A stretch of DNA of 64,000 nucleotides from Halomonas sp. 54_146 (GCF_001507855.1 NZ_LGEN01000008.1:44981-108980), one strand, 5' to 3'. Counted from the stretch's first letter, positions 1-64,000 are shown. Program-made: numbers and translations. Notes: generated by a model from the letters alone, not told the origin.

Positions 1-548
1 AGCTGCTTGCCGCCGTGCTGCTTTCCGCTCAGGCCACCGATGTAGGGGTCAATAAAGCCACCGCACGCCTCTACCCTGTTGCCAATACCCCCCAAGCGAT
101 TATTGAGTTAGGTATCGACGAGCTGAAAGCGCATATCAAAACCATTGGCTTATACAACACCAAAGCCGAAAACCTGATGAAAACCTGCCACCTGCTGGTC
201 AATCAGCACGGCGGCGAAGTGCCCCAAACCCGCCAAGCGCTGGAAGCCTTGCCGGGCGTTGGCCGTAAAACTGCCAATGTGATTCTCAACACGGCGTTTG
301 GCCAGCCCACCATGGCGGTGGATACGCATATTTTCCGGGTTGCTAATCGCACCGGCATCGCCAAAGGTAAAGATGTGTTAGAAGTTGAGCAAAAGCTGCT
401 GCGTCATGTGCCTAAAGCCTTTCTACAAGACGCTCACCACTGGCTGATTCTGCATGGCCGCTACACCTGCATTGCCCGCAAGCCCCGCTGTGGTAGCTGC
501 CTTATTGAGGATTTGTGCGACTACAAAGACAAAACCGAGCTTGCTTAA
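1..548 (+). CDS. nth: Endonuclease III, 5'-truncated by the window edge
   Basis: Frame open to window start; LPGVGRKTANVILN HhH motif, VDTHIFRVANR, and C-terminal Cys cluster CIARKPRCGSCLIEDLC (4Fe-4S). Confidence 0.95.
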   Translation, partial: LLAAVLLSAQATDVGVNKATARLYPVANTPQAIIELGIDELKAHIKTIGLYNTKAENLMKTCHLLVNQHGGEVPQTRQALEALPGVGRKTANVILNTAFGQPTMAVDTHIFRVANRTGIAKGKDVLEVEQKLLRHVPKAFLQDAHHWLILHGRYTCIARKPRCGSCLIEDLCDYKDKTELA

Positions 549-613
549 TCGAACGTGCTTAATCGAACTTGCTTAGCCGGAACGTGCTTAGCCGCTTAAA
601 TCGCTTGACACCC

Positions 614-1687
614 TCACGCTGAACTTACTAGCAGTTGGCGGTAGGCCTCGCGCCACGCGGGCCACTCCCACGCGGTGGTATCGAGTGCTTCAGGGCGGCT
701 AGCGGGAACGGTTAGCCAAGCATTAAGCCGCGCATACAGCCCTTCCCGAGAGCCATCATAGCGATAGGCAGGCGGGTAAAGTGCAGGGAAACAGAGCCTA
801 TCAGGCACCAGCGGCAGCGCCCCGCGCTGAGCCGCCTCCATAATCGCTAAGCCCTGAAACTCATGCCACGTGGTCGAGACCACAATGCCCGCGCTTTCCA
901 GCAACTCGCGATAAGCAGGTTCTGGCTGCGGCCCCCACGCCACGATGTGCCTTGCCAAGCGCCGCTCTGCCTCGTCAAAAATGGCGGGCGCTTGACGAAA
1001 GCGCTGACCCAGCACCGCCAGCTCAAAGGCCACCCCGGCATCGCTTAATGCAAACAGTACGGCAAAGAAGTCGTCAGGGTTTTTGTCATACTCCCAGCGG
1101 TGGTTCCAGACAATGCGCTGTGGAACTGTTTTATTTACAGCCATTTGCTGGCCAGTTTCTGAACCATCAGCAATGGGCACCGGCAATACCCTGGCCCGCT
1201 CCCGCAGCGCTTCTAGTGGCTTAGCCGCAGGCAGGTTTTCAGGCATTTTTTTCAGAAAGGCTCGTGCACCGTCAATAAAAGAATCGCGGTTATAGGCGCT
1301 GTTAAACACCACGCAATCTGCCGCCAGCGCCGAGTAAAGGTTGACCATCTTGGCCTCTACTTGTGGCATCTGGTCGCTAGATTCCGGATAGGCAAACTGG
1401 TTTTCGTGGAAATAGACGATCTTTTTCGCTCGGCCAAGCTGCGGAAACAGCCCGACCAGCGTTGCCAAGTCCACCATCGACGTGGCTAGCACCGCATCAT
1501 AGTGCTGACTCAAAGTGTCATGTTCTTTTAGCAGCCAGCTCAGCGGGTTGCCGCGAATACGCCAGGCAAAATGCCGCGGCGCCAAGCTCAGGAGTGTCCA
1601 CGAGATGTCATCTAACTGGGCCATTAAGCTCTCAGCCCAGTAACGGTGGCTCACGGCTTCATAGGCAGATAACAGTAATACCCGCAT
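614..1687 (-). CDS. DUF3524-type glycosyltransferase (tRNA-queuosine alpha-mannosyltransferase-like)
   Basis: N-terminus MRVLLLSAYEAVSHRYWAESL, YFHENQFAYP, and C-terminal GT-B segment STTWHEFQGLAIMEAAQRGALPLVPDRLCFPALYP. Confidence 0.8.
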   Translation of the reverse strand: MRVLLLSAYEAVSHRYWAESLMAQLDDISWTLLSLAPRHFAWRIRGNPLSWLLKEHDTLSQHYDAVLATSMVDLATLVGLFPQLGRAKKIVYFHENQFAYPESSDQMPQVEAKMVNLYSALAADCVVFNSAYNRDSFIDGARAFLKKMPENLPAAKPLEALRERARVLPVPIADGSETGQQMAVNKTVPQRIVWNHRWEYDKNPDDFFAVLFALSDAGVAFELAVLGQRFRQAPAIFDEAERRLARHIVAWGPQPEPAYRELLESAGIVVSTTWHEFQGLAIMEAAQRGALPLVPDRLCFPALYPPAYRYDGSREGLYARLNAWLTVPASRPEALDTTAWEWPAWREAYRQLLVSSA

Positions 1688-2694
1688 TAAAAACCCTGTT
1701 GTTCAAGCTTGCCGGCCAGCATTTCTAACACCTCAATGCCTTGAACATCGGTGGGCAGCCAGGGCAACCTAGGCCGCGGCAAACGGGCAAACAGCGTATC
1801 AATACGCGCAAGGTAGCTCGCTTCCTGCTCACGCCTTGCCTGCAAAAAAGCCCCATCTGCATCGGCGGGTATCACGCGGTTAATCAGCGTGCCTGCCACG
1901 GGTATATTAACCTCTTCAAGCGCTTTAACGGCGCGGTCTGTCTCTAAAATTGGTAGACGCTCGGGGGTCATCACAAACAGAAAGCTACACGCCTTGGGGT
2001 CTTCAATGCGGCGTCTGGCTTGATGAAATAAGCGGCGGCGATTGATCAGCGTTTTAGCGACATCGCGGGTACGCTCGTCTAAATCATCCAGCGGGTCTTC
2101 GCTGGGGTCATCGAAAGGCGTTGCTACGTCGCGGCCACGCTTAGGCGTCAGGTGGCCCAACACTTTGCCCAACTCAGCAGATTTGCGATTATGCGCCAGC
2201 AGGCCATCGGTCCAGGCGGCCATGGCTTCGGGCAAGGTTAATAGCCTTAGCGTATGGCCGGTGGGTGCCGTATCGAAAATAATCAGGTCGTAAGGTGCGG
2301 TGTCATCGATCATCAAGCGCGCCAAGCGCTCCAATAAAGCGGCTTCCTGGGTGCCGGGTGATTGGCGCGTCAGACGCATCTGGCGCTCTAGCTCTTGCAT
2401 CATTTCAGGCGCAGCGTAGCGGCGCATCTGCTGGGTTACCCGCTGCAAGTGGGCTTCCACCTCAATGTCAGGGTCGATTTCCATGGCATCAAGATTAGGT
2501 AGCAGACGCCTGGGCACATCGCCTAACGGGCGATCAAACACATCGCCAAGGCTGTGGGCGGGGTCGGTGGAGACCACCAGCACCCGCTTGCCGCGGCTAG
2601 CGGCAAGCACCGCTAACGAAGCCGCCACCGTGGTTTTCCCCACGCCCCCTTTGCCACCGACCCAAAGCAGGCGACGGTTAAGTAGTGCTTGCAT
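1687..2694 (-). CDS. ArsA/GET3-family ATPase
   Basis: Deviant Walker A GKGGVGKTTVAASLA, STDPAHSLGDVF, FDTAPTGHTLRLL. Confidence 0.9.
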   Translation of the reverse strand: MQALLNRRLLWVGGKGGVGKTTVAASLAVLAASRGKRVLVVSTDPAHSLGDVFDRPLGDVPRRLLPNLDAMEIDPDIEVEAHLQRVTQQMRRYAAPEMMQELERQMRLTRQSPGTQEAALLERLARLMIDDTAPYDLIIFDTAPTGHTLRLLTLPEAMAAWTDGLLAHNRKSAELGKVLGHLTPKRGRDVATPFDDPSEDPLDDLDERTRDVAKTLINRRRLFHQARRRIEDPKACSFLFVMTPERLPILETDRAVKALEEVNIPVAGTLINRVIPADADGAFLQARREQEASYLARIDTLFARLPRPRLPWLPTDVQGIEVLEMLAGKLEQQGF

Positions 2695-2727
2695 GGCGTT
2701 CCTCTCTATCGCTAACAACCGCGGTGT

Positions 2728-3030
2728 TTAACAGCAGCGGAAATGGTCTAAAGGTGAGTGTTCCATCCCCATACGCCTGTGCCAGTCGTGAAAACGCTCC
2801 AGCAGCAGCGGCTGAAGCTCTAGGGTGTAGTAAGAGGCTGGGTTCTGCAGGCCCATCATTTCAGAGAACACCAGCAGCATAAACAGGTCGTCTTCGTCGC
2901 GTCGCGCCCGGGCAATGGCACCCCGATAGCGCGAACTATACACCTCTTCCGTGAAGAAGCGGGCCTGGTTTAACCAGGCCCGTAACTTGTCACGACGCGA
3001 CGACGACCCGTGTAACGGGTCATCGTGCAT
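2728..3030 (-). CDS. Small cory-CC-star-type protein, CstA-associated
   Basis: 100 aa ending in ...DHFRCC, lying between an ArsA-like ATPase and cstA; recognised family context. Confidence 0.7.
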   Translation of the reverse strand: MHDDPLHGSSSRRDKLRAWLNQARFFTEEVYSSRYRGAIARARRDEDDLFMLLVFSEMMGLQNPASYYTLELQPLLLERFHDWHRRMGMEHSPLDHFRCC

Positions 3031-3073
3031 AACGTTTACTCCCTTATCGCTTAACTAACATGCAATAGCAGCG

Positions 3074-4756
3074 TTAATCGCCTTGAGCAGCCATTTCAGC
3101 GCGAGAACGCTTAAGCGCTGAGGCACATTCCATCGCGACCATAATAGCCGCTACCAGCACGACAATATCCAGCACCAGCAGGAACATGTTGCCCTGGTTC
3201 CAGAACGTGCGCAGCTGCATGAGTAGCGCCAAAATGGTCATCACCAGCAGGAAGCACAGCGGCGCTAAGGTAAACCACATGGGGCGCTTCATGCGTACCA
3301 ACATCACGGTAATCACCAGCAGCGTCAGGCCTGCCAACAGTTGGTTAGTGGTGCCAAACAGCGGCCAGATGATCAAGCCGCCGGAACCATCAGCACCGCC
3401 CGCGCCAAACGCAAGCAGCAAGCAGGTTCCTACTGCCAAGCCCGTGGCAATGGCGGGCTTTTTCATCCACTGCTGATTATAGATGTCGCCCCACTCTTGG
3501 AAAATATAGCGCTGCAGGCGTAAGCCAGTATCCATCGTGGTGCCTGCAAAGAGCGCAGCCATGACGGTTAATAGCGTAGCAGCGGTTACTTCCGGCAAGC
3601 CAAGGCCGTTATGGATAATAAAGGCACCACCTTCCACAAAGGCATTAACGCCCCCCTGGCCGAAGGCAGAGTACATGGCCTGCCAATCGCCCAAGGTGGC
3701 AAAACCGGCCGTTGCTGCCAAAATGGCTGCCAGTGCGAGCATGCCTTCGCCCACCGCACCGAAATAACCTACAAAGCGCGCATCGGTCTCTTTGTTCAGC
3801 TGCTTAGACGTTGTGCCTGAAGAAACCAGCCCGTGGAAGCCAGATATTGCACCGCACGCAATGGTCACGAACAGCAACGGTATTAATGACGGCGTACCCG
3901 CTGGCACATCGCTATTAAACGCAGGCGCTACCAGCACCGGGTTCAACAGGACCAACGCGCCATACAAGATGAGCAAACCAATAAATAGCTGTAAGCCGTT
4001 AATATAATCCCGCGGCTGAAGCAGCATCCATACCGGCAGCAGTGAAGCAATCGCCGCGTAGCCAAACAGAATTAAAATCCACACCGCATTACCCGACATA
4101 CCGCCTACTTCAGCCGGCATTTGAATGGGTACCGAAGGCCCAATGCCGATCAATGCATAAAGCGCCCCAACCCCAATCAAAGAGACGAGCGCCAGGCTCA
4201 AAATCCGGCGGTAGATCAGTTGGCCAATAATCAGCGCCACAATAATGGCCCCCCAAACCGGCACTACCGCGCTTGGGAAATTCATCATCAGCCCGGCGAT
4301 GACGACGGCAAATACCGCGTTAACCATCAGTAATACCAGGAAGATAACGATCATAAAGATACTGCGGGCACGCTTACCGACCACATCACCCGTTAAAGCG
4401 CCCACCGATTTGGCTTTGTTGCGCACGCTGGCCCAAATGGCACCGAAATCGTGGATACCGGCAAAGAAAATCGTGCCGAACACCACCCATAAAAAGGCCG
4501 GTGCCCAACCCCAGATAACGGCAATAGCCGGGCCCACAATGGGGGCCGCGCCTGCCACAGAGGTAAAGTGATGGCCCCACAAGACAAACCGATTGGTTGG
4601 CACATAATCAATGCCATCCTCAAACTCATGGGCAGGGGTTTTGAAATCAGGATCTAGTTGATAGATCTTCTCGGCAATGAACTTGGAGTACACAAAGTAC
4701 CCCAAGGCCATTGCGCCAAGACCTACCACTAGCAGTAAGATAGCACTCATGGGCAC
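3074..4756 (-). CDS. cstA: Carbon starvation protein CstA family transporter
   Basis: 560 aa multi-TM; FVLWGHHFTSVAGAAPIVGPAIAVIWGWAPAFLWVVFGTIFFAGIHDFGA typical of CstA. Confidence 0.92.
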   Translation of the reverse strand: MPMSAILLLVVGLGAMALGYFVYSKFIAEKIYQLDPDFKTPAHEFEDGIDYVPTNRFVLWGHHFTSVAGAAPIVGPAIAVIWGWAPAFLWVVFGTIFFAGIHDFGAIWASVRNKAKSVGALTGDVVGKRARSIFMIVIFLVLLMVNAVFAVVIAGLMMNFPSAVVPVWGAIIVALIIGQLIYRRILSLALVSLIGVGALYALIGIGPSVPIQMPAEVGGMSGNAVWILILFGYAAIASLLPVWMLLQPRDYINGLQLFIGLLILYGALVLLNPVLVAPAFNSDVPAGTPSLIPLLFVTIACGAISGFHGLVSSGTTSKQLNKETDARFVGYFGAVGEGMLALAAILAATAGFATLGDWQAMYSAFGQGGVNAFVEGGAFIIHNGLGLPEVTAATLLTVMAALFAGTTMDTGLRLQRYIFQEWGDIYNQQWMKKPAIATGLAVGTCLLLAFGAGGADGSGGLIIWPLFGTTNQLLAGLTLLVITVMLVRMKRPMWFTLAPLCFLLVMTILALLMQLRTFWNQGNMFLLVLDIVVLVAAIMVAMECASALKRSRAEMAAQGD

Positions 4757-5281
4757 TGCTCCTTTGGTATGGTTTGCTGGTCGTTATTGACGTGCTTTTT
4801 TTTACTTGCTTTTTTACTCGCTATTTTCACTAGCGCTACTTATTAACCCTAGCGACTGACCTAGGGGGGAACAACGCTTTCAACATACAAAGTATTTATC
4901 AGTTAACTGTGAAGTTAATAAGAATACAATTTCAACGGCCTGAATTAATCCTAAAGTCTTACGCCATACGGCTTATATCGTCTATTTTTCCCGTGCTATC
5001 CATTTACCCCTGCTTCCTACTTTTCCTACTACTAACCCACGCCTCCCGCTAACCCACGCTTCCCAGCAATCTTGCTTCTAGCAATACTGATTGCCTGCAT
5101 TCGGCCAAGGTCGTCTTGGCCGCCCTTCTCTGTCTAACTACACTACATAGCCTGACTACACTACATAGCAAAATATCTAAATAGCGCTTACATAAATAGC
5201 GATCACTCTTGTACCAGCGAATTACCTGCGAGATATCCTGGCAGCGCTAACACGAACAACAAATAACGACAGGAGAGTTCC

Positions 5282-5656
5282 ATGGCCAAAGTGCTTGTGG
5301 TCGATGATGAACCCAACATTGTTCTATCTATTGAATTTCTGATGGAGCAAGCGGGATTCGAGGTCGTGACTGCCGAAGACGGTGAACAAGCCCTGGCGCG
5401 CGTCAACGATAGCCAGCCCGATTTACTGCTACTCGACATAAGCCTACCGGGGATTAGCGGTTTTGACGTGTTGGAACGGCTGCGCAGTGAAGCGGCCACC
5501 GCCCAGCTTCCCATTATTATGCTGACCGCTCACGGGCGTGATGTTGAACGGGAAAAAGGCATGGCGCTGGGTGCCGATGACTACATCACCAAGCCTTTCT
5601 CCACCCAAGCATTGGTCGAGAAAGTTAAAGCGCTGCTGATTGAGGAACAGCCATGA
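5282..5656 (+). CDS. Single-domain CheY-like response regulator
   Basis: [36 protein letters not shown]; 124 aa with no output domain. Confidence 0.9.
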
Positions 5657-7716
5657 CCCGAGGCGGGCTACCTAAACGCCAGCGCCTGATTGGCCTATGG
5701 CTTCTGCTCAGCGGTATCAGCCTGCTGGGCGGCGCTATTTTTGCTGCTTGGCTGGATGCCCAGCTCGCCCCCACGGGCTGGACAAGAATAGCCCTATGGC
5801 TGGGCAGTTTTTCCGGCGGCGCGACGATCTTCTTGGTGGGCTTACTGCTTGAACGCATGCTGTTTACGCCGCTGCGCCACTTACAGGTGCAGCTGGCGCG
5901 CTTAGTCGCTAACCCTGATGCCCGCGACGAACACCCACCCGAAGGCTGGTTAAAAGGGCTCGGGCCTGATCTACGCCGTGTGCGCGAGAGCTGGCGGGCA
6001 GATCGCAGCCGCCTGGCCACTGCCCATGCCGAAGGCGCACGCAGCGCCGCCCGCATTCGCCAGGAACTTGAAACGCTACTGCAAGTGCTCGAAACGCCGC
6101 TACTGCTGTGTGACCACCACCGCCGCCTGATGCTATTTAATCAGGCCGCGGAAGACTTCTTTGTTGGCAATACCGGCCTTGGTTTAGGTAAGCGCTTAGA
6201 AGCACTTTTGCCCGTTGCCAGTTTGCAGCAAGCGCTCAGCCAGCTGCCTAACGACGGCTCGCCCAGAGAACTGCTAGCCCCCTGCGATGACCGCTGGCTA
6301 AAAGTGATCCTGCGCCGCGTGCCGGGCAGCAACGGCGAAACGCTGCTGACCTTTAGCGACGCCACCGCCTCGTGGTCGAGTGAAATGGGGGTAAGAGCCG
6401 AACTTGCCGATATGCTGACACCGCTGCGTCAACATACCGCCAGCCTGACCAGTGCCGCCGATGCGCTGATTCAATTGCGCCACCAAAGCGATGCTGATAC
6501 GTCACTGCTGCGCCAACGGTTTGAGCGCGTTATTCACGAGGAAGGCACCACATTAGGTGACAACGTTGCCAAAATTGGCCAGTTGCTCGACGACCTGCAG
6601 CATCAAGGGGAGCGTTTAACGCCCATGTGGTCGAACGACTTCTGGCAGGCCTTGGATGAGCGCCTTGATCCCGAACACCGCCTAATCACCCCAGTCGGCA
6701 TGCCGGCTTGGTTTAAAGGCGATGCGCCCGCGCTAATCGCACTGTTTGACTCACTCGTCAAACATTTAAACGCCCACCTTCCCGACAGCGGCTTTGAGGG
6801 AGAAATATGCCTGGGTAATAAACGTGTCTATCTGGATCTTATATGGCACGGCAAAGCGATACCCGAACACGAACTGGCCGAATGGCGCCAGCAACCGCTG
6901 GCCTCGTTGCCGCTCAACCCTACCGTTGCGGATGTACTGCGCCAACACGCCAGCGATATTTGGAGCCTGGCCGACGCCGATGGCGTTCATGCCCGCCTGC
7001 GCCTTCCCCTGCCCGCCATGGAACGGGTCGGCCCGCCCAGGGAAACGGCACCGCCGCGCCCCGAGTTCCACGACTTTGGCATTGCTGACCTGCCCCCGCC
7101 GGATGAGGCACTGGCCAGCCGCTCGTTGCGCAGCCTGGAAGTGGTCGCCTTTGACACCGAAACCACCGGGCTTGAGCTGCGCCGTGGCGATACGGTCATC
7201 AGCTTGGGGGCTTGCCGCGTGGTCAACGCCCGTTTATTGGCAAGCGAAGCCTTCGATCAAAAAGTTGACCCAAAGCGGCCAATCCCGCCTGCCAGCACGG
7301 CGATTCACGGCCTCACCGATGCGGATGTGATTGGCGCGCCACCGCTGGATATCGTACTTACCCGCTTTCGCGACTACGTAGGCGAAGCCGTATTGCTGGC
7401 GCATAACGCCGCCTTTGATCTACTCGCTATCAGTCACAAAGGTGTCGTTTTTGATATTCCTGTCATCGACACCCTGCTGATTTCGCGGGCGCTGGATGAA
7501 GCCTTAGACGGGCACGACCTGGATAGCCTTGCAAAGCGCTATGATCTGGCATTTCCGCCAGGCACACGCCACACTGCCCTAGGCGATGCCCGCGTTACCG
7601 CCGAGCTATGGCTAGCCTTGCTGCCCCGCTTGGAAGCCCGCGGTGTAGACACCCTAGAGCAGTTGCTAGCGCTGCAGGCCAATGCCTTTGACCGACAGGA
7701 TGCCAGTGCCTCATGA
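5653..7716 (+). CDS. Membrane-anchored sensor-like protein with C-terminal DnaQ-type 3'-5' exonuclease
   Basis: Two N-terminal TM segments; C-terminal [20 protein letters not shown] ... [10 protein letters not shown] ... [13 protein letters not shown] (DEDDh). Start overlaps the upstream stop (ATGA). Confidence 0.85.
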
Positions 7717-7746
7717 ACCGCTTAACATTATGCAACACGTAACCTT

Positions 7747-7956
7747 ATGAAACCTTCAGGCGTGAAATCACGTAAAGCAGAGCGTTTGATGGCGTTAGTC
7801 GCTATCGCCCTATTACTGTTCTGCCCGCCGCTGATTATTGTGGTGGACCGTCTACCCTCTTTTAACGTGGGCTGGCTACCGCTGTATTTGTTTAGCGCCT
7901 GGGCGGTAGTGATTGGCTTAACCGCCTGGCTAATGGAACACCGCGCGGGGCACTGA
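7747..7956 (+). CDS. Small two-TM membrane protein
   Basis: 69 aa hydrophobic ORF sandwiched in the operon, 2 nt upstream of the histidine kinase. Confidence 0.7.
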   Translation: MKPSGVKSRKAERLMALVAIALLLFCPPLIIVVDRLPSFNVGWLPLYLFSAWAVVIGLTAWLMEHRAGH

Positions 7957-7958
7957 CC

Positions 7959-10715
7959 ATGCGTACAGAGCTGATTATTCTCGGCACGGCCTTTGGCTAT
8001 TTGGCACTGTTATTTGTGGTCGCCGCCTGGGGCGACCGACGCGCCGAACAGGGCCGCTCGATTATTGGTTCACCAACGGTATATGCCCTTTCTATCGCGG
8101 TTTACTGCACGGCCTGGACCTTCTACGGCAGCGTCGGGCGCGCTGCGGAGTATGGCCCCAGCTTTCTACTTATTTACCTGGGCCCTACCCTGGCAATGCT
8201 GATGGCCCCTTTTGTAATCCGCAAAATGGTGCGCATCGCCGCCCGCCAGAGAATCAGCTCCATTGCTGATTTTATCAGCGCCCGTTACGGCAAAAGCACC
8301 AGCTTAGGAGCGCTGGTGGCCTTAATGGCGCTAATCACGATCACCCCCTATATCGCCCTGCAGTTAAAAGCGATTACCGTTAGCCACGCAGTGTTGATTA
8401 ATTACCCTGATACCGCCAACGCCACCCTGATGGATGAACGCTTCTGGATGGATAAATCCCTCTGGGTCGCTTTGGTGCTGGCGGTGTTTATCATCTTATT
8501 TGGCACACGCCACCTGGATGCCAGTGAACGCCACGAAGGCATGGTGGCAGCCATCGCTTTGGAATCGTTGGTCAAACTGGTGGCGTTTATGGCCGTTGGC
8601 GTGTTTGTGGTGTTCGTGATGTTTGAAGGCCCGGCGGCGCTTTTTGCACAGGTTGCGGCCACGCCTGCACTGGTAGACAGTATGCGGCTGGACAATGCAC
8701 CGGGCGGGGTTACCGGCTGGGTAGGTATGCTGGTACTGGCGTTTCTGGCGTTTTTAACCCTGCCCCGCCAGTTTCAGGTATTGGTGGTCGAAAATGTCGA
8801 TGAGCAGCATTTAACGCGGGCAAGCTGGCTTTTCCCCCTCTACATGCTGCTGATCAACCTGTTTGTTATTCCGATTGCATTAGCCGGCCTGCTGCTGGGC
8901 GGCAGCACCGATGACCCCGACAGTTTTGTGCTAACGCTGCCGCTTTCAGCGGGGCTTGAAGGGCTGCCGCTGCTGGTGTTTATCGGCGGCCTTTCTGCGG
9001 CAACGGGCATGGTGATTGTGGAAACCATTGCGCTTTCCACGATGGTCAGCAACCAGCTGATTATGCCGCTGTTGCTGCGCTCCCGCCGCCTGCACCTTAG
9101 CACCCGGGGCGAGCTGGCCGGTTGGCTGCTGGGCATTCGCCGCGTGGCCATTGTGCTGATTCTGCTGCTTGGCTATCTCTACCACGCGCTAATTGGCGAC
9201 TCCTACAGCCTGGTGACGATTGGGCTGGTCTCCTTTGCTGGGGCTGCGCAGTTTGCCCCGGCGATGTTAATTGGCCTTTACTGGCGCGGCGCTACCCGCC
9301 AGGGGGCCACTATTGGCTTAATCGCTGGTTTCCTGGTGTGGTGCTATACCTTGCTGCTGCCCGGCTTTGCCCAGTCGGGCTGGCTGGATGCCGCCCTGCT
9401 TACCGAAGGCCCCTGGGGCATTGCCTGGCTGATGCCGTATGGTTTGTTCGGCCTCGAAAACTGGGATATTTATACCCATTCGCTGCTGTGGAGCATGTTG
9501 GCCAACGTGGGGCTGCTGGTGGGTGTTTCTCTGTTTACTCGCCCAACCCCACTTGAGCAAACCCAGGCAGCGCTGTTTACCGAAGCCATGCACCCGAACC
9601 TGCAAACCACGGCGCTATCTTCGTCACTATGGCGCGGGCAAACCACCCAAGGGGCGCTCAAAGAACTGCTGGTGCGTTATCTGGGCGCTCCAACCACCCG
9701 CCGCGTGTTTAGCCATAGCAGCACCAAGAGCGCTTATGCGGCGGATGAACCCGCCACCGCCGAGTTAATTACCCGTGCCGAGCAAGCGCTGGCAGGGTCG
9801 CTTGGCAGTGCCTCGGCGCGGGTACTCATCAACTCGGTGGTGCGCGGCGAGGCGCTGGATATCGAGTCGATCCTGAGCATTCTGGATACCACCTCACAGA
9901 CCCTTGAGTACAACCGCCGCTTAGAGCAGAAATCTCAAGAGCTGGTGCAAATCGGTGAAGAGTTACGCAGCGCTAACGAGCGGCTGCGCGAGCTGGACCG
10001 GTTAAAAGATGAGTTTGTGGCGATGGTCAGTCATGAACTGCGCACACCGCTCACCTCTATTCGCGCCTTTGCAGAAATTCTGCGCGATAGCATCGAACTG
10101 CCTGAGGAGAAGCGCCAGCATTTTCTTGGCGTGATTGTTCATGAGAGCCAGCGCCTGTCACGCTTGATTGAAGAGATTCTGGATCTTGCCCGCCTTGAGA
10201 GCGGCCGCTTAACCCTTAACCCGGTACCGCTTGACCTTGCTGCCCTCGCCCGCCACAGCATTGACACCATTGCGCATCTGCATAAAGAGCGTGGTATTGA
10301 GCTAGACGTGAACCTAGAGGCTGACCCGGCGATGGTCATTGGCGACCAGGATCGCTTAGAACAGGTGATTATCAACCTGCTGGATAACGCGGGTAAATTT
10401 GCCGACCGTGATCAGCCCAAAGTGCGCCTAGCGCTTTACCGCCACCGTCGCCACTTTCGGTTAAGCGTTGAAGATAACGGTGCCGGCATTAGCGCTGACG
10501 AGCGGGAGCGTGTGTTCGAAAAATTCCACCAAATACAGCAAGATAGCGATATTCCACGCGGGCGCCCCAAAGGCAGCGGTTTAGGCCTGCCCATCAGCCG
10601 AGGCATTATCGCCCATCTGGGAGGAAGGCTCTGGGTAGAAGATGCCAAACACTTAGGCGGAGCCTGTTTGACGCTGGAACTGCCTGCCGCACCTGATGCT
10701 GCTAATCCTTCGTAA
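7959..10715 (+). CDS. Sodium:solute symporter-domain hybrid sensor histidine kinase (CrbS/CbrA-like)
   Basis: N-terminal ~500 aa multi-TM SSS-like; MVSHELRTPLTSIRAFAEIL H-box, NLLDNAGKF N-box, GSGLGLPISRGI G-box. Confidence 0.88.
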   Translation: MRTELIILGTAFGYLALLFVVAAWGDRRAEQGRSIIGSPTVYALSIAVYCTAWTFYGSVGRAAEYGPSFLLIYLGPTLAMLMAPFVIRKMVRIAARQRISSIADFISARYGKSTSLGALVALMALITITPYIALQLKAITVSHAVLINYPDTANATLMDERFWMDKSLWVALVLAVFIILFGTRHLDASERHEGMVAAIALESLVKLVAFMAVGVFVVFVMFEGPAALFAQVAATPALVDSMRLDNAPGGVTGWVGMLVLAFLAFLTLPRQFQVLVVENVDEQHLTRASWLFPLYMLLINLFVIPIALAGLLLGGSTDDPDSFVLTLPLSAGLEGLPLLVFIGGLSAATGMVIVETIALSTMVSNQLIMPLLLRSRRLHLSTRGELAGWLLGIRRVAIVLILLLGYLYHALIGDSYSLVTIGLVSFAGAAQFAPAMLIGLYWRGATRQGATIGLIAGFLVWCYTLLLPGFAQSGWLDAALLTEGPWGIAWLMPYGLFGLENWDIYTHSLLWSMLANVGLLVGVSLFTRPTPLEQTQAALFTEAMHPNLQTTALSSSLWRGQTTQGALKELLVRYLGAPTTRRVFSHSSTKSAYAADEPATAELITRAEQALAGSLGSASARVLINSVVRGEALDIESILSILDTTSQTLEYNRRLEQKSQELVQIGEELRSANERLRELDRLKDEFVAMVSHELRTPLTSIRAFAEILRDSIELPEEKRQHFLGVIVHESQRLSRLIEEILDLARLESGRLTLNPVPLDLAALARHSIDTIAHLHKERGIELDVNLEADPAMVIGDQDRLEQVIINLLDNAGKFADRDQPKVRLALYRHRRHFRLSVEDNGAGISADERERVFEKFHQIQQDSDIPRGRPKGSGLGLPISRGIIAHLGGRLWVEDAKHLGGACLTLELPAAPDAANPS

Positions 10716-10747
10716 GGACAGGGACAGGAACAAGCCCTGACGAGGCG

Positions 10748-11875
10748 CTAGGCGCTTTTTACACGCTGAACGAATGCTTTAATCTGCTGAAGATCAAACT
10801 TCAACAGCAGGCGCTCATCCTCACGCAGGCGGCGTAGGTCAACCCAGCCGTCTGCCGCTTGGCCACAGGCTTTGTTATACCGCTGTTGATCCAAAAGACG
10901 CTGCTGGAGACGCTCAAACGCTGCCACCAGCAGCCCTGATTGAGCCGCCGTTAGCACATCTGGCGTATGGCTCAAGGCGACCAGGCGCTCGCGGGTGCCT
11001 ATCTCGCGCCGACGATGGCGCACACAGAGCAAGCGCGCTGCACTAATTAATGACAGCAAGCCTTGGTGTTTAAGGTTAAGGGCTTGTTCGTGAGGGGCAT
11101 CCAGGCTTGGGCTTGAGGCAAGCCGCCCAAGGCGATCCAGCGCCACCGGCAACTCATCAAGCAGCGCGGCCATTTCATGCATAAACAGCGGTGCGCTGGG
11201 AAGTATTGTTGCAATGCGCTCGCCTAGCTGCTCAGCAAGCGCCGAATTGCCGGCTACCGGGGCGAAATCAAGCAAGATATTGGTTTGCTGAACACGTTTA
11301 ACCTGACGGTCTGCGCTCCAAATTTCCAACTGCGCCTGCCACTCACTTAGCCGTTTGCGCCACATCGGCCAGCGAGCCATCACATGGCCACGGCAAAGCG
11401 GTATACCGGCCTCATCCAGGCGTTGGGTAAAGCGCTCGCCTAACGCCTGAAAATAGCCATCGATCTCCACGTGCCGGTGGTCAGGGTAATCATCAATAAT
11501 CAGCGCATTATCCTGGTCAGGCCCTAGCAGGCTTTCATAGCGCGCCGCCGAGCCTAGTACCAATACGCAATAATCAACCGGCGGTGCCCCCCACCCCTGC
11601 GCCTCCATCTCACTTAGCGATAGGGTAATCGCCTGGCGATAAAGCGAAGCATTGTGGTCACTAATAATTTGGGCAGTACGCCAGGCAGGAAGATCATAAT
11701 GTACCAGCGCTTCAACGAGCGGAAGTTGCCACGCGTAGGCATCGGCTAATGAGGTCGTGGGTGAGGAAATTTTGTTTAAAAGGTTATGGAGCGGAGCAGT
11801 AAGCGCCGTGGTGGTTAGTTTTCCGTCTTTATTTATTAGCGAGCGCCAGGGCGAAGCTCGGTGTACAACGCGCAT
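10748..11875 (-). CDS. DUF294-type putative nucleotidyltransferase protein
   Basis: YCVLVLGSAARYESLLGPDQDNALIIDD (GSxAR...DQDNAL) typical of DUF294 NTase; no obvious CBS domains. Confidence 0.8.
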   Translation of the reverse strand: MRVVHRASPWRSLINKDGKLTTTALTAPLHNLLNKISSPTTSLADAYAWQLPLVEALVHYDLPAWRTAQIISDHNASLYRQAITLSLSEMEAQGWGAPPVDYCVLVLGSAARYESLLGPDQDNALIIDDYPDHRHVEIDGYFQALGERFTQRLDEAGIPLCRGHVMARWPMWRKRLSEWQAQLEIWSADRQVKRVQQTNILLDFAPVAGNSALAEQLGERIATILPSAPLFMHEMAALLDELPVALDRLGRLASSPSLDAPHEQALNLKHQGLLSLISAARLLCVRHRRREIGTRERLVALSHTPDVLTAAQSGLLVAAFERLQQRLLDQQRYNKACGQAADGWVDLRRLREDERLLLKFDLQQIKAFVQRVKSA

Positions 11876-11996
11876 ACGACTCTCTCTTTATAGCAAAACG
11901 GGCTTTTCCCAAAACGGTTTTTTCTAAACGATGTTTGCTAAGCGATTTCTCTACAAACGGCGCTGAAAATCGCGACGTTACAGATAGATTGACTCT

Positions 11997-12341
11997 TTAA
12001 GCGTTATTTTCGTGCTGAGTTTCGCTGGCGCGCTGTGGGCTTGGCTCAAACATCGCTTCACCGACTTCGTCAATATAGCGCTGCGCTTTGGTGATCATCA
12101 TGGCATCGCAGGCGTCGCGCGCAGGCAGCATGTCTGAGCGTTCAAAGCGGTGTTCAAGCGTTTCCCCTGAAGCGTCTGGCTTTTGAATCCAGCCGCTCAC
12201 ACGGTACTGGCCGCTTTGGTTGTCCGGCTGAGGGATAATCAAGTAGCCTTTGTACTCGACACCATCGGAAGCTTTGGTGGTAGCGCCAGGTGCCGCTTGG
12301 CGATCACTACCAAAGAGTCCGGATAATATTTTTTTTAGCAT
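11997..12341 (-). CDS. HlyU-family transcriptional regulator
   Basis: EYKGYLIIPQPDNQSGQYRVSGWIQK ... HRFERSDMLPARDACDAMMITKAQRYIDE. Confidence 0.8.
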   Translation of the reverse strand: MLKKILSGLFGSDRQAAPGATTKASDGVEYKGYLIIPQPDNQSGQYRVSGWIQKPDASGETLEHRFERSDMLPARDACDAMMITKAQRYIDEVGEAMFEPSPQRASETQHENNA

Positions 12342-12403
12342 GATGATGGCTCCTTTTTAAACACAGTGGCTCCTTAACGAGTTTGGACTGCGGCGTTAGG
12401 GTG

Positions 12404-12521
12404 CTGCGGGGGCGCTGTGAACCCATCCATGGGCGCTACTTTCGCCATCTGCCCGCCATGGATGGCGGAAATGCCGGAATTGTTGGGAACATATTCCGGC
12501 CATGGCGAAAGACCCCCGCTT
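12404..12521 (+). repeat. 118-bp palindrome-rich interspersed element, copy 1
   Basis: Matches the reverse complement of 38543-38660 with one mismatch by eye; nested inverted repeats such as ctttcgccat/atggcgaaag and gccggaat/attccggc. Confidence 0.9.
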
Positions 12522-12587
12522 TACCCTATCGCGGCCTCCCTGCAATTTGCACTCAATGAGAAATTTTCACTAGGTGCTATTGCCATA

Positions 12588-13808
12588 TTAGTCCTGCTTA
12601 CGCCCTTTGCCTGCGGCAATGCGCAAACGTAACGCGTTCAGCTTAATAAAGCCTTCGGCATCTTTTTGGTTGTAAGCACCCGCGTCATCTTCAAAGGTAG
12701 CAATCGATTCATCAAACAGCGACTCATCAGATTTGCGGCCAACCACGGTAGCGTTGCCTTTGTAGAGCTTCATGCGCACAACGCCAGAGACGTTTTTCTG
12801 AGTTTCATCAATGGCTGCCTGCAGCATACGACGCTCTGGGCTCCACCAGTAACCGTTGTAGATCACTTCAGCGTATTTCGGCATCAGCTGATCTTTCAGG
12901 TGGGCTTCTTCGCGGTCCAGGGTCAGCGACTCAATAGCGCGGTGAGCGCGCAGCATGATCGTGCCCCCTGGCGTTTCGTAACAGCCGCGCGACTTCATGC
13001 CCACGTAGCGGTTTTCAACAATATCCAAACGGCCGATACCGTTGTCGCCGCCTAGCTTGTTGAGTTTTTCGAGCACTTCGTGCGCTTTCAGCGGTTCGCC
13101 GTCGATAGCGACGATATCGCCCTTTTCATAGGTCAGTTCAACGTAGGTCGGCGTATCGGGTGCGGCTTCCGGAGACACGCTCCAACGCCACATATCGTCT
13201 TCCGCTTCGGCCCACGGGTCTTCTAAAATGCCGCCTTCGTAGGAGATATGCAGCAGGTTTGCGTCCATTGAGTACGGCGATTTTTTCTTTTTATTGGCAA
13301 AATCGACCGGAATTTTGTGCTCTTCACAGTACGCCATCAGCTTTTCACGGGAGGTTAAATCCCACTCGCGCCAAGGGGCGATCACTTTAACGCCTGGCTT
13401 TAAGGCATAGCCGCCCAGCTCAAAGCGAACCTGGTCGTTGCCTTTACCCGTCGCGCCATGAGAAATAGCATCGGCACCGGTCTCGTTGGCAATCTCGATC
13501 AAGCGCTTGGCAATCAGCGGGCGTGCGATAGAGGTGCCCAGCAGGTACTCGCCTTCGTAGATAGTGTTGGCGCGAAACATTGGGTAGACGTAGTCACGCA
13601 CGAACTCTTCGCGCAAATCTTCAATGTAAATCTCTTTTACGCCAAGGGCTTGTGCCTTGGTGCGGGCTGGCTCAACCTCTTCGCCCTGGCCGATGTCGGC
13701 AGTAAAGGTCACGACCTCGCAGTTGTAGGTTTCTTGCAACCATTTCACGATTACGGATGTGTCCAGGCCGCCTGAATAAGCCAGCACAACCTTTTTGACA
13801 TCGGACAT
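12588..13808 (-). CDS. argG: Argininosuccinate synthase
   Basis: [41 protein letters not shown]. Confidence 0.98.
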
Positions 13809-14053
13809 TCTTTGCTCCTTTAAAAAGATAAACCTTTTGCGATTGGTTTTGACACAAACGTTGAGTATAGCGTTCTCAATGCCCAGCGAACACCGTCAAC
13901 GACGCCTGGGGGGTAAAGCTGCTAGAATCACACCCTTTAAAGCGGTAGCTTGCCGCTGATGTTGACTGATTGCTTGCCTTAACGCTTTTACTCGCTTCAC
14001 ACCTTTTTACTCGCTTTAAATCTTTTTACTCGCTTTACACTAAGGAGAGCTGC

Positions 14054-14722
14054 ATGAGCGAGGCAATTGCCCGCGAATTAATGGCCCAACGTTTTCGCAG
14101 TTATCTGCCCGTGGTCGTTGATTTAGAAACCGGGGGCTTTAATGCCCAAGGCGATGCCGTACTTGAGATAGCCGCCGTGACCTTGACCATGGATCCGGAG
14201 GGTAATCTGCTTCCTGACGCCACTTATGCCTACCATATTCATCCCTTTGAGGGGGCGAATGTGGAGCAGTCTGCGCTCGATTTTACCGGCATTAATCTAG
14301 ACGACCCGCTACGCCGCCAGGTAGCGCTGAGCGAGTCTGAAGCTCTGGGGGAAATTTTTCGCCCGATCCGTAAATCAATCAAAGCCCACGATTGTACCCG
14401 CGCTATTTTGGTTGGCCACAATGCGGCCTTTGATCAGGGCTTTTTGAACGCGGCGGTTAACCGCTGTGGCATTAAGCGCAACCCTTTTCACCCGTTTTCA
14501 AGCTTTGATACGGCTACACTGGCAGGCTTGATCTACGGACAAACCGTGCTTGCTCGGGCTTGCCGCGCAGCTGGCATTGAGTTTGACAACAAAGCGGCCC
14601 ACTCCGCACGTTACGACACCGAGCGCACCGCCGAGCTGTTTTGCGCCATGGTGAATCGCTATAAAGACCTGGGCGGCTGGCAGTTAGCCCAGCGCGAGCA
14701 AGAGTTGGACGGCGCGGATTAG
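14054..14722 (+). CDS. rnt: Ribonuclease T
   Basis: VVVDLETGGFNAQGDAVLEIAAVTL ... HNAAFDQGFLNAAVNRCGIKRNPFHPFSSFDTATLAGLIYGQTVLARAC; ATG at 14054 preceded by aaggag. Confidence 0.93.
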   Translation: MSEAIARELMAQRFRSYLPVVVDLETGGFNAQGDAVLEIAAVTLTMDPEGNLLPDATYAYHIHPFEGANVEQSALDFTGINLDDPLRRQVALSESEALGEIFRPIRKSIKAHDCTRAILVGHNAAFDQGFLNAAVNRCGIKRNPFHPFSSFDTATLAGLIYGQTVLARACRAAGIEFDNKAAHSARYDTERTAELFCAMVNRYKDLGGWQLAQREQELDGAD

Positions 14723-14889
14723 CCTGCATAAGCCGACAATTCAGCGGCTGATGCCGTCGCTAATGCAGCCAACAAGGCTTTGCGCTACACTTCGTTACCT
14801 TGCAGCATGTACGTTTGTATCGCTAAGCACGTTCGTATCGCTTAGCTGTAAAAGTTACCCTACCTGTTTTTAAGAGATGAGACGTTTTT

Positions 14890-16149
14890 ATGGCCCAGCA
14901 TAATGCCTTTTACGCCCAATCCGGTGGCGTTACCGCCGTGATCAACGCCAGCGCCTGCGGCGTTATTGAAGCTTGCCGCCAAGCGCCGGATCAGATTGGC
15001 AAGGTATACGCCGGTCATAACGGCATTATTGGCGCGTTAACAGAAGACCTTATCGACGTTACCCAAGAAAGCGATGAGTCAATTGCTGCCCTTCGCCACA
15101 CGCCTGGCGGTGCCTTTGGCTCTTGTCGCTACAAGCTGAAAGATATTGATACGCATCGTGCCCAGTACGAGCGCTTGATTGACGTATTCAAAGCCCACGA
15201 CATTCGCTACTTTTTCTACAATGGCGGCGGCGATAGCGCTGATACGTGCTTAAAAGTCTCCCAGCTTTCTGAGAAGCTTGGCTATCCGCTGACCGCCATC
15301 CATGTTCCCAAAACCGTCGATAACGACCTGCCCATTACCGATAACAGCCCAGGTTTTGGTAGCGTCGCTAAGTACATTGCCACCTCGACCCTGGAAGCTT
15401 CGCTGGATATCGCCTCTATGTGTGCGACCTCAACCAAGGTCTTTGTGCTTGAGGTGATGGGCCGCCATGCGGGTTGGATTGCCGCCGCCGGCGGTTTAGC
15501 CGGCCAAGCTGAAGGCGAGCCGCCGCATTTAGTTATCTTTCCGGAAATTCCGTTTGACCGTAAAGCGGCCATGGCGCGGGTTGAGGAATGCGTTAAGCAG
15601 TATGGCTACTGCGTTATTGTGGTTTCAGAAGGCGCGCGCTACGAAGACGGCACTTTCTTGGCCGATGCGGGCAATACCGATGCCTTCGGCCACCGTCAAT
15701 TAGGTGGGGTTGCACCGACACTGGCCGGCATGATCAAGCAGGATTTGGGCTACAAGTATCACTGGGCAGTGGCCGATTACCTGCAGCGCGCGGCGCGTCA
15801 TTTGGCCTCTAAAACCGACGTTGAACAAGCCTATGCGGTGGGCCGTGAAGCGGTAACGTTGGCGCTGGCGGGCAAGAACGCCATGATGCCCGCTATTCGC
15901 CGTATTTCTCAGTCACCTTACCAGTGGGATGTGATTTCCGCCCCGCTGTCTCAGGTGGCCAACCAAGAGAAATTTATGCCCCGCGACTTTATTACTGAGA
16001 ACGGGTTTGGCATTACCCAAGCGTGCCGAGACTATCTCTCCCCGCTGATTCAAGGCGAAGACTTCCCGCCCTTTGAAAATGGCTTGCCCAAAGTTGCCAA
16101 GCTAAAGCTGGCCAAAGTGGCGCGCAAGCTGCCTACGTTTATGCTGTAA
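14890..16149 (+). CDS. 6-phosphofructokinase (PPi-type-like)
   Basis: YNGGGDSADTCLKVSQL, VPKTVDNDLPITDNSPGFGS, EVMGRHAGWIAAAGGLA. Confidence 0.92.
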   Translation: MAQHNAFYAQSGGVTAVINASACGVIEACRQAPDQIGKVYAGHNGIIGALTEDLIDVTQESDESIAALRHTPGGAFGSCRYKLKDIDTHRAQYERLIDVFKAHDIRYFFYNGGGDSADTCLKVSQLSEKLGYPLTAIHVPKTVDNDLPITDNSPGFGSVAKYIATSTLEASLDIASMCATSTKVFVLEVMGRHAGWIAAAGGLAGQAEGEPPHLVIFPEIPFDRKAAMARVEECVKQYGYCVIVVSEGARYEDGTFLADAGNTDAFGHRQLGGVAPTLAGMIKQDLGYKYHWAVADYLQRAARHLASKTDVEQAYAVGREAVTLALAGKNAMMPAIRRISQSPYQWDVISAPLSQVANQEKFMPRDFITENGFGITQACRDYLSPLIQGEDFPPFENGLPKVAKLKLAKVARKLPTFML

Positions 16150-16170
16150 GCCAGAGGCCTGACAAGACTA

Positions 16171-16195
16171 AGGGGTGCCTTCGACACCCCTTTTC
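16171..16195 (+). terminator. Rho-independent terminator downstream of PFK
   Basis: aggggtgccttcgacaccccttttc hairpin with T-run. Confidence 0.8.
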
Positions 16196-16243
16196 ACGCT
16201 GAAGCGCTCTCCCACAAAAAAACAGCTATCTCACAAAAAACAG

Positions 16244-17959
16244 CTATCTCAATAGCCAGGTAAGCACTAGCAATAACAGCAAGATACCTGCCACGCCCTG
16301 CCAAAAGCGCCGCGGTTCCTGGGGGCTTTCTTCCCGAGCAGTTCCCCGCCCAAGCGGTACCCTAAGCGCATGCAAAAATTCAGAAAGGCGCCTAAACCGC
16401 AGCGCCCGCTGCGGGTCCAGCGCGCGGCGTAGTGCGTCGTCTAATTCCTGAGAGATTTCGGGATTAGTGGTACGCGCGCTGCGATACGTCAACTCTTCAA
16501 GATCGGTGTGGCTGCGCAACCGATTGGGTGTCAGCGTATAGGGCAAGGTGCCAGTCAGCAGCCAATAAACGGTGGACGCTAGTGAATACTGATCGCTGCG
16601 CCGACCGCTGCTGTCACCCAGTGCGTACTCTGGGGCGGTATGCTCATTAAGCCCGACTTGCCGGAGTAACTCGCCAGAATCACGATGCCCTTCACCGTCA
16701 CGCATATGGCAGGCGCTGAAATCGGTGAGCACCAGCTTGCCGTGTGAGTCGACCAGAATATTATCGGGGCGAATCTGTTGATGAATAATGTCTCGGTGAT
16801 GCAGAGCCTGCACCGCCTTGCCCAATTGATTGGCAAGGTCGAGCCGCTGAATCAGGCTTGCTTGCGGGTGGCGTTCTGCCCATTGGCGCAAGGACTCCCC
16901 CTGAACGTTCTGCATCAGGTAATAGAGATAGCGGCGCGGCCGCGACGGTTCCATTACCTTCACGACAAAGGGGGAGTTAACGCGTTCAACTACCCACTGC
17001 TGAAGCAGGAAATGCTCCAGGTAAGAATTACGCAACGAAAGTTCAGGGCTCGGTGCTTTCATCACCATTCTCCGCTCGGTGTGCACATCCCGCACGCGAT
17101 AAACCCGTGATTGGGCAGTACGTGCGATCACGGAGATGACTTCCAAGCCGTCTAAACGCTCGCCGGGGGAAAGTTCGGGCGGAATAGGCAGGTCACCGTA
17201 CAGCTGCCCTGGGTGCTCGGTGACTTCTTCAGGCAGTTCATCTATTCGCACCAGCTGAAAGCAGAACTGATCGCCGCCATAACCACGTTCCTGAGCGCGC
17301 TGCTGCGCTTCATCGGCTAAACGCTCGCAGGCGGCATCCAGGTCACTGGCGTCCTGGCGAATAAGGCGAACGTAATCAGAGGGCAGCAGGGTTCCACGCA
17401 CCCCCTGGGTGGTGAATAAAAATAAATCGCCCTGCTTTAGCGCTAAGTGGGTGTAGTCAATATCCAGGCTGCCATCCATCCCCAGCGCCCTGGAAGGATA
17501 GCGGTAGCCACCTAGATCGGTGACATGGTCGCGGCTCAACTGCTCAAACTCAGCCCCACGCAAACGAAAGACCAGCGTATCGCCCATATGAAAGAGATGA
17601 GCTTCACGGCCACGAAAGACCACTGCCGACAGTGAGGAAACAAAACTGCCCTCTTGAACATGCTGGCTTTGGCTGTAGCACCAGCTGTTAAGCGCGCGCA
17701 GTACGCGGTTGGCTGAGGTTTTGACATCCCAATGATCGGGTGTGGAAAAATAGTCAGCCAGAAAGGCTCTCACGCTTAGATCGCCCGCCTGCTTGGCCAT
17801 GAGATTGCGTGAGACAGAGTCACTGATAACGGCACACCCTCCTTTTGCACGCAATAAAGGTGCTTCAGGAAAGCGAACCGACATTGAACTACGGTGTGAG
17901 CGCCGGTCGGGGGCGACAAACGCTTGGCCATAACTGATAAGCAACTGGGCGTGCGACAA
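16244..17959 (-). CDS. PP2C phosphatase-Ser/Thr kinase-like fusion with C-terminal TM
   Basis: N-terminal PP2C-like segment (FHMGDTLVFRLR, GGDQFCFQLV); kinase-like segment with VMKAPSPE, IIHQQIRPDNILVDSHGKLVLTDFS; C-terminal TM GILLLLLVLTWLLR. Confidence 0.85.
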   Translation of the reverse strand: MSHAQLLISYGQAFVAPDRRSHRSSMSVRFPEAPLLRAKGGCAVISDSVSRNLMAKQAGDLSVRAFLADYFSTPDHWDVKTSANRVLRALNSWCYSQSQHVQEGSFVSSLSAVVFRGREAHLFHMGDTLVFRLRGAEFEQLSRDHVTDLGGYRYPSRALGMDGSLDIDYTHLALKQGDLFLFTTQGVRGTLLPSDYVRLIRQDASDLDAACERLADEAQQRAQERGYGGDQFCFQLVRIDELPEEVTEHPGQLYGDLPIPPELSPGERLDGLEVISVIARTAQSRVYRVRDVHTERRMVMKAPSPELSLRNSYLEHFLLQQWVVERVNSPFVVKVMEPSRPRRYLYYLMQNVQGESLRQWAERHPQASLIQRLDLANQLGKAVQALHHRDIIHQQIRPDNILVDSHGKLVLTDFSACHMRDGEGHRDSGELLRQVGLNEHTAPEYALGDSSGRRSDQYSLASTVYWLLTGTLPYTLTPNRLRSHTDLEELTYRSARTTNPEISQELDDALRRALDPQRALRFRRLSEFLHALRVPLGRGTAREESPQEPRRFWQGVAGILLLLLVLTWLLR

Positions 17960-18325
17960 GTCATCCTCCTAGGCTGCCGACTTCATCAAGGGACATCACT
18001 GTCAACCAACAGCGCTTATGATACACGTAGCGGAGCAGAAACGATGCTCACCAAACGTCTTGATAAAATGTCTCCACTTTTTCTGCACGTAGTTTTCGGT
18101 TTGAAATATTAGTCTTTGCACTACTAAGCTTTTCAATACTAAATTTTTCATTACTAACAAATCGCCCGCCCACCTATGTCGCATTGGTAATCGTGCAGTC
18201 ATCTTCGTATAATTCTCGGCAATAAACGGCTCTGAAACGATTACCTAGCCACTGCATGCATTTAGACACAGCATCACTCTAAACCACTGCACGACTCTAG
18301 CCACTGCACTACCAAGGAATCAACG

Positions 18326-18856
18326 ATGAACTTCGATAATATCCCTGCTGGAAAGGATCTCCCTAACGACATTTACGTGGTGATCGAAATTCCAGCCAAC
18401 CACGACCCGATCAAATATGAAATTGATAAGGACATGGGCGCGCTACTCGTTGACCGCTTCATGGCCACGCCGATGTTTTACCCTGCCAACTATGGCTTTA
18501 TCCCGCACACGCTGGCAGACGACGGTGACGCGCTAGACGCATTAGTTGTTACCCCGCACCCGGTTCAGCCCGGCAGCATTATTCGCGCTCGCCCGGTTGG
18601 TATCCTGAACATGACCGACGAAGCCGGTGAAGATGCCAAGCTGATTTGCGTGCCCCACGCCAAGCTAAGCTCACTCTACGACGACATTCAGGAAGTCACC
18701 GACCTGCCTGAACTGCTGCGCCAGCAGATTGCTCACTTTTTCGAGAACTACAAAGATCTTGAAAAAGGTAAATGGGTGAAAGTCGAGTCTTGGGAAGGTG
18801 CTGACGCGGCGCGCAAAGCGATTGAGAAGTCCGTGACGGCCTATCAAAAAGCGTAA
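18326..18856 (+). CDS. ppa: Inorganic pyrophosphatase
   Basis: [31 protein letters not shown] ... [13 protein letters not shown]. Confidence 0.98.
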
Positions 18857-18912
18857 TCAACCACCGATACAGCACCACCGATACAGCGTTAACGCTTCTA
18901 GTTAACGCTTCG

Positions 18913-18939
18913 AAAAGACCGCCTTCGGGCGGTCTTTTT
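18913..18939 (+). terminator. Rho-independent terminator after ppa
   Basis: aaaagaccgccttcgggcggtcttttt. Confidence 0.9.
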
Positions 18940-19060
18940 ATGGGGGTAGCATTAACGCACTATTAGCGGCCGCGGCACGACACCGCAGTACACGCCAGGG
19001 GTTTAAAGTTACGGTATGCTGTTTGCCTTAGTTTGCGATGTTATCAATTAAGGACACACC

Positions 19061-20962
19061 GTGTTAGCTCTTAAACGCCAGAACCTAATGATAGTAGTGG
19101 TTTTTTTGCTCGGCTTACTACCGCTGAGTGCGCACGCCCAGTGGTTCTCCTCTTCCAGCAATCAAGATGATTTTTTGCCGGTGATGGAAGCCTTCCAACC
19201 CGCCGCCTGGCACAATGGCGATACGCTCTATATCGGTTTGGATATTGCAGATACGTATTATCTGTACCGTCACCAGTTTGCGGTTACCAGCCAAACGCAA
19301 GAGGTAACGCTCAGCGAGCCGATTATTCCGCAAGGCACCTTCACCAACGATGAATTTATGGGTGATGTGTATGTATTCCGCGACCAATTGGTGTTTGAAG
19401 TGCCGTTGGATGCCCCTTACGCAGGCCCCTTTGATGTGGAACTGACGTTTCAGGGCTGTGCAGATGCAGGGCTGTGCTACCCGCCGGAACGCACGAACTT
19501 ACAGGCCAGTGAAACAGCACCGCCCAGCCAGTTTGCCAACTGGCAAAATAGTGAAGCTGCCGCTAGTGAAACGGCCAGTGCTGAAACGACCAATGCTGAA
19601 ACGGCCACCTCACAGACCGCCTCATCACCGACAAGTAGCTTCTCTGCGCCTCAAAGCGAAGACAGCCGCTTTCGTGCGTTAATTAGTGACGCCAGCTTGC
19701 CGCTTGCGCTAGGGCTATTTTTTATCGCCGGCCTAGGGCTGACCTTTACACCTTGCGTGCTACCGATGATCCCAATTCTGTCATCGATTGTGGTGGGCCA
19801 GAACCCCACGCGCCCACGCGCCTTTGCGCTCTCCCTGAGTTATGTGCTGGGCATGGCACTCACCTATGCACTGGTAGGCGTGCTGATGGGTCTGTTCGGC
19901 GCGGGGCTTAACCTTCAGGCTCACTTGCAATCCGCACCGGTTTTAATTGCTTTTGCCCTGCTCTTCACACTGTTTGCGCTGGCAATGTTTGGGGCTTTTA
20001 ATCTTAACCTTTCACCACGCTTTGCTAACCGAATTGATGCTTGGCAAGCACGCGCTCAGCGCAGTGGGCCGGCGGGGTTAGCGCTGGCGGGTGCGCTTTC
20101 TGTGCTTGTGGTTTCGCCCTGCGTAACGGCACCTTTGGCCGGCGCATTGGTCTTTATTTCATCAACGGGTGATGCCGTTATGGGTGGCGCGGTACTGTTT
20201 GCGCTAGGCATGGGCATGGGCGTTCCGCTGCTGTTAGTCGGCACGTTTGGTGCTACGCTGCTGCCTCGTTCCGGTGCCTGGATGAACGGGGTAAAAATTG
20301 GTTTTGGCCTACTGCTGCTAGGCGTAGCCATTTGGATGGTGGAACGCTTAGTGGCCGCCCCCATTGCTCTGCTGCTATGGGCGGGGCTAGCGATTGGCAG
20401 CGCACTAGCGCTAGGGGCATTGAATTTCAATCAGCCGCAGGGCTGGCCACGAGCGCGCCAAACGCTGGGTATTATGCTGTTAGCGTGGGGTCTGTTACTG
20501 GTGATTGGTGCCGCCCAAGGTGGCAGTAACCCACTGCGGCCCCTTACCATGGCCAGCAGTAATACTAACCAAGCGCAGGCCGAAGCGCTCTCGTTCCTTG
20601 AGGTAGACACCTTAACCGGCCTTGAAGAGGCGGTTACTCAAGCTAAAGGCGCGAACCAACCGGTGTTTGTCCACTTCACCGCCGATTGGTGTATTTCGTG
20701 CAAGTTAATGGAGCGCGATGTCTACCCTGACCCCCGTGTTTCCACTGCGTTAAGCGGTTACACCTTGATTGCCGCTGATGTCACCCAAACGGATCGCCAG
20801 AGCCGCGAGCTGCTTGATCAGTTCAACCTATTTGGCCCTCCCAGCTTGCTATTTTTCCATAACGGCAATGAGATAACGGACGCACGCATCCAGGGTGAAG
20901 TCACTGCAGAACAGCTCTCCCTTCACCTTGAATCTGTTAGCCAGTGGCTAGCGAAGCGCTAA
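19061..20962 (+). CDS. dsbD: Thiol:disulfide interchange protein DsbD
   Basis: Signal peptide, GCADAGLCYPP, FTPCVLPMIPIL, SPCVTAPLAG, FTADWCISCKLMERDV. Confidence 0.95.
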   Translation: MLALKRQNLMIVVVFLLGLLPLSAHAQWFSSSSNQDDFLPVMEAFQPAAWHNGDTLYIGLDIADTYYLYRHQFAVTSQTQEVTLSEPIIPQGTFTNDEFMGDVYVFRDQLVFEVPLDAPYAGPFDVELTFQGCADAGLCYPPERTNLQASETAPPSQFANWQNSEAAASETASAETTNAETATSQTASSPTSSFSAPQSEDSRFRALISDASLPLALGLFFIAGLGLTFTPCVLPMIPILSSIVVGQNPTRPRAFALSLSYVLGMALTYALVGVLMGLFGAGLNLQAHLQSAPVLIAFALLFTLFALAMFGAFNLNLSPRFANRIDAWQARAQRSGPAGLALAGALSVLVVSPCVTAPLAGALVFISSTGDAVMGGAVLFALGMGMGVPLLLVGTFGATLLPRSGAWMNGVKIGFGLLLLGVAIWMVERLVAAPIALLLWAGLAIGSALALGALNFNQPQGWPRARQTLGIMLLAWGLLLVIGAAQGGSNPLRPLTMASSNTNQAQAEALSFLEVDTLTGLEEAVTQAKGANQPVFVHFTADWCISCKLMERDVYPDPRVSTALSGYTLIAADVTQTDRQSRELLDQFNLFGPPSLLFFHNGNEITDARIQGEVTAEQLSLHLESVSQWLAKR

Positions 20963-21336
20963 TTACTCCGCCTTCCCCAGCGGTAGCTTGCAGCGCTAAC
21001 GCAGCTTTCTGCCGCGAACATCGTCAAACAATTGTTTAATTTTTGCTTAGGGCTCAGTTTTGGCGCAAGCGCCGGCTACCGCTAGACATCTGGGCACTTT
21101 TTCGGCAAACTCCGCTCCCACATTAGCGAAAAATTTCCTTTTTTAGGGGTGAGAACGGGGTAACGTTCGCTAACATGCAGCGTTCTCTTCATTTTAAAAT
21201 CTGGTTTACTGCGCTTATAAAAGCGCCGCACAGCCCCTGCCGACAGGTTGGTTCGCTCTGTGATTATTTTTCATAACCTTTTTTTCTCACACCCCTTTTT
21301 CTCATAACTTTTTTATAACATTGATGGGGCTATGCC

Positions 21337-21792
21337 ATGGATATCCGCAAAGTTAAGAAACTGATTGAGTTGCTTGAAGAGTCCAACATTAGCGAAATTG
21401 AAATTCAAGAAGGCGAAGAATCAGTACGCATTAGCCGCCATCCTAATGGCACTACCTGGCAGCCACAGCCAATGCCCCAATATGCGCAGCCCAATTACGC
21501 ACCGGCACCAAGCGCACCGGCAGTTGAAGCGGCTGAACCCACAGGCGTTAGCTACCGTGGTGAAGCGGTCAACTCCCCAATGGTGGGTACTTTCTATCGC
21601 AGCCCTGCTCCGGGCGCTAAATCCTTTGTGGAAGTAGGCGATACGGTTAAGCAAGGCGACACCATTTGCATCATCGAAGCCATGAAAATGATGAACCAGA
21701 TTGAAGCTGACCGCGACGGCGTGGTGGAAGCCATCCTGGTAGAAGATGGTGAGCCGGTGGAATTCGATCAACCTATGATCGTTATCGCTTAA
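21337..21792 (+). CDS. accB: Acetyl-CoA carboxylase biotin carboxyl carrier protein
   Basis: [23 protein letters not shown] ... [14 protein letters not shown] biotinylation motif. Confidence 0.98.
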
Positions 21793-21823
21793 TCTTTCAT
21801 TTTCAACACGGGTGGACTCTCCC

Positions 21824-23164
21824 ATGCTGGACAAGGTACTTATCGCGAACCGCGGCGAGATAGCCCTCCGTATCCTACGGGCCTGTAAAGAACTAGGCAT
21901 CAAAACCGTAGCGGTACACTCCAAGGCTGACCGTGAGCTTATGCACGTTCGCCTAGCGGATGAAGCCGTGTGTATCGGACCGGCATCATCAGCACAGTCT
22001 TACTTGAATATCCCGGCGTTAATTAGTGCCGCAGAAGTCACTGACTCAACCGCTATTCACCCTGGCTACGGCTTTTTGTCTGAAAACGCCAACTTCGCCG
22101 AGCAGGTAGAACGTTCAGGGTTTACCTTTATTGGCCCTCGCGCTGAGACGATTCGCCTGATGGGCGACAAAGTAAGCGCGATCCAATCCATGAAGGAAGC
22201 GGGCGTGCCCACAGTGCCAGGTTCAGACGGCCCCTTGGGTGACGATGACGCTACCAACTTAGCCACCGCCCGCCGCATCGGCTACCCGGTGATTATCAAG
22301 GCAGCTTCTGGCGGCGGTGGCCGTGGCATGCGTGTGGTACACACTGAAGGCCATTTGCTTTCAGCCATTACCGTTACCCGCACGGAAGCACACGCCGCCT
22401 TTGGCGACGGCACGGTTTACATGGAAAAGTTCCTTGAAAAGCCGCGGCACGTTGAAATACAGGTACTTGCCGACGGCCAGGGTAACGCTATTCACCTTTA
22501 TGACCGCGACTGCTCGCTACAGCGCCGCCACCAAAAAGTGCTTGAAGAAGCCCCAGCGCCAGGGCTAGACCCAGAAGCCCGCGCCCAGGTGCTTGAAGCG
22601 TGCCGCCAGGCGTGTATCAAAATTAACTACCGTGGCGCTGGCACCTTTGAGTTCTTGTATGAAGACGGCGAGTACTTCTTTATCGAGATGAATACCCGCG
22701 TTCAGGTTGAGCACCCGGTCACGGAGATGGTTACCGGCGTGGATATCGTCAAAGAGCAGCTACGCATTGCTTCTGGCCTGCCGCTGTCGATTCGTCAAGA
22801 AGATGTAAAACTGTCGGGCCACTCCTTTGAGTGCCGCATCAACGCCGAAGACTCGCGCACCTTTATGCCCTCACCCGGCAACGTTACGCTGTATCACGCA
22901 CCGGGGGGGTTGGGCGTTCGTATGGATTCGCACCTGTATACCGGCTACACCGTGCCCCCGCACTATGACTCGCTGATTGGCAAATTGATCACCTGGGGGG
23001 CAGACCGTGATATAGCCTTAACGCGGATGCGTAATGCACTCGATGAGCTGTTGGTAGAAGGCATTAAGACCAATATCGACCTGCAAAAAGATTTGGTTCG
23101 CGACAGCTATTTCCGTCAAGGCGGCGTCAACATTCACTACCTGGAAAAGAAACTCAGCAGCTAA
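21824..23164 (+). CDS. accC: Acetyl-CoA carboxylase biotin carboxylase subunit
   Basis: [26 protein letters not shown] ... [14 protein letters not shown] ... [16 protein letters not shown]. Confidence 0.98.
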
Positions 23165-23263
23165 GGCTGATTTCAAGAGTTTTCCAGCGTCACGTTTGAT
23201 GCCCAGCGGGGTGGCCACGTCCACCCCGTTATCATTTCTAATTCGCCTTGCGGAGAATGCCCC

Positions 23264-24178
23264 ATGCCCTGGCTTCAACTTAAAGCCCACGTGGCCCCCG
23301 AACAAGCAGAGCTGCTTGAAGAGCTGCTGCTGAACGAGGGCGCGACCGCCATTGGCCTTCAGGATGCCCACGATGACCCGGTGTTTGAGCCAGAGCGCGG
23401 CACGACACCGCTGTGGGAAGATACCATTCTGACCGGCCTTTACGATGACTTGGAAGGCGTTGCGAGCATGCTCGAACGCATTGAAGCCGCCTGGTCAGAA
23501 CAAATGCCCGGCGACCCCTGCCCGAGCATTGAATATGAACTGCTGGCTGACCGCGATTGGGAGCGCGAGTGGATGGATGACTTCACGCCGCTGCGTATGG
23601 GTCAGCGGCTGTGGATTGTGCCTAGCTGGCACGAACCGCCGCACGCGGATGCCGTTAATTTGATCCTCGACCCAGGCCTTGCCTTTGGTACCGGCACGCA
23701 CCCCACCACGGCGCTGTGCCTTGAATGGCTGGATGAGCTAGCGGTGGCTGGCCACTTGGCCGAGCAAACCGTGCTGGATGTCGGCTGCGGCTCGGGCATT
23801 CTTGCCATCGCCGCGCTCAAGCTAGGTGCCAGTCACGCCGATGCCACCGATATAGACCCTCAAGCACTCCAGGCCAGCCGCGACAACGCGGAGCGTAACG
23901 GTATTGCCGAGCCGGATTTAAGCCTCTACTACCCTGAGCAGCTAAACGATAACGGCAGTTACCCCATCGTGACGGCCAATATTTTAGCCGGCCCGCTGGT
24001 GGAACTGGCCGCAATGATTGCCGGGCATGTGGCACCCGGTGGCCGCATTGCGCTATCCGGCATATTAGCCAACCAGGCCGATAATGTTGTTGAGGCCTAT
24101 GCAGCCCAGGGTATCGCTATGGATGAACCGGTCATTCGCGAAGGCTGGGTACGCCTTTCTGGTCAGCGTCCGCGTTAA
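23264..24178 (+). CDS. prmA: Ribosomal protein L11 methyltransferase
   Basis: MPWLQLKAHV; LDPGLAFGTGTHPTTALCLEWL; VLDVGCGSGILAIAALKLGA. Confidence 0.97.
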   Translation: MPWLQLKAHVAPEQAELLEELLLNEGATAIGLQDAHDDPVFEPERGTTPLWEDTILTGLYDDLEGVASMLERIEAAWSEQMPGDPCPSIEYELLADRDWEREWMDDFTPLRMGQRLWIVPSWHEPPHADAVNLILDPGLAFGTGTHPTTALCLEWLDELAVAGHLAEQTVLDVGCGSGILAIAALKLGASHADATDIDPQALQASRDNAERNGIAEPDLSLYYPEQLNDNGSYPIVTANILAGPLVELAAMIAGHVAPGGRIALSGILANQADNVVEAYAAQGIAMDEPVIREGWVRLSGQRPR

Positions 24179-24268
24179 CGCAATGCCGGCCTTCACCCTA
24201 CCGCTGAGTAGGCGTATCATACGCCCCCTTGAAAGCGCCTACTCGCCGCCAGCTCAGAAGCCAACGCC

Positions 24269-25306
24269 ATGACAGCAAGCACCCAACCCGCCACCATTGG
24301 CCCGTATTTATTACCGAATCGCGTAATACTTGCGCCCATGGCCGGCGTTACCGACCGCCCTTTTCGTCAGCTATGCCGACGGTTAGGGGCCGGCTGGGTG
24401 GTGGGTGAAATGGTCACTGCCGACCCAAGCCTATGGCATACCCGCAAATCTCAGCTGCGTATGGACCACCGCGGCGAGCCTGACCCGCGCGTGGTACAAA
24501 TTGCTGGCGGCGACGCGGACATGCTGGCTCAAGCGGCGCGTTTGAATGCTGAACTGGGCGCGCAGATTATTGATATCAATATGGGCTGCCCCGCCAAAAA
24601 GGTATGCAACAAAGCCGCGGGCTCGGCGCTGCTTCGTGACGAGGCCTTGGTGGCAGAGATTCTCGACGCGGTGGTCGCAGCGGTTGATATCCCCGTAACG
24701 CTCAAAATTCGCACGGGCTGGTGCGCCGAATCAAACAATGCCCTGCGTATTGCCCGGCTTGCCGAGTCAGCGGGTATTCAGGCGCTCGCTGTACATGGCC
24801 GGCACCGCCAGCAGCGCTATACTGGACAGGCAGAGTACGACACGATTGCCGAGATCAAATCTCATCTCTCGATACCGGTGATTGCTAACGGCGACATAAC
24901 AAGCCCGGAAAAAGCCGCCGAAGTACTCGCTTACACCGGCGCTGACGCAGTAATGGTAGGCCGCGGCGCACAAGGCAACCCGTGGATTTTCCAGCAGATT
25001 AGTCATTTTCTTCAGCATGGAAAGCGGATGGCTCTGCCTACCCTCATCGAGCGTCATCACGTGCTCCATGAACATATTGCCGCGCTGCATGAATTTTATG
25101 GCGACACGATGGGCGTGCGCATTGCACGCAAGCACGTTGGCTGGTATCTCAGCGACGACCCACGCTTTACGCAGCCTCAACAGCGCGCGCTTAAGCAGCA
25201 GTTCAATGCGTTAGCATCACCCGAAACGCAATTTGATTGGATCAATAACGCGATGGCCCCCGATGCCGCCACGCGTTTGCTAGCCAAAGGAAGCTATGCT
25301 GCATGA
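24269..25306 (+). CDS. dusB: tRNA-dihydrouridine synthase B
   Basis: [55 protein letters not shown]. Confidence 0.97.
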
Positions 25307-25671
25307 CCGAACGCGATCTTCTCTCTAGCGATGCCTATTCCAGCGATGCTTATTCCAGCGACGCCGATGCTAGCAAGCGCTCTTCCCATTTAGCAGGCAC
25401 GCTGGCAGACCCCGCCGTGAACACGCCGCCACAGCCACTGCGGGAAGCTGTAGAATCCGCGATGCGCCGCTACTTCGAGCATCTCGATGGCAGTCAGGCA
25501 ACCGACCTGTACGCCATGGTGATGGCCGAAGTAGAAGCCCCTTTACTTGCTTGCGTGCTAGAACACACCGACGGCAACCAGACCCGAGCCGCTGATGTAC
25601 TCGGCTTGAACCGTGGCACCCTGCGCAAAAAACTAAAGCTTTACGGACTTATCGAAGGTGACACCCCATAA
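25303..25671 (+). CDS. fis: DNA-binding protein Fis with extended repetitive N-terminus
   Basis: C-terminal [31 protein letters not shown] overlap with dusB. Confidence 0.95.
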
Positions 25672-25721
25672 CGATGAGGTGTTGTTGTTTTTAATTCTCG
25701 ACCCTGCACACGAGCATTCTA

Positions 25722-27302
25722 ATGGCTGATAGCACTGCTACCCCCGTCCGCCGCGCCCTTTTGAGCGTTTCTGATAAAACCGGCATTGTGGAATTCGCCC
25801 GCGGCCTGACCGAACACGGCGTTGAATTACTCTCCACTGGCGGTACCTTCCGCTTGCTACAGGAAAATGCCATTCCTGTGAAAGAAGTCTCTGAGCACAC
25901 CGGCTTCCCCGAAATTATGGATGGCCGTGTCAAAACCCTGCACCCGAAAATCCACGGCGGCATTTTAGCCCGTCGCGGCCAGGATGATGCCGTCATGGCT
26001 GAGAACGACATCACCCCGATCGACATGGTAGTCGTCAATCTCTACCCGTTTGCCGCCACGGTGGCTAAGCCTGATTGCACGCTTGAAGATGCCATCGAAA
26101 ATATCGACATCGGCGGCCCCACCATGGTGCGTGCCTGCGCCAAAAATCATGCTTACACCACTATCGTGGTTAATAGCAGCGACTACGCCCAGGTGTTGGG
26201 CGAATTGGCAGCACAAAATGGCCAGGTAACGAGCGCCACGCGTTTCGATTTAGCCGTTAAAGCCTTTGAGCACACCGCTGGCTACGATGGCGCTATTGCT
26301 GATTATCTCGGCCGAAAAGTAAACGCGGCCGATGAAGCCTTCCCGCGCACCTTTAACCTGCAGCTGCATAAAAAGCAGGATATGCGTTACGGCGAAAACC
26401 CTCATCAGCAGGCGGCTTTTTACGTAGACCCAGACGCCAGCGAGCCCAGCGTTGCCACAGCGAAAATGCTGCAGGGCAAGCCGCTTTCGTATAACAATGT
26501 TGCTGATACCGATGCAGCCTTTGAGTGCGTAAAAGCCTTTAACGAGACGGCTTGTGTGATTGTAAAACACGCCAACCCCTGCGGCGTGGCGATTGGTGCC
26601 ACCGCGTTGGCAGCCTACGACAAGGCCTTTGCCACCGACCCCACCAGTGCGTTTGGCGGCATTATTGCCTTCAATACGCCGCTGGACGCCGAAACGGCTC
26701 AGGCAATTATTGACCGCCAGTTTGTTGAGGTAATCATTGCCCCAGGCGTCAGCGATGAAGCCGCCGCTATCGTGGCAAATAAGCAAAACGTGCGTTTACT
26801 GGACGTTAGCGCTAACTGGCCCGGCAAACATCAATCCACCTTTGATCTCAAGCGCGTTAACGGCGGTTTATTGGTGCAGGATCGCGATGAAGGCATGGTC
26901 GCCCGGGAAGATTTAACCGTGGTCAGCCAACGCGCGCCGAGCGAACAGGAGCTGCGTGACCTCGCCTTTGCTTGGCGGGTGGCTAAATTCGTTAAATCCA
27001 ACGCCATTGTGTACGCCAAGCAAGGTCAAACAATCGGCGTTGGCGCTGGGCAAATGAGCCGTGTGTACTCGGCCAAAATTGCCGGTATTAAAGCCGCAGA
27101 CGAAGGCCTTTCGGTACCTGGCTCAGTGATGGCGTCCGACGCTTTCTTCCCCTTCCGCGATGGCATCGATGCCGCTGCGGCTGCAGGTATTACCGCCGTG
27201 ATTCAGCCCGGTGGCTCCATGCGTGACCAAGAAGTGATCGACGCTGCCAACGAAGCGGGCATTGCCATGGTATTTACCGGCATGCGCCATTTCCGTCACT
27301 AA
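25722..27302 (+). CDS. purH: Bifunctional AICAR formyltransferase/IMP cyclohydrolase
   Basis: [20 protein letters not shown] ... [20 protein letters not shown] ... [12 protein letters not shown]. Confidence 0.98.
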
Positions 27303-27357
27303 ACGCAGTTTGCAGCACTAACACCCGAAAACACACGAAGTTAAGATCCACAAAATG

Positions 27358-27396
27358 AAAAAGCCCCACCGGAATATTGCAGGTGGGGCTTTTTTA
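27358..27396 (+). terminator. Rho-independent terminator between convergent purH and the aldehyde dehydrogenase gene
   Basis: aaaaagccccacc ggaatattgca ggtggggctttttt; symmetrical enough to work on both strands. Confidence 0.9.
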
Positions 27397-27441
27397 CGCT
27401 CTTTTGTTCATTCTTATTATCAACAAACGGCACGACGAGGC

Positions 27442-28899
27442 TTAGCCGAGATCAATACACAGGTACTTGGTTTCAAGATACTCTTCCAAGCCCTGATGAC
27501 CACCCTCGCGGCCTAATCCTGACGCCTTCACCCCACCAAACGGTGCCGCCGCATTGGAAATGATGCCGGTGTTGATTCCCACCATGCCATACTCAAGCGC
27601 CTCGGCCACGCGCCAGACACGGGCAAGATCACGCGAGTAAAAATAAGAGGCCAGGCCATACTCGGTATCATTGGCCATCTCAATGGCGGTTTCTTCATCG
27701 TCAAACGGGAAGACAGCGGCTAATGGGCCAAAAGTCTCTTCATGAGCCACTTTCATTTTATCAGTGGCAAAGCTGATCAGCGTCGGCGTAAAGAAATTTC
27801 CACCTAGCGGATGCGGATGCCCCCCCAGCAGTAACTCTGCGCCATTATCGATCGCATCCTGCACGTGCTCGCTGACTTTTTTAACCGCGTTCTCGTCGAT
27901 TAGCGGGCCAATATTAATGTTGGGTTTAGTGCCATCACCCACATGCAGTTCGCTGTTCATAGCGACCGCGAGTTTTTCACAAAAGGCGTTAATGACGCTG
28001 GATTGGACTAAAAAGCGGTTGGTGCAAACACAGGTTTGCCCCGCGTTGCGGAATTTTGCCGCCATAGCGCCTTCAACGGCTGCGTCTAAATCGGCGTCTT
28101 CAAAGACAATAAAAGGCGCATTACCGCCTAATTCCAACGAGATTTTCTGGATATGCTCAGCGGCTTGCGCCATGAGCTTGCGACCCACTTCGGTCGAGCC
28201 AGTGAAGGTGATCTTGCGCACTTTAGGCGATTGCGTCATGGCTTGAGCAATATCGCTAGCGCTACCCGGCACGACATTAAACACCCCGCGTGGAATGCCC
28301 GCACGTTCAGCTAATAGCGCCAGCGCCGTGGCTGAAAATGGCGTTTGGCTAGCAGGTTTAACCACAATGGTGCAGCCTGCCGCTAACGCAGCGCCGGCTT
28401 TGCGGGTAATCATCGCCGCGGGGAAATTCCAGGGCGTGATCGCGCCCACCACGCCTACCGGCTGTTTGGTAACCACAATGCGCTGATTCGCTTTTGCTGC
28501 AGGAATCGTTTCACCATAAACACGCCGCGCTTCCTCAGCAAACCAGCGCAAAAAACTGGCGGCATAAGCAATTTCGCCAGCGGCTTCTTTGAGCGGCTTG
28601 CCCTGCTCGTAGGTCATCAGCATGGCGAGGTCTTGCTGGTGCTCCAGCATCAGGTCGTGCCATTTCATCAGCAAATCGGCACGTTCCTGGGCGGTCAGCG
28701 CCCGCCACGCAGGCAGGGCGGCATCCGCAGCATCAATCGCCCGTTCGGTTTCGGCTTTGCCTAACCGTGGGATATCCCCAATTACCTCGCCGGTTGCCGG
28801 ATTCAAGACCGTAATCTGTTCGCCGCTATCTGCCGCGACCCAACTGCCGTCAATATAGGCAAAGGGGCAATACAGCTGTGTTTCTTTAAGCGCTTCCAT
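27442..28899 (-). CDS. gabD: NAD(P)-dependent succinate-semialdehyde dehydrogenase
   Basis: Aldehyde dehydrogenase: GAITPWNFPAAMITRKAGAALAAGCT, ELGGNAPFIVFEDAD, GQTCVCTNRFLV. Confidence 0.9.
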   Translation of the reverse strand: MEALKETQLYCPFAYIDGSWVAADSGEQITVLNPATGEVIGDIPRLGKAETERAIDAADAALPAWRALTAQERADLLMKWHDLMLEHQQDLAMLMTYEQGKPLKEAAGEIAYAASFLRWFAEEARRVYGETIPAAKANQRIVVTKQPVGVVGAITPWNFPAAMITRKAGAALAAGCTIVVKPASQTPFSATALALLAERAGIPRGVFNVVPGSASDIAQAMTQSPKVRKITFTGSTEVGRKLMAQAAEHIQKISLELGGNAPFIVFEDADLDAAVEGAMAAKFRNAGQTCVCTNRFLVQSSVINAFCEKLAVAMNSELHVGDGTKPNINIGPLIDENAVKKVSEHVQDAIDNGAELLLGGHPHPLGGNFFTPTLISFATDKMKVAHEETFGPLAAVFPFDDEETAIEMANDTEYGLASYFYSRDLARVWRVAEALEYGMVGINTGIISNAAAPFGGVKASGLGREGGHQGLEEYLETKYLCIDLG

Positions 28900-29018
28900 G
28901 ACAGGCTCCTGACCAAATAATGGCCTTGTAGGCTTATAAACGTCTTCATGCTAAGACGAAACACCCCTGTAAACCAAGTTTGCGGCGTGCGTTACTTACC
29001 CAATGACCGACAACACAC

Positions 29019-29582
29019 TCAATTAATTAACAGCAAAAATTCTTGTCGAGTCGCTTGGTTGCTGCGAAACCCGCCTAGCATGACTGACGATGTCATGCTG
29101 GAGTTTTGTTTTTCTACGCCGCGCATCATCATGCACAGGTGCCGCGCCTCAATGACCACAGCAACCCCCTTTGCCTGGGTGACTTCCTGCACCGCCTCGG
29201 CAATTTCACGGGTGAGGTTTTCTTGAATCTGCATGCGGCGGGCAAACATATCCACAATGCGCGCAAACTTAGATAGCCCTAGCACTTTGCCGTTAGGCAA
29301 ATAGGCAATGTGGCACTTGCCAATAAAGGGCAGCAGGTGATGCTCACACATTGAATAAAGCTCAATGTCTTTTATCAGCACCATTTCATCGGTCTGCGAC
29401 TCAAACACTGCGCCATTAACAATCTCTTCGAGGGATTGATTATAGCCCGCATTTAAAAACTGCATGGCTTTTGCCGCACGCTTAGGCGTGTCTATTAGCC
29501 CTTCACGGTCGGGGTTTTCACCAAGAGCTGAAATTATCTGGCGGTAGTGCTGGGCGATTTCATCGGACATATTAAGCCTCAT
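29019..29582 (-). CDS. folE: GTP cyclohydrolase I
   Basis: [57 protein letters not shown]. Confidence 0.96.
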
Positions 29583-29897
29583 AAAAAACGTTGCTCAGTC
29601 GCGCAAAAGGCTGACAGCCATTTCAACAAGCGGGGCCAACAACCCCTTTGCGCCAATGGATAACAGAGCAACCTGAAAAATACAGTAGCCAGCGTATTAA
29701 CCGGCAATTCATGTACAAAAAATATACGCTCAAATAATTCTGTACAATGATTATTGATGAGAAAAGCTATTTTAACGTACATCCCCCTGCTGTGGCAGAG
29801 TGCCGCGTCGCCCACTTCGCAAACATTAGCCCTGTGATATGATGGGTTGTTTTTATTTCCCTGCCTTTATTGCAGGCGCCCACATCGAGAGCTCGCC

Positions 29898-30458
29898 ATG
29901 TCATTTAAACCAACACCCTTTTGGTTGACCGCCATAGTGGCGCCCCTTGTCACCACCTCACTGTATGCGGCGGAAGCCACGCTTTCATTGCCAAGCAAGG
30001 CCACCGTCGGCGTTGAGGTCATTGAAACGCTAACGTTTGAGTCGAATCAAACGCGCCTTAGCGATATTTTGCTGCACCCGACGCAATCCGCCGATGCCTC
30101 GCACTCACTGCCGGAGTATTGCGTGATTATTGGCAATGCGCAGTTAGTCGACGAACGCATCCGCGTCACTACCCACGAAGCGACGTGCATTGAAACCCAC
30201 GCTGCCGACAGCAATATTTTTACAGGAGCGTTTAGCGCCAGCGCCTACGCCGAAGATGGCCTTTATGGCATTGCTTGCGAAACATCACCCTGCACGCTCT
30301 CTCCTGGGCAGACGTTTCTATTAACGCTTGATGAAGCGGTAGATATCGAGGAGCTGGACAACCCCTCCGCTGAGCTTAACCAGCAACGCCGCCAGGCAAA
30401 TGGGGAAGGCGTTGCTAATCCCATCCCCAGAGACCAAGCCACTCCAGACGCCGAATAA
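29898..30458 (+). CDS. Hypothetical secreted protein
   Basis: Signal-peptide-like N-terminus MSFKPTPFWLTAIVAPLVTTSLYAAEA; no recognised family. Confidence 0.6.
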   Translation: MSFKPTPFWLTAIVAPLVTTSLYAAEATLSLPSKATVGVEVIETLTFESNQTRLSDILLHPTQSADASHSLPEYCVIIGNAQLVDERIRVTTHEATCIETHAADSNIFTGAFSASAYAEDGLYGIACETSPCTLSPGQTFLLTLDEAVDIEELDNPSAELNQQRRQANGEGVANPIPRDQATPDAE

Positions 30459-30488
30459 TAGGCAGTCGATCATACTCACGCGGGTTGG

Positions 30489-31463
30489 CTATGCCAGCCA
30501 GCGTGGGTTATCTAATTGCAGGCACTGCTGCTCTAACTGGCGGATATGCTGATCCCAATAGCCGCTATCAGCTATCCACGGAAACGCACGCGGAAAAGCG
30601 GGGTCATCCCACCGCGATATCAGCCAGGCCGTATGCCGAATGAGGCGGTAGCTCCTCAGCGGTTCAATAAGCGACATCTGTTCTGTCGGGAACGGGCGAG
30701 TTTCTTCGTAACCTTCGGTAATTTCACTCAAATACGAGTGCCAGCCCTGCGGGTCATCGGTAGGCAGCAACATCCAAATATCCTGAATCGCTGGCACCAT
30801 TAGGCAGTCATCAAAATCGACCAGGGTGAACTGCTCTTCACGCCCCAGCACATTGCCCAAGTGGCAATCGCCGTGGCAGCGAATCATGCTGGCGGCAGGC
30901 ACGTTATGCTTTAAAAGCTGCTGGTGTATTGTTTGAATGACCTTTTCATAGGCTCGCCGCTGATGGCGGGTTAGCCGCTCGCTAGCAAGCACCCGCTGCT
31001 GAGCATCCAGAATACCGCTTGCCATCTCTAAGCGTGGGCGATGCTGAAACGGTTTTTTAGCCGCAACCTGATGTAACCGCCCCAATACTTCCCCCATGGC
31101 AAATAGGTGAGCAGGGTTATCCAATTCCGGCGCTTGGCCAGGGCAATGAGGGAACAGCGCAAACCGAAACGCCTTAAAAAAATGTAACGACACACCCGCC
31201 TTATCACGCCAAGGCGCTACTACCGGCACTTTACTGTTAGCTAGCTCCTGCAAAAAATCGTGCTCTTCTTGAATCGCCAGCTCTGACCAGCGGTCGGGGC
31301 GGTAAAACTTAATTATCCAGTTTTTGCCATCCTCATCGCGAAACATCAGCACGCGGTTTTCATAGCTATTAAGTGCGAAAGGCTCTCCTGCAGGCCAAAT
31401 ATCCACTGACTCTGCAGCAGACATGACTAAGTCAGGCGAAAGAGAGCTAAAAGGGTGTGACAT
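30489..31463 (-). CDS. srkA: Stress response kinase SrkA (YihE/RdoA-like)
   Basis: FALNSYENRVLMFRDEDGKNWIIKFYRPDRWS; IRCHGDCHLGNVL; LVDFDDCLMVPAIQDIWML. Confidence 0.93.
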   Translation of the reverse strand: MSHPFSSLSPDLVMSAAESVDIWPAGEPFALNSYENRVLMFRDEDGKNWIIKFYRPDRWSELAIQEEHDFLQELANSKVPVVAPWRDKAGVSLHFFKAFRFALFPHCPGQAPELDNPAHLFAMGEVLGRLHQVAAKKPFQHRPRLEMASGILDAQQRVLASERLTRHQRRAYEKVIQTIHQQLLKHNVPAASMIRCHGDCHLGNVLGREEQFTLVDFDDCLMVPAIQDIWMLLPTDDPQGWHSYLSEITEGYEETRPFPTEQMSLIEPLRSYRLIRHTAWLISRWDDPAFPRAFPWIADSGYWDQHIRQLEQQCLQLDNPRWLA

Positions 31464-31533
31464 TGGTCACTCCTGGGTTTGGCGAAAGGATTGGGCGAAA
31501 GGGCTTATCAATAGTCGAAAACCGTAGAGTCTA

Positions 31534-32262
31534 TCAACCCTTACCTAAAGGTGTCCGCGCTACCGCCCAAATATCGACGCGTTTAGCGCCTGCGGTTAAC
31601 CCAGCACGCGCCAGCGCATGGCCTGTAGAGCCTGTTGTCACAACATCATCAATAATCACGATATGTTCGGGAGTAGGCACCTCAAATGTAAAAGCGCCGG
31701 TTAAATTGGCTGCCCGCTCACGGCGGTTCAACGTGCGCTGGGTGCGGCTCGCTTTAATACGCTTAGCGTTTATCAAAGGCATGCCCAGCGCTCGCCCAAG
31801 CTGCTCCGCTAGCCAATAAGATTGATTAAACCCGCGCTTACGGGCGTTGGTTGAATGCATCGGCACCGGTACGAAGGCTTGCCCTGTCAGAGATGGCGGC
31901 GTCAATAGCATCAGCTCACACAACAGCATGCCAGCCCGGGGAGAAGCATTAAATTTAAAATCATGGATCAACGCTTTAATGCTGTTTTGATACAACAGCC
32001 CTGCCTGTGTGGCAGTAAATGCAGGTGGATCAACTAAGCAGCGCCCGCACACCGGCTGCTCCTTCGCCACTGGCTCGCCACACTGACGGCAGGCACGTAG
32101 GTTCCAGGGCAGCTCTTCTACGCAACAAGCGCACCAACCCCGCCCTTTTGCAGCAGGTGCCAGGCAGAAAGCGCAGTAACCGGGCATTGCGCGCTTTACC
32201 AAATCGCTTCCCCGCTGTAGCCAGCGCCGTAGTTGCATACTTAGCTGCATACTTAGTTGCAT
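31534..32262 (-). CDS. ComF-family phosphoribosyltransferase-like protein
   Basis: CFLAPAAKGRGWCACCVEELPWNLRACRQCGEP zinc-finger region; RKRGFNQSYWLAEQLG; VIIDDVVTTGST. Confidence 0.92.
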   Translation of the reverse strand: MQLSMQLSMQLRRWLQRGSDLVKRAMPGYCAFCLAPAAKGRGWCACCVEELPWNLRACRQCGEPVAKEQPVCGRCLVDPPAFTATQAGLLYQNSIKALIHDFKFNASPRAGMLLCELMLLTPPSLTGQAFVPVPMHSTNARKRGFNQSYWLAEQLGRALGMPLINAKRIKASRTQRTLNRRERAANLTGAFTFEVPTPEHIVIIDDVVTTGSTGHALARAGLTAGAKRVDIWAVARTPLGKG

Positions 32263-32344
32263 ATCGACCCCTTGCTGCTATGTGCATAAGAGTAAATTAC
32301 TTATTGACATCCACTTAAAAAATGATAATATACGCCTCGTCTTA

Positions 32345-32429
32345 GCGGATGTGGTGGAATTGGTAGACACGCTAGATTTAGGTTCTAGTGCCGTAAGGTG
32401 TGGGAGTTCGAGTCTCCCCATCCGCACCA
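32345..32429 (+). tRNA. tRNA-Leu (anticodon UAG)
   Basis: gcggatg...catccgcacca acceptor pairing with encoded CCA; anticodon arm ctaga-tttaggt-tctag; ggttcgag-type T arm (gggagttcgagtctccc). Confidence 0.97.
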
Positions 32430-32748
32430 ATTACTTGTTAGTTTCTATCTTGTTAGAAACGTTATGCCCTTCAGAAATTTCTTATATAGACTAAATAAAG
32501 TTACCTGATTAAGACATATTAGGAAAATATTTTTAGTCGCTCCCTTCTCAAGATTCTCTATTTTATAAACTCTTCAAATAAATCAATGGCTAATGCCATG
32601 CTTTCTTGTGCCTACTGTTTACGTGATTTCCGTTTACGTGATTTTCTCGCCATTTGCAGTCACTATGGCTGACTTGCATCCGCTTTTCCGCTAGGCTCTG
32701 GGTAAATTGTTACCAAGCGGCGCTGTACGCTACTAGTGAGACCCCCCA

Positions 32749-33750
32749 ATGCAAAAAATTATAACGCTCTGCTGGCTTGGTTTAATCACGACGATGGCGG
32801 CTAACGCCTATGCCGACAGTGTCTCTGCCGAAGAAGAGGACAGCGACCTTCCCCTATGGGCGGAAGAGCGCATTGAACCGTTCCGTGAAAGCGTAGGCAA
32901 CTGGGTTGATAACACATCGCGCCGTGTCGATGGCTTCTTCGGTACTGACGACCATTTACAAGTAGCCAATGAGTCTTACCTGCGCCTAGGGCAAGAGATT
33001 GACTGGATGGAAGGTGATGGCACTCGCGGTGACACCACACTTCGCTACCGCATTGACCTTCCTACTTCAGAAGAACGCTTGCGCCTGGTTATTGAAAGCG
33101 ACCCAGAAGAGTCTCAAGGCACTCTTGAAGAGCAAGGCTCAGGGCGACTTGCCAATGATCAGCGTGACCGTAGAAGCTCTACGTTAGGTTTAGATTGGCT
33201 TGAAAGCCGCGACAAGCGTGAAAATTGGAGTAACCGAGTAGGTGCCGGTGTTCGCTTACGCCTTCCCCTAGACCCTTATGTACGTTTCACTAGCGAGCGC
33301 CTGTGGCAACTGGGTGAAGGACCTTGGCAGTTGGAATCAAACAACCGCGTTTCATGGTTCAACAATGAAGGTTACTCAGCGCGCACGCGTTGGGATATAG
33401 GCCGCCCGTTAAGCGACAGCCGTCATTTACGGTTTATTTCTACCGTTCAGTGGCGCGAAGAAGAAGATAAACTTGAATTCAGCGAAATCGCTGAAATTAA
33501 CCACCGCATTAACCGGCGCAGCGCACTGCGTTACTCAGCCATTGCTATTGGTGAAAGCGCTTCTAACCCACGCATGACCAACTACTATTTACAAACACGC
33601 TATCGCCGCGATATTCATAAAGGCATTTTATTTGCCGACGTGATTCCCGAGCTACACTTTCAGCGCGATGTCAGCTACGACCCACGCTGGGCGATGACAC
33701 TGCGCTTAGAAATGTATTTTCAGCGGGAAATTACCCGCGACTATTTTTAA
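32749..33750 (+). CDS. Hypothetical secreted/outer-membrane protein
   Basis: Signal peptide MQKIITLCWLGLITTMAANAYA; alternating amphipathic strands, C-terminal aromatic residue (...TRDYF). Confidence 0.65.
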   Translation: MQKIITLCWLGLITTMAANAYADSVSAEEEDSDLPLWAEERIEPFRESVGNWVDNTSRRVDGFFGTDDHLQVANESYLRLGQEIDWMEGDGTRGDTTLRYRIDLPTSEERLRLVIESDPEESQGTLEEQGSGRLANDQRDRRSSTLGLDWLESRDKRENWSNRVGAGVRLRLPLDPYVRFTSERLWQLGEGPWQLESNNRVSWFNNEGYSARTRWDIGRPLSDSRHLRFISTVQWREEEDKLEFSEIAEINHRINRRSALRYSAIAIGESASNPRMTNYYLQTRYRRDIHKGILFADVIPELHFQRDVSYDPRWAMTLRLEMYFQREITRDYF

Positions 33751-33896
33751 TACGGCTTTAATACAGCAATATAGCGCTCAGCCAATAAGTGCTGGCTGAC
33801 AAACCTCGGCTCTGCACTACTTAATGAGCGGCCTAAAGCAGCCGCTCATTAAGCTTATAACGCATGCTTACAACTTACGCTTACAACGGGAAACGA

Positions 33897-34658
33897 CTAC
33901 AGTCGCAAACCGCCGTCGCATTCAATGATGCGCCCTGTGAAGTAATCGTTCTCAAGAATAAAGGCAACGCTTTGAGCAATATTATCTGGCTCACCCAAAC
34001 GCTTGAGCGGAACGCCAGACGCAATGCGTTCTAACATTTCAGGACGCATCGCGGCAGTCATTTCTGTGCTAATAAACCCAGGTGCTACGGTGCCCGTGCG
34101 AATACCATAGCGTGCTAATTCTTTACTCCACGTTACGGTCAGCGCATGAATACCGGCTTTGGCAGCAGCGTAGTTACTCTGCCCCATATTGCCTGCCCGA
34201 GAAATGCTGGAAATATTGACGATGACGCCCTCATGCCCGGCTTCAATCATCTGAGTAGCGGCTTCGCGTCCACATAGAAAAACGCCGGTTAAATTAACAT
34301 TAATCACGTTTTGCCAGCTCTCCAGCGACATACGCTTTTCCACTTTTCCCTCTTTGGCTTTTACCAACAGCGCATCTTGCGTAATACCGGCGTTATTGAC
34401 ACAGCCACTGATCGGCCCCAGGCGCTGTGCAATATCAGCAAAGGCCTGGATCACAGAGTTTTCATCGGCAACGTTCACCACAAACGCCTGGGCATCAATG
34501 CCTTCTGAAGAGAGCTGAGAAACGGCTTGGTCAAGCGTTTCAGCGTTCATGTCCAACAGCGCTATACGAGCACCCTGTTTGCCCAAACGTTGCGCCATGG
34601 CATAACCCAGGCCACGCGCACCACCGGTGACTGCGATTACTTTATCGTTAAGTATCAT
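33897..34658 (-). CDS. SDR-family 3-oxoacyl-ACP reductase (FabG-like)
   Basis: [48 protein letters not shown]. Confidence 0.9.
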
Positions 34659-34839
34659 TATTAACTCCTTGCGGCAGATTAAATCAGCTTCATTGTGCAT
34701 TGCAGCATAGAATAACTACTGGCATAAATCGAGGGGTATAGCCGCGATAATACGCATCTTCAGCTGCTTGTTTATGACATTTCTGTCACCATATCTTACC
34801 CTTGCGACCGTGCTGGAGCCGTTTTTTCTGGAGTTGACC

Positions 34840-35325
34840 ATGCCCATTCTTATTTTCATATCCTTGTTTACTCTGCTTGATTTTGTGGTTCTGTTTTCAA
34901 TCGGCAGCCAAATCGGCCTACTGACCACCCTGCTTTTAGTGCTCAGCACAGGGTTCGCCGGGCTACACCTGATTCGTAAGGAAGGCGTGTCAACCTTTGC
35001 ACGGGCACGCCAACGGTTGCAGGCTGGTGAAATTCCCTCCAGCGAGCTACTCATTGGCGCGGCGCTAATTTTCGGTGGTGCCTTATTAATGGCCCCCGGC
35101 TTTTTATCCGATGCCCTAGGCTTGGCGTGCCTAATCCCCAGCGCACGTCAGCTAATGTTCAAAGCGCTTACCTGGCTGGGGCTGAAAACGGTTACTGGGC
35201 AGCAGCAAGACCCAAGCGCTTCATCCGCCCGGCCTAATGGCTATCAAAATAGCCAATCGTCACAACAGGATGGCCCTATTGAGGGAGACTTTATTAGCCG
35301 GGATGAACCTTTACGCCGCCGTTAA
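34840..35325 (+). CDS. fxsA: FxsA family membrane protein
   Basis: MPILIFISLFTLLDFVVLFSIGSQIG...; RLQAGEIPSSELLIGAALIFGGALLMAPGFLSDALG; located upstream of groES. Confidence 0.88.
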   Translation: MPILIFISLFTLLDFVVLFSIGSQIGLLTTLLLVLSTGFAGLHLIRKEGVSTFARARQRLQAGEIPSSELLIGAALIFGGALLMAPGFLSDALGLACLIPSARQLMFKALTWLGLKTVTGQQQDPSASSARPNGYQNSQSSQQDGPIEGDFISRDEPLRRR

Positions 35326-35378
35326 GACCGCCAGCCAAAAGAAATACATAAAAAAGGCAATTTTTTATTACCTCCCCC

Positions 35379-35404
35379 CTTGAAAGGCCACCTGCAGCCC
35401 CCAT
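35379..35404 (+). promoter_or_regulatory. Putative sigma-32 heat-shock promoter for groES-groEL
   Basis: CTTGAAA-13 nt-CCCCAT, matching the sigma-32 consensus (CTTGAAA/CCCCATNT). Confidence 0.8.
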
Positions 35405-35560
35405 TTTTCAGGCAGCGCATAAATTCGGTGGCTGCCTTAGTTCGTAGCCGCCATTAACAATGAAGACCGCAAGGCCTTCACTTCTCGCGGGTCACTCCCA
35501 CGAGAACATTTTTAGCTAACCGCCCTCATTGGGGCTTCTACCCTACTCAGGAGAACGTGA

Positions 35561-35854
35561 ATGAATATCCGTCCTTTGCACGATCGTGTCATCGTCCGTC
35601 GCGTTGAAGAAGAACAGAAAACCGCAGGCGGCATCGTGCTTCCGGGCAATGCAGCAGAAAAACCGACGCGCGGCGAAATCCTTGCTGTCGGTAACGGTCG
35701 CATTCTCGAAAATGGCGATGTCCGTCCTCTCGACGTTAAAGTTGGCGATAACGTGATCTTTAAAGATGGTTACGGCGTTGAAAAGCAAAAAATCGACGGC
35801 GAAGAAGTCTTGATCATGAGCGAAGCCGATATTCTTGCGGTTATTGAAGGCTAA
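35561..35854 (+). CDS. groES: Co-chaperonin GroES
   Basis: [29 protein letters not shown]. Confidence 0.99.
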
Positions 35855-35925
35855 CAGTCGTTTCCGCTCACACTACTTTAATGAGCGTCTCGATTATTTA
35901 CTTTCACGTTTTGCATTCAATTTAG

Positions 35926-37581
<1,656 letters not shown>

Positions 37582-37634
37582 TGCACCCCTGAGCCCTCTT
37601 GCTCAAGACTGCTAGCTGTTAAAAAAGTAGTCAC

Positions 37635-37663
37635 CAACAACCCCGCCTTGTGCGGGGTTGTTG
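37635..37663 (+). terminator. Rho-independent terminator after groEL
   Basis: caacaaccccgccttgtgcggggttgttg hairpin. Confidence 0.8.
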
Positions 37664-37765
37664 CGTTTATGGATGGCTAATAGCCACCCACTACGTCCCG
37701 ACTCACCGCCTATAACGTGCTACTATCAGCGCGATTTTTATAAGGCTAAAGGGCGAAATAAACGC

Positions 37766-38500
37766 ATGTTGCAGCATATCCGTATCGTACTTGTTCAAAC
37801 CTTCCACCCAGGCAATATTGGCGCGGCGGCACGGGCGATGAAAACCATGGGGCTAACCGAGTTGGTACTGGTTAACCCGCGTATGTTCCCTGATGAAGAA
37901 GCCACACGCCTGGCAGCAGGCGCGACGGATGTGCTGGAAAACGCACGCTGTGTGAGCACACTTGAAGAAGCCGTTAACGACTGCGTTCAGGTGGTCGGTG
38001 CCAGCGCCCGCTTACGCAGCCTGCCCTTGCCCCACTTTGACGAACCCGATGAGATGGCGGCGGACGTTATTCAGAACGCTCAAACGGCACCAGTGGCATT
38101 AGTGTTTGGGCGTGAGCGTTCGGGGCTGACTAACGATGAGATTCGTTGCTGCACCCATCAGGTGAGCATTCCCGCCAACCCTGATTACGGCATTCTGAAT
38201 TTATCCCAGGCGGTGCAGATTCTTGCTTATGAGGTACACCGCGCTTGGCGTAAGGGGGAAGGTAGCGGCTTTGCTTACCAGCGCCCGCTGGAGGCAACGC
38301 CGCCGAGCCGCGAACAGTTTCTACACTTTCAGGCGCATCTGGGCCGGTTAATGCAGGATAGCGGCTTTTTAACCCAGCCCCACGCCCGCACTGAAGAGCA
38401 GCTTCAAGCGCTCTTCTCCCGCGCCCAGCCCAGCCGCAAAGAGCTTTCGCTGTTGCGAGGGCTATTAAGCGCGTTTGAAAGCCATCTGCCTAAAACTTAA
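37766..38500 (+). CDS. trmJ: tRNA (cytidine/uridine-2'-O-)-methyltransferase TrmJ
   Basis: MLQHIRIVLVQTFHPGNIGAAARAMKTMGLTELVLVNPR; VFGRERSGLTNDEI; NPDYGILNLSQAVQI. Confidence 0.95.
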   Translation: MLQHIRIVLVQTFHPGNIGAAARAMKTMGLTELVLVNPRMFPDEEATRLAAGATDVLENARCVSTLEEAVNDCVQVVGASARLRSLPLPHFDEPDEMAADVIQNAQTAPVALVFGRERSGLTNDEIRCCTHQVSIPANPDYGILNLSQAVQILAYEVHRAWRKGEGSGFAYQRPLEATPPSREQFLHFQAHLGRLMQDSGFLTQPHARTEEQLQALFSRAQPSRKELSLLRGLLSAFESHLPKT

Positions 38501-38542
38501 TACGGAGCGATCTATTCTGGCGATAAAATCGGAATCAGTCTG

Positions 38543-38660
38543 AAGCGGGGGTCTTTCGCCATGGCCGGAATATGTTCCCAACAATTCCGGCATTTCCGCC
38601 ATCCATGGCGGTCAGATGGCGAAAGTAGCGCCCATGGATGGGTTCACAGCGCCCCCGCAG
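38543..38660 (-). repeat. 118-bp palindrome-rich interspersed element, copy 2 (inverted relative to copy 1)
   Basis: Reverse complement matches 12404-12521 with one mismatch (catctgAcc vs catctgCcc). Confidence 0.9.
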
Positions 38661-38697
38661 AAGACTGTTCCGATCTAAATCTAACAACAATCATGTA

Positions 38698-40041
38698 TCA
38701 AAGCATCATGGCCGCTAACCAGCCAAAGCCCACTAACGGAAGGTTGTAGTGCAGAAATGTCGGCACTACGCTGTCCCAGATATGATCGTGCTGGCGATCA
38801 ACGTTCAGGCCAGAGGTTGGCCCCAAGGTTGAGTCAGACGCAGGCGAGCCGGCATCCCCCAGCGCCGCGGCTGTGCCCACCAGCACGACAGTCGCCATGG
38901 GCGAAAAGCCAAACTGCACCGCCAAAGGCACAAAAATCGCGGCGATAATCGGAATAGTCGAAAACGATGAGCCGATACCCAGCGTAATAAACAGCCCGAC
39001 CAGCAGCATTACCAGGGCAGCCAAGCCACGGTTATCGCCGAATATCGCAAAAGCACCCGATACCAAGGCATCAATTTCGCCGGTGGTTTTCATTACCTCA
39101 GCAAAGCCCGCCGCAGAAATCATAATGAAGCCGATCAGCGCCATCATGCGCATACCGCTGGTAAACAGGTCATCCGCTTCGCGCCATTTAAAAATCCCAC
39201 CCAATGACAGCAACGCAATCCCCACCAAGCCACCCAATATCATTGAGCCGCTATACAGCTGCAGGCCTAGCGCCGCGACAATAGCCACCCCCGACATCAC
39301 CAGCCCCAGCATGTGCGGCTTAGCAGGGGTATGCCCTTCACCCACATTGGCGGCGATATCTTGAGCCTGATATTCCCGAGGGCGCCGATAGCTCCATAGC
39401 ACCGCAACCATTAGCCCGAGCGCCATGCCGCCAACCGGTATGGCCATGGCCATCGGCACCATGCCACGGGTAATCTCTAAACCTAGCGGCGCACCGGCGC
39501 TATTTAAGTTGGCCAATAAAATATCGTTTAGAAAAATCGCCCCAAAACCGACGGGCAGCAGCATATAAGGCGCTGTTAAACCAAACGTAAGTGCACACGC
39601 CACCGCCCTACGGTCCAACTGTAAGCGGTTCATCACGGTTAAAAGCGGTGGGATCAGCACCGGGATAAAAGCAATATGTACCGGTATGGCATTTTGCGAA
39701 GAGATCGCCACCAACAGCACTGCCGTTAGCAGCAACATTTTTACCCGCGCCTGATGCGCGGCAGTGGTTTCTTTACCCAGCAGGGTAATCAAGCGGTTAG
39801 CCAGCATGTCTGGCAACCCTGAGCGGGAGATCGCCACCGCGAAAGCACCCAAGGTGGCATAGGCAAGCGCCACCTGAGCACCACCGCCAACGCCTTGATT
39901 AAAGGCATCCAAGGTTTGTTCAAGTGATAAGCCACCCACTAAACCGCCCACTAACGCACCTACCACTAACGCAAACACCACCGAAACACGCGCAAGCGAC
40001 AGTGCCACCATCACCAGCACTGCAAGAATTACTGCATTCAT
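38698..40041 (-). CDS. Na+/H+ antiporter family protein (NhaC-like)
   Basis: Multi-[62 protein letters not shown]. Confidence 0.85.
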
Positions 40042-40247
40042 GGAAATCCCTAGAGCTATTAAGCGATCGTTAACGCGAAAGGAGCGGATACTAGCAGATT
40101 CCCACTATTAACCTAAGTCTAAGACACCCCTCTCAAGCATTACTACTTTAGTCGTGACTCTATTGCTGCAGCGCACAATGCTGCCTACCATCCCCATCTT
40201 TGCATATCTTTAGTACTCACTACTTTAACCTTCGCTCAGGAGCCCGC

Positions 40248-41639
40248 ATGAGTACCCTTGCCATTGTTATTTCACTACTGTTATTGATGTTTCTTGCCTA
40301 CCGCGGGATCTCGGTGCTGCTCTTGGCGCCGCTTTTGGCCATGCTCGCCGTGTTTATTTCTGGCGATGCCCCGCTTTTGCTGCCCACCTATACCGACACG
40401 TTCATGAGAGCGCTGGGTAACTACGTCATCCAGTTTTTTCCGCTGTTTTTATTAGGAGCGCTATTTGGGCAGCTAATGGCAGACTCAGGCGCGGCGCAGT
40501 CGATCGCTAACGGCATTGTTAATAAGCTTGGCACCCATCACGTGGTGCTTACCGTTGTCATCGCCTGCGCGGTGTTAACCTACGGTGGCGTGTCGCTGTT
40601 CGTGGTTGCCTTTGCGATATTTCCCATCAGCCGCGAGCTCTTTCGGCGCGCCGATGTACCCAAACGCTTGATTCCGGCCTCGATTGCGCTGGGTTCTTTT
40701 ACCTTCACCATGACCGCACTGCCCGGCACCCCTTCAATACAGAACGCCATCCCGATTCCTTATTTTGCCACCAACAGCTTCGCCGCCCCGGGGCTTGGGG
40801 TTATCGCGGGCATTATTATGCTCACTCTTGGCACGCTATATATTCAGTCGCGCGTGCGTAAAGCCGCCGCCAACGGCGAGGGGTATGGCGATGCGGATGA
40901 GCAAAAGCCTCAGTATGAGGATGTCGGCGTGGCTAATCCTCAAATGTCGCTGGGCTTAGCACTGGTGCCGCTGGTAATGGTGATTGCACTCAATGCGTTA
41001 TTCACTTACGCGGTATTTCCCTCACTGGATCTAAGCTATATCAGCGCAGCGTTTGAAGGTGTCTCCCCCAGCAGCCAGACCGGGCTTTGGGCCATTCTGA
41101 TAGCGCTACTCAGCTCATCGGCCTGGCTGGTGATCACCCGCTGGAAGCACTGGGTGGATTTAAAAGGCACTGTTAACAAAGGCAGCATTGGCTCGCTACT
41201 ACCCATCTTCAATACCGCTTCTGAAGTGGGCTACGGCGCGGTCATTGCCAGCCTTGCCGGTTTTGCCATTATCCGCGATGCGGTACTCAATATTTCCGCT
41301 AACCCGCTGGTTTCTGAGGCGGTCGCCATGAGCGTGCTTTCGGGCATTACCGGCTCCTCCTCTGGCGGGCTTTCTATTGCCCTGCAAACGCTGGGCGGTG
41401 AATATTTAGCCATGGCGCAAGCAGCAGGTATCGACCCCGAGCTAATGCACCGCGTGGCGACACTGGCCTCCGGCGGGATGGACACACTGCCCCACTCCGG
41501 CGCGGTTATTACCCTGCTCACCATTTGCGGGCTTACCCACCGCCAGTCCTACGGCCACCTCGCCATGGTGACCATTATTTTGCCACTTGCCGCACTGGTG
41601 AGCGTGATTACTCTAGGCACTTTATTTGGCAGCTTCTAA
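40248..41639 (+). CDS. GntP-family permease
   Basis: MSTLAIVISLLLLMFLAYRGISVLLLAPLLAML; ALPGTPSIQNAIPIPYF; GITGSSSGGLSIAL. Confidence 0.8.
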   Translation: MSTLAIVISLLLLMFLAYRGISVLLLAPLLAMLAVFISGDAPLLLPTYTDTFMRALGNYVIQFFPLFLLGALFGQLMADSGAAQSIANGIVNKLGTHHVVLTVVIACAVLTYGGVSLFVVAFAIFPISRELFRRADVPKRLIPASIALGSFTFTMTALPGTPSIQNAIPIPYFATNSFAAPGLGVIAGIIMLTLGTLYIQSRVRKAAANGEGYGDADEQKPQYEDVGVANPQMSLGLALVPLVMVIALNALFTYAVFPSLDLSYISAAFEGVSPSSQTGLWAILIALLSSSAWLVITRWKHWVDLKGTVNKGSIGSLLPIFNTASEVGYGAVIASLAGFAIIRDAVLNISANPLVSEAVAMSVLSGITGSSSGGLSIALQTLGGEYLAMAQAAGIDPELMHRVATLASGGMDTLPHSGAVITLLTICGLTHRQSYGHLAMVTIILPLAALVSVITLGTLFGSF

Positions 41640-41766
41640 AAACACACATTGCGTGCGATAGTAAGCCGACTAAGGGCTAGCGGATTGAAAGCAAGCAAAC
41701 CAAGAACAAGACACCGTAAGCCAGCAAAATAAAACAAAATAAAACAAAATAAATAAAGAGAACCTC

Positions 41767-42972
41767 ATGGCTATCGCTCGCCACAACGCATTGTTACTGA
41801 TTATCTTAGGCAGTTTAGTGATTTCAACAGCCATGGGGTTACGCCATGGCTTTGGGCTGTTTATGGAACCCCTAAGCAGCGACCTGGGCTGGGGGCGCGG
41901 CGTATTTGCTTTCGCGCTGGCCTTGCAAAACCTGGTGTGGGGCTTATCACAGCCCTTTACCGGCGCGCTGGCTGACCGCTTCGGTGCGGCGAAAATCATC
42001 GTTGTTGGCGGCTTACTCTACGCCTTGGGGCTTTTGTTTATGAGCCTCTCGACCTCGGTGCTAGGCATGACGGTCAGCGCTGGGCTGCTGATTGGCCTTG
42101 GCCTTTCAGGCACCACATTCTCCGTTATTTTGGGGGCCGTTGGCCGCGCTGTGGCACCTGAAAAACGCAGCATGGCGATGGGTATTGTTAGCGCCGCGGG
42201 CTCTTTTGGGCAGTTTGCGATGTTACCCGGCACCCTTGGCTTACTTGAGTGGCTCGGCTGGGCGGCAGCGCTGATGGCAATGGCAGCGATTGCGACCATT
42301 ATTATTCCCCTCGGTGCGATGCTGCGTGATAAGCCCTCTGCTAAAACTGCCGCCGATTTAAGCCTAAAAGATGCCCTTAACGAAGCAGCGGGGCAAAAAG
42401 GCTTCTGGCTGCTCTGCTTAGGTTTTTTTGTTTGCGGGTTTCAGGTGGTGTTTATTGCCGTACACCTACCCGGCTACTTGTTCGATAACGGCCTTGCCGT
42501 GCAGGTGGGCACTACGGTACTGGCGTTGGTGGGTCTGTTTAACATTGTTGGCACCTATACCGCCGGCTGGATGGGCGGAATCTGGTCTAAACCTAAGCTT
42601 TTGACCTGGCTGTATCTGATTCGTGGCGTGGTGATTACAGCGTTTGTGTTTTTGCCGCTGAGCCCGCTAAGCGCTTACGTATTCGGTATTGCCATGGGGC
42701 TGCTCTGGCTTTCTACCGTGCCGTTAACTAACGGCATAGTGGCGTCGGTATTCGGCGTTCGCCATCTTTCCATGTTAGGCGGCATTGTGTTTCTTTTTCA
42801 CCAGCTAGGCTCTTTTATGGGCGTTTGGCTGGGCGGTTATTTTTATGACTTAACCGGCCATTACGACACGGTATGGCAAATTGCCATTTTGCTCTCGGTG
42901 GTCGCGGCAGCGCTCCATTGGTTTATTAGTGAGAAACCGCTGCACACCCCACTAACCAAGGTGACCACATGA
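41767..42972 (+). CDS. MFS transporter
   Basis: 12-TM pattern; GLRHGFGLFMEPLSSDLGWGRGVFAFALALQNLVWGLSQPFTGALADRFGAAK. Confidence 0.9.
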   Translation: MAIARHNALLLIILGSLVISTAMGLRHGFGLFMEPLSSDLGWGRGVFAFALALQNLVWGLSQPFTGALADRFGAAKIIVVGGLLYALGLLFMSLSTSVLGMTVSAGLLIGLGLSGTTFSVILGAVGRAVAPEKRSMAMGIVSAAGSFGQFAMLPGTLGLLEWLGWAAALMAMAAIATIIIPLGAMLRDKPSAKTAADLSLKDALNEAAGQKGFWLLCLGFFVCGFQVVFIAVHLPGYLFDNGLAVQVGTTVLALVGLFNIVGTYTAGWMGGIWSKPKLLTWLYLIRGVVITAFVFLPLSPLSAYVFGIAMGLLWLSTVPLTNGIVASVFGVRHLSMLGGIVFLFHQLGSFMGVWLGGYFYDLTGHYDTVWQIAILLSVVAAALHWFISEKPLHTPLTKVTT

Positions 42973-43157
42973 GCGCTGCCAAAACATTCATTTCTAAAAC
43001 ATTCATTTCTAAAACATTCATTGCCAAACCATCTATTGCCAAAACGCTGGGTGCATTACTGCTTGCCGCTGCGCTTTTTGCAGGTTTGGCATTGGCTTGG
43101 TGGGGCTGGCAAAACCTAGACCCCTGGCTGCTACTCTTGGGCAGTCGGCTCTGTTGA
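42969..43157 (+). CDS. Possible small single-TM protein with tandem-repeat N-terminus
   Basis: ATGA overlap with the MFS stop; KTFISKTFISKTFIAKPSIAKT repeat then hydrophobic segment; overlaps the 3' end of ackA. Confidence 0.4.
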   Translation: MSAAKTFISKTFISKTFIAKPSIAKTLGALLLAAALFAGLALAWWGWQNLDPWLLLLGSRLC

Positions 43158-44354
43158 GCCTGCCTGCAACACGTGAAGGCAATGCCAAGCGATCATTCTT
43201 GCCTCATCGGTAGGTATCACCCACGCCCCTAAGCGGCTAGAGGGCATGGTAATACAGGGCCCGTGTTGGGCATTGGCGTCGATATCCAGCTCTGCCCCCA
43301 ACCATGCACAGCGTTTGAGTACGCGCGCGCGAATGTCTGCCGCGTGTTCACCAATGCCTGCGGTAAAGACTAACTGGTCTACGCCGCCCAAATCGGCAAC
43401 AAGCCCGCCTATTTCATGGGCAATACGATGGCAATATAGCTCAATGGCCTCCTCTGCTTCGCCGGCACCACTGGCAAGCAGCACTTGCATATCACCGCTA
43501 ATCCCCGACACTCCTAGCAGCCCTGAACGCCGATAAAGCAGCTCGCTTACTTCTGCCGCGCTCATTCCCTCTTGGTCTAACAGATGCAGAACAAGGCCGG
43601 GGTCCACACTGCCGGAGCGCGTCCCCATCGGCAAACCCTCCAGGGCGCTAAAGCCCATGGTTGATGCCACACTTTGAGAATTCTGAATACCGCAAAGGCT
43701 TGCACCGTTGCCTAAATGCGCAACGATCACGCGTTCACGGGGAGCCTGCGGCGGCAAATAATCTGCCAGCACACGCTGAATATAGTCATAGGAAAGCCCA
43801 TGAAAGCCGTAACGAAGCAGGCCACGTTCGCTAAGCTCACGAGGTAGCGCATAGCGGCGAACCACTTCTGACTGCTGGGCATGAAACGCGGTATCAAAAC
43901 AGGCAATCTGAGGTATCGTGGGAAGCTGCTTTCGCAGTTGCGTTATCGGTGCCAGGCAGTATGGCTGATGCAGCGGTGCTAAAGAGCTTAACTGCTCAAG
44001 CGCCTGCACCTGCTGGGCATCCACAACAATAGGTGCCTGGAAATGACGCCCACCGTGCACAACGCGATGCCCCACCCCTGTTAGCTCAAACTCGTTTTCA
44101 TGCTTTGCTAGCCAAGCGCACAGCTGGGTAAGCGCATCGTCATGGTTGCTTGCGGGCGTCAGGCCTGCATCTACCAGCGTCTCGCCCTCACCATTACTTA
44201 ACGAAACGTGACAACGGCCGCCCCCTAAGCCTGAAAAATGCCCCGAGTAGCGCAGCTTGAGATCAGCAAGCGCAATAGACACATTACTTGCATGCGTAAA
44301 CAGGGCAAATTTGATACTTGATGAGCCGCTATTCACGACCAAAATATCACTCAT
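43131..44354 (-). CDS. ackA: Acetate/propionate kinase
   Basis: MSDILVVNSGSSSIKFALF; GVGHRVVHGG; RYGFHGLSYDYI; GTRSGSVDPGL. Confidence 0.95.
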   Translation of the reverse strand: MSDILVVNSGSSSIKFALFTHASNVSIALADLKLRYSGHFSGLGGGRCHVSLSNGEGETLVDAGLTPASNHDDALTQLCAWLAKHENEFELTGVGHRVVHGGRHFQAPIVVDAQQVQALEQLSSLAPLHQPYCLAPITQLRKQLPTIPQIACFDTAFHAQQSEVVRRYALPRELSERGLLRYGFHGLSYDYIQRVLADYLPPQAPRERVIVAHLGNGASLCGIQNSQSVASTMGFSALEGLPMGTRSGSVDPGLVLHLLDQEGMSAAEVSELLYRRSGLLGVSGISGDMQVLLASGAGEAEEAIELYCHRIAHEIGGLVADLGGVDQLVFTAGIGEHAADIRARVLKRCAWLGAELDIDANAQHGPCITMPSSRLGAWVIPTDEARMIAWHCLHVLQAGSTEPTAQE

Positions 44355-44357
44355 CGT

Positions 44358-45779
44358 CTATTCCTTATTCATGGCGTTTTGTTGGCGACGCTGAAAATCT
44401 ACGAAGATAAGGGCAAGGGCGCAGGAAGCCATGCGCGTTAAGGCGTCATCCGCACGGCTGGTGAGCACAATGGGAACACTGGCTCCCATCACCAAACCGG
44501 CACCGGTTGCATCAGCCAGGTGGGTTAACTGTTTCATCAAAATGTTAGCGGACTCTAAATCAGGAGCGAGCAAAATATCGGCTTTACCGGCGACCTTTGA
44601 ATGAATCCCTTTGGTTTTCGCCGCCGCCTCTGAGATAGCGTTATCAAAGGCCAGCGGGCCATCTAACGTGCCGCCCACAATTTGCCCGCGTTCCGCCATT
44701 TTGCAAAGCGCAGCGGCATCAAGCGTAGAGGCAATATTCGGGTTAATGGTTTCTACCGCCGACAACAACGCCACTTTAGGATTTTTATTGCCAAGCGCAT
44801 GGGCTAAATCAATAGCATTTTGAATAATGTCACGCTTTTGGGCTAATCCCGGCTTAATATTAATCGCGGCATCTGTCACCAGTAGCGGCCGCGGATAAGT
44901 GGGTACATCTAAGGCCATGACATGGCTAATGCAACGCTCGGTGCGCAGCCCGCCCTCTCGCTTGACCACTGCCTGCATTAGCTCATCGGTATGAAGGGCA
45001 CCTTTCATTATTGCATTCACGCGACCCGCGCGGGTAAGTTCCACGGCCTTCTCAGCCGCCGCGTGGCTATGGGGCGTGTCGATAAGCTCGAAGGCTGAAA
45101 TATCGAGTGCAAACTTTTCAGCGGCTGCCACTATTTTGCTTTTTGGCCCAACCAGCACCGGTATGATAAGGCGCTGGTGCGCCGCTTCGACCGCACCGCG
45201 TAACGAGCTTTCATCAACGGGGTGCACTACTGCCATACGAATCGGCTCGGGGTGGTCGGCGGCATGTAAGATTTCATGCAGCCTCCCGCGCTCCGCTAAA
45301 CGCACGGTCGGCATGATCGCCCTCGGCATACTGACTTTCTGAGTGGGTGCTATCACTTGGGCTTCACCCTCAATCAGCACTTCACCCTCTTGATTCTGAC
45401 AAAGGCATGCAAACGTCACCTCGTGCTTGTCACTGTTTTTTTCAGTGACTCGCACACTCACCTTAACCACATCGCCCAGGGTAATAGGTGCATTAAAACG
45501 CAGCGTTTGGCCTACATAAACGGTACCAGGCCCAGGGAGCTGAGTGCCTAACACGGTCGAAATCAGCGCGCCTCCCCACATACCATGGGCAATAACTTCA
45601 TGAAATCGTGTGCTTTTAGCGAAACCTTCATCTAAGTGCGAGGGATTAACATCGCCAGACATAATGGCAAAGAGTTTAATGTCCTCCATGGTCAAACGCT
45701 TTTCTAACCACGCCTCGTCACCCAACGCAATCTCATCGAAAGTACGGTTTTCAATAACACCATTCTCATGTTCAACCAT
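44358..45779 (-). CDS. MaoC-domain/phosphate acetyl(butyryl)transferase fusion
   Basis: N-terminal MaoC (FAIMSGDVNPSHLDEGFAKSTRFHEVIAHGMWGGALIS); C-terminal PTA-like (DGPLAFDNAISEAAAKTKG...GKADILLAPDLESANIL). Confidence 0.92.
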   Translation of the reverse strand: MVEHENGVIENRTFDEIALGDEAWLEKRLTMEDIKLFAIMSGDVNPSHLDEGFAKSTRFHEVIAHGMWGGALISTVLGTQLPGPGTVYVGQTLRFNAPITLGDVVKVSVRVTEKNSDKHEVTFACLCQNQEGEVLIEGEAQVIAPTQKVSMPRAIMPTVRLAERGRLHEILHAADHPEPIRMAVVHPVDESSLRGAVEAAHQRLIIPVLVGPKSKIVAAAEKFALDISAFELIDTPHSHAAAEKAVELTRAGRVNAIMKGALHTDELMQAVVKREGGLRTERCISHVMALDVPTYPRPLLVTDAAINIKPGLAQKRDIIQNAIDLAHALGNKNPKVALLSAVETINPNIASTLDAAALCKMAERGQIVGGTLDGPLAFDNAISEAAAKTKGIHSKVAGKADILLAPDLESANILMKQLTHLADATGAGLVMGASVPIVLTSRADDALTRMASCALALIFVDFQRRQQNAMNKE

Positions 45780-45979
45780 GGCAATACTCCCTAGTGCTTC
45801 GTTAAAAGCGTTTATGATGGCCTGCTTATAATAAGCCAGCATTGATGCTTAGATTAACCAGTCTGGATATATCGACAATGAGCAAGATCAAGTTTATTGC
45901 TAGCCACTGCTTATATACTATGGCGTTTTAGAGCGCGCCCTAACGCGCATACATACTCCCCCACAAAGCGGAAAACTCG

Positions 45980-46747
45980 ATGGGTTTTGTAGCATCGCTT
46001 GTTAACCAATCTAAAGATAGCCTTCGCGACCTTGCCCCGGTGGTATTGGTGATGGCGTTTTTTCAGCTGGTGGTAATCCGTCAGCCCCTGCCAGATTCCC
46101 TAGCCTTGATCGACCTAGTGTTAGGCTTAGTGTTTGTTGTCGCAGGCCTCACACTGTTCATTAAAGGGCTTGAGCTGGGGCTTTTCCCCTTGGGCGAAAA
46201 TCTGGCGCGTGCATTTGTCAAAAAAGGCTCGGTCACATGGCTGCTGGTATTTGCGTTTGCGCTGGGGCTTGGTTCTACCGTGGCAGAGCCTGCACTCATT
46301 GCGGTGGCTAGCCGGGCAGCGGAAGTGGTTGCCCAAGGCGGCCTGATTGACAGCAGCGTTGAGGCACAAAACAGCTTTGCCTTTGCGCTACGCATGGTGG
46401 TGGCGGTCTCGGTCGGCGCAGCCGTGGTGCTTGGTGTGGTGCGTATTTTTAAAGGTTGGCCGCTGCATTTAATTATTATTGCTGGCTACGTGATAGTGCT
46501 GTTGCTCACACTGCTCGCGCCTGCCGAAATGATCGGCATTGCCTATGATTCAGGCGGGGTAACCACCTCAACGATTACTGTACCGCTGGTAACGGCACTC
46601 GGTGTTGGGCTGGCATCATCAATAAAAGGCCGCAGCCCTATGCTTGATGGCTTTGGACTTATTGCACTGGCTTCAGTCATGCCCATTATTTTTGTCCTGC
46701 TATTTGGCATTATTGGCCTGCAGTTTCTACCGGGAGTTGCCCCATGA
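45980..46747 (+). CDS. DUF1538 family membrane protein
   Basis: [10 protein letters not shown]-like segment ([42 protein letters not shown]). Confidence 0.85.
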
Positions 46748-47517
46748 ATCTTTTCGTCACTTTCTGGGGGACGCTGCTGGATATCCTGCCCATCGCTACG
46801 ATTATTTTCGGCTTCCAATACCTGGTCATTCGCAAGCCCGTAAAGCGCTTGGGGCAAGTGTTGACCGGTTTTTTTATGGTTTGGGTGGGGCTGTCTTTTT
46901 TCCTAGTCGGGCTGGAACAAGCGCTGTTTCCAATGGGTGAGCTAATGGCCGCTCAGCTAACCAATCGTGAGTTTTTGCCTAGCCTAGCAGAGGGTGCCCA
47001 GCGCCATTGGAGCGACTACTACTGGGTATATATCTTTGCCTTTGCTATTGGAGCCAGCACCACCATAGCAGAGCCTTCACTGATTGCAGTGTCGTTAAAG
47101 GCGGGCGAGATTTCCGGCGGCACCATTGACCCGCTGATGCTGCGAATTGCTGTCGCTATCGGCATGGCGTTTGGTATAACGCTGGGTACGTGGCGCATTG
47201 TAATGGGCTGGCCGCTGCAGTGGTTTGTGTTTGCCGCTTACCTGCTGGTGATCGTTCAAACACTGCGTTCGCCGCGCTCTATTATTCCGCTGGCGTTTGA
47301 TTCCGGCGGGGTCACCACCTCGACGATTACCGTGCCGATTATTGCCGCGTTAGGCTTAGGCCTTGCCACAGAAATTCCTGGCCGCAGCCCGATAATGGAT
47401 GGTTTTGGCATGATCGCTCTTGCCTGTTTATTCCCCATTATTACCGTGATGGGTTATGCCCAAATTGCCCAATGGCGGGCTGCGCGACAAAGCGCAGCCA
47501 GAGTCTCTAACCCCTGA
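46744..47517 (+). CDS. DUF1538 family membrane protein (second copy)
   Basis: [46 protein letters not shown] overlap with first copy. Confidence 0.85.
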
Positions 47518-47547
47518 AAAGCAAGCTACTAGAGAAAGGAGATCACG

Positions 47548-47895
47548 ATGCGCTTCAAACTGATTGTCGCCATGGTGGAAGATGAACTAACCGATGCCAT
47601 TCTGGAAGCCGCTCGCCAGGCAGGCTCTACCGGCGCTACCATCGTTAATAACGCCCGTGGCGAAGGGCTGAATAAAGCCCACGGCTTTTTTGGCATGGAA
47701 ATTACCGCGCAGCGAGATATGCTGCTGTTCTTAGCTGAAGAACACCGCAGCCGACACATTCTTGAAGCGATTGCCCAGGTCGGCGAATTTGACGAAACAC
47801 CGGGTACGGGAATCGCTTTTCAGCTGGATGTCGAAGATGCCGTAGGCATTAAAAATCAGATCAAATCGCTTTCCGAGCAAGCGGATCAATCCTAG
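47548..47895 (+). CDS. P-II family nitrogen regulator-like protein
   Basis: 115 aa; MRFKLIVAMVEDELTDAILEAARQAGSTGATIVNNARGEG typical PII fold. Confidence 0.82.
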   Translation: MRFKLIVAMVEDELTDAILEAARQAGSTGATIVNNARGEGLNKAHGFFGMEITAQRDMLLFLAEEHRSRHILEAIAQVGEFDETPGTGIAFQLDVEDAVGIKNQIKSLSEQADQS

Positions 47896-47932
47896 CTACA
47901 AACACGCTGTATAAGCACGCTAGTCTTGGGTT

Positions 47933-48868
47933 TCAACCCATGCGCCAGCGACGCCACTGGCGCAACAACAAACCGTGCTTGGGCGAGAACAATAGCGCGA
48001 TAAAAAACCAGCTGGTGGCGACCAACACAATGGTGCCGCCAGAGGCCACATCGAGCACCACCGAAAGCCACAGCCCGATGACCGCCGAGCTAACCCCAAC
48101 GCCCACGGAAATCAGCATCATGGTTTTAAAGCGATCAGTGAGCAGATGCGCCGTAGCGCCTGGGGTAATCAGCATCGCCACCACCAAAATGATGCCCACT
48201 GTTTCTAAACTGGCCACGATGGTGAGCGTTAACAGCAAAATCAAACCGTAATGAATCACGCTGGTATTAAACCCCAGCGCCTGGGCCTGCTGTGGGTCAA
48301 AGGCATAAAGCAGCAACGGGCGGTACGCTATCCACACAACCAGCAGAGCAATCACGCTAGCCACCAATGTCAGCAACAGCGCCGATTGCTGAACCCCCAG
48401 CACATTGCCGAATAAAATGTGCATCAGATGGGTGCTAGAGGCAATTTTGCTGATAATCACAATACCCAGCGCAAAAGCGCCGGTGAACATCAAGCCCATG
48501 GCCGCATCGGATTTAATGCGCGTATGGCGCTCGATAGCGCCAATGCCCACCGAGGTCAACGCGCCGGTAATAAACGCGCCTATAAAAAAGGGCCAGCCTA
48601 ATAAATAGGCAATGGCCACCCCCGGCAACACCGCGTGGGAAATCGCATCGCCCAGCAGCGACCAGCGTTTAAGCACCACGTAGCAGGATAAAATGCCGCA
48701 AATTGCGCCCACCAGCACCGAGGTCAATAACGCCCGCTGCATAAAAGCGTATTGAAAAGCATCCGAAATACTGCCGGGCAGCAAGTTCACGAGCACCATA
48801 AGAGCTGCAATAAGCCAACCCACCAAGGCATCGCCAAACAGGCTGAGTGCCGCCGTTATATCTGCCAC
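47933..48868 (-). CDS. Metal (probably Mn/Zn) ABC transporter permease
   Basis: MQRALLTSVLVGAICGILSCYVVLKRWSLLGDAISHAVLPGVAIAYLLG. Confidence 0.92.
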   Translation of the reverse strand: MADITAALSLFGDALVGWLIAALMVLVNLLPGSISDAFQYAFMQRALLTSVLVGAICGILSCYVVLKRWSLLGDAISHAVLPGVAIAYLLGWPFFIGAFITGALTSVGIGAIERHTRIKSDAAMGLMFTGAFALGIVIISKIASSTHLMHILFGNVLGVQQSALLLTLVASVIALLVVWIAYRPLLLYAFDPQQAQALGFNTSVIHYGLILLLTLTIVASLETVGIILVVAMLITPGATAHLLTDRFKTMMLISVGVGVSSAVIGLWLSVVLDVASGGTIVLVATSWFFIALLFSPKHGLLLRQWRRWRMG

Positions 48869-48873
48869 TTCGC

Positions 48874-49719
48874 TTACCCCTTGGCTGCCATAAAGGAAGA
48901 TGCTTGTGCTGCTCGCAGGTCGTTCGCCGACTGTTCGATTGAGCTCACCGCCAGCTCAGCCAATTTGGCATCATTGAGCATTTCATCGGGCGTTCCCACG
49001 CCGCGGATAAAGCGATTAATGAGCACAACGTGGTCCACATAGCGGCGAGCACCGGGCATATCGTGAGTCACCATGATTACCGTGCGCCCTGCTTCGCGCT
49101 CCCGGGCAAGTACGTCTAGAATCAATCGCTCACTGGGCGGGTCAACGCCCGCCAGCGGCTCATCAAGCAGTAAGATATTGGCCTGCTGCGCCAGCGTGCG
49201 CGCAAGTAACACGCGCTTTTTCTGCCCACCGGAAAGCGCACCAATGGGGCGCTCAGCCAGTTCAAGCATATCTACCGCCCGCAATGCCTCACGGACAGCC
49301 CCGCCATGGCGGGGATCATACCAACGTGAAGGAAGCAGACGACGCCACAACGGATCATCGCGCATATGCCCATAGCGGCCACCCATGACGGTCTCCCAAA
49401 CCGAGACAGGGAAATCCCACTCAATCGCTTCGCGCTGAGCCATATAAGCGATATGCCCCGCTTTACGGTGGCTTGCAATCGGCTCACCAAATGCCTGCAC
49501 ACGCCCGCGCAGCGGCTTCATGCTACCGGTAAGCACATGAAAAAGCGTGGATTTTCCCGCCCCGTTGGGGCCTACAATAGCGGTCCATTTACCCGCCGGG
49601 AACTGCAGGTTGATGTCTTCCAAGACGGGCTGACGTTGATAGGCCGCATAGAGACTTTGTATCTCAATCGCCACATTATCTTTACTTAGCATCGTTGCAC
49701 GGTGTTTACTTGCCATCAT
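48874..49719 (-). CDS. Metal ABC transporter ATP-binding protein
   Basis: VGPNGAGKSTLFHVLTG Walker A; LSGGQKKRVLLARTLAQQANILLLDEPLAGVD. Confidence 0.93.
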   Translation of the reverse strand: MMASKHRATMLSKDNVAIEIQSLYAAYQRQPVLEDINLQFPAGKWTAIVGPNGAGKSTLFHVLTGSMKPLRGRVQAFGEPIASHRKAGHIAYMAQREAIEWDFPVSVWETVMGGRYGHMRDDPLWRRLLPSRWYDPRHGGAVREALRAVDMLELAERPIGALSGGQKKRVLLARTLAQQANILLLDEPLAGVDPPSERLILDVLAREREAGRTVIMVTHDMPGARRYVDHVVLINRFIRGVGTPDEMLNDAKLAELAVSSIEQSANDLRAAQASSFMAAKG

Positions 49720-49722
49720 TGC

Positions 49723-50658
49723 TTACTCGGCGGCCAACGTTTGGCGCAATAGCTCAACGTTGTGGCGCATCATCGTAAAATAATCACCTGCTTCCCCACC
49801 TGGCTCACTCAGTGAGTCAACGTATAAAGGCCCGGCTACTTTCACGCCGGTATCACGCGCTAAGCTCGATACATGACGGTCAGAAATAGTGCTTTCCCAA
49901 AATAATGCAGCGGGTTGGCGCTCATTAATCATATCCACCACGCGCATGAGCTGGCGGGGGGAACCTTCGGTTTCAGCGTTGTTGCCCCAAATGCCATCGT
50001 GCTCAAAGCCGTAAGCATCCGAAAAATACAGAAAAGCGGCTTCGCTGCTTAGCAGCACGCGGCGCTCTTTAGAAATACTGCTTAAACGCTCTTGAAGCTC
50101 TTTGTGCAACGCGTTGAGCTGCTCGGTAAGTTCGCCAGCACGAGCCTGAAAACGCTCGGTTTCCTGCGGCAACGCCTTGGCCAGCTCAGCAGCGATAACA
50201 TCAACATAAGCGGCCGCTGCGCGTGGGTCCATCCATAGGTGAGGGTCGGTATCGCCGGCTAAATCGCCGGTCACAATGGATTGAGTAGGGTAACCCGAAG
50301 CTTCCGCTACTGGCACTAAGGACGCGCCGTTTACCATCGTCGCTTCAACCTGAGGCATCCACTGCTCTAACTGGTAGCCGTTATAAAAAACGACATCTGC
50401 CGTTTCTAATGCAGCAAAGTTGCTAGGGGTTAATTCCCACTCGTGCACTTCGGCACCAACAGGCGTCAACACTGAAACGTTGGCGTCTTCACCGGCTACC
50501 CGAGCCACTAAATCACCCAGTACAGAAAAAGTCACTGCGACATTTAAAGGAGACGGTGCAATGTCCTCCTCCTGAGCATTCGCCATTGCAGCGCCCAGCC
50601 ACAGCGGTAGGCTCAAGATCATACACATGGTGCGCTTGCAAATGGCGCGCTGGTTCAT
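49723..50658 (-). CDS. Metal ABC transporter substrate-binding protein
   Basis: Signal peptide; VAVTFSVLGDLVARVAGEDANVSVLTPVGAEVHEWELTPSN; DTDPHLWMDPRAAAAYV. Confidence 0.93.
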   Translation of the reverse strand: MNQRAICKRTMCMILSLPLWLGAAMANAQEEDIAPSPLNVAVTFSVLGDLVARVAGEDANVSVLTPVGAEVHEWELTPSNFAALETADVVFYNGYQLEQWMPQVEATMVNGASLVPVAEASGYPTQSIVTGDLAGDTDPHLWMDPRAAAAYVDVIAAELAKALPQETERFQARAGELTEQLNALHKELQERLSSISKERRVLLSSEAAFLYFSDAYGFEHDGIWGNNAETEGSPRQLMRVVDMINERQPAALFWESTISDRHVSSLARDTGVKVAGPLYVDSLSEPGGEAGDYFTMMRHNVELLRQTLAAE

Positions 50659-50737
50659 TATTACTCTCCTGGCATGTCCTTAGACGCGTTACCTATAGGC
50701 AGACTGTAGCTCAACAAGAAAGCATTGTGCAAATAGT

Positions 50738-50751
50738 TTAGCCTTGGCTAA
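50738..50751. promoter_or_regulatory. Candidate MntR operator
   Basis: Inverted repeat TTAGCC-TT-GGCTAA between divergent metal ABC operon and mntR. Confidence 0.5.
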
Positions 50752-50845
50752 GAATGTTGCATAAAATGATTGCACCCAAGAAATGTCGCGCAAAAATAGG
50801 TTACTATCCAATCATTGTTACCACTGCCTCCGATATAATTCGCCA

Positions 50846-51322
50846 ATGACTGATGACAACCCACGCATTTCATTACCTACCGCCAGCATTCCTGGAGACG
50901 CGCTGCCGCCTGTTGAGCAGCACGCCCAGCAATATGCAACGGTGCGTAATGCCCACGAAACCGAGCTAATTGAAGACTACGTTGAGTTAATCGGTGATTT
51001 ACTCAAGCACCGCGGTGAAGCGCGCGCAGCGGATATTGCCAACCGCATGGCCGTCAGCCAAGCGACGGTTTCAAAAATGATCCGCCGCCTGAACGAGCTA
51101 GAGTTAGTCACTAGCAAGCCCTACCGCTCGCTGTTTCTAACCGAAGCAGGCCAGAAAATGGCCGAGACATCGCGCGCGCGCCACGATATCGTGCTGCACT
51201 TTTTACGCGCCCTTGGCGTTAACGATGCCACCGCGCGTATTGACGCCGAAGGTATGGAACACCACGTTAGCGACGAAACGCTTGCTACTATGCAGCGCTT
51301 TACCGAACAGCAGCTTCGCTAA
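50846..51322 (+). CDS. mntR: Mn-responsive DtxR-family regulator MntR
   Basis: EDYVELIGDLLKHRGEARAADIANRMAVSQATVSKMIRRLNELELVTSKPYRSLFLTEAGQKMAE ... EGMEHHVSDETL. Confidence 0.92.
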   Translation: MTDDNPRISLPTASIPGDALPPVEQHAQQYATVRNAHETELIEDYVELIGDLLKHRGEARAADIANRMAVSQATVSKMIRRLNELELVTSKPYRSLFLTEAGQKMAETSRARHDIVLHFLRALGVNDATARIDAEGMEHHVSDETLATMQRFTEQQLR

Positions 51323-51344
51323 ACGGGTGTTTTAACACCCGTTT
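51321..51344 (+). terminator. Rho-independent terminator after mntR
   Basis: aaacgggtgttttaacacccgttt hairpin. Confidence 0.7.
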
Positions 51345-51850
51345 CAGCTCTCGTTTTCTCCTTATTTTAATCACTATGTTTTAACCACTGTCTTGTTAAT
51401 CACTGGCTTGTTAATCACTGGCTTAACCGCCCGTGATTCTGCAACCGCAGCTCTGCGCCTTTGGTTCTACACCCGCTGCTCTGTACTCGTGACTCTGCGC
51501 CCATTGTCTTGTACTCACAGCCAACATAACCAGCGTGTCTATTTTTTATTATTGATTTTATATTTTTTAAAAATATCGATAATTTTTACTTTTCTAGCCT
51601 CTAGATTCGCATTCATGACTAAACATCTAATCAGAAAACTAATAACAATACATTAATAGGCAACTTAAACTTTTCTTATATTTCTAATTTAGATTTTAAA
51701 ATTGATACAAATCAAAGAACATGGCTAGCATATAGCTCTAGCATGTCCACCTCGATGCTTCGGTAAACTTAAAATTTTAATTATCCTAGCTAACTTAGCT
51801 ACATTAATTATTAAAACAATTCCATTTTTAGCCTATAGAGAGTCATGTTC

Positions 51851-52381
51851 ATGGACAATTTAACAGCACTAAACTTCTTACCACAGGAGCAGCTTAATTT
51901 AGCCCACTCACACGAATCAAATGAGCTTAATCGCTACCAGTGGCTAGCGCTCAGCTTCTTACCTTTTGACCCATCGGTCAGCCAGTTAATGAGCGCTATG
52001 AGCATGGAATGCGTATACCGTCTCAGCAATTTGAAAGAAGTTGCGGGGCGTATGGAGCTTGATGCCTGCGTTAAAGCCCCCTCGCCCCGTGAAACGCCTT
52101 CCCTCAGCAAGAACAGCCCACATTTTTTTGTGGTACATGAAGTCATGGGGCAACAAATTCTTATGCGAGCCGAAGAAGCCTCTGAAGCTACGTGTACATT
52201 TTTTAGCTGGCTACTAGAAACTAACGCCACGCCCGAACTGCACCAATTGTTATCCACCTTTGTAAAGCAAAAGAATAATGAGCATCGCGTGCTTCAAGAA
52301 TGCCGTGAACAGTGGAGAATGAAACCCACTGGTCAAGCACTTTATAAAACCAAGCAGGCAACGCATAATCGTGTGCACTAG
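51851..52381 (+). CDS. Hypothetical protein
   Basis: ~176 aa continuous ORF in an AT-rich context; no family recognised. Confidence 0.5.
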   Translation: MDNLTALNFLPQEQLNLAHSHESNELNRYQWLALSFLPFDPSVSQLMSAMSMECVYRLSNLKEVAGRMELDACVKAPSPRETPSLSKNSPHFFVVHEVMGQQILMRAEEASEATCTFFSWLLETNATPELHQLLSTFVKQKNNEHRVLQECREQWRMKPTGQALYKTKQATHNRVH

Positions 52382-52559
52382 CAGGAAGTGTGAGACTCAG
52401 TTAAGCTGACAGCATCAGGGTTAACGTATTGTTATACATCAACGTAATGGCTCTACTCATCAGTACAGTATTTATATAAGCTTATGCTCTTTTAATAAAA
52501 AAGCCGACGATCTTAATATAGGCAAATAAACATCAATATTGCATACGCAGGTATTGCCA

Positions 52560-54293
52560 ATGTCCTTCTCTGCCCAGCACCAAAACCCCTCTGCGAACGT
52601 CATTCGCTCACTGCTCAAGCATAAGCATGAGTTGTCTGTCTACGCCAAGGATATGCCTTACGCTTTAAAAGCAGAAGTGGCAGGCCTGAACGTAGATACC
52701 GGGCACATGGTACTGGAGCTGGAATACGCAGGGTCGGACATCGAGCGGTACCTGGCCACTGGCGGCGTGAGTTTTGATTTAGAGGCACTTAAAGGTACAC
52801 AAACCATTGAGCGTGAGACCTACAGCCTCAACAACGTTGCTGCCAAACTCATCAAAACAGACAGTATGCTGTATCAACTGGAATGCCAGCTTCCAGAATC
52901 TGTTTTCGTCAAAGAGAGCCGTGGCGCTGTTCGCATCCCGTTTATCCTTGGCATGCAGTCTCGCGTTAGCCTCGAAGTCTACCTGCATGAACTTAACGTG
53001 CCGGGCAGGCTGCGCAACCTGTCTATCGGCGGGTGCATGGTCGATATTGATCTGGCAGAAAGCGTTGCGATCAGCGCAGGGCAGCCAATCCCCGGTGTAA
53101 TGCTTGAATTCCCCAACGGAGAAAGCTTCTTTTCCGAAGGCAAAGTCCGCCACATACGCCCCTTGGGTAACCAAGGCTACGCCGCCGTGGGTATCCAGTT
53201 CATCAATCTATCAACGTCTCAGACAGAGACGTTATTTCAGTTCGTCAACGAAGCTGAAAGAGAAGCCGCCTATCGTGCAGGCACTAACGACAAACTGGTT
53301 AATCACTCTTTACTGTTCATTCCTGGTGTCAAAGAGAAGAAGATTTTGCAGCGAGAAGCCCTAGAACGTGAGAAGCGCGCCCGCCAACCACCCATGGAAC
53401 GCGGCGTAATGGATGTGGCTCATCAGCTTCAAGTGGGGCTGATGTATATAAAAAGCCGCCATCTGTTTCCTCACGAGATTTTTTACGATTGTGTCGATAC
53501 CCTGCGCTATCTGGTGGAGCAAGACCGCAAAGCGTTTCTATACGCCCTGGCATTCCTTCGCGAAGAACCGGACTGGGTCAGGCTTGCTGTTCAGGTCGCG
53601 GGGCTGTTGACCGACATGCTTTTGTCCCGCGACCCACACAACCCGCAAGTGCGTGAAGCGGTTTTTGGTGCCTTGCTGCACACCATGGGCAAACCACTGC
53701 TGATCAGCGCAGAGCTACCATCGCTGAAAGTCAATATGAACCCGGCACAGAAAGCCATCCTCCGAGGCCATGTGGCAGCCTTGCGCAACAAGCTCGATGA
53801 ATTAGGCTGGACACCTAGCCCCACTTGCCGTGAAGTGCTTGAAAATGCTAACGAACGGTTAGACGGCTCAGGCTACCCAACGGGTAAAAGCGGCCGGCAG
53901 CTAACCGAACTAATTCGCCTTGTGGCGGTGATTAAAGCGGTCAACAAACTGCTGCATTCACGCAATGGATTACCCCCACGCTCGCCGCTCGATGCCTACC
54001 GCACCATACATGAGGCAGACACGGCCTATGACAAAACCATTTTGGTTGAATACATGCAGGCGTATGGCCTTTACCCAATCGGGAGCCTGGCCAAATTCTC
54101 TGGCGGCTTCCTTGCTTGGGTCGTGGATATCAATGGCAAAGGTATGCCGATACAGGTTCACATCGTCAAAAACCTGCGTTTTCCTGACACCAATATCAGC
54201 AGCGTCATTACCGAAAACGATTTATCCCAGCTAGGCAAGCTAGAAGGCATCGTCAACCCTTCTGATTACGGGGTAAAAATGCTGAAAATTTAA
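52560..54293 (+). CDS. PilZ-like domain/degenerate HD-GYP-type protein
   Basis: YcgR-like ESRGAVRIPF and NLSIGGCMVDI (PilZ); ALLHTMGKPLL and ANERLDGSGYPTGKSG (HD-GYP-like). Confidence 0.82.
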   Translation: MSFSAQHQNPSANVIRSLLKHKHELSVYAKDMPYALKAEVAGLNVDTGHMVLELEYAGSDIERYLATGGVSFDLEALKGTQTIERETYSLNNVAAKLIKTDSMLYQLECQLPESVFVKESRGAVRIPFILGMQSRVSLEVYLHELNVPGRLRNLSIGGCMVDIDLAESVAISAGQPIPGVMLEFPNGESFFSEGKVRHIRPLGNQGYAAVGIQFINLSTSQTETLFQFVNEAEREAAYRAGTNDKLVNHSLLFIPGVKEKKILQREALEREKRARQPPMERGVMDVAHQLQVGLMYIKSRHLFPHEIFYDCVDTLRYLVEQDRKAFLYALAFLREEPDWVRLAVQVAGLLTDMLLSRDPHNPQVREAVFGALLHTMGKPLLISAELPSLKVNMNPAQKAILRGHVAALRNKLDELGWTPSPTCREVLENANERLDGSGYPTGKSGRQLTELIRLVAVIKAVNKLLHSRNGLPPRSPLDAYRTIHEADTAYDKTILVEYMQAYGLYPIGSLAKFSGGFLAWVVDINGKGMPIQVHIVKNLRFPDTNISSVITENDLSQLGKLEGIVNPSDYGVKMLKI

Positions 54294-54388
54294 GCATCTT
54301 CGTCGACAAGCACTAACCGCCTGCGCAGGCTGCATAAATTAAGAGTAAATTAGTTGCCTATAAATCTGCCTAAAATCTGCCTTTAGCG

Positions 54389-54892
54389 TTACTTAACTTC
54401 CAATTTACGCCGCAACGCCTGCTTAGCTTTCGAGAGAGTGATGGTCAGTATGCCATCCTCAAATTTGGCATCTGCATGTTGCGTATCCACCCCTACCGGC
54501 AAAGCAATAGCGCGGGAAAACGAACCCTGCCATATTTCCGAATGAAAATATTCATCCTTTTTTTCTTCGGTTTTGCCAGAACGTTGACCTTTCAGTATCA
54601 CCGCTTGCTCGGTTACCTCAATGTCTAGCTCTTTACGATCGACCCCTGGCAATTCAGCGCGCACAACAATGTCCTTTTCGCGGTCGATAATGTCCACTTT
54701 AGGAAATTGTTGGCCGAAAAAACCTAGCCGTTCTTTCATCACATCGTCTTTGAAGAAAGGCTTCATCCAGCTACGCTCAAAGAACCCTTCAAGCATACGG
54801 TCAAACTCCTCCAAGGGGCTGAGCGATTGCTTGTTTGCTGAGTTACTGACTCCCTGATCAACCACGATATCTTTAGCCGAATTTTTTCCCAT
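54389..54892 (-). CDS. Hsp20/alpha-crystallin family small heat shock protein
   Basis: VVRAELPGVDRKELDIEVTEQAVILKGQR ... FSRAIALPVGVDTQHADAKFEDGILTITLSK. Confidence 0.93.
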   Translation of the reverse strand: MGKNSAKDIVVDQGVSNSANKQSLSPLEEFDRMLEGFFERSWMKPFFKDDVMKERLGFFGQQFPKVDIIDREKDIVVRAELPGVDRKELDIEVTEQAVILKGQRSGKTEEKKDEYFHSEIWQGSFSRAIALPVGVDTQHADAKFEDGILTITLSKAKQALRRKLEVK

Positions 54893-55080
54893 GATAATAC
54901 TCCTGTACTCATTGACACTATTTAAGTAATAGCCCTTTTCCATTCTTTAACTTAACTAGTTATAGCGCATCCCTTATCGATGGAAAGATGATTAAAACAA
55001 TCAAAAAGGAGTATTTTTTTAAAAAATTGATGTAGAACAATTAAGTGCCGCTTGATAATTTTTCATTAAAATTAGAAATT

Positions 55081-56421
55081 ATGACCTCGCCTACGGCACC
55101 TGCCACGTTAATAAACGCCATGCCCCGGACGGAGCTCACCATGGATGATGTAACCAGCCAGTTTATCGTTGATAACGAAACCACGCTCAACCTAGCAATC
55201 GCCCTGTTGCTAGGTGCCATTATCGGCCTGGAGCGTGGCTGGGGCGCTAGAAGCCAGGCATCAGGAGAGCGTATTGCCGGTATTCGTACCTTTGCATTAA
55301 TTGGCCTGCTGGGGGGCGTCGCCGCCTTGTTAGCAAAGGAAGTAAGCGAATGGGCGTTTCCCGTGCTGCTTATCAGCGTTGTGGCCATTGCTCTGGTGGC
55401 TTTCAGCGAACGCATTCGCCATATCCGTAACTTCAGTATTACCGGCACCATCGGCATCGTGCTAACGTTTTGTTTCGGTGCCATTGCTGTTGCAATCGAC
55501 CCTGCGATTGCCACCGGAGCCGCTGTGGTAACGGCACTGATTCTGGATAATAAGAAGGAAATTCACGGGTTGGTCGATAAACTTCAGGAGCACGAGCTAG
55601 ACGCCGCCCTGAAACTGCTGGCCATCTCAGTGGTGATGTTACCCCTACTGCCCAATGAAGACCTGGGGCCTGGCGGCGTTCTTAATCCCCGTGAAATTTG
55701 GTGGATGGTCGTGCTGATCGCGTCAGTGTCCTTTATAGGCTATTTTGCCATCCGGCTGGCGGGCACCGGCAAAGGCATTCTGTTTACCAGCCTGTTTGCT
55801 GGGGTGAGTTCCTCCACCGCACTGACGCTCCATTACGCCAGACAATCCAAACTTTCGCCCGCCGTCAGCCCACAGTTTGCCAGTGGCATTCTTATCGCCT
55901 GCGGCACCATGTTCCCCCGTATTCTGCTCTACTGCGCCCTGATTAACCCTGCGCTGTTACCCCAGCTGGTGTGGCCTGTGGTGGTAATGACCCTACTGCT
56001 TTATGTGCCAGCGTTGGTTATCTGGAAGCGGCATAAAGGGCGCCTGGAAGTCAGCCGTCCAGAACTCACCCAAAACCCTCTCGACTTAAAACCCGCCATA
56101 TTGTTCGGCCTGCTGCTGGTGGCGATACTCCTGCTAGGAGAATTTCTTCAAGCGTGGCTAGGCACCCTGGGCGTTTATGTACTGGCAGCCACTTCGGGGG
56201 TGGCGGATGTCGACGCCATTACGCTTTCACTCTCTCGCATGTCTCAAGACTCACTGGCGCTGCAAACAGCCGTGATCGGTATCGTGATAGCAGCCGCCAC
56301 CAATAACCTGGTGAAATCAGCAATCGCTTGGGGTATCGGCCAAAAAGAGCTGGGGATTCGCGTAGCCGGCCCTATGTTACTTTCGCTGGCGGCGGGGCTA
56401 ATGGTCGCCTGGCTGCAGTGA
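55081..56421 (+). CDS. MgtC/SapB-DUF4010 family membrane protein
   Basis: LLLGAIIGLERGWGARSQASGERIAGIRTFALIGLLGG; C-terminal DUF4010-like TM region. Confidence 0.87.
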   Translation: MTSPTAPATLINAMPRTELTMDDVTSQFIVDNETTLNLAIALLLGAIIGLERGWGARSQASGERIAGIRTFALIGLLGGVAALLAKEVSEWAFPVLLISVVAIALVAFSERIRHIRNFSITGTIGIVLTFCFGAIAVAIDPAIATGAAVVTALILDNKKEIHGLVDKLQEHELDAALKLLAISVVMLPLLPNEDLGPGGVLNPREIWWMVVLIASVSFIGYFAIRLAGTGKGILFTSLFAGVSSSTALTLHYARQSKLSPAVSPQFASGILIACGTMFPRILLYCALINPALLPQLVWPVVVMTLLLYVPALVIWKRHKGRLEVSRPELTQNPLDLKPAILFGLLLVAILLLGEFLQAWLGTLGVYVLAATSGVADVDAITLSLSRMSQDSLALQTAVIGIVIAAATNNLVKSAIAWGIGQKELGIRVAGPMLLSLAAGLMVAWLQ

Positions 56422-56549
56422 AAATAGCCGGCTATGCCTTGATCGTGTTAAAGAGTATCGATGGCCTTACGCATTCTTTGGGGGTTTATCGGCTCCTGAA
56501 TTAAACTGCTGCACAGAGCCACCTTTACACCACCTGCCGAGGTTCCGTC

Positions 56550-57302
56550 ATGCCAAGCCAAAGCCGAGAACGTTTACTGGATGACCACCACCCTACCGCA
56601 GTGCGTCATCGGCTAGCCACGCCAGTGAAAGCATCGACACTACCCGATACGGTGCTTGGAGGCATTGACGGCTGCGTCACTACCTTTGCAGTGGTATCTG
56701 GCGCTTTTGGCGCTGGTTTCTCGCCACAGGTGGCGCTCGTGCTGGGTTTCGCCAACTTGCTCGCGGATGGATTCAGCATGGCCGTGAGTAATTATGAAGC
56801 TGGACAAGCGCAGCTGGCCCACTTCGCAAGCACAGAGCGCACCGAACGTCAGCATATTGCCTTGGTGCCGGAAGGCGAGCGCGAAGAGGTCCGGCAGCTG
56901 TTTCGAGCCAAAGGGTTTGAGGGAGAACTGCTAGAGCAAGTGGTTGAGACGATTTGTCGCGACCCAGAGGTGTGGGTGGCCACCATGCTGCGAGAAGAGT
57001 ACGGCCTTTCCGTCGATGGGATTAACCCCCTTCGCTCTGCATTGGCTACCTTTATTGCTTTCTTGACAGTTGGTGCGTTGCCATTACTGCCCTACGCGTT
57101 TTCAGGACTAGACGTTACCACGCAATTTCTTACCAGTCTTGGTCTTGCCGGCGGCGTATTTCTCGGTATTGGTATGCTTAAAAGCGCGGTATACGGCCTG
57201 CCGGCTTGGCGTTCAGGCTTGCGCACATTACTAATGGGCACCGCAGCGGCAGGGTTGGCCTTTGCCACTGGCTTTCTTGCACAAGGTCTGCTCGGTGGCT
57301 GA
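56550..57302 (+). CDS. VIT1/CCC1 family protein
   Basis: [52 protein letters not shown]. Confidence 0.87.
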
Positions 57303-57442
57303 CACTCCCCACACGCCGCACTATCGATCCTCGCATTAACTGTACGAGGTTTTCTGTGACGGATGGTGACGTCACGACTTCTTAGCCGTTTGCCTAGTCT
57401 GCTAAAATATCGCCAGCGCCCGACCCTTATTGTTTGAGATAT

Positions 57443-59518
57443 ATGTCATTGATAATTAAAAATTTTTGGGCGCGCCTAGCCGCTGCCATTATTATCCCCA
57501 TTTTTTTGGTCACTGGGGCGCTGTTCCCTATTGTCACGTTTCATTGGCAGGAGCGGGTCGACAGCACACGTTTAAACGCCGAAACGCTGCTTGAATCCGA
57601 GTACGACCTGCTGCTCCAGAACATGAATGAGAGCTTCAACCAAGTGCTGGCCACGGCGGAGTTCCCGCTGCTGAGACGGTTTTTGGCTAGGCAAAAAAAC
57701 CCTCAAGCGCAGCAAGAGAACCACACGGCGCAACATGACTGGGAGCAGACGGATGCGTTATTTAAGACGCTGATGACCCATTACGGCCGTTATACCCGAC
57801 TAACGGTGATTGACACTCAAGGCTTAGAGTGGATCGCCGCGACGACAGAACCTTTGCTGCCGCGCCCTCCCGTGGTGAGTCGCGCTGCGTCCCCCGCTTT
57901 TCAGAACGCCATGGCCCTACAGGCACGGGATCTCTATGTTTCACCGCCACGTTTAGGTACATCCGGTGATAGTGAAGCCTTCGTAACCACGGTTATTGAT
58001 ATCGCCACGCCCATCTTCGATGAACACGAACAACGCCTGGGCGTGCTGCTGTTTACTCTCGACTGGTCGCTTATCATTGCGTCGTTGCCCCATGCCCGGG
58101 AGGCACACCAAGGAAACGCATTACTGGTTGATGCACAGGGGCGCTGGCTGCTGCCCGATAGCGATAGCGATAGCGATAGCGATAGCAATAGCAATAGCAA
58201 TAGCAATAGCAATAGCAATAGCAATAGCAATAGCAATAGTCATCGAGAGGGTGAATGGTTCGGCCGCCCACTATCAGAACACCAGCCACTTATCTGGGCG
58301 GCCATGTCTGCCCGCAACCAGGGAACGGCCATCCTAGACGAGCATCTACTTAGCTTTCGGAGTCATGATCTGCGCACCCATCACTACCGCAGCCAGGCGG
58401 GGATGATTGTCAGCGAGGCGAACACCCAACCCTGGCGACTTGGCATTCTGCTACCCCATCCCAGCGTAAGAGGGCTGCTACAAGAGAGCCCCTTACAGCT
58501 GCTGGCGATTGCGTTGGTTTATCTTCTGTCAGTCGCCTTTGGCGTACTTTGGGTGCTCAGCAATCACCGCCTGCGGACGCTGCGACAGCGGGCGCTGCTC
58601 TTTTCACACGAAGCCCGCCAGTATGCTCGGGAGGTGCAAGGCCTCTATGAGTACGCGCCCTGTGGCTATCATTCACTCGACAGCCGTGGTCGGGTGGTCA
58701 AAATAAACAGCACTGAATTGAAGTGGCTGGGCTACCGTGCGGATGAGGTCATCGGTAAGCGCTATTACCGTGATTTGGTTACCCCGGCCACCCGTGACGC
58801 ATTCGATGCCACTTTTCAGCAGGTCACCATGGGGCGAGAGGCCGCCGCAGAATGCGAACTGATCTGCCGCGATGGCAGGCATTTGCCGGTCGCTATACAG
58901 GCTGCTGCTCATCTCACCGAGGCAGGCTTTCAATATTCCCGCGCTACTGTCTTTGACCTCAGCGAGCGCAAGAAACTTGAAGATCGCTTGGCCAAACAAG
59001 CGCTGACCGACCCGCTCACCGGTTTGGGCAACCGCCGCTACCTGGAAAACCAAGCGGCCATGGAGATCGCCCGCGCCGAACGCAGCAGAGCACCGCTGGC
59101 GCTTATTGTCATCGACCTTGACCACTTCAAGCGCATTAACGACACCTACGGGCACGATGTAGGCGACCGGGTACTGCAGGCCTTTGCTGCCACAGCTCAA
59201 AACCTGCTACGCGATGGCGATGTGCTGTGCCGTATGGGAGGCGAAGAATTCGCTGTACTGCTGCCAAACACGACCCGTGAACAAGCCATGCACGTCGCTG
59301 AGCGCCTGCGTGTTGCAATAGCGAACACGCCTACCAACATCGCTGATTCTTCGGCCGCCAATGAAGCGCTCATCGCCTATTCGGCGTCCTTGGGCGTAAC
59401 ACTCGTCAGTGCTGGGGAAACCTCGCTACAGCCCGCGTTTATACGTGCTGACCAGGGGCTTTATGCGGCAAAGGAGGCGGGGCGAAATCGGGTACACTGG
59501 CACATGCCAATAGCTTAG
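57443..59518 (+). CDS. Diguanylate cyclase with periplasmic sensor, PAS and GGDEF domains
   Basis: N-terminal TM, extracytoplasmic domain, second TM, PAS (YEYAPCGYHSLDSRGRVVKIN), DPLTGLGNRRYLE ... CRMGGEEFAVLLP. Confidence 0.93.
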   Translation: MSLIIKNFWARLAAAIIIPIFLVTGALFPIVTFHWQERVDSTRLNAETLLESEYDLLLQNMNESFNQVLATAEFPLLRRFLARQKNPQAQQENHTAQHDWEQTDALFKTLMTHYGRYTRLTVIDTQGLEWIAATTEPLLPRPPVVSRAASPAFQNAMALQARDLYVSPPRLGTSGDSEAFVTTVIDIATPIFDEHEQRLGVLLFTLDWSLIIASLPHAREAHQGNALLVDAQGRWLLPDSDSDSDSDSNSNSNSNSNSNSNSNSNSHREGEWFGRPLSEHQPLIWAAMSARNQGTAILDEHLLSFRSHDLRTHHYRSQAGMIVSEANTQPWRLGILLPHPSVRGLLQESPLQLLAIALVYLLSVAFGVLWVLSNHRLRTLRQRALLFSHEARQYAREVQGLYEYAPCGYHSLDSRGRVVKINSTELKWLGYRADEVIGKRYYRDLVTPATRDAFDATFQQVTMGREAAAECELICRDGRHLPVAIQAAAHLTEAGFQYSRATVFDLSERKKLEDRLAKQALTDPLTGLGNRRYLENQAAMEIARAERSRAPLALIVIDLDHFKRINDTYGHDVGDRVLQAFAATAQNLLRDGDVLCRMGGEEFAVLLPNTTREQAMHVAERLRVAIANTPTNIADSSAANEALIAYSASLGVTLVSAGETSLQPAFIRADQGLYAAKEAGRNRVHWHMPIA
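58157..58240 (+). repeat. Hexanucleotide tandem array (GATAGC)5(AATAGC)8(AATAGT)1 in coding sequence
   Basis: Direct count of 14 six-bp units encoding (DS)5(NS)9. Confidence 0.97.
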
Positions 59519-59528
59519 TGGCACGCGG

Positions 59529-61859
59529 CTACCGCGCCGCTGGCGGCACCGGTGCCTGCTTTGCGGTTGTTTTCTTGTTACGGGAAAAGATGTCCTGATA
59601 GCAGCGAATGAAAACATTTGGGAAAACACGACCCGCAAACCGCCCAATACGAATGAAGTCCACATCCAATAGCGGCATCAACATTTCCGGATTAACTTTT
59701 CCTCTCAGCGCGTGCCAGCGATAGGTGCTGGGCTGACGATGAAGCGCAAGGTTGAGGTTGTTCAGTTCCCCAACCAGGTAATAACCCTGTTCGGGGTCGA
59801 ACCACAGCCCCTGAAGACCAGGCACTTTTCTTAACCAAGAGCGTGGGTCATAGACCGGTCGATCGATCAGCTTGGATAAAACGAGCCACCACATTCCTAA
59901 GACTTTTTTGTCACCTCCTAAATAGGCGGTGGATTTCTCGTTTAGCGCCTTGCGTAGCGGGTCAAAAGCCATGCGTTCATGAACGAGGTGAGCATGGACG
60001 GTTTGTTGCCAGTCCTGGCAGAGCGTGGGCAGGTTCGTGACTAACTTTGACAGCTGCGTTTCTGTTGAACTATCAGCGAACAGGCTTTGAACAAAATCTT
60101 GGGTCAGTGAGTTTTCGTAACCTGCAGGTAACAGCCAGCTACGCGTTGCGAACTTGTTCTTCCGACCTTCAAGCACCGGCATCTGCTGCTCGATGCCATC
60201 GGGCATGATGAGCGGCGTGTTATTGCCAGGATTCTGGATCAGGATGGTGTCTTGGTCACGTAATACGATCACTTGAGCTCGGATAAACTTATTGACGTCC
60301 TTTTGAATATCTTGCTCCGGCCCAAAACGGTACGGCCACTGCTCAACCACCAACCGCATTAGCTGTTGGCAGTTGACTGCGTGCTTCATCAGCAAAGCAT
60401 TCAGTTGTTCTAGTGTCTGCGGCTCAGATAGAGCGAAAGGCAGAACCACCGGGCGGTCATGCTCTACAGTAAACAGATAGCCATCTGAAATCAGCGTTAG
60501 GCCATCGAGTAGATGAGCCTGTTGAGGCAAATACTCTGACACTTTTGCCGAGGCATCATTGAGTAACTGTTTGAAATGCAGCTCTTTAATGGACACCACC
60601 AGCTTTAGGGCAACAAAAGACGCTTGTGCTTTCAACTGCTCAAAGCGGTAGTCAAAGTAGTCCGCATAGACTCCGGTAATGTTTCCTTCATCATCCATCG
60701 TGAACCACTGCTCGACTGACGTTTCATCATCCAGCTCGTAGGGGTTCAGTATGATGTGCTGGACAGCACAGCGCTGAGAGAAGCGATTGGTATATACGTA
60801 AGGGTCCTGTGGTGTGCCTTCGCTCTGATCAAGCACAACAAGGTAGCGTTGGTCAGGAAGCAGATTCAAATGCTCGATGTTCTCGGGCTGATCCTGCATC
60901 AGCGTTAGGTCGACTTTAAGCCCTTCTTGAAGTAGTAATTCGTTAAGCCAATCCCGCAGCTCCTCGATAGGTGTATCCACATTCTCACGGGCATCGACCA
61001 GCGTGACCTCGAACTGTTCGACTGGCAACGAACGAAGCCTGTGGTGTTTGTCTGATTTATGCTGGCTTGGGTATTTTTGCAAATGGAGGGTTTCGGGCAA
61101 GAGATGAAAGCCATACTGTTGGGCTGCTTCAACAAAAGATTGGATCACGCGCTGAATCAGGTAACCACGGCTGCTACGCAGCCCTTCGGGGGTCTTTAAG
61201 TCAATGAAGGGGCGTTGCTTACGTGTCCCTTTTGCATTACTTATCTCTCGGAACAACACGCCCTGCTCGTCGTTGCCAGAAAACCACCGGTCTAGCCATC
61301 CGCTTTTATTTCGCTTCCATAGCTTGCCTGTCCGTGGTGACTCAGGGGCAAGTTGGCGTAGTGCTACGTTAGAAAATTTTATCTTAACTTCCGTTGTGTT
61401 GCCGTCACTTCGCTGATTTACATACCCCTCGATATCAATGGCTTCGATACCCGGATTTTTCCCGCCCCACTCATTGATTTTCAACAAAGGCTTCCCAAGG
61501 GCACGAAAGCCCCTGGTATGGCCCGCTTTATGGCCGATTTGGCGTAACAAAAGCTTCAACCACACTGGGTTTAATCTCGGGGAGTATTCGACGCGCTCAG
61601 GTTCGAGCGTTGTATTATCGCGCGTCTTTATAACAGGAAGCGGATCCCCTTCTTCGGTTAACGCAACGTACAAGTTACCACCGCTCATATAGTATGGATA
61701 AGAAGCCTCTGAAAGGTTTTCGTCCAGCACCTCTTTCCATTCCTGAAACTTCATTACCGCATTAGAGAGCGGATAGCGATACACCACTAGCCGGCTTGCC
61801 CGCTCTGAATCTATCTGATCGTCTCGATAGGTTAACAACGAAATGCGAAGATCTGTCAT
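59529..61859 (-). CDS. DdmE-like protein (candidate Argonaute-like partner), 776 aa
   Basis: Second gene of a two-gene operon 7 nt after a helicase-nuclease; MID-like RYLVVLDQSEGTPQDPYVYTNRFSQRCAVQHI. Assignment by architecture and operon context. Confidence 0.5.
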   Translation of the reverse strand: MTDLRISLLTYRDDQIDSERASRLVVYRYPLSNAVMKFQEWKEVLDENLSEASYPYYMSGGNLYVALTEEGDPLPVIKTRDNTTLEPERVEYSPRLNPVWLKLLLRQIGHKAGHTRGFRALGKPLLKINEWGGKNPGIEAIDIEGYVNQRSDGNTTEVKIKFSNVALRQLAPESPRTGKLWKRNKSGWLDRWFSGNDEQGVLFREISNAKGTRKQRPFIDLKTPEGLRSSRGYLIQRVIQSFVEAAQQYGFHLLPETLHLQKYPSQHKSDKHHRLRSLPVEQFEVTLVDARENVDTPIEELRDWLNELLLQEGLKVDLTLMQDQPENIEHLNLLPDQRYLVVLDQSEGTPQDPYVYTNRFSQRCAVQHIILNPYELDDETSVEQWFTMDDEGNITGVYADYFDYRFEQLKAQASFVALKLVVSIKELHFKQLLNDASAKVSEYLPQQAHLLDGLTLISDGYLFTVEHDRPVVLPFALSEPQTLEQLNALLMKHAVNCQQLMRLVVEQWPYRFGPEQDIQKDVNKFIRAQVIVLRDQDTILIQNPGNNTPLIMPDGIEQQMPVLEGRKNKFATRSWLLPAGYENSLTQDFVQSLFADSSTETQLSKLVTNLPTLCQDWQQTVHAHLVHERMAFDPLRKALNEKSTAYLGGDKKVLGMWWLVLSKLIDRPVYDPRSWLRKVPGLQGLWFDPEQGYYLVGELNNLNLALHRQPSTYRWHALRGKVNPEMLMPLLDVDFIRIGRFAGRVFPNVFIRCYQDIFSRNKKTTAKQAPVPPAAR

Positions 61860-61866
61860 AGCGCTA

Positions 61867-63907
61867 TCATCCTTTGAAATTCATTGGCAACGAGGCCGCC
61901 TGGGCTTGGTATCGCCGAGCCAGTTCGCAGAGCCCAGCGAAGCCTGGCGTGGTCTTGTTTTGCTGATCGGGATGTATACAGCTAGATAGCACGAGGATGG
62001 GGGCGTCGTTGACGTCCATCGGGTTCAACTGCAAATCAAACCCCTTAAGCGCAGCCTCACCGTCGGACCCAACCAGATTGGCAACGACCAGCCTTGCATC
62101 CTTAAACAGGTGCTTACGCAGTGCCAATACTTTCTCAGTTAGCGCCGTTCGTTCTGCATTTCCTGAGTCATCGCTATTTAACGATGCCTGGAAAGCCTCA
62201 TCGGCCTGCCTAAGCGTTGCAAGCCCCCAGAACTTCGCATCTATAAAGATCGGTGTATTAACGATATGGAAGTCGTAGAGTTCCAGCGTTCGTTGATGCA
62301 ATAACTTTGTTGAGCACGTGATCGATTCATTATCGAACAGCCCACGTAGTGCTTCCTCGCCAATTCGCCCTTGCAAAATGCGCTGTGCAAAATGGGGGTG
62401 AAACATAAAATGCTCCTCAAGCCCACTGCTCACTTCCGCGCTTGTGGCATAGCCGTGGTGGTTAAACCAGCGAACTATCGCTTCATGGTGAGGAACCCAT
62501 CGGTAAAGAGGCTTGAGGCTGTACAGCCTTGACGCTGGTGCACGGTCACTCAAGAATCGACCATCGCCACATTGCCATACGCCTTTGGCTGGATCAGCAT
62601 CAGCGGGTAAACGTATGCACGACCAATCCTTCAGTGACAGCGTCTCGATGTGCCTGAGCCCAAGATCCTTGCCCGCAAACGAACAGGCAAGGTCTCGCCT
62701 CAACGCTGCCCGCCCAATGGACTCCCATGTACGCTGTATCTTCTCCGTCACTCCTGGTTCACAGTCAGCCTCACGGGAGTAGCGAATAAGACCAACAAGG
62801 TGGTCATCAATGATTTCTTTAATCTGGCGCCCATCTTGAACGGGCGCGAAGAGCAGCGTTAAAGGATCAATAGAAACTTGAGAAGCTTGCTTCGCAGCCA
62901 ATGCATCGAGCAGCCCCTCATTGAGAGAGCTGATTAGAAATCGATGTCGACTAAACCCATGCGGATTTTCCGCGTACCTGGTGAGCGCGCCCGCAAGCTC
63001 TGTTTGTATGTAGATGTTGGTTTCTGGCGTTTTATCCCACACCCGCTCTAAGCGGCCAACCTGCTGTTGAACATCGGCGGCCAAGTTAGACACATAATCA
63101 TCGGTGGCTTTATATACCACGTTATTAAGTTGGCTAACTTGGCGCTTATCGGACACCATCAGCGAGCCGATGTAGTGTCGGTAGTCGCGTTCGGATATTT
63201 GTGCTGCTTGTCGCAACTTCTGTACTTGGCGGATCTGTGCGCCAATCGTTGCCATTTGCTCCCCGCCAGCTTTCGCCTCTGGCACCGAAAAGTAGAAATG
63301 TCGTGCTTCATATAAATACAGACACGTCAGATCTGACTTCTTTAGTCTCCCGTCCTTCCAAAACTCGAAGTCCAGGTTAATCCCGTTAGTGGCTGATGCA
63401 ACCTGTGTCATGACGACCACATTAAAGGGGGTGCTAAAGGCTTGAGCGTAGAGATCCGCAAAGCCCAGGGACTTTTGGCTTTGCGCAGTGAGAAGACACA
63501 GAATCAGAACATGACCCTGCACGACAACCGGCTTGAACCAATGAGACTTAAAAAGCGCCTCTGGTATTGCAGCGCGGTCTGAAGAGTTAAGCTTTTCCGA
63601 GAACCCTGCTAAATTCCGCCGGCTCTCAAACGCCCTATCATTTTCCAACCACTTACGCAGGTAGCGGATAGAGTTCACGAAAGCCAAGTGTCCGCGATGC
63701 TGCTCGTTGCCTGCCGCTTTACCCATAATCGAAAGCATAGCGAAAAGGCAGTTATACCTATGCTCATGCGTCGACTCTGCGATTGACGCCTGTTCTGCCT
63801 GAAAGAAGTCGGCAGTCAACAGATCAAGGGCAGCGGCAATCTCGGGGGTGTCGCTTTTACTGGTAAAGTCACAAACTTCAACGGAAAGCTGGTTCTTACG
63901 CTGTGAA
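61867..63907 (-). pseudogene. DdmD-like SF2 helicase/PD-(D/E)XK nuclease, 3' part; 5' part missing, apparently cut by an IS
   Basis: Motif V-like VVVMTQVASATNGINLDFE, motif VI-like QQQVGRLERVWDKT, nuclease-like ELYDFHIVNTPIFIDAKFW; no Walker A or DEAD-box; listed ORF starts at an internal TTG and the frame stays open upstream into the IS-like sequence. Confidence 0.6.
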
Positions 63908-64000
63908 GTGGTTATAGTTTCCCGGACACACAGACGCAGATAATATTATCTGCCCATCAAGGTGTGTGCCATGAGTCAGAAGAAAAGCAATTCGTATACA
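63908..64000 (+). mobile_element. Left end of a putative IS3-family insertion sequence, truncated by window edge
   Basis: tagtttcccggacaca-type terminus, 16-bp palindrome cagataatattatctg, then ATG at 63971 opening MSQKKSNSYT, like IS3 OrfA N-termini. Exact boundary uncertain. Confidence 0.55.

Follow-up and report, generated by a model that had tools for sequence, protein, structure and literature searches.

Two minus-strand genes, at 59529-61859 and 61867-63819 and separated by 7 nt, lie at the end of a 64,000-nucleotide stretch of Halomonas sp. 54_146 DNA (the window). RefSeq labels both genes hypothetical, and the question they raise is whether they form a plasmid-defence operon of the kind represented by DdmDE, whose elimination of plasmids in Vibrio cholerae is established. 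A first-pass annotation, made from the window alone, had proposed a divergent Halomonas-type DdmDE or a sister system. On sequence evidence we read the pair as an antiplasmid system made up of two genes and belonging to the DdmD/ApsA superfamily, in which it would form a divergent branch next to DdmDE and ApsAB; we give this reading a probability of about 0.7.

Gene layout and the split helicase gene

The ORF calls agreed with the first-pass annotation on two minus-strand genes 7 nt apart, the second encoding 776 aa. The pairing is not due to chance, since two-gene homologues align over 97% of both proteins. The features of the locus are as follows.

59529-61859, minus strand: partner gene, second gene of the operon; intact ORF of 776 aa, remotely DdmE-like/Argonaute-like
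59769-59819, minus strand: C-terminal block of the partner, GLQGLWFDPEQGYYLVG, common to DdmE
60570-60842, minus strand: MID-like region of the partner, LVVLDQ...Y354...Q367...K425; invariant residues and a weak local DdmE match
61867-63903, minus strand: 3' half of the gene for the DdmD-like helicase-nuclease, covering motif VI and the C-terminal PD-(D/E)XK nuclease
62227-62277, minus strand: PD-(D/E)XK nuclease signature YDFHIVNTPIFIDAKFW, aligned with (Y/F)D...IDxKxW of DdmD
63043-63066, minus strand: SF2 helicase motif VI, QQVGRLER
63904-64000, strand unassigned: left end of an IS3-like IS, with terminal repeat TGAAGTGGTTATAGTTTCCCGGACAC and orfA start ATGAGTCAGAAGAAAAGC; interrupts the helicase gene

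The helicase ORF at 61867-63819 comprises 650 aa when counted from position 63819, which is merely the first internal TTG. The TQVASATNGINLD stretch is present at 63370-63408. Upstream of 63819 the reading frame stays open to the edge of the IS, and the window ends inside this IS, at the end of contig C89; the helicase "gene" of the window is therefore a 3' fragment. The IS was assigned to the IS3 family by eye, from its imperfect terminal inverted repeats and the start of orfA. Its left end (TGAAGTGGTTATAG...), beginning at 63904, turns up again at or near a contig end in seven further places, giving eight left ends of the IS3-like IS in the whole assembly.

The remainder of the gene was found on a second contig, C24. 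An intact relative used as query matched the genome at just two places, the window locus and C24:191-1876, and the C24 ORF terminates exactly at the right end of the IS. On a family profile of 10 sequences, which included both fragments, the C24 fragment covered positions 1-640 and the window fragment positions 638-1297. The IS is multicopy, so contig ends by themselves do not prove adjacency, and the join rests on assembled contigs; C89 and C24 could in principle be unrelated fragments that both end by chance at copies of one IS. We regard this as very improbable. It would leave to coincidence that the genome has just two matches and that these cover complementary parts of one profile, as well as the 3-bp repeat CTG that adjoins the IS ends on both flanks. 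Independent support for the join comes from the anchor genes of the two contigs: in sampled relatives, orthologues of the gene at 50783-51322 and of an acyl-CoA dehydrogenase gene on C24 lie ~7-14 kb apart in conserved order and orientation. (The C24 core gene encodes this dehydrogenase and not a Lon-type protease.)

The helicase-nuclease gene is thus split by an IS3-like insertion in this genome. Because the IS lies between the Walker A, DEFE and SAT motifs of C24 and the window's motif VI and nuclease, the predicted defence system is most likely dead in this strain. The analysis was done on relatives, with the two halves kept separate.

The interval between the two anchor genes (window 51322 to the contig end plus C24 2000-3480) is itself variable, containing bet-like genes in the sampled relatives and other genes together with the defence operon here (gene names judged from sequence). 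The neighbouring diguanylate cyclase gene at 57434-59518 has a long DSDSDS...NSNSNS dipeptide run at 58157-58234, arising from a 6-bp tandem repeat that is possibly variable in length.

Homology to DdmD and probable remote homology to DdmE

A profile of nine helicase family members, searched against the PDB, identified chains of V. cholerae DdmD at 1.1e-18 and no other chains up to an E value of 1. The PADLOC DdmD model matched the window fragment at 1.1e-4 and intact relatives at 3e-10 to 4e-10. Comparison by hhalign with two genuine DdmD proteins gave a probability of 96% and an E value of 4e-9 over 1,025 columns; genuine here means encoded beside DdmE genes, one such DdmE matching V. cholerae DdmE at 2.4e-21. 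The motifs GPTGxGK[ST], which begins at residue 30-51 in this family, DEF[DE], SAT, QQ[VI]GR[ILM]ER and D-x-K-x-W all align with DdmD. Two earlier readings were borne out when the window protein was aligned with genuine DdmD and intact relatives: the string QQVGRLER corresponds to helicase motif VI, and the PD-(D/E)XK-like signature falls at the nuclease site. Judged by its sequence, the long protein is homologous to V. cholerae DdmD, an SF2 helicase with a C-terminal PD-(D/E)XK nuclease.

The 776-aa partner had no credible match in Pfam, NCBIfam, PADLOC or the PDB, and its relatives had none in Pfam/PADLOC. Single-sequence searches (PADLOC, phmmer) revealed no significant similarity of the partner to DdmE or any Argonaute, and Pfam detected no MID, PIWI or PAZ domain in it. 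The first-pass claim of a stretch resembling an Argonaute MID domain holds in part: a conserved LVVLDQ...Y...Q...K block is present, with Y354, Q367 and K425 invariant in the seven aligned partner members, but library and PDB searches identified no MID/PIWI domain. AlphaFold with single-sequence input returned a pLDDT of 33 for the partner (33-36 over two models), too low for reading a fold. A pPIWI-RE/DinG module, considered as a candidate, was dropped, as there was no Pfam pPIWI_RE match and the helicase is DdmD-like.

An initial profile comparison of the partner with two DdmE sequences, excluding V. cholerae DdmE, was negative (probability 0.5%). A later DdmE profile added residues 74-685 of V. 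cholerae DdmE, read from a printed alignment, and with this profile hhalign gave a score of 40.25 over 606 colinear columns, with an E value of 7e-4 and a probability of 26%. Column- and block-shuffled targets (3 x 100) scored at most 38.2, 0 of 300 reaching 40.25, while the reversed target scored 17.7 and none of 92 unrelated single sequences of similar length exceeded 23.9. When V. cholerae DdmE was likewise entered as a single sequence, it scored 35.2. When the comparison was made in 120-column windows, the 12 best scores lay on the diagonal with a mean relative offset of 0.06, compared with 0.24-0.72 for four controls. Blocks common to the partner and DdmE are KELxxK (residues 425-430) and GxxWxDxEQGxYxVG (residues 683-697; GFFYNREQGMYFAG in V. 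cholerae). The MID-like LVVLDQ...DPY...Q block aligned less firmly, 2 of 60 shuffles matching the score of that region.

Because V. cholerae DdmE and the shuffle controls were brought in after the negative first comparison had been seen, the DdmE match carries less weight than a planned test would. The partner is a probable remote homologue of DdmE by these profile scores; its assignment, which depends on a single weak comparison of profiles that was improved once the first had proved negative, is the main weakness of the analysis. Taken together, the homology of the helicase to DdmD and a colinear partner-DdmE match above controls favor the earlier suggestion of a divergent DdmDE or sister system.

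Relatives and mobile carriage

Intact pairs consist of a helicase of about 1,283-1,322 aa and a partner of 760-823 aa. A partner homologue follows the helicase gene at every intact locus, with gene order kept and an intergenic spacing of 0-10 nt among copies. The closest relatives, in genomes G880 and G1205, have helicases 51-63% identical to that of the window, and the G880 partner is 59% identical. Searches by tblastn located the pair in records of Proteus mirabilis and on plasmids of Citrobacter and Salmonella, and genome searches gave further members within the family and the order to which E. coli-like genomes belong; among complete E. coli genomes, 26 of 5,426 had a match. One intact pair is that of E. 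coli A32 (NZ_CP028743), and the G880 relative has another. No relatives were detected in scans of genome-contig and viral-contig collections. As neither gene occurs in any of 196 sampled relatives of the window genome, the operon was probably acquired horizontally. For the same reason, and with the relatives found being mostly enterobacterial, the first-pass label "Halomonas-type" is a poor one.

The operon is carried in several mobile settings: an ICE, SXT/R391-like to judge by its gene order, that also contains type III restriction genes, a MobH relaxase and a DUF4268 gene; tRNA-Asn islands, where the operon lies beside a MazE/PemK-type toxin-antitoxin pair; and surroundings with Tn7-like genes, marked by TniQ or a TnsA-like N domain. 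A ddmD gene also lies at a contig end near TniQ-like genes, identified by eye (L074, G927, 6532-8044), which suggests that genuine ddmDE too can be carried in a Tn7-like setting. In two genomes a gene for a 1,941-aa NACHT-domain protein directly follows the partner gene, the ORFs overlapping (L020 11926-17751; L030 478-6303); it is possibly a third gene of the operon or else an adjacent defence gene.

About 140 Salmonella plasmid records contain a helicase homologue broken into three reading frames, cut at about residue 952 and beside an IS630 gene (for example L015, Salmonella Infantis plasmid pR22.2169_195k, 6997-9858). The plasmids form a widespread family, most of them conjugative, and the copy that they carry is decayed; just 2 Salmonella records have a match to the partner. 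In the Citrobacter plasmid copy (L012 4562-5406) the helicase gene has an IS1 at its start, and its annotated ORF has no Walker A motif.

Proposed position among antiplasmid systems

Like DdmDE (V. cholerae; PDB 8u0u, 8u3k, 9ezx, 9bf1 and others), the present system is a two-gene operon with a full-length homologous SF2 helicase bearing a C-terminal PD-(D/E)XK nuclease, and with a partner that has a weak colinear match to DdmE. The proteins differ in size, however, sampled DdmD proteins having 1,194-1,199 aa and DdmE 653-690 aa, and DdmE models miss the partner. Motif VI also differs, being QAVGRAGR or QALGRMCR in DdmD. Long-B prokaryotic Argonautes that act with nucleases share the proposed logic, in which an inactive Argonaute directs a separate nuclease, but the partner described here has no Pfam PIWI, MID or PAZ match.

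The other relevant system is ApsAB of Escherichia coli ST38, in which a helicase-nuclease and an Argonaute-like protein remove plasmids (Zongo et al. 2024, PMC11096173). According to that work, ApsA and DdmD belong to one broad family joined by intermediates, ApsB shows no sequence similarity to DdmE, and CNR81D10, a second E. coli system with 28/25% identity to ApsA/ApsB, destabilises a ColE1 plasmid (PMC11096173). With the partner failing DdmE models and motif VI being near that of ApsA, ApsAB, compared here by its published motifs, is as close a comparison as DdmDE. Shared features are the combination of a helicase-nuclease with an Argonaute-like partner, occurrence in enterobacterial genomic islands and inactivation by IS. 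Of the ApsA helicase motifs, SAT is present here.

The operon might therefore belong to the ApsAB branch proper as a distant member, perhaps of the CNR81D10 type. Motif VI ends in ER both here and in ApsA (QAVGRVER; PMC11096173) and is more like that of ApsA than that of DdmD, the invariant Y354, Q367 and K425 recall the Y...Q...K of ApsB with an identical Q-to-K spacing of 58, and the branch occurs in E. coli genomic islands. Other features separate the two. The MID motif of ApsB is Y[X]3K...QG...K, and its MID lysine is essential in ApsAB (PMC11096173); the complete motif was absent from the seven aligned partner members, in which the first lysine position is N, R, K, Q, T, I and Q (N in the window protein) and the G of QG is H. 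ApsA carries its Walker A motif GFGKS at 218-222, after a long N-terminal extension that is absent here, and has DELH as motif II rather than DEF[DE] (PMC11096173). Two E. coli genomes, including the published ST38 reference, were scanned at their tRNA-Leu sites with the profile in six frames, and no ApsA-like gene was matched; these sites contained other islands or none. Membership of the ApsAB branch proper is a serious but not a favored alternative. A third branch of helicase-nuclease/Argonaute-like antiplasmid systems, whose partner has sequence features of DdmE as well as of ApsB, is put forward just as tentatively; if it is the true reading, the partner would link two families for which the literature sees no sequence relationship, and would imply one ancestral guide-loading protein. 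By its published-motif comparison with ApsAB, the branch may be an intermediate class between ApsA and DdmD, or of the CNR81D10 type.

An antiphage or general foreign-DNA function, with a DdmD-type enzyme reused alongside an unrelated, non-Argonaute sensor, is unlikely. The lack of a recognisable domain in the partner, a weak PADLOC PbeC match (1.6e-4) in one intact helicase and neighbouring genes that include type III restriction, DUF4268 and NACHT proteins would all suit such a role. Nevertheless, the partner-DdmE profile match is colinear, and ApsAB, which targets plasmids, left eight phages unaffected (PMC11096173).

For the preferred reading, an antiplasmid system of the DdmD/ApsA superfamily, a mechanism can be proposed by analogy with DdmDE and ApsAB. 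The partner, presumed to have an Argonaute fold with a MID-like pocket, would recognise plasmid DNA, probably either through a short guide of nucleic acid or through a DNA structure linked to replication, and would load the helicase-nuclease onto the plasmid. The helicase would then unwind and translocate, and the PD-(D/E)XK domain would nick or degrade the plasmid, leading to its loss. We found no experimental work on this operon branch in the literature.

The helicase gene is repeatedly broken beside insertion sequences: in this genome, in many plasmids of Salmonella and, close to its start, in Citrobacter. Plasmid selection is known to inactivate apsAB, 62% of evolved clones being mutated there, mostly by IS1 insertions (PMC11096173). 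The probable IS inactivation here matches the behavior of apsAB under plasmid carriage, as a parallel only.

Judged from homology, the operon is real and represents a divergent branch of a published family, which may prove to be an already known type. The genes of the branch are annotated as hypothetical proteins, and PADLOC misses its partner. Antiplasmid systems influence which bacteria retain resistance plasmids, and if our reading is true, the presence of this branch on SXT-type ICEs, in tRNA islands and in Tn7-like surroundings would mean that DdmDE/ApsAB defence reaches further than is now known. The common ancestry of DdmE and ApsB would then become testable.
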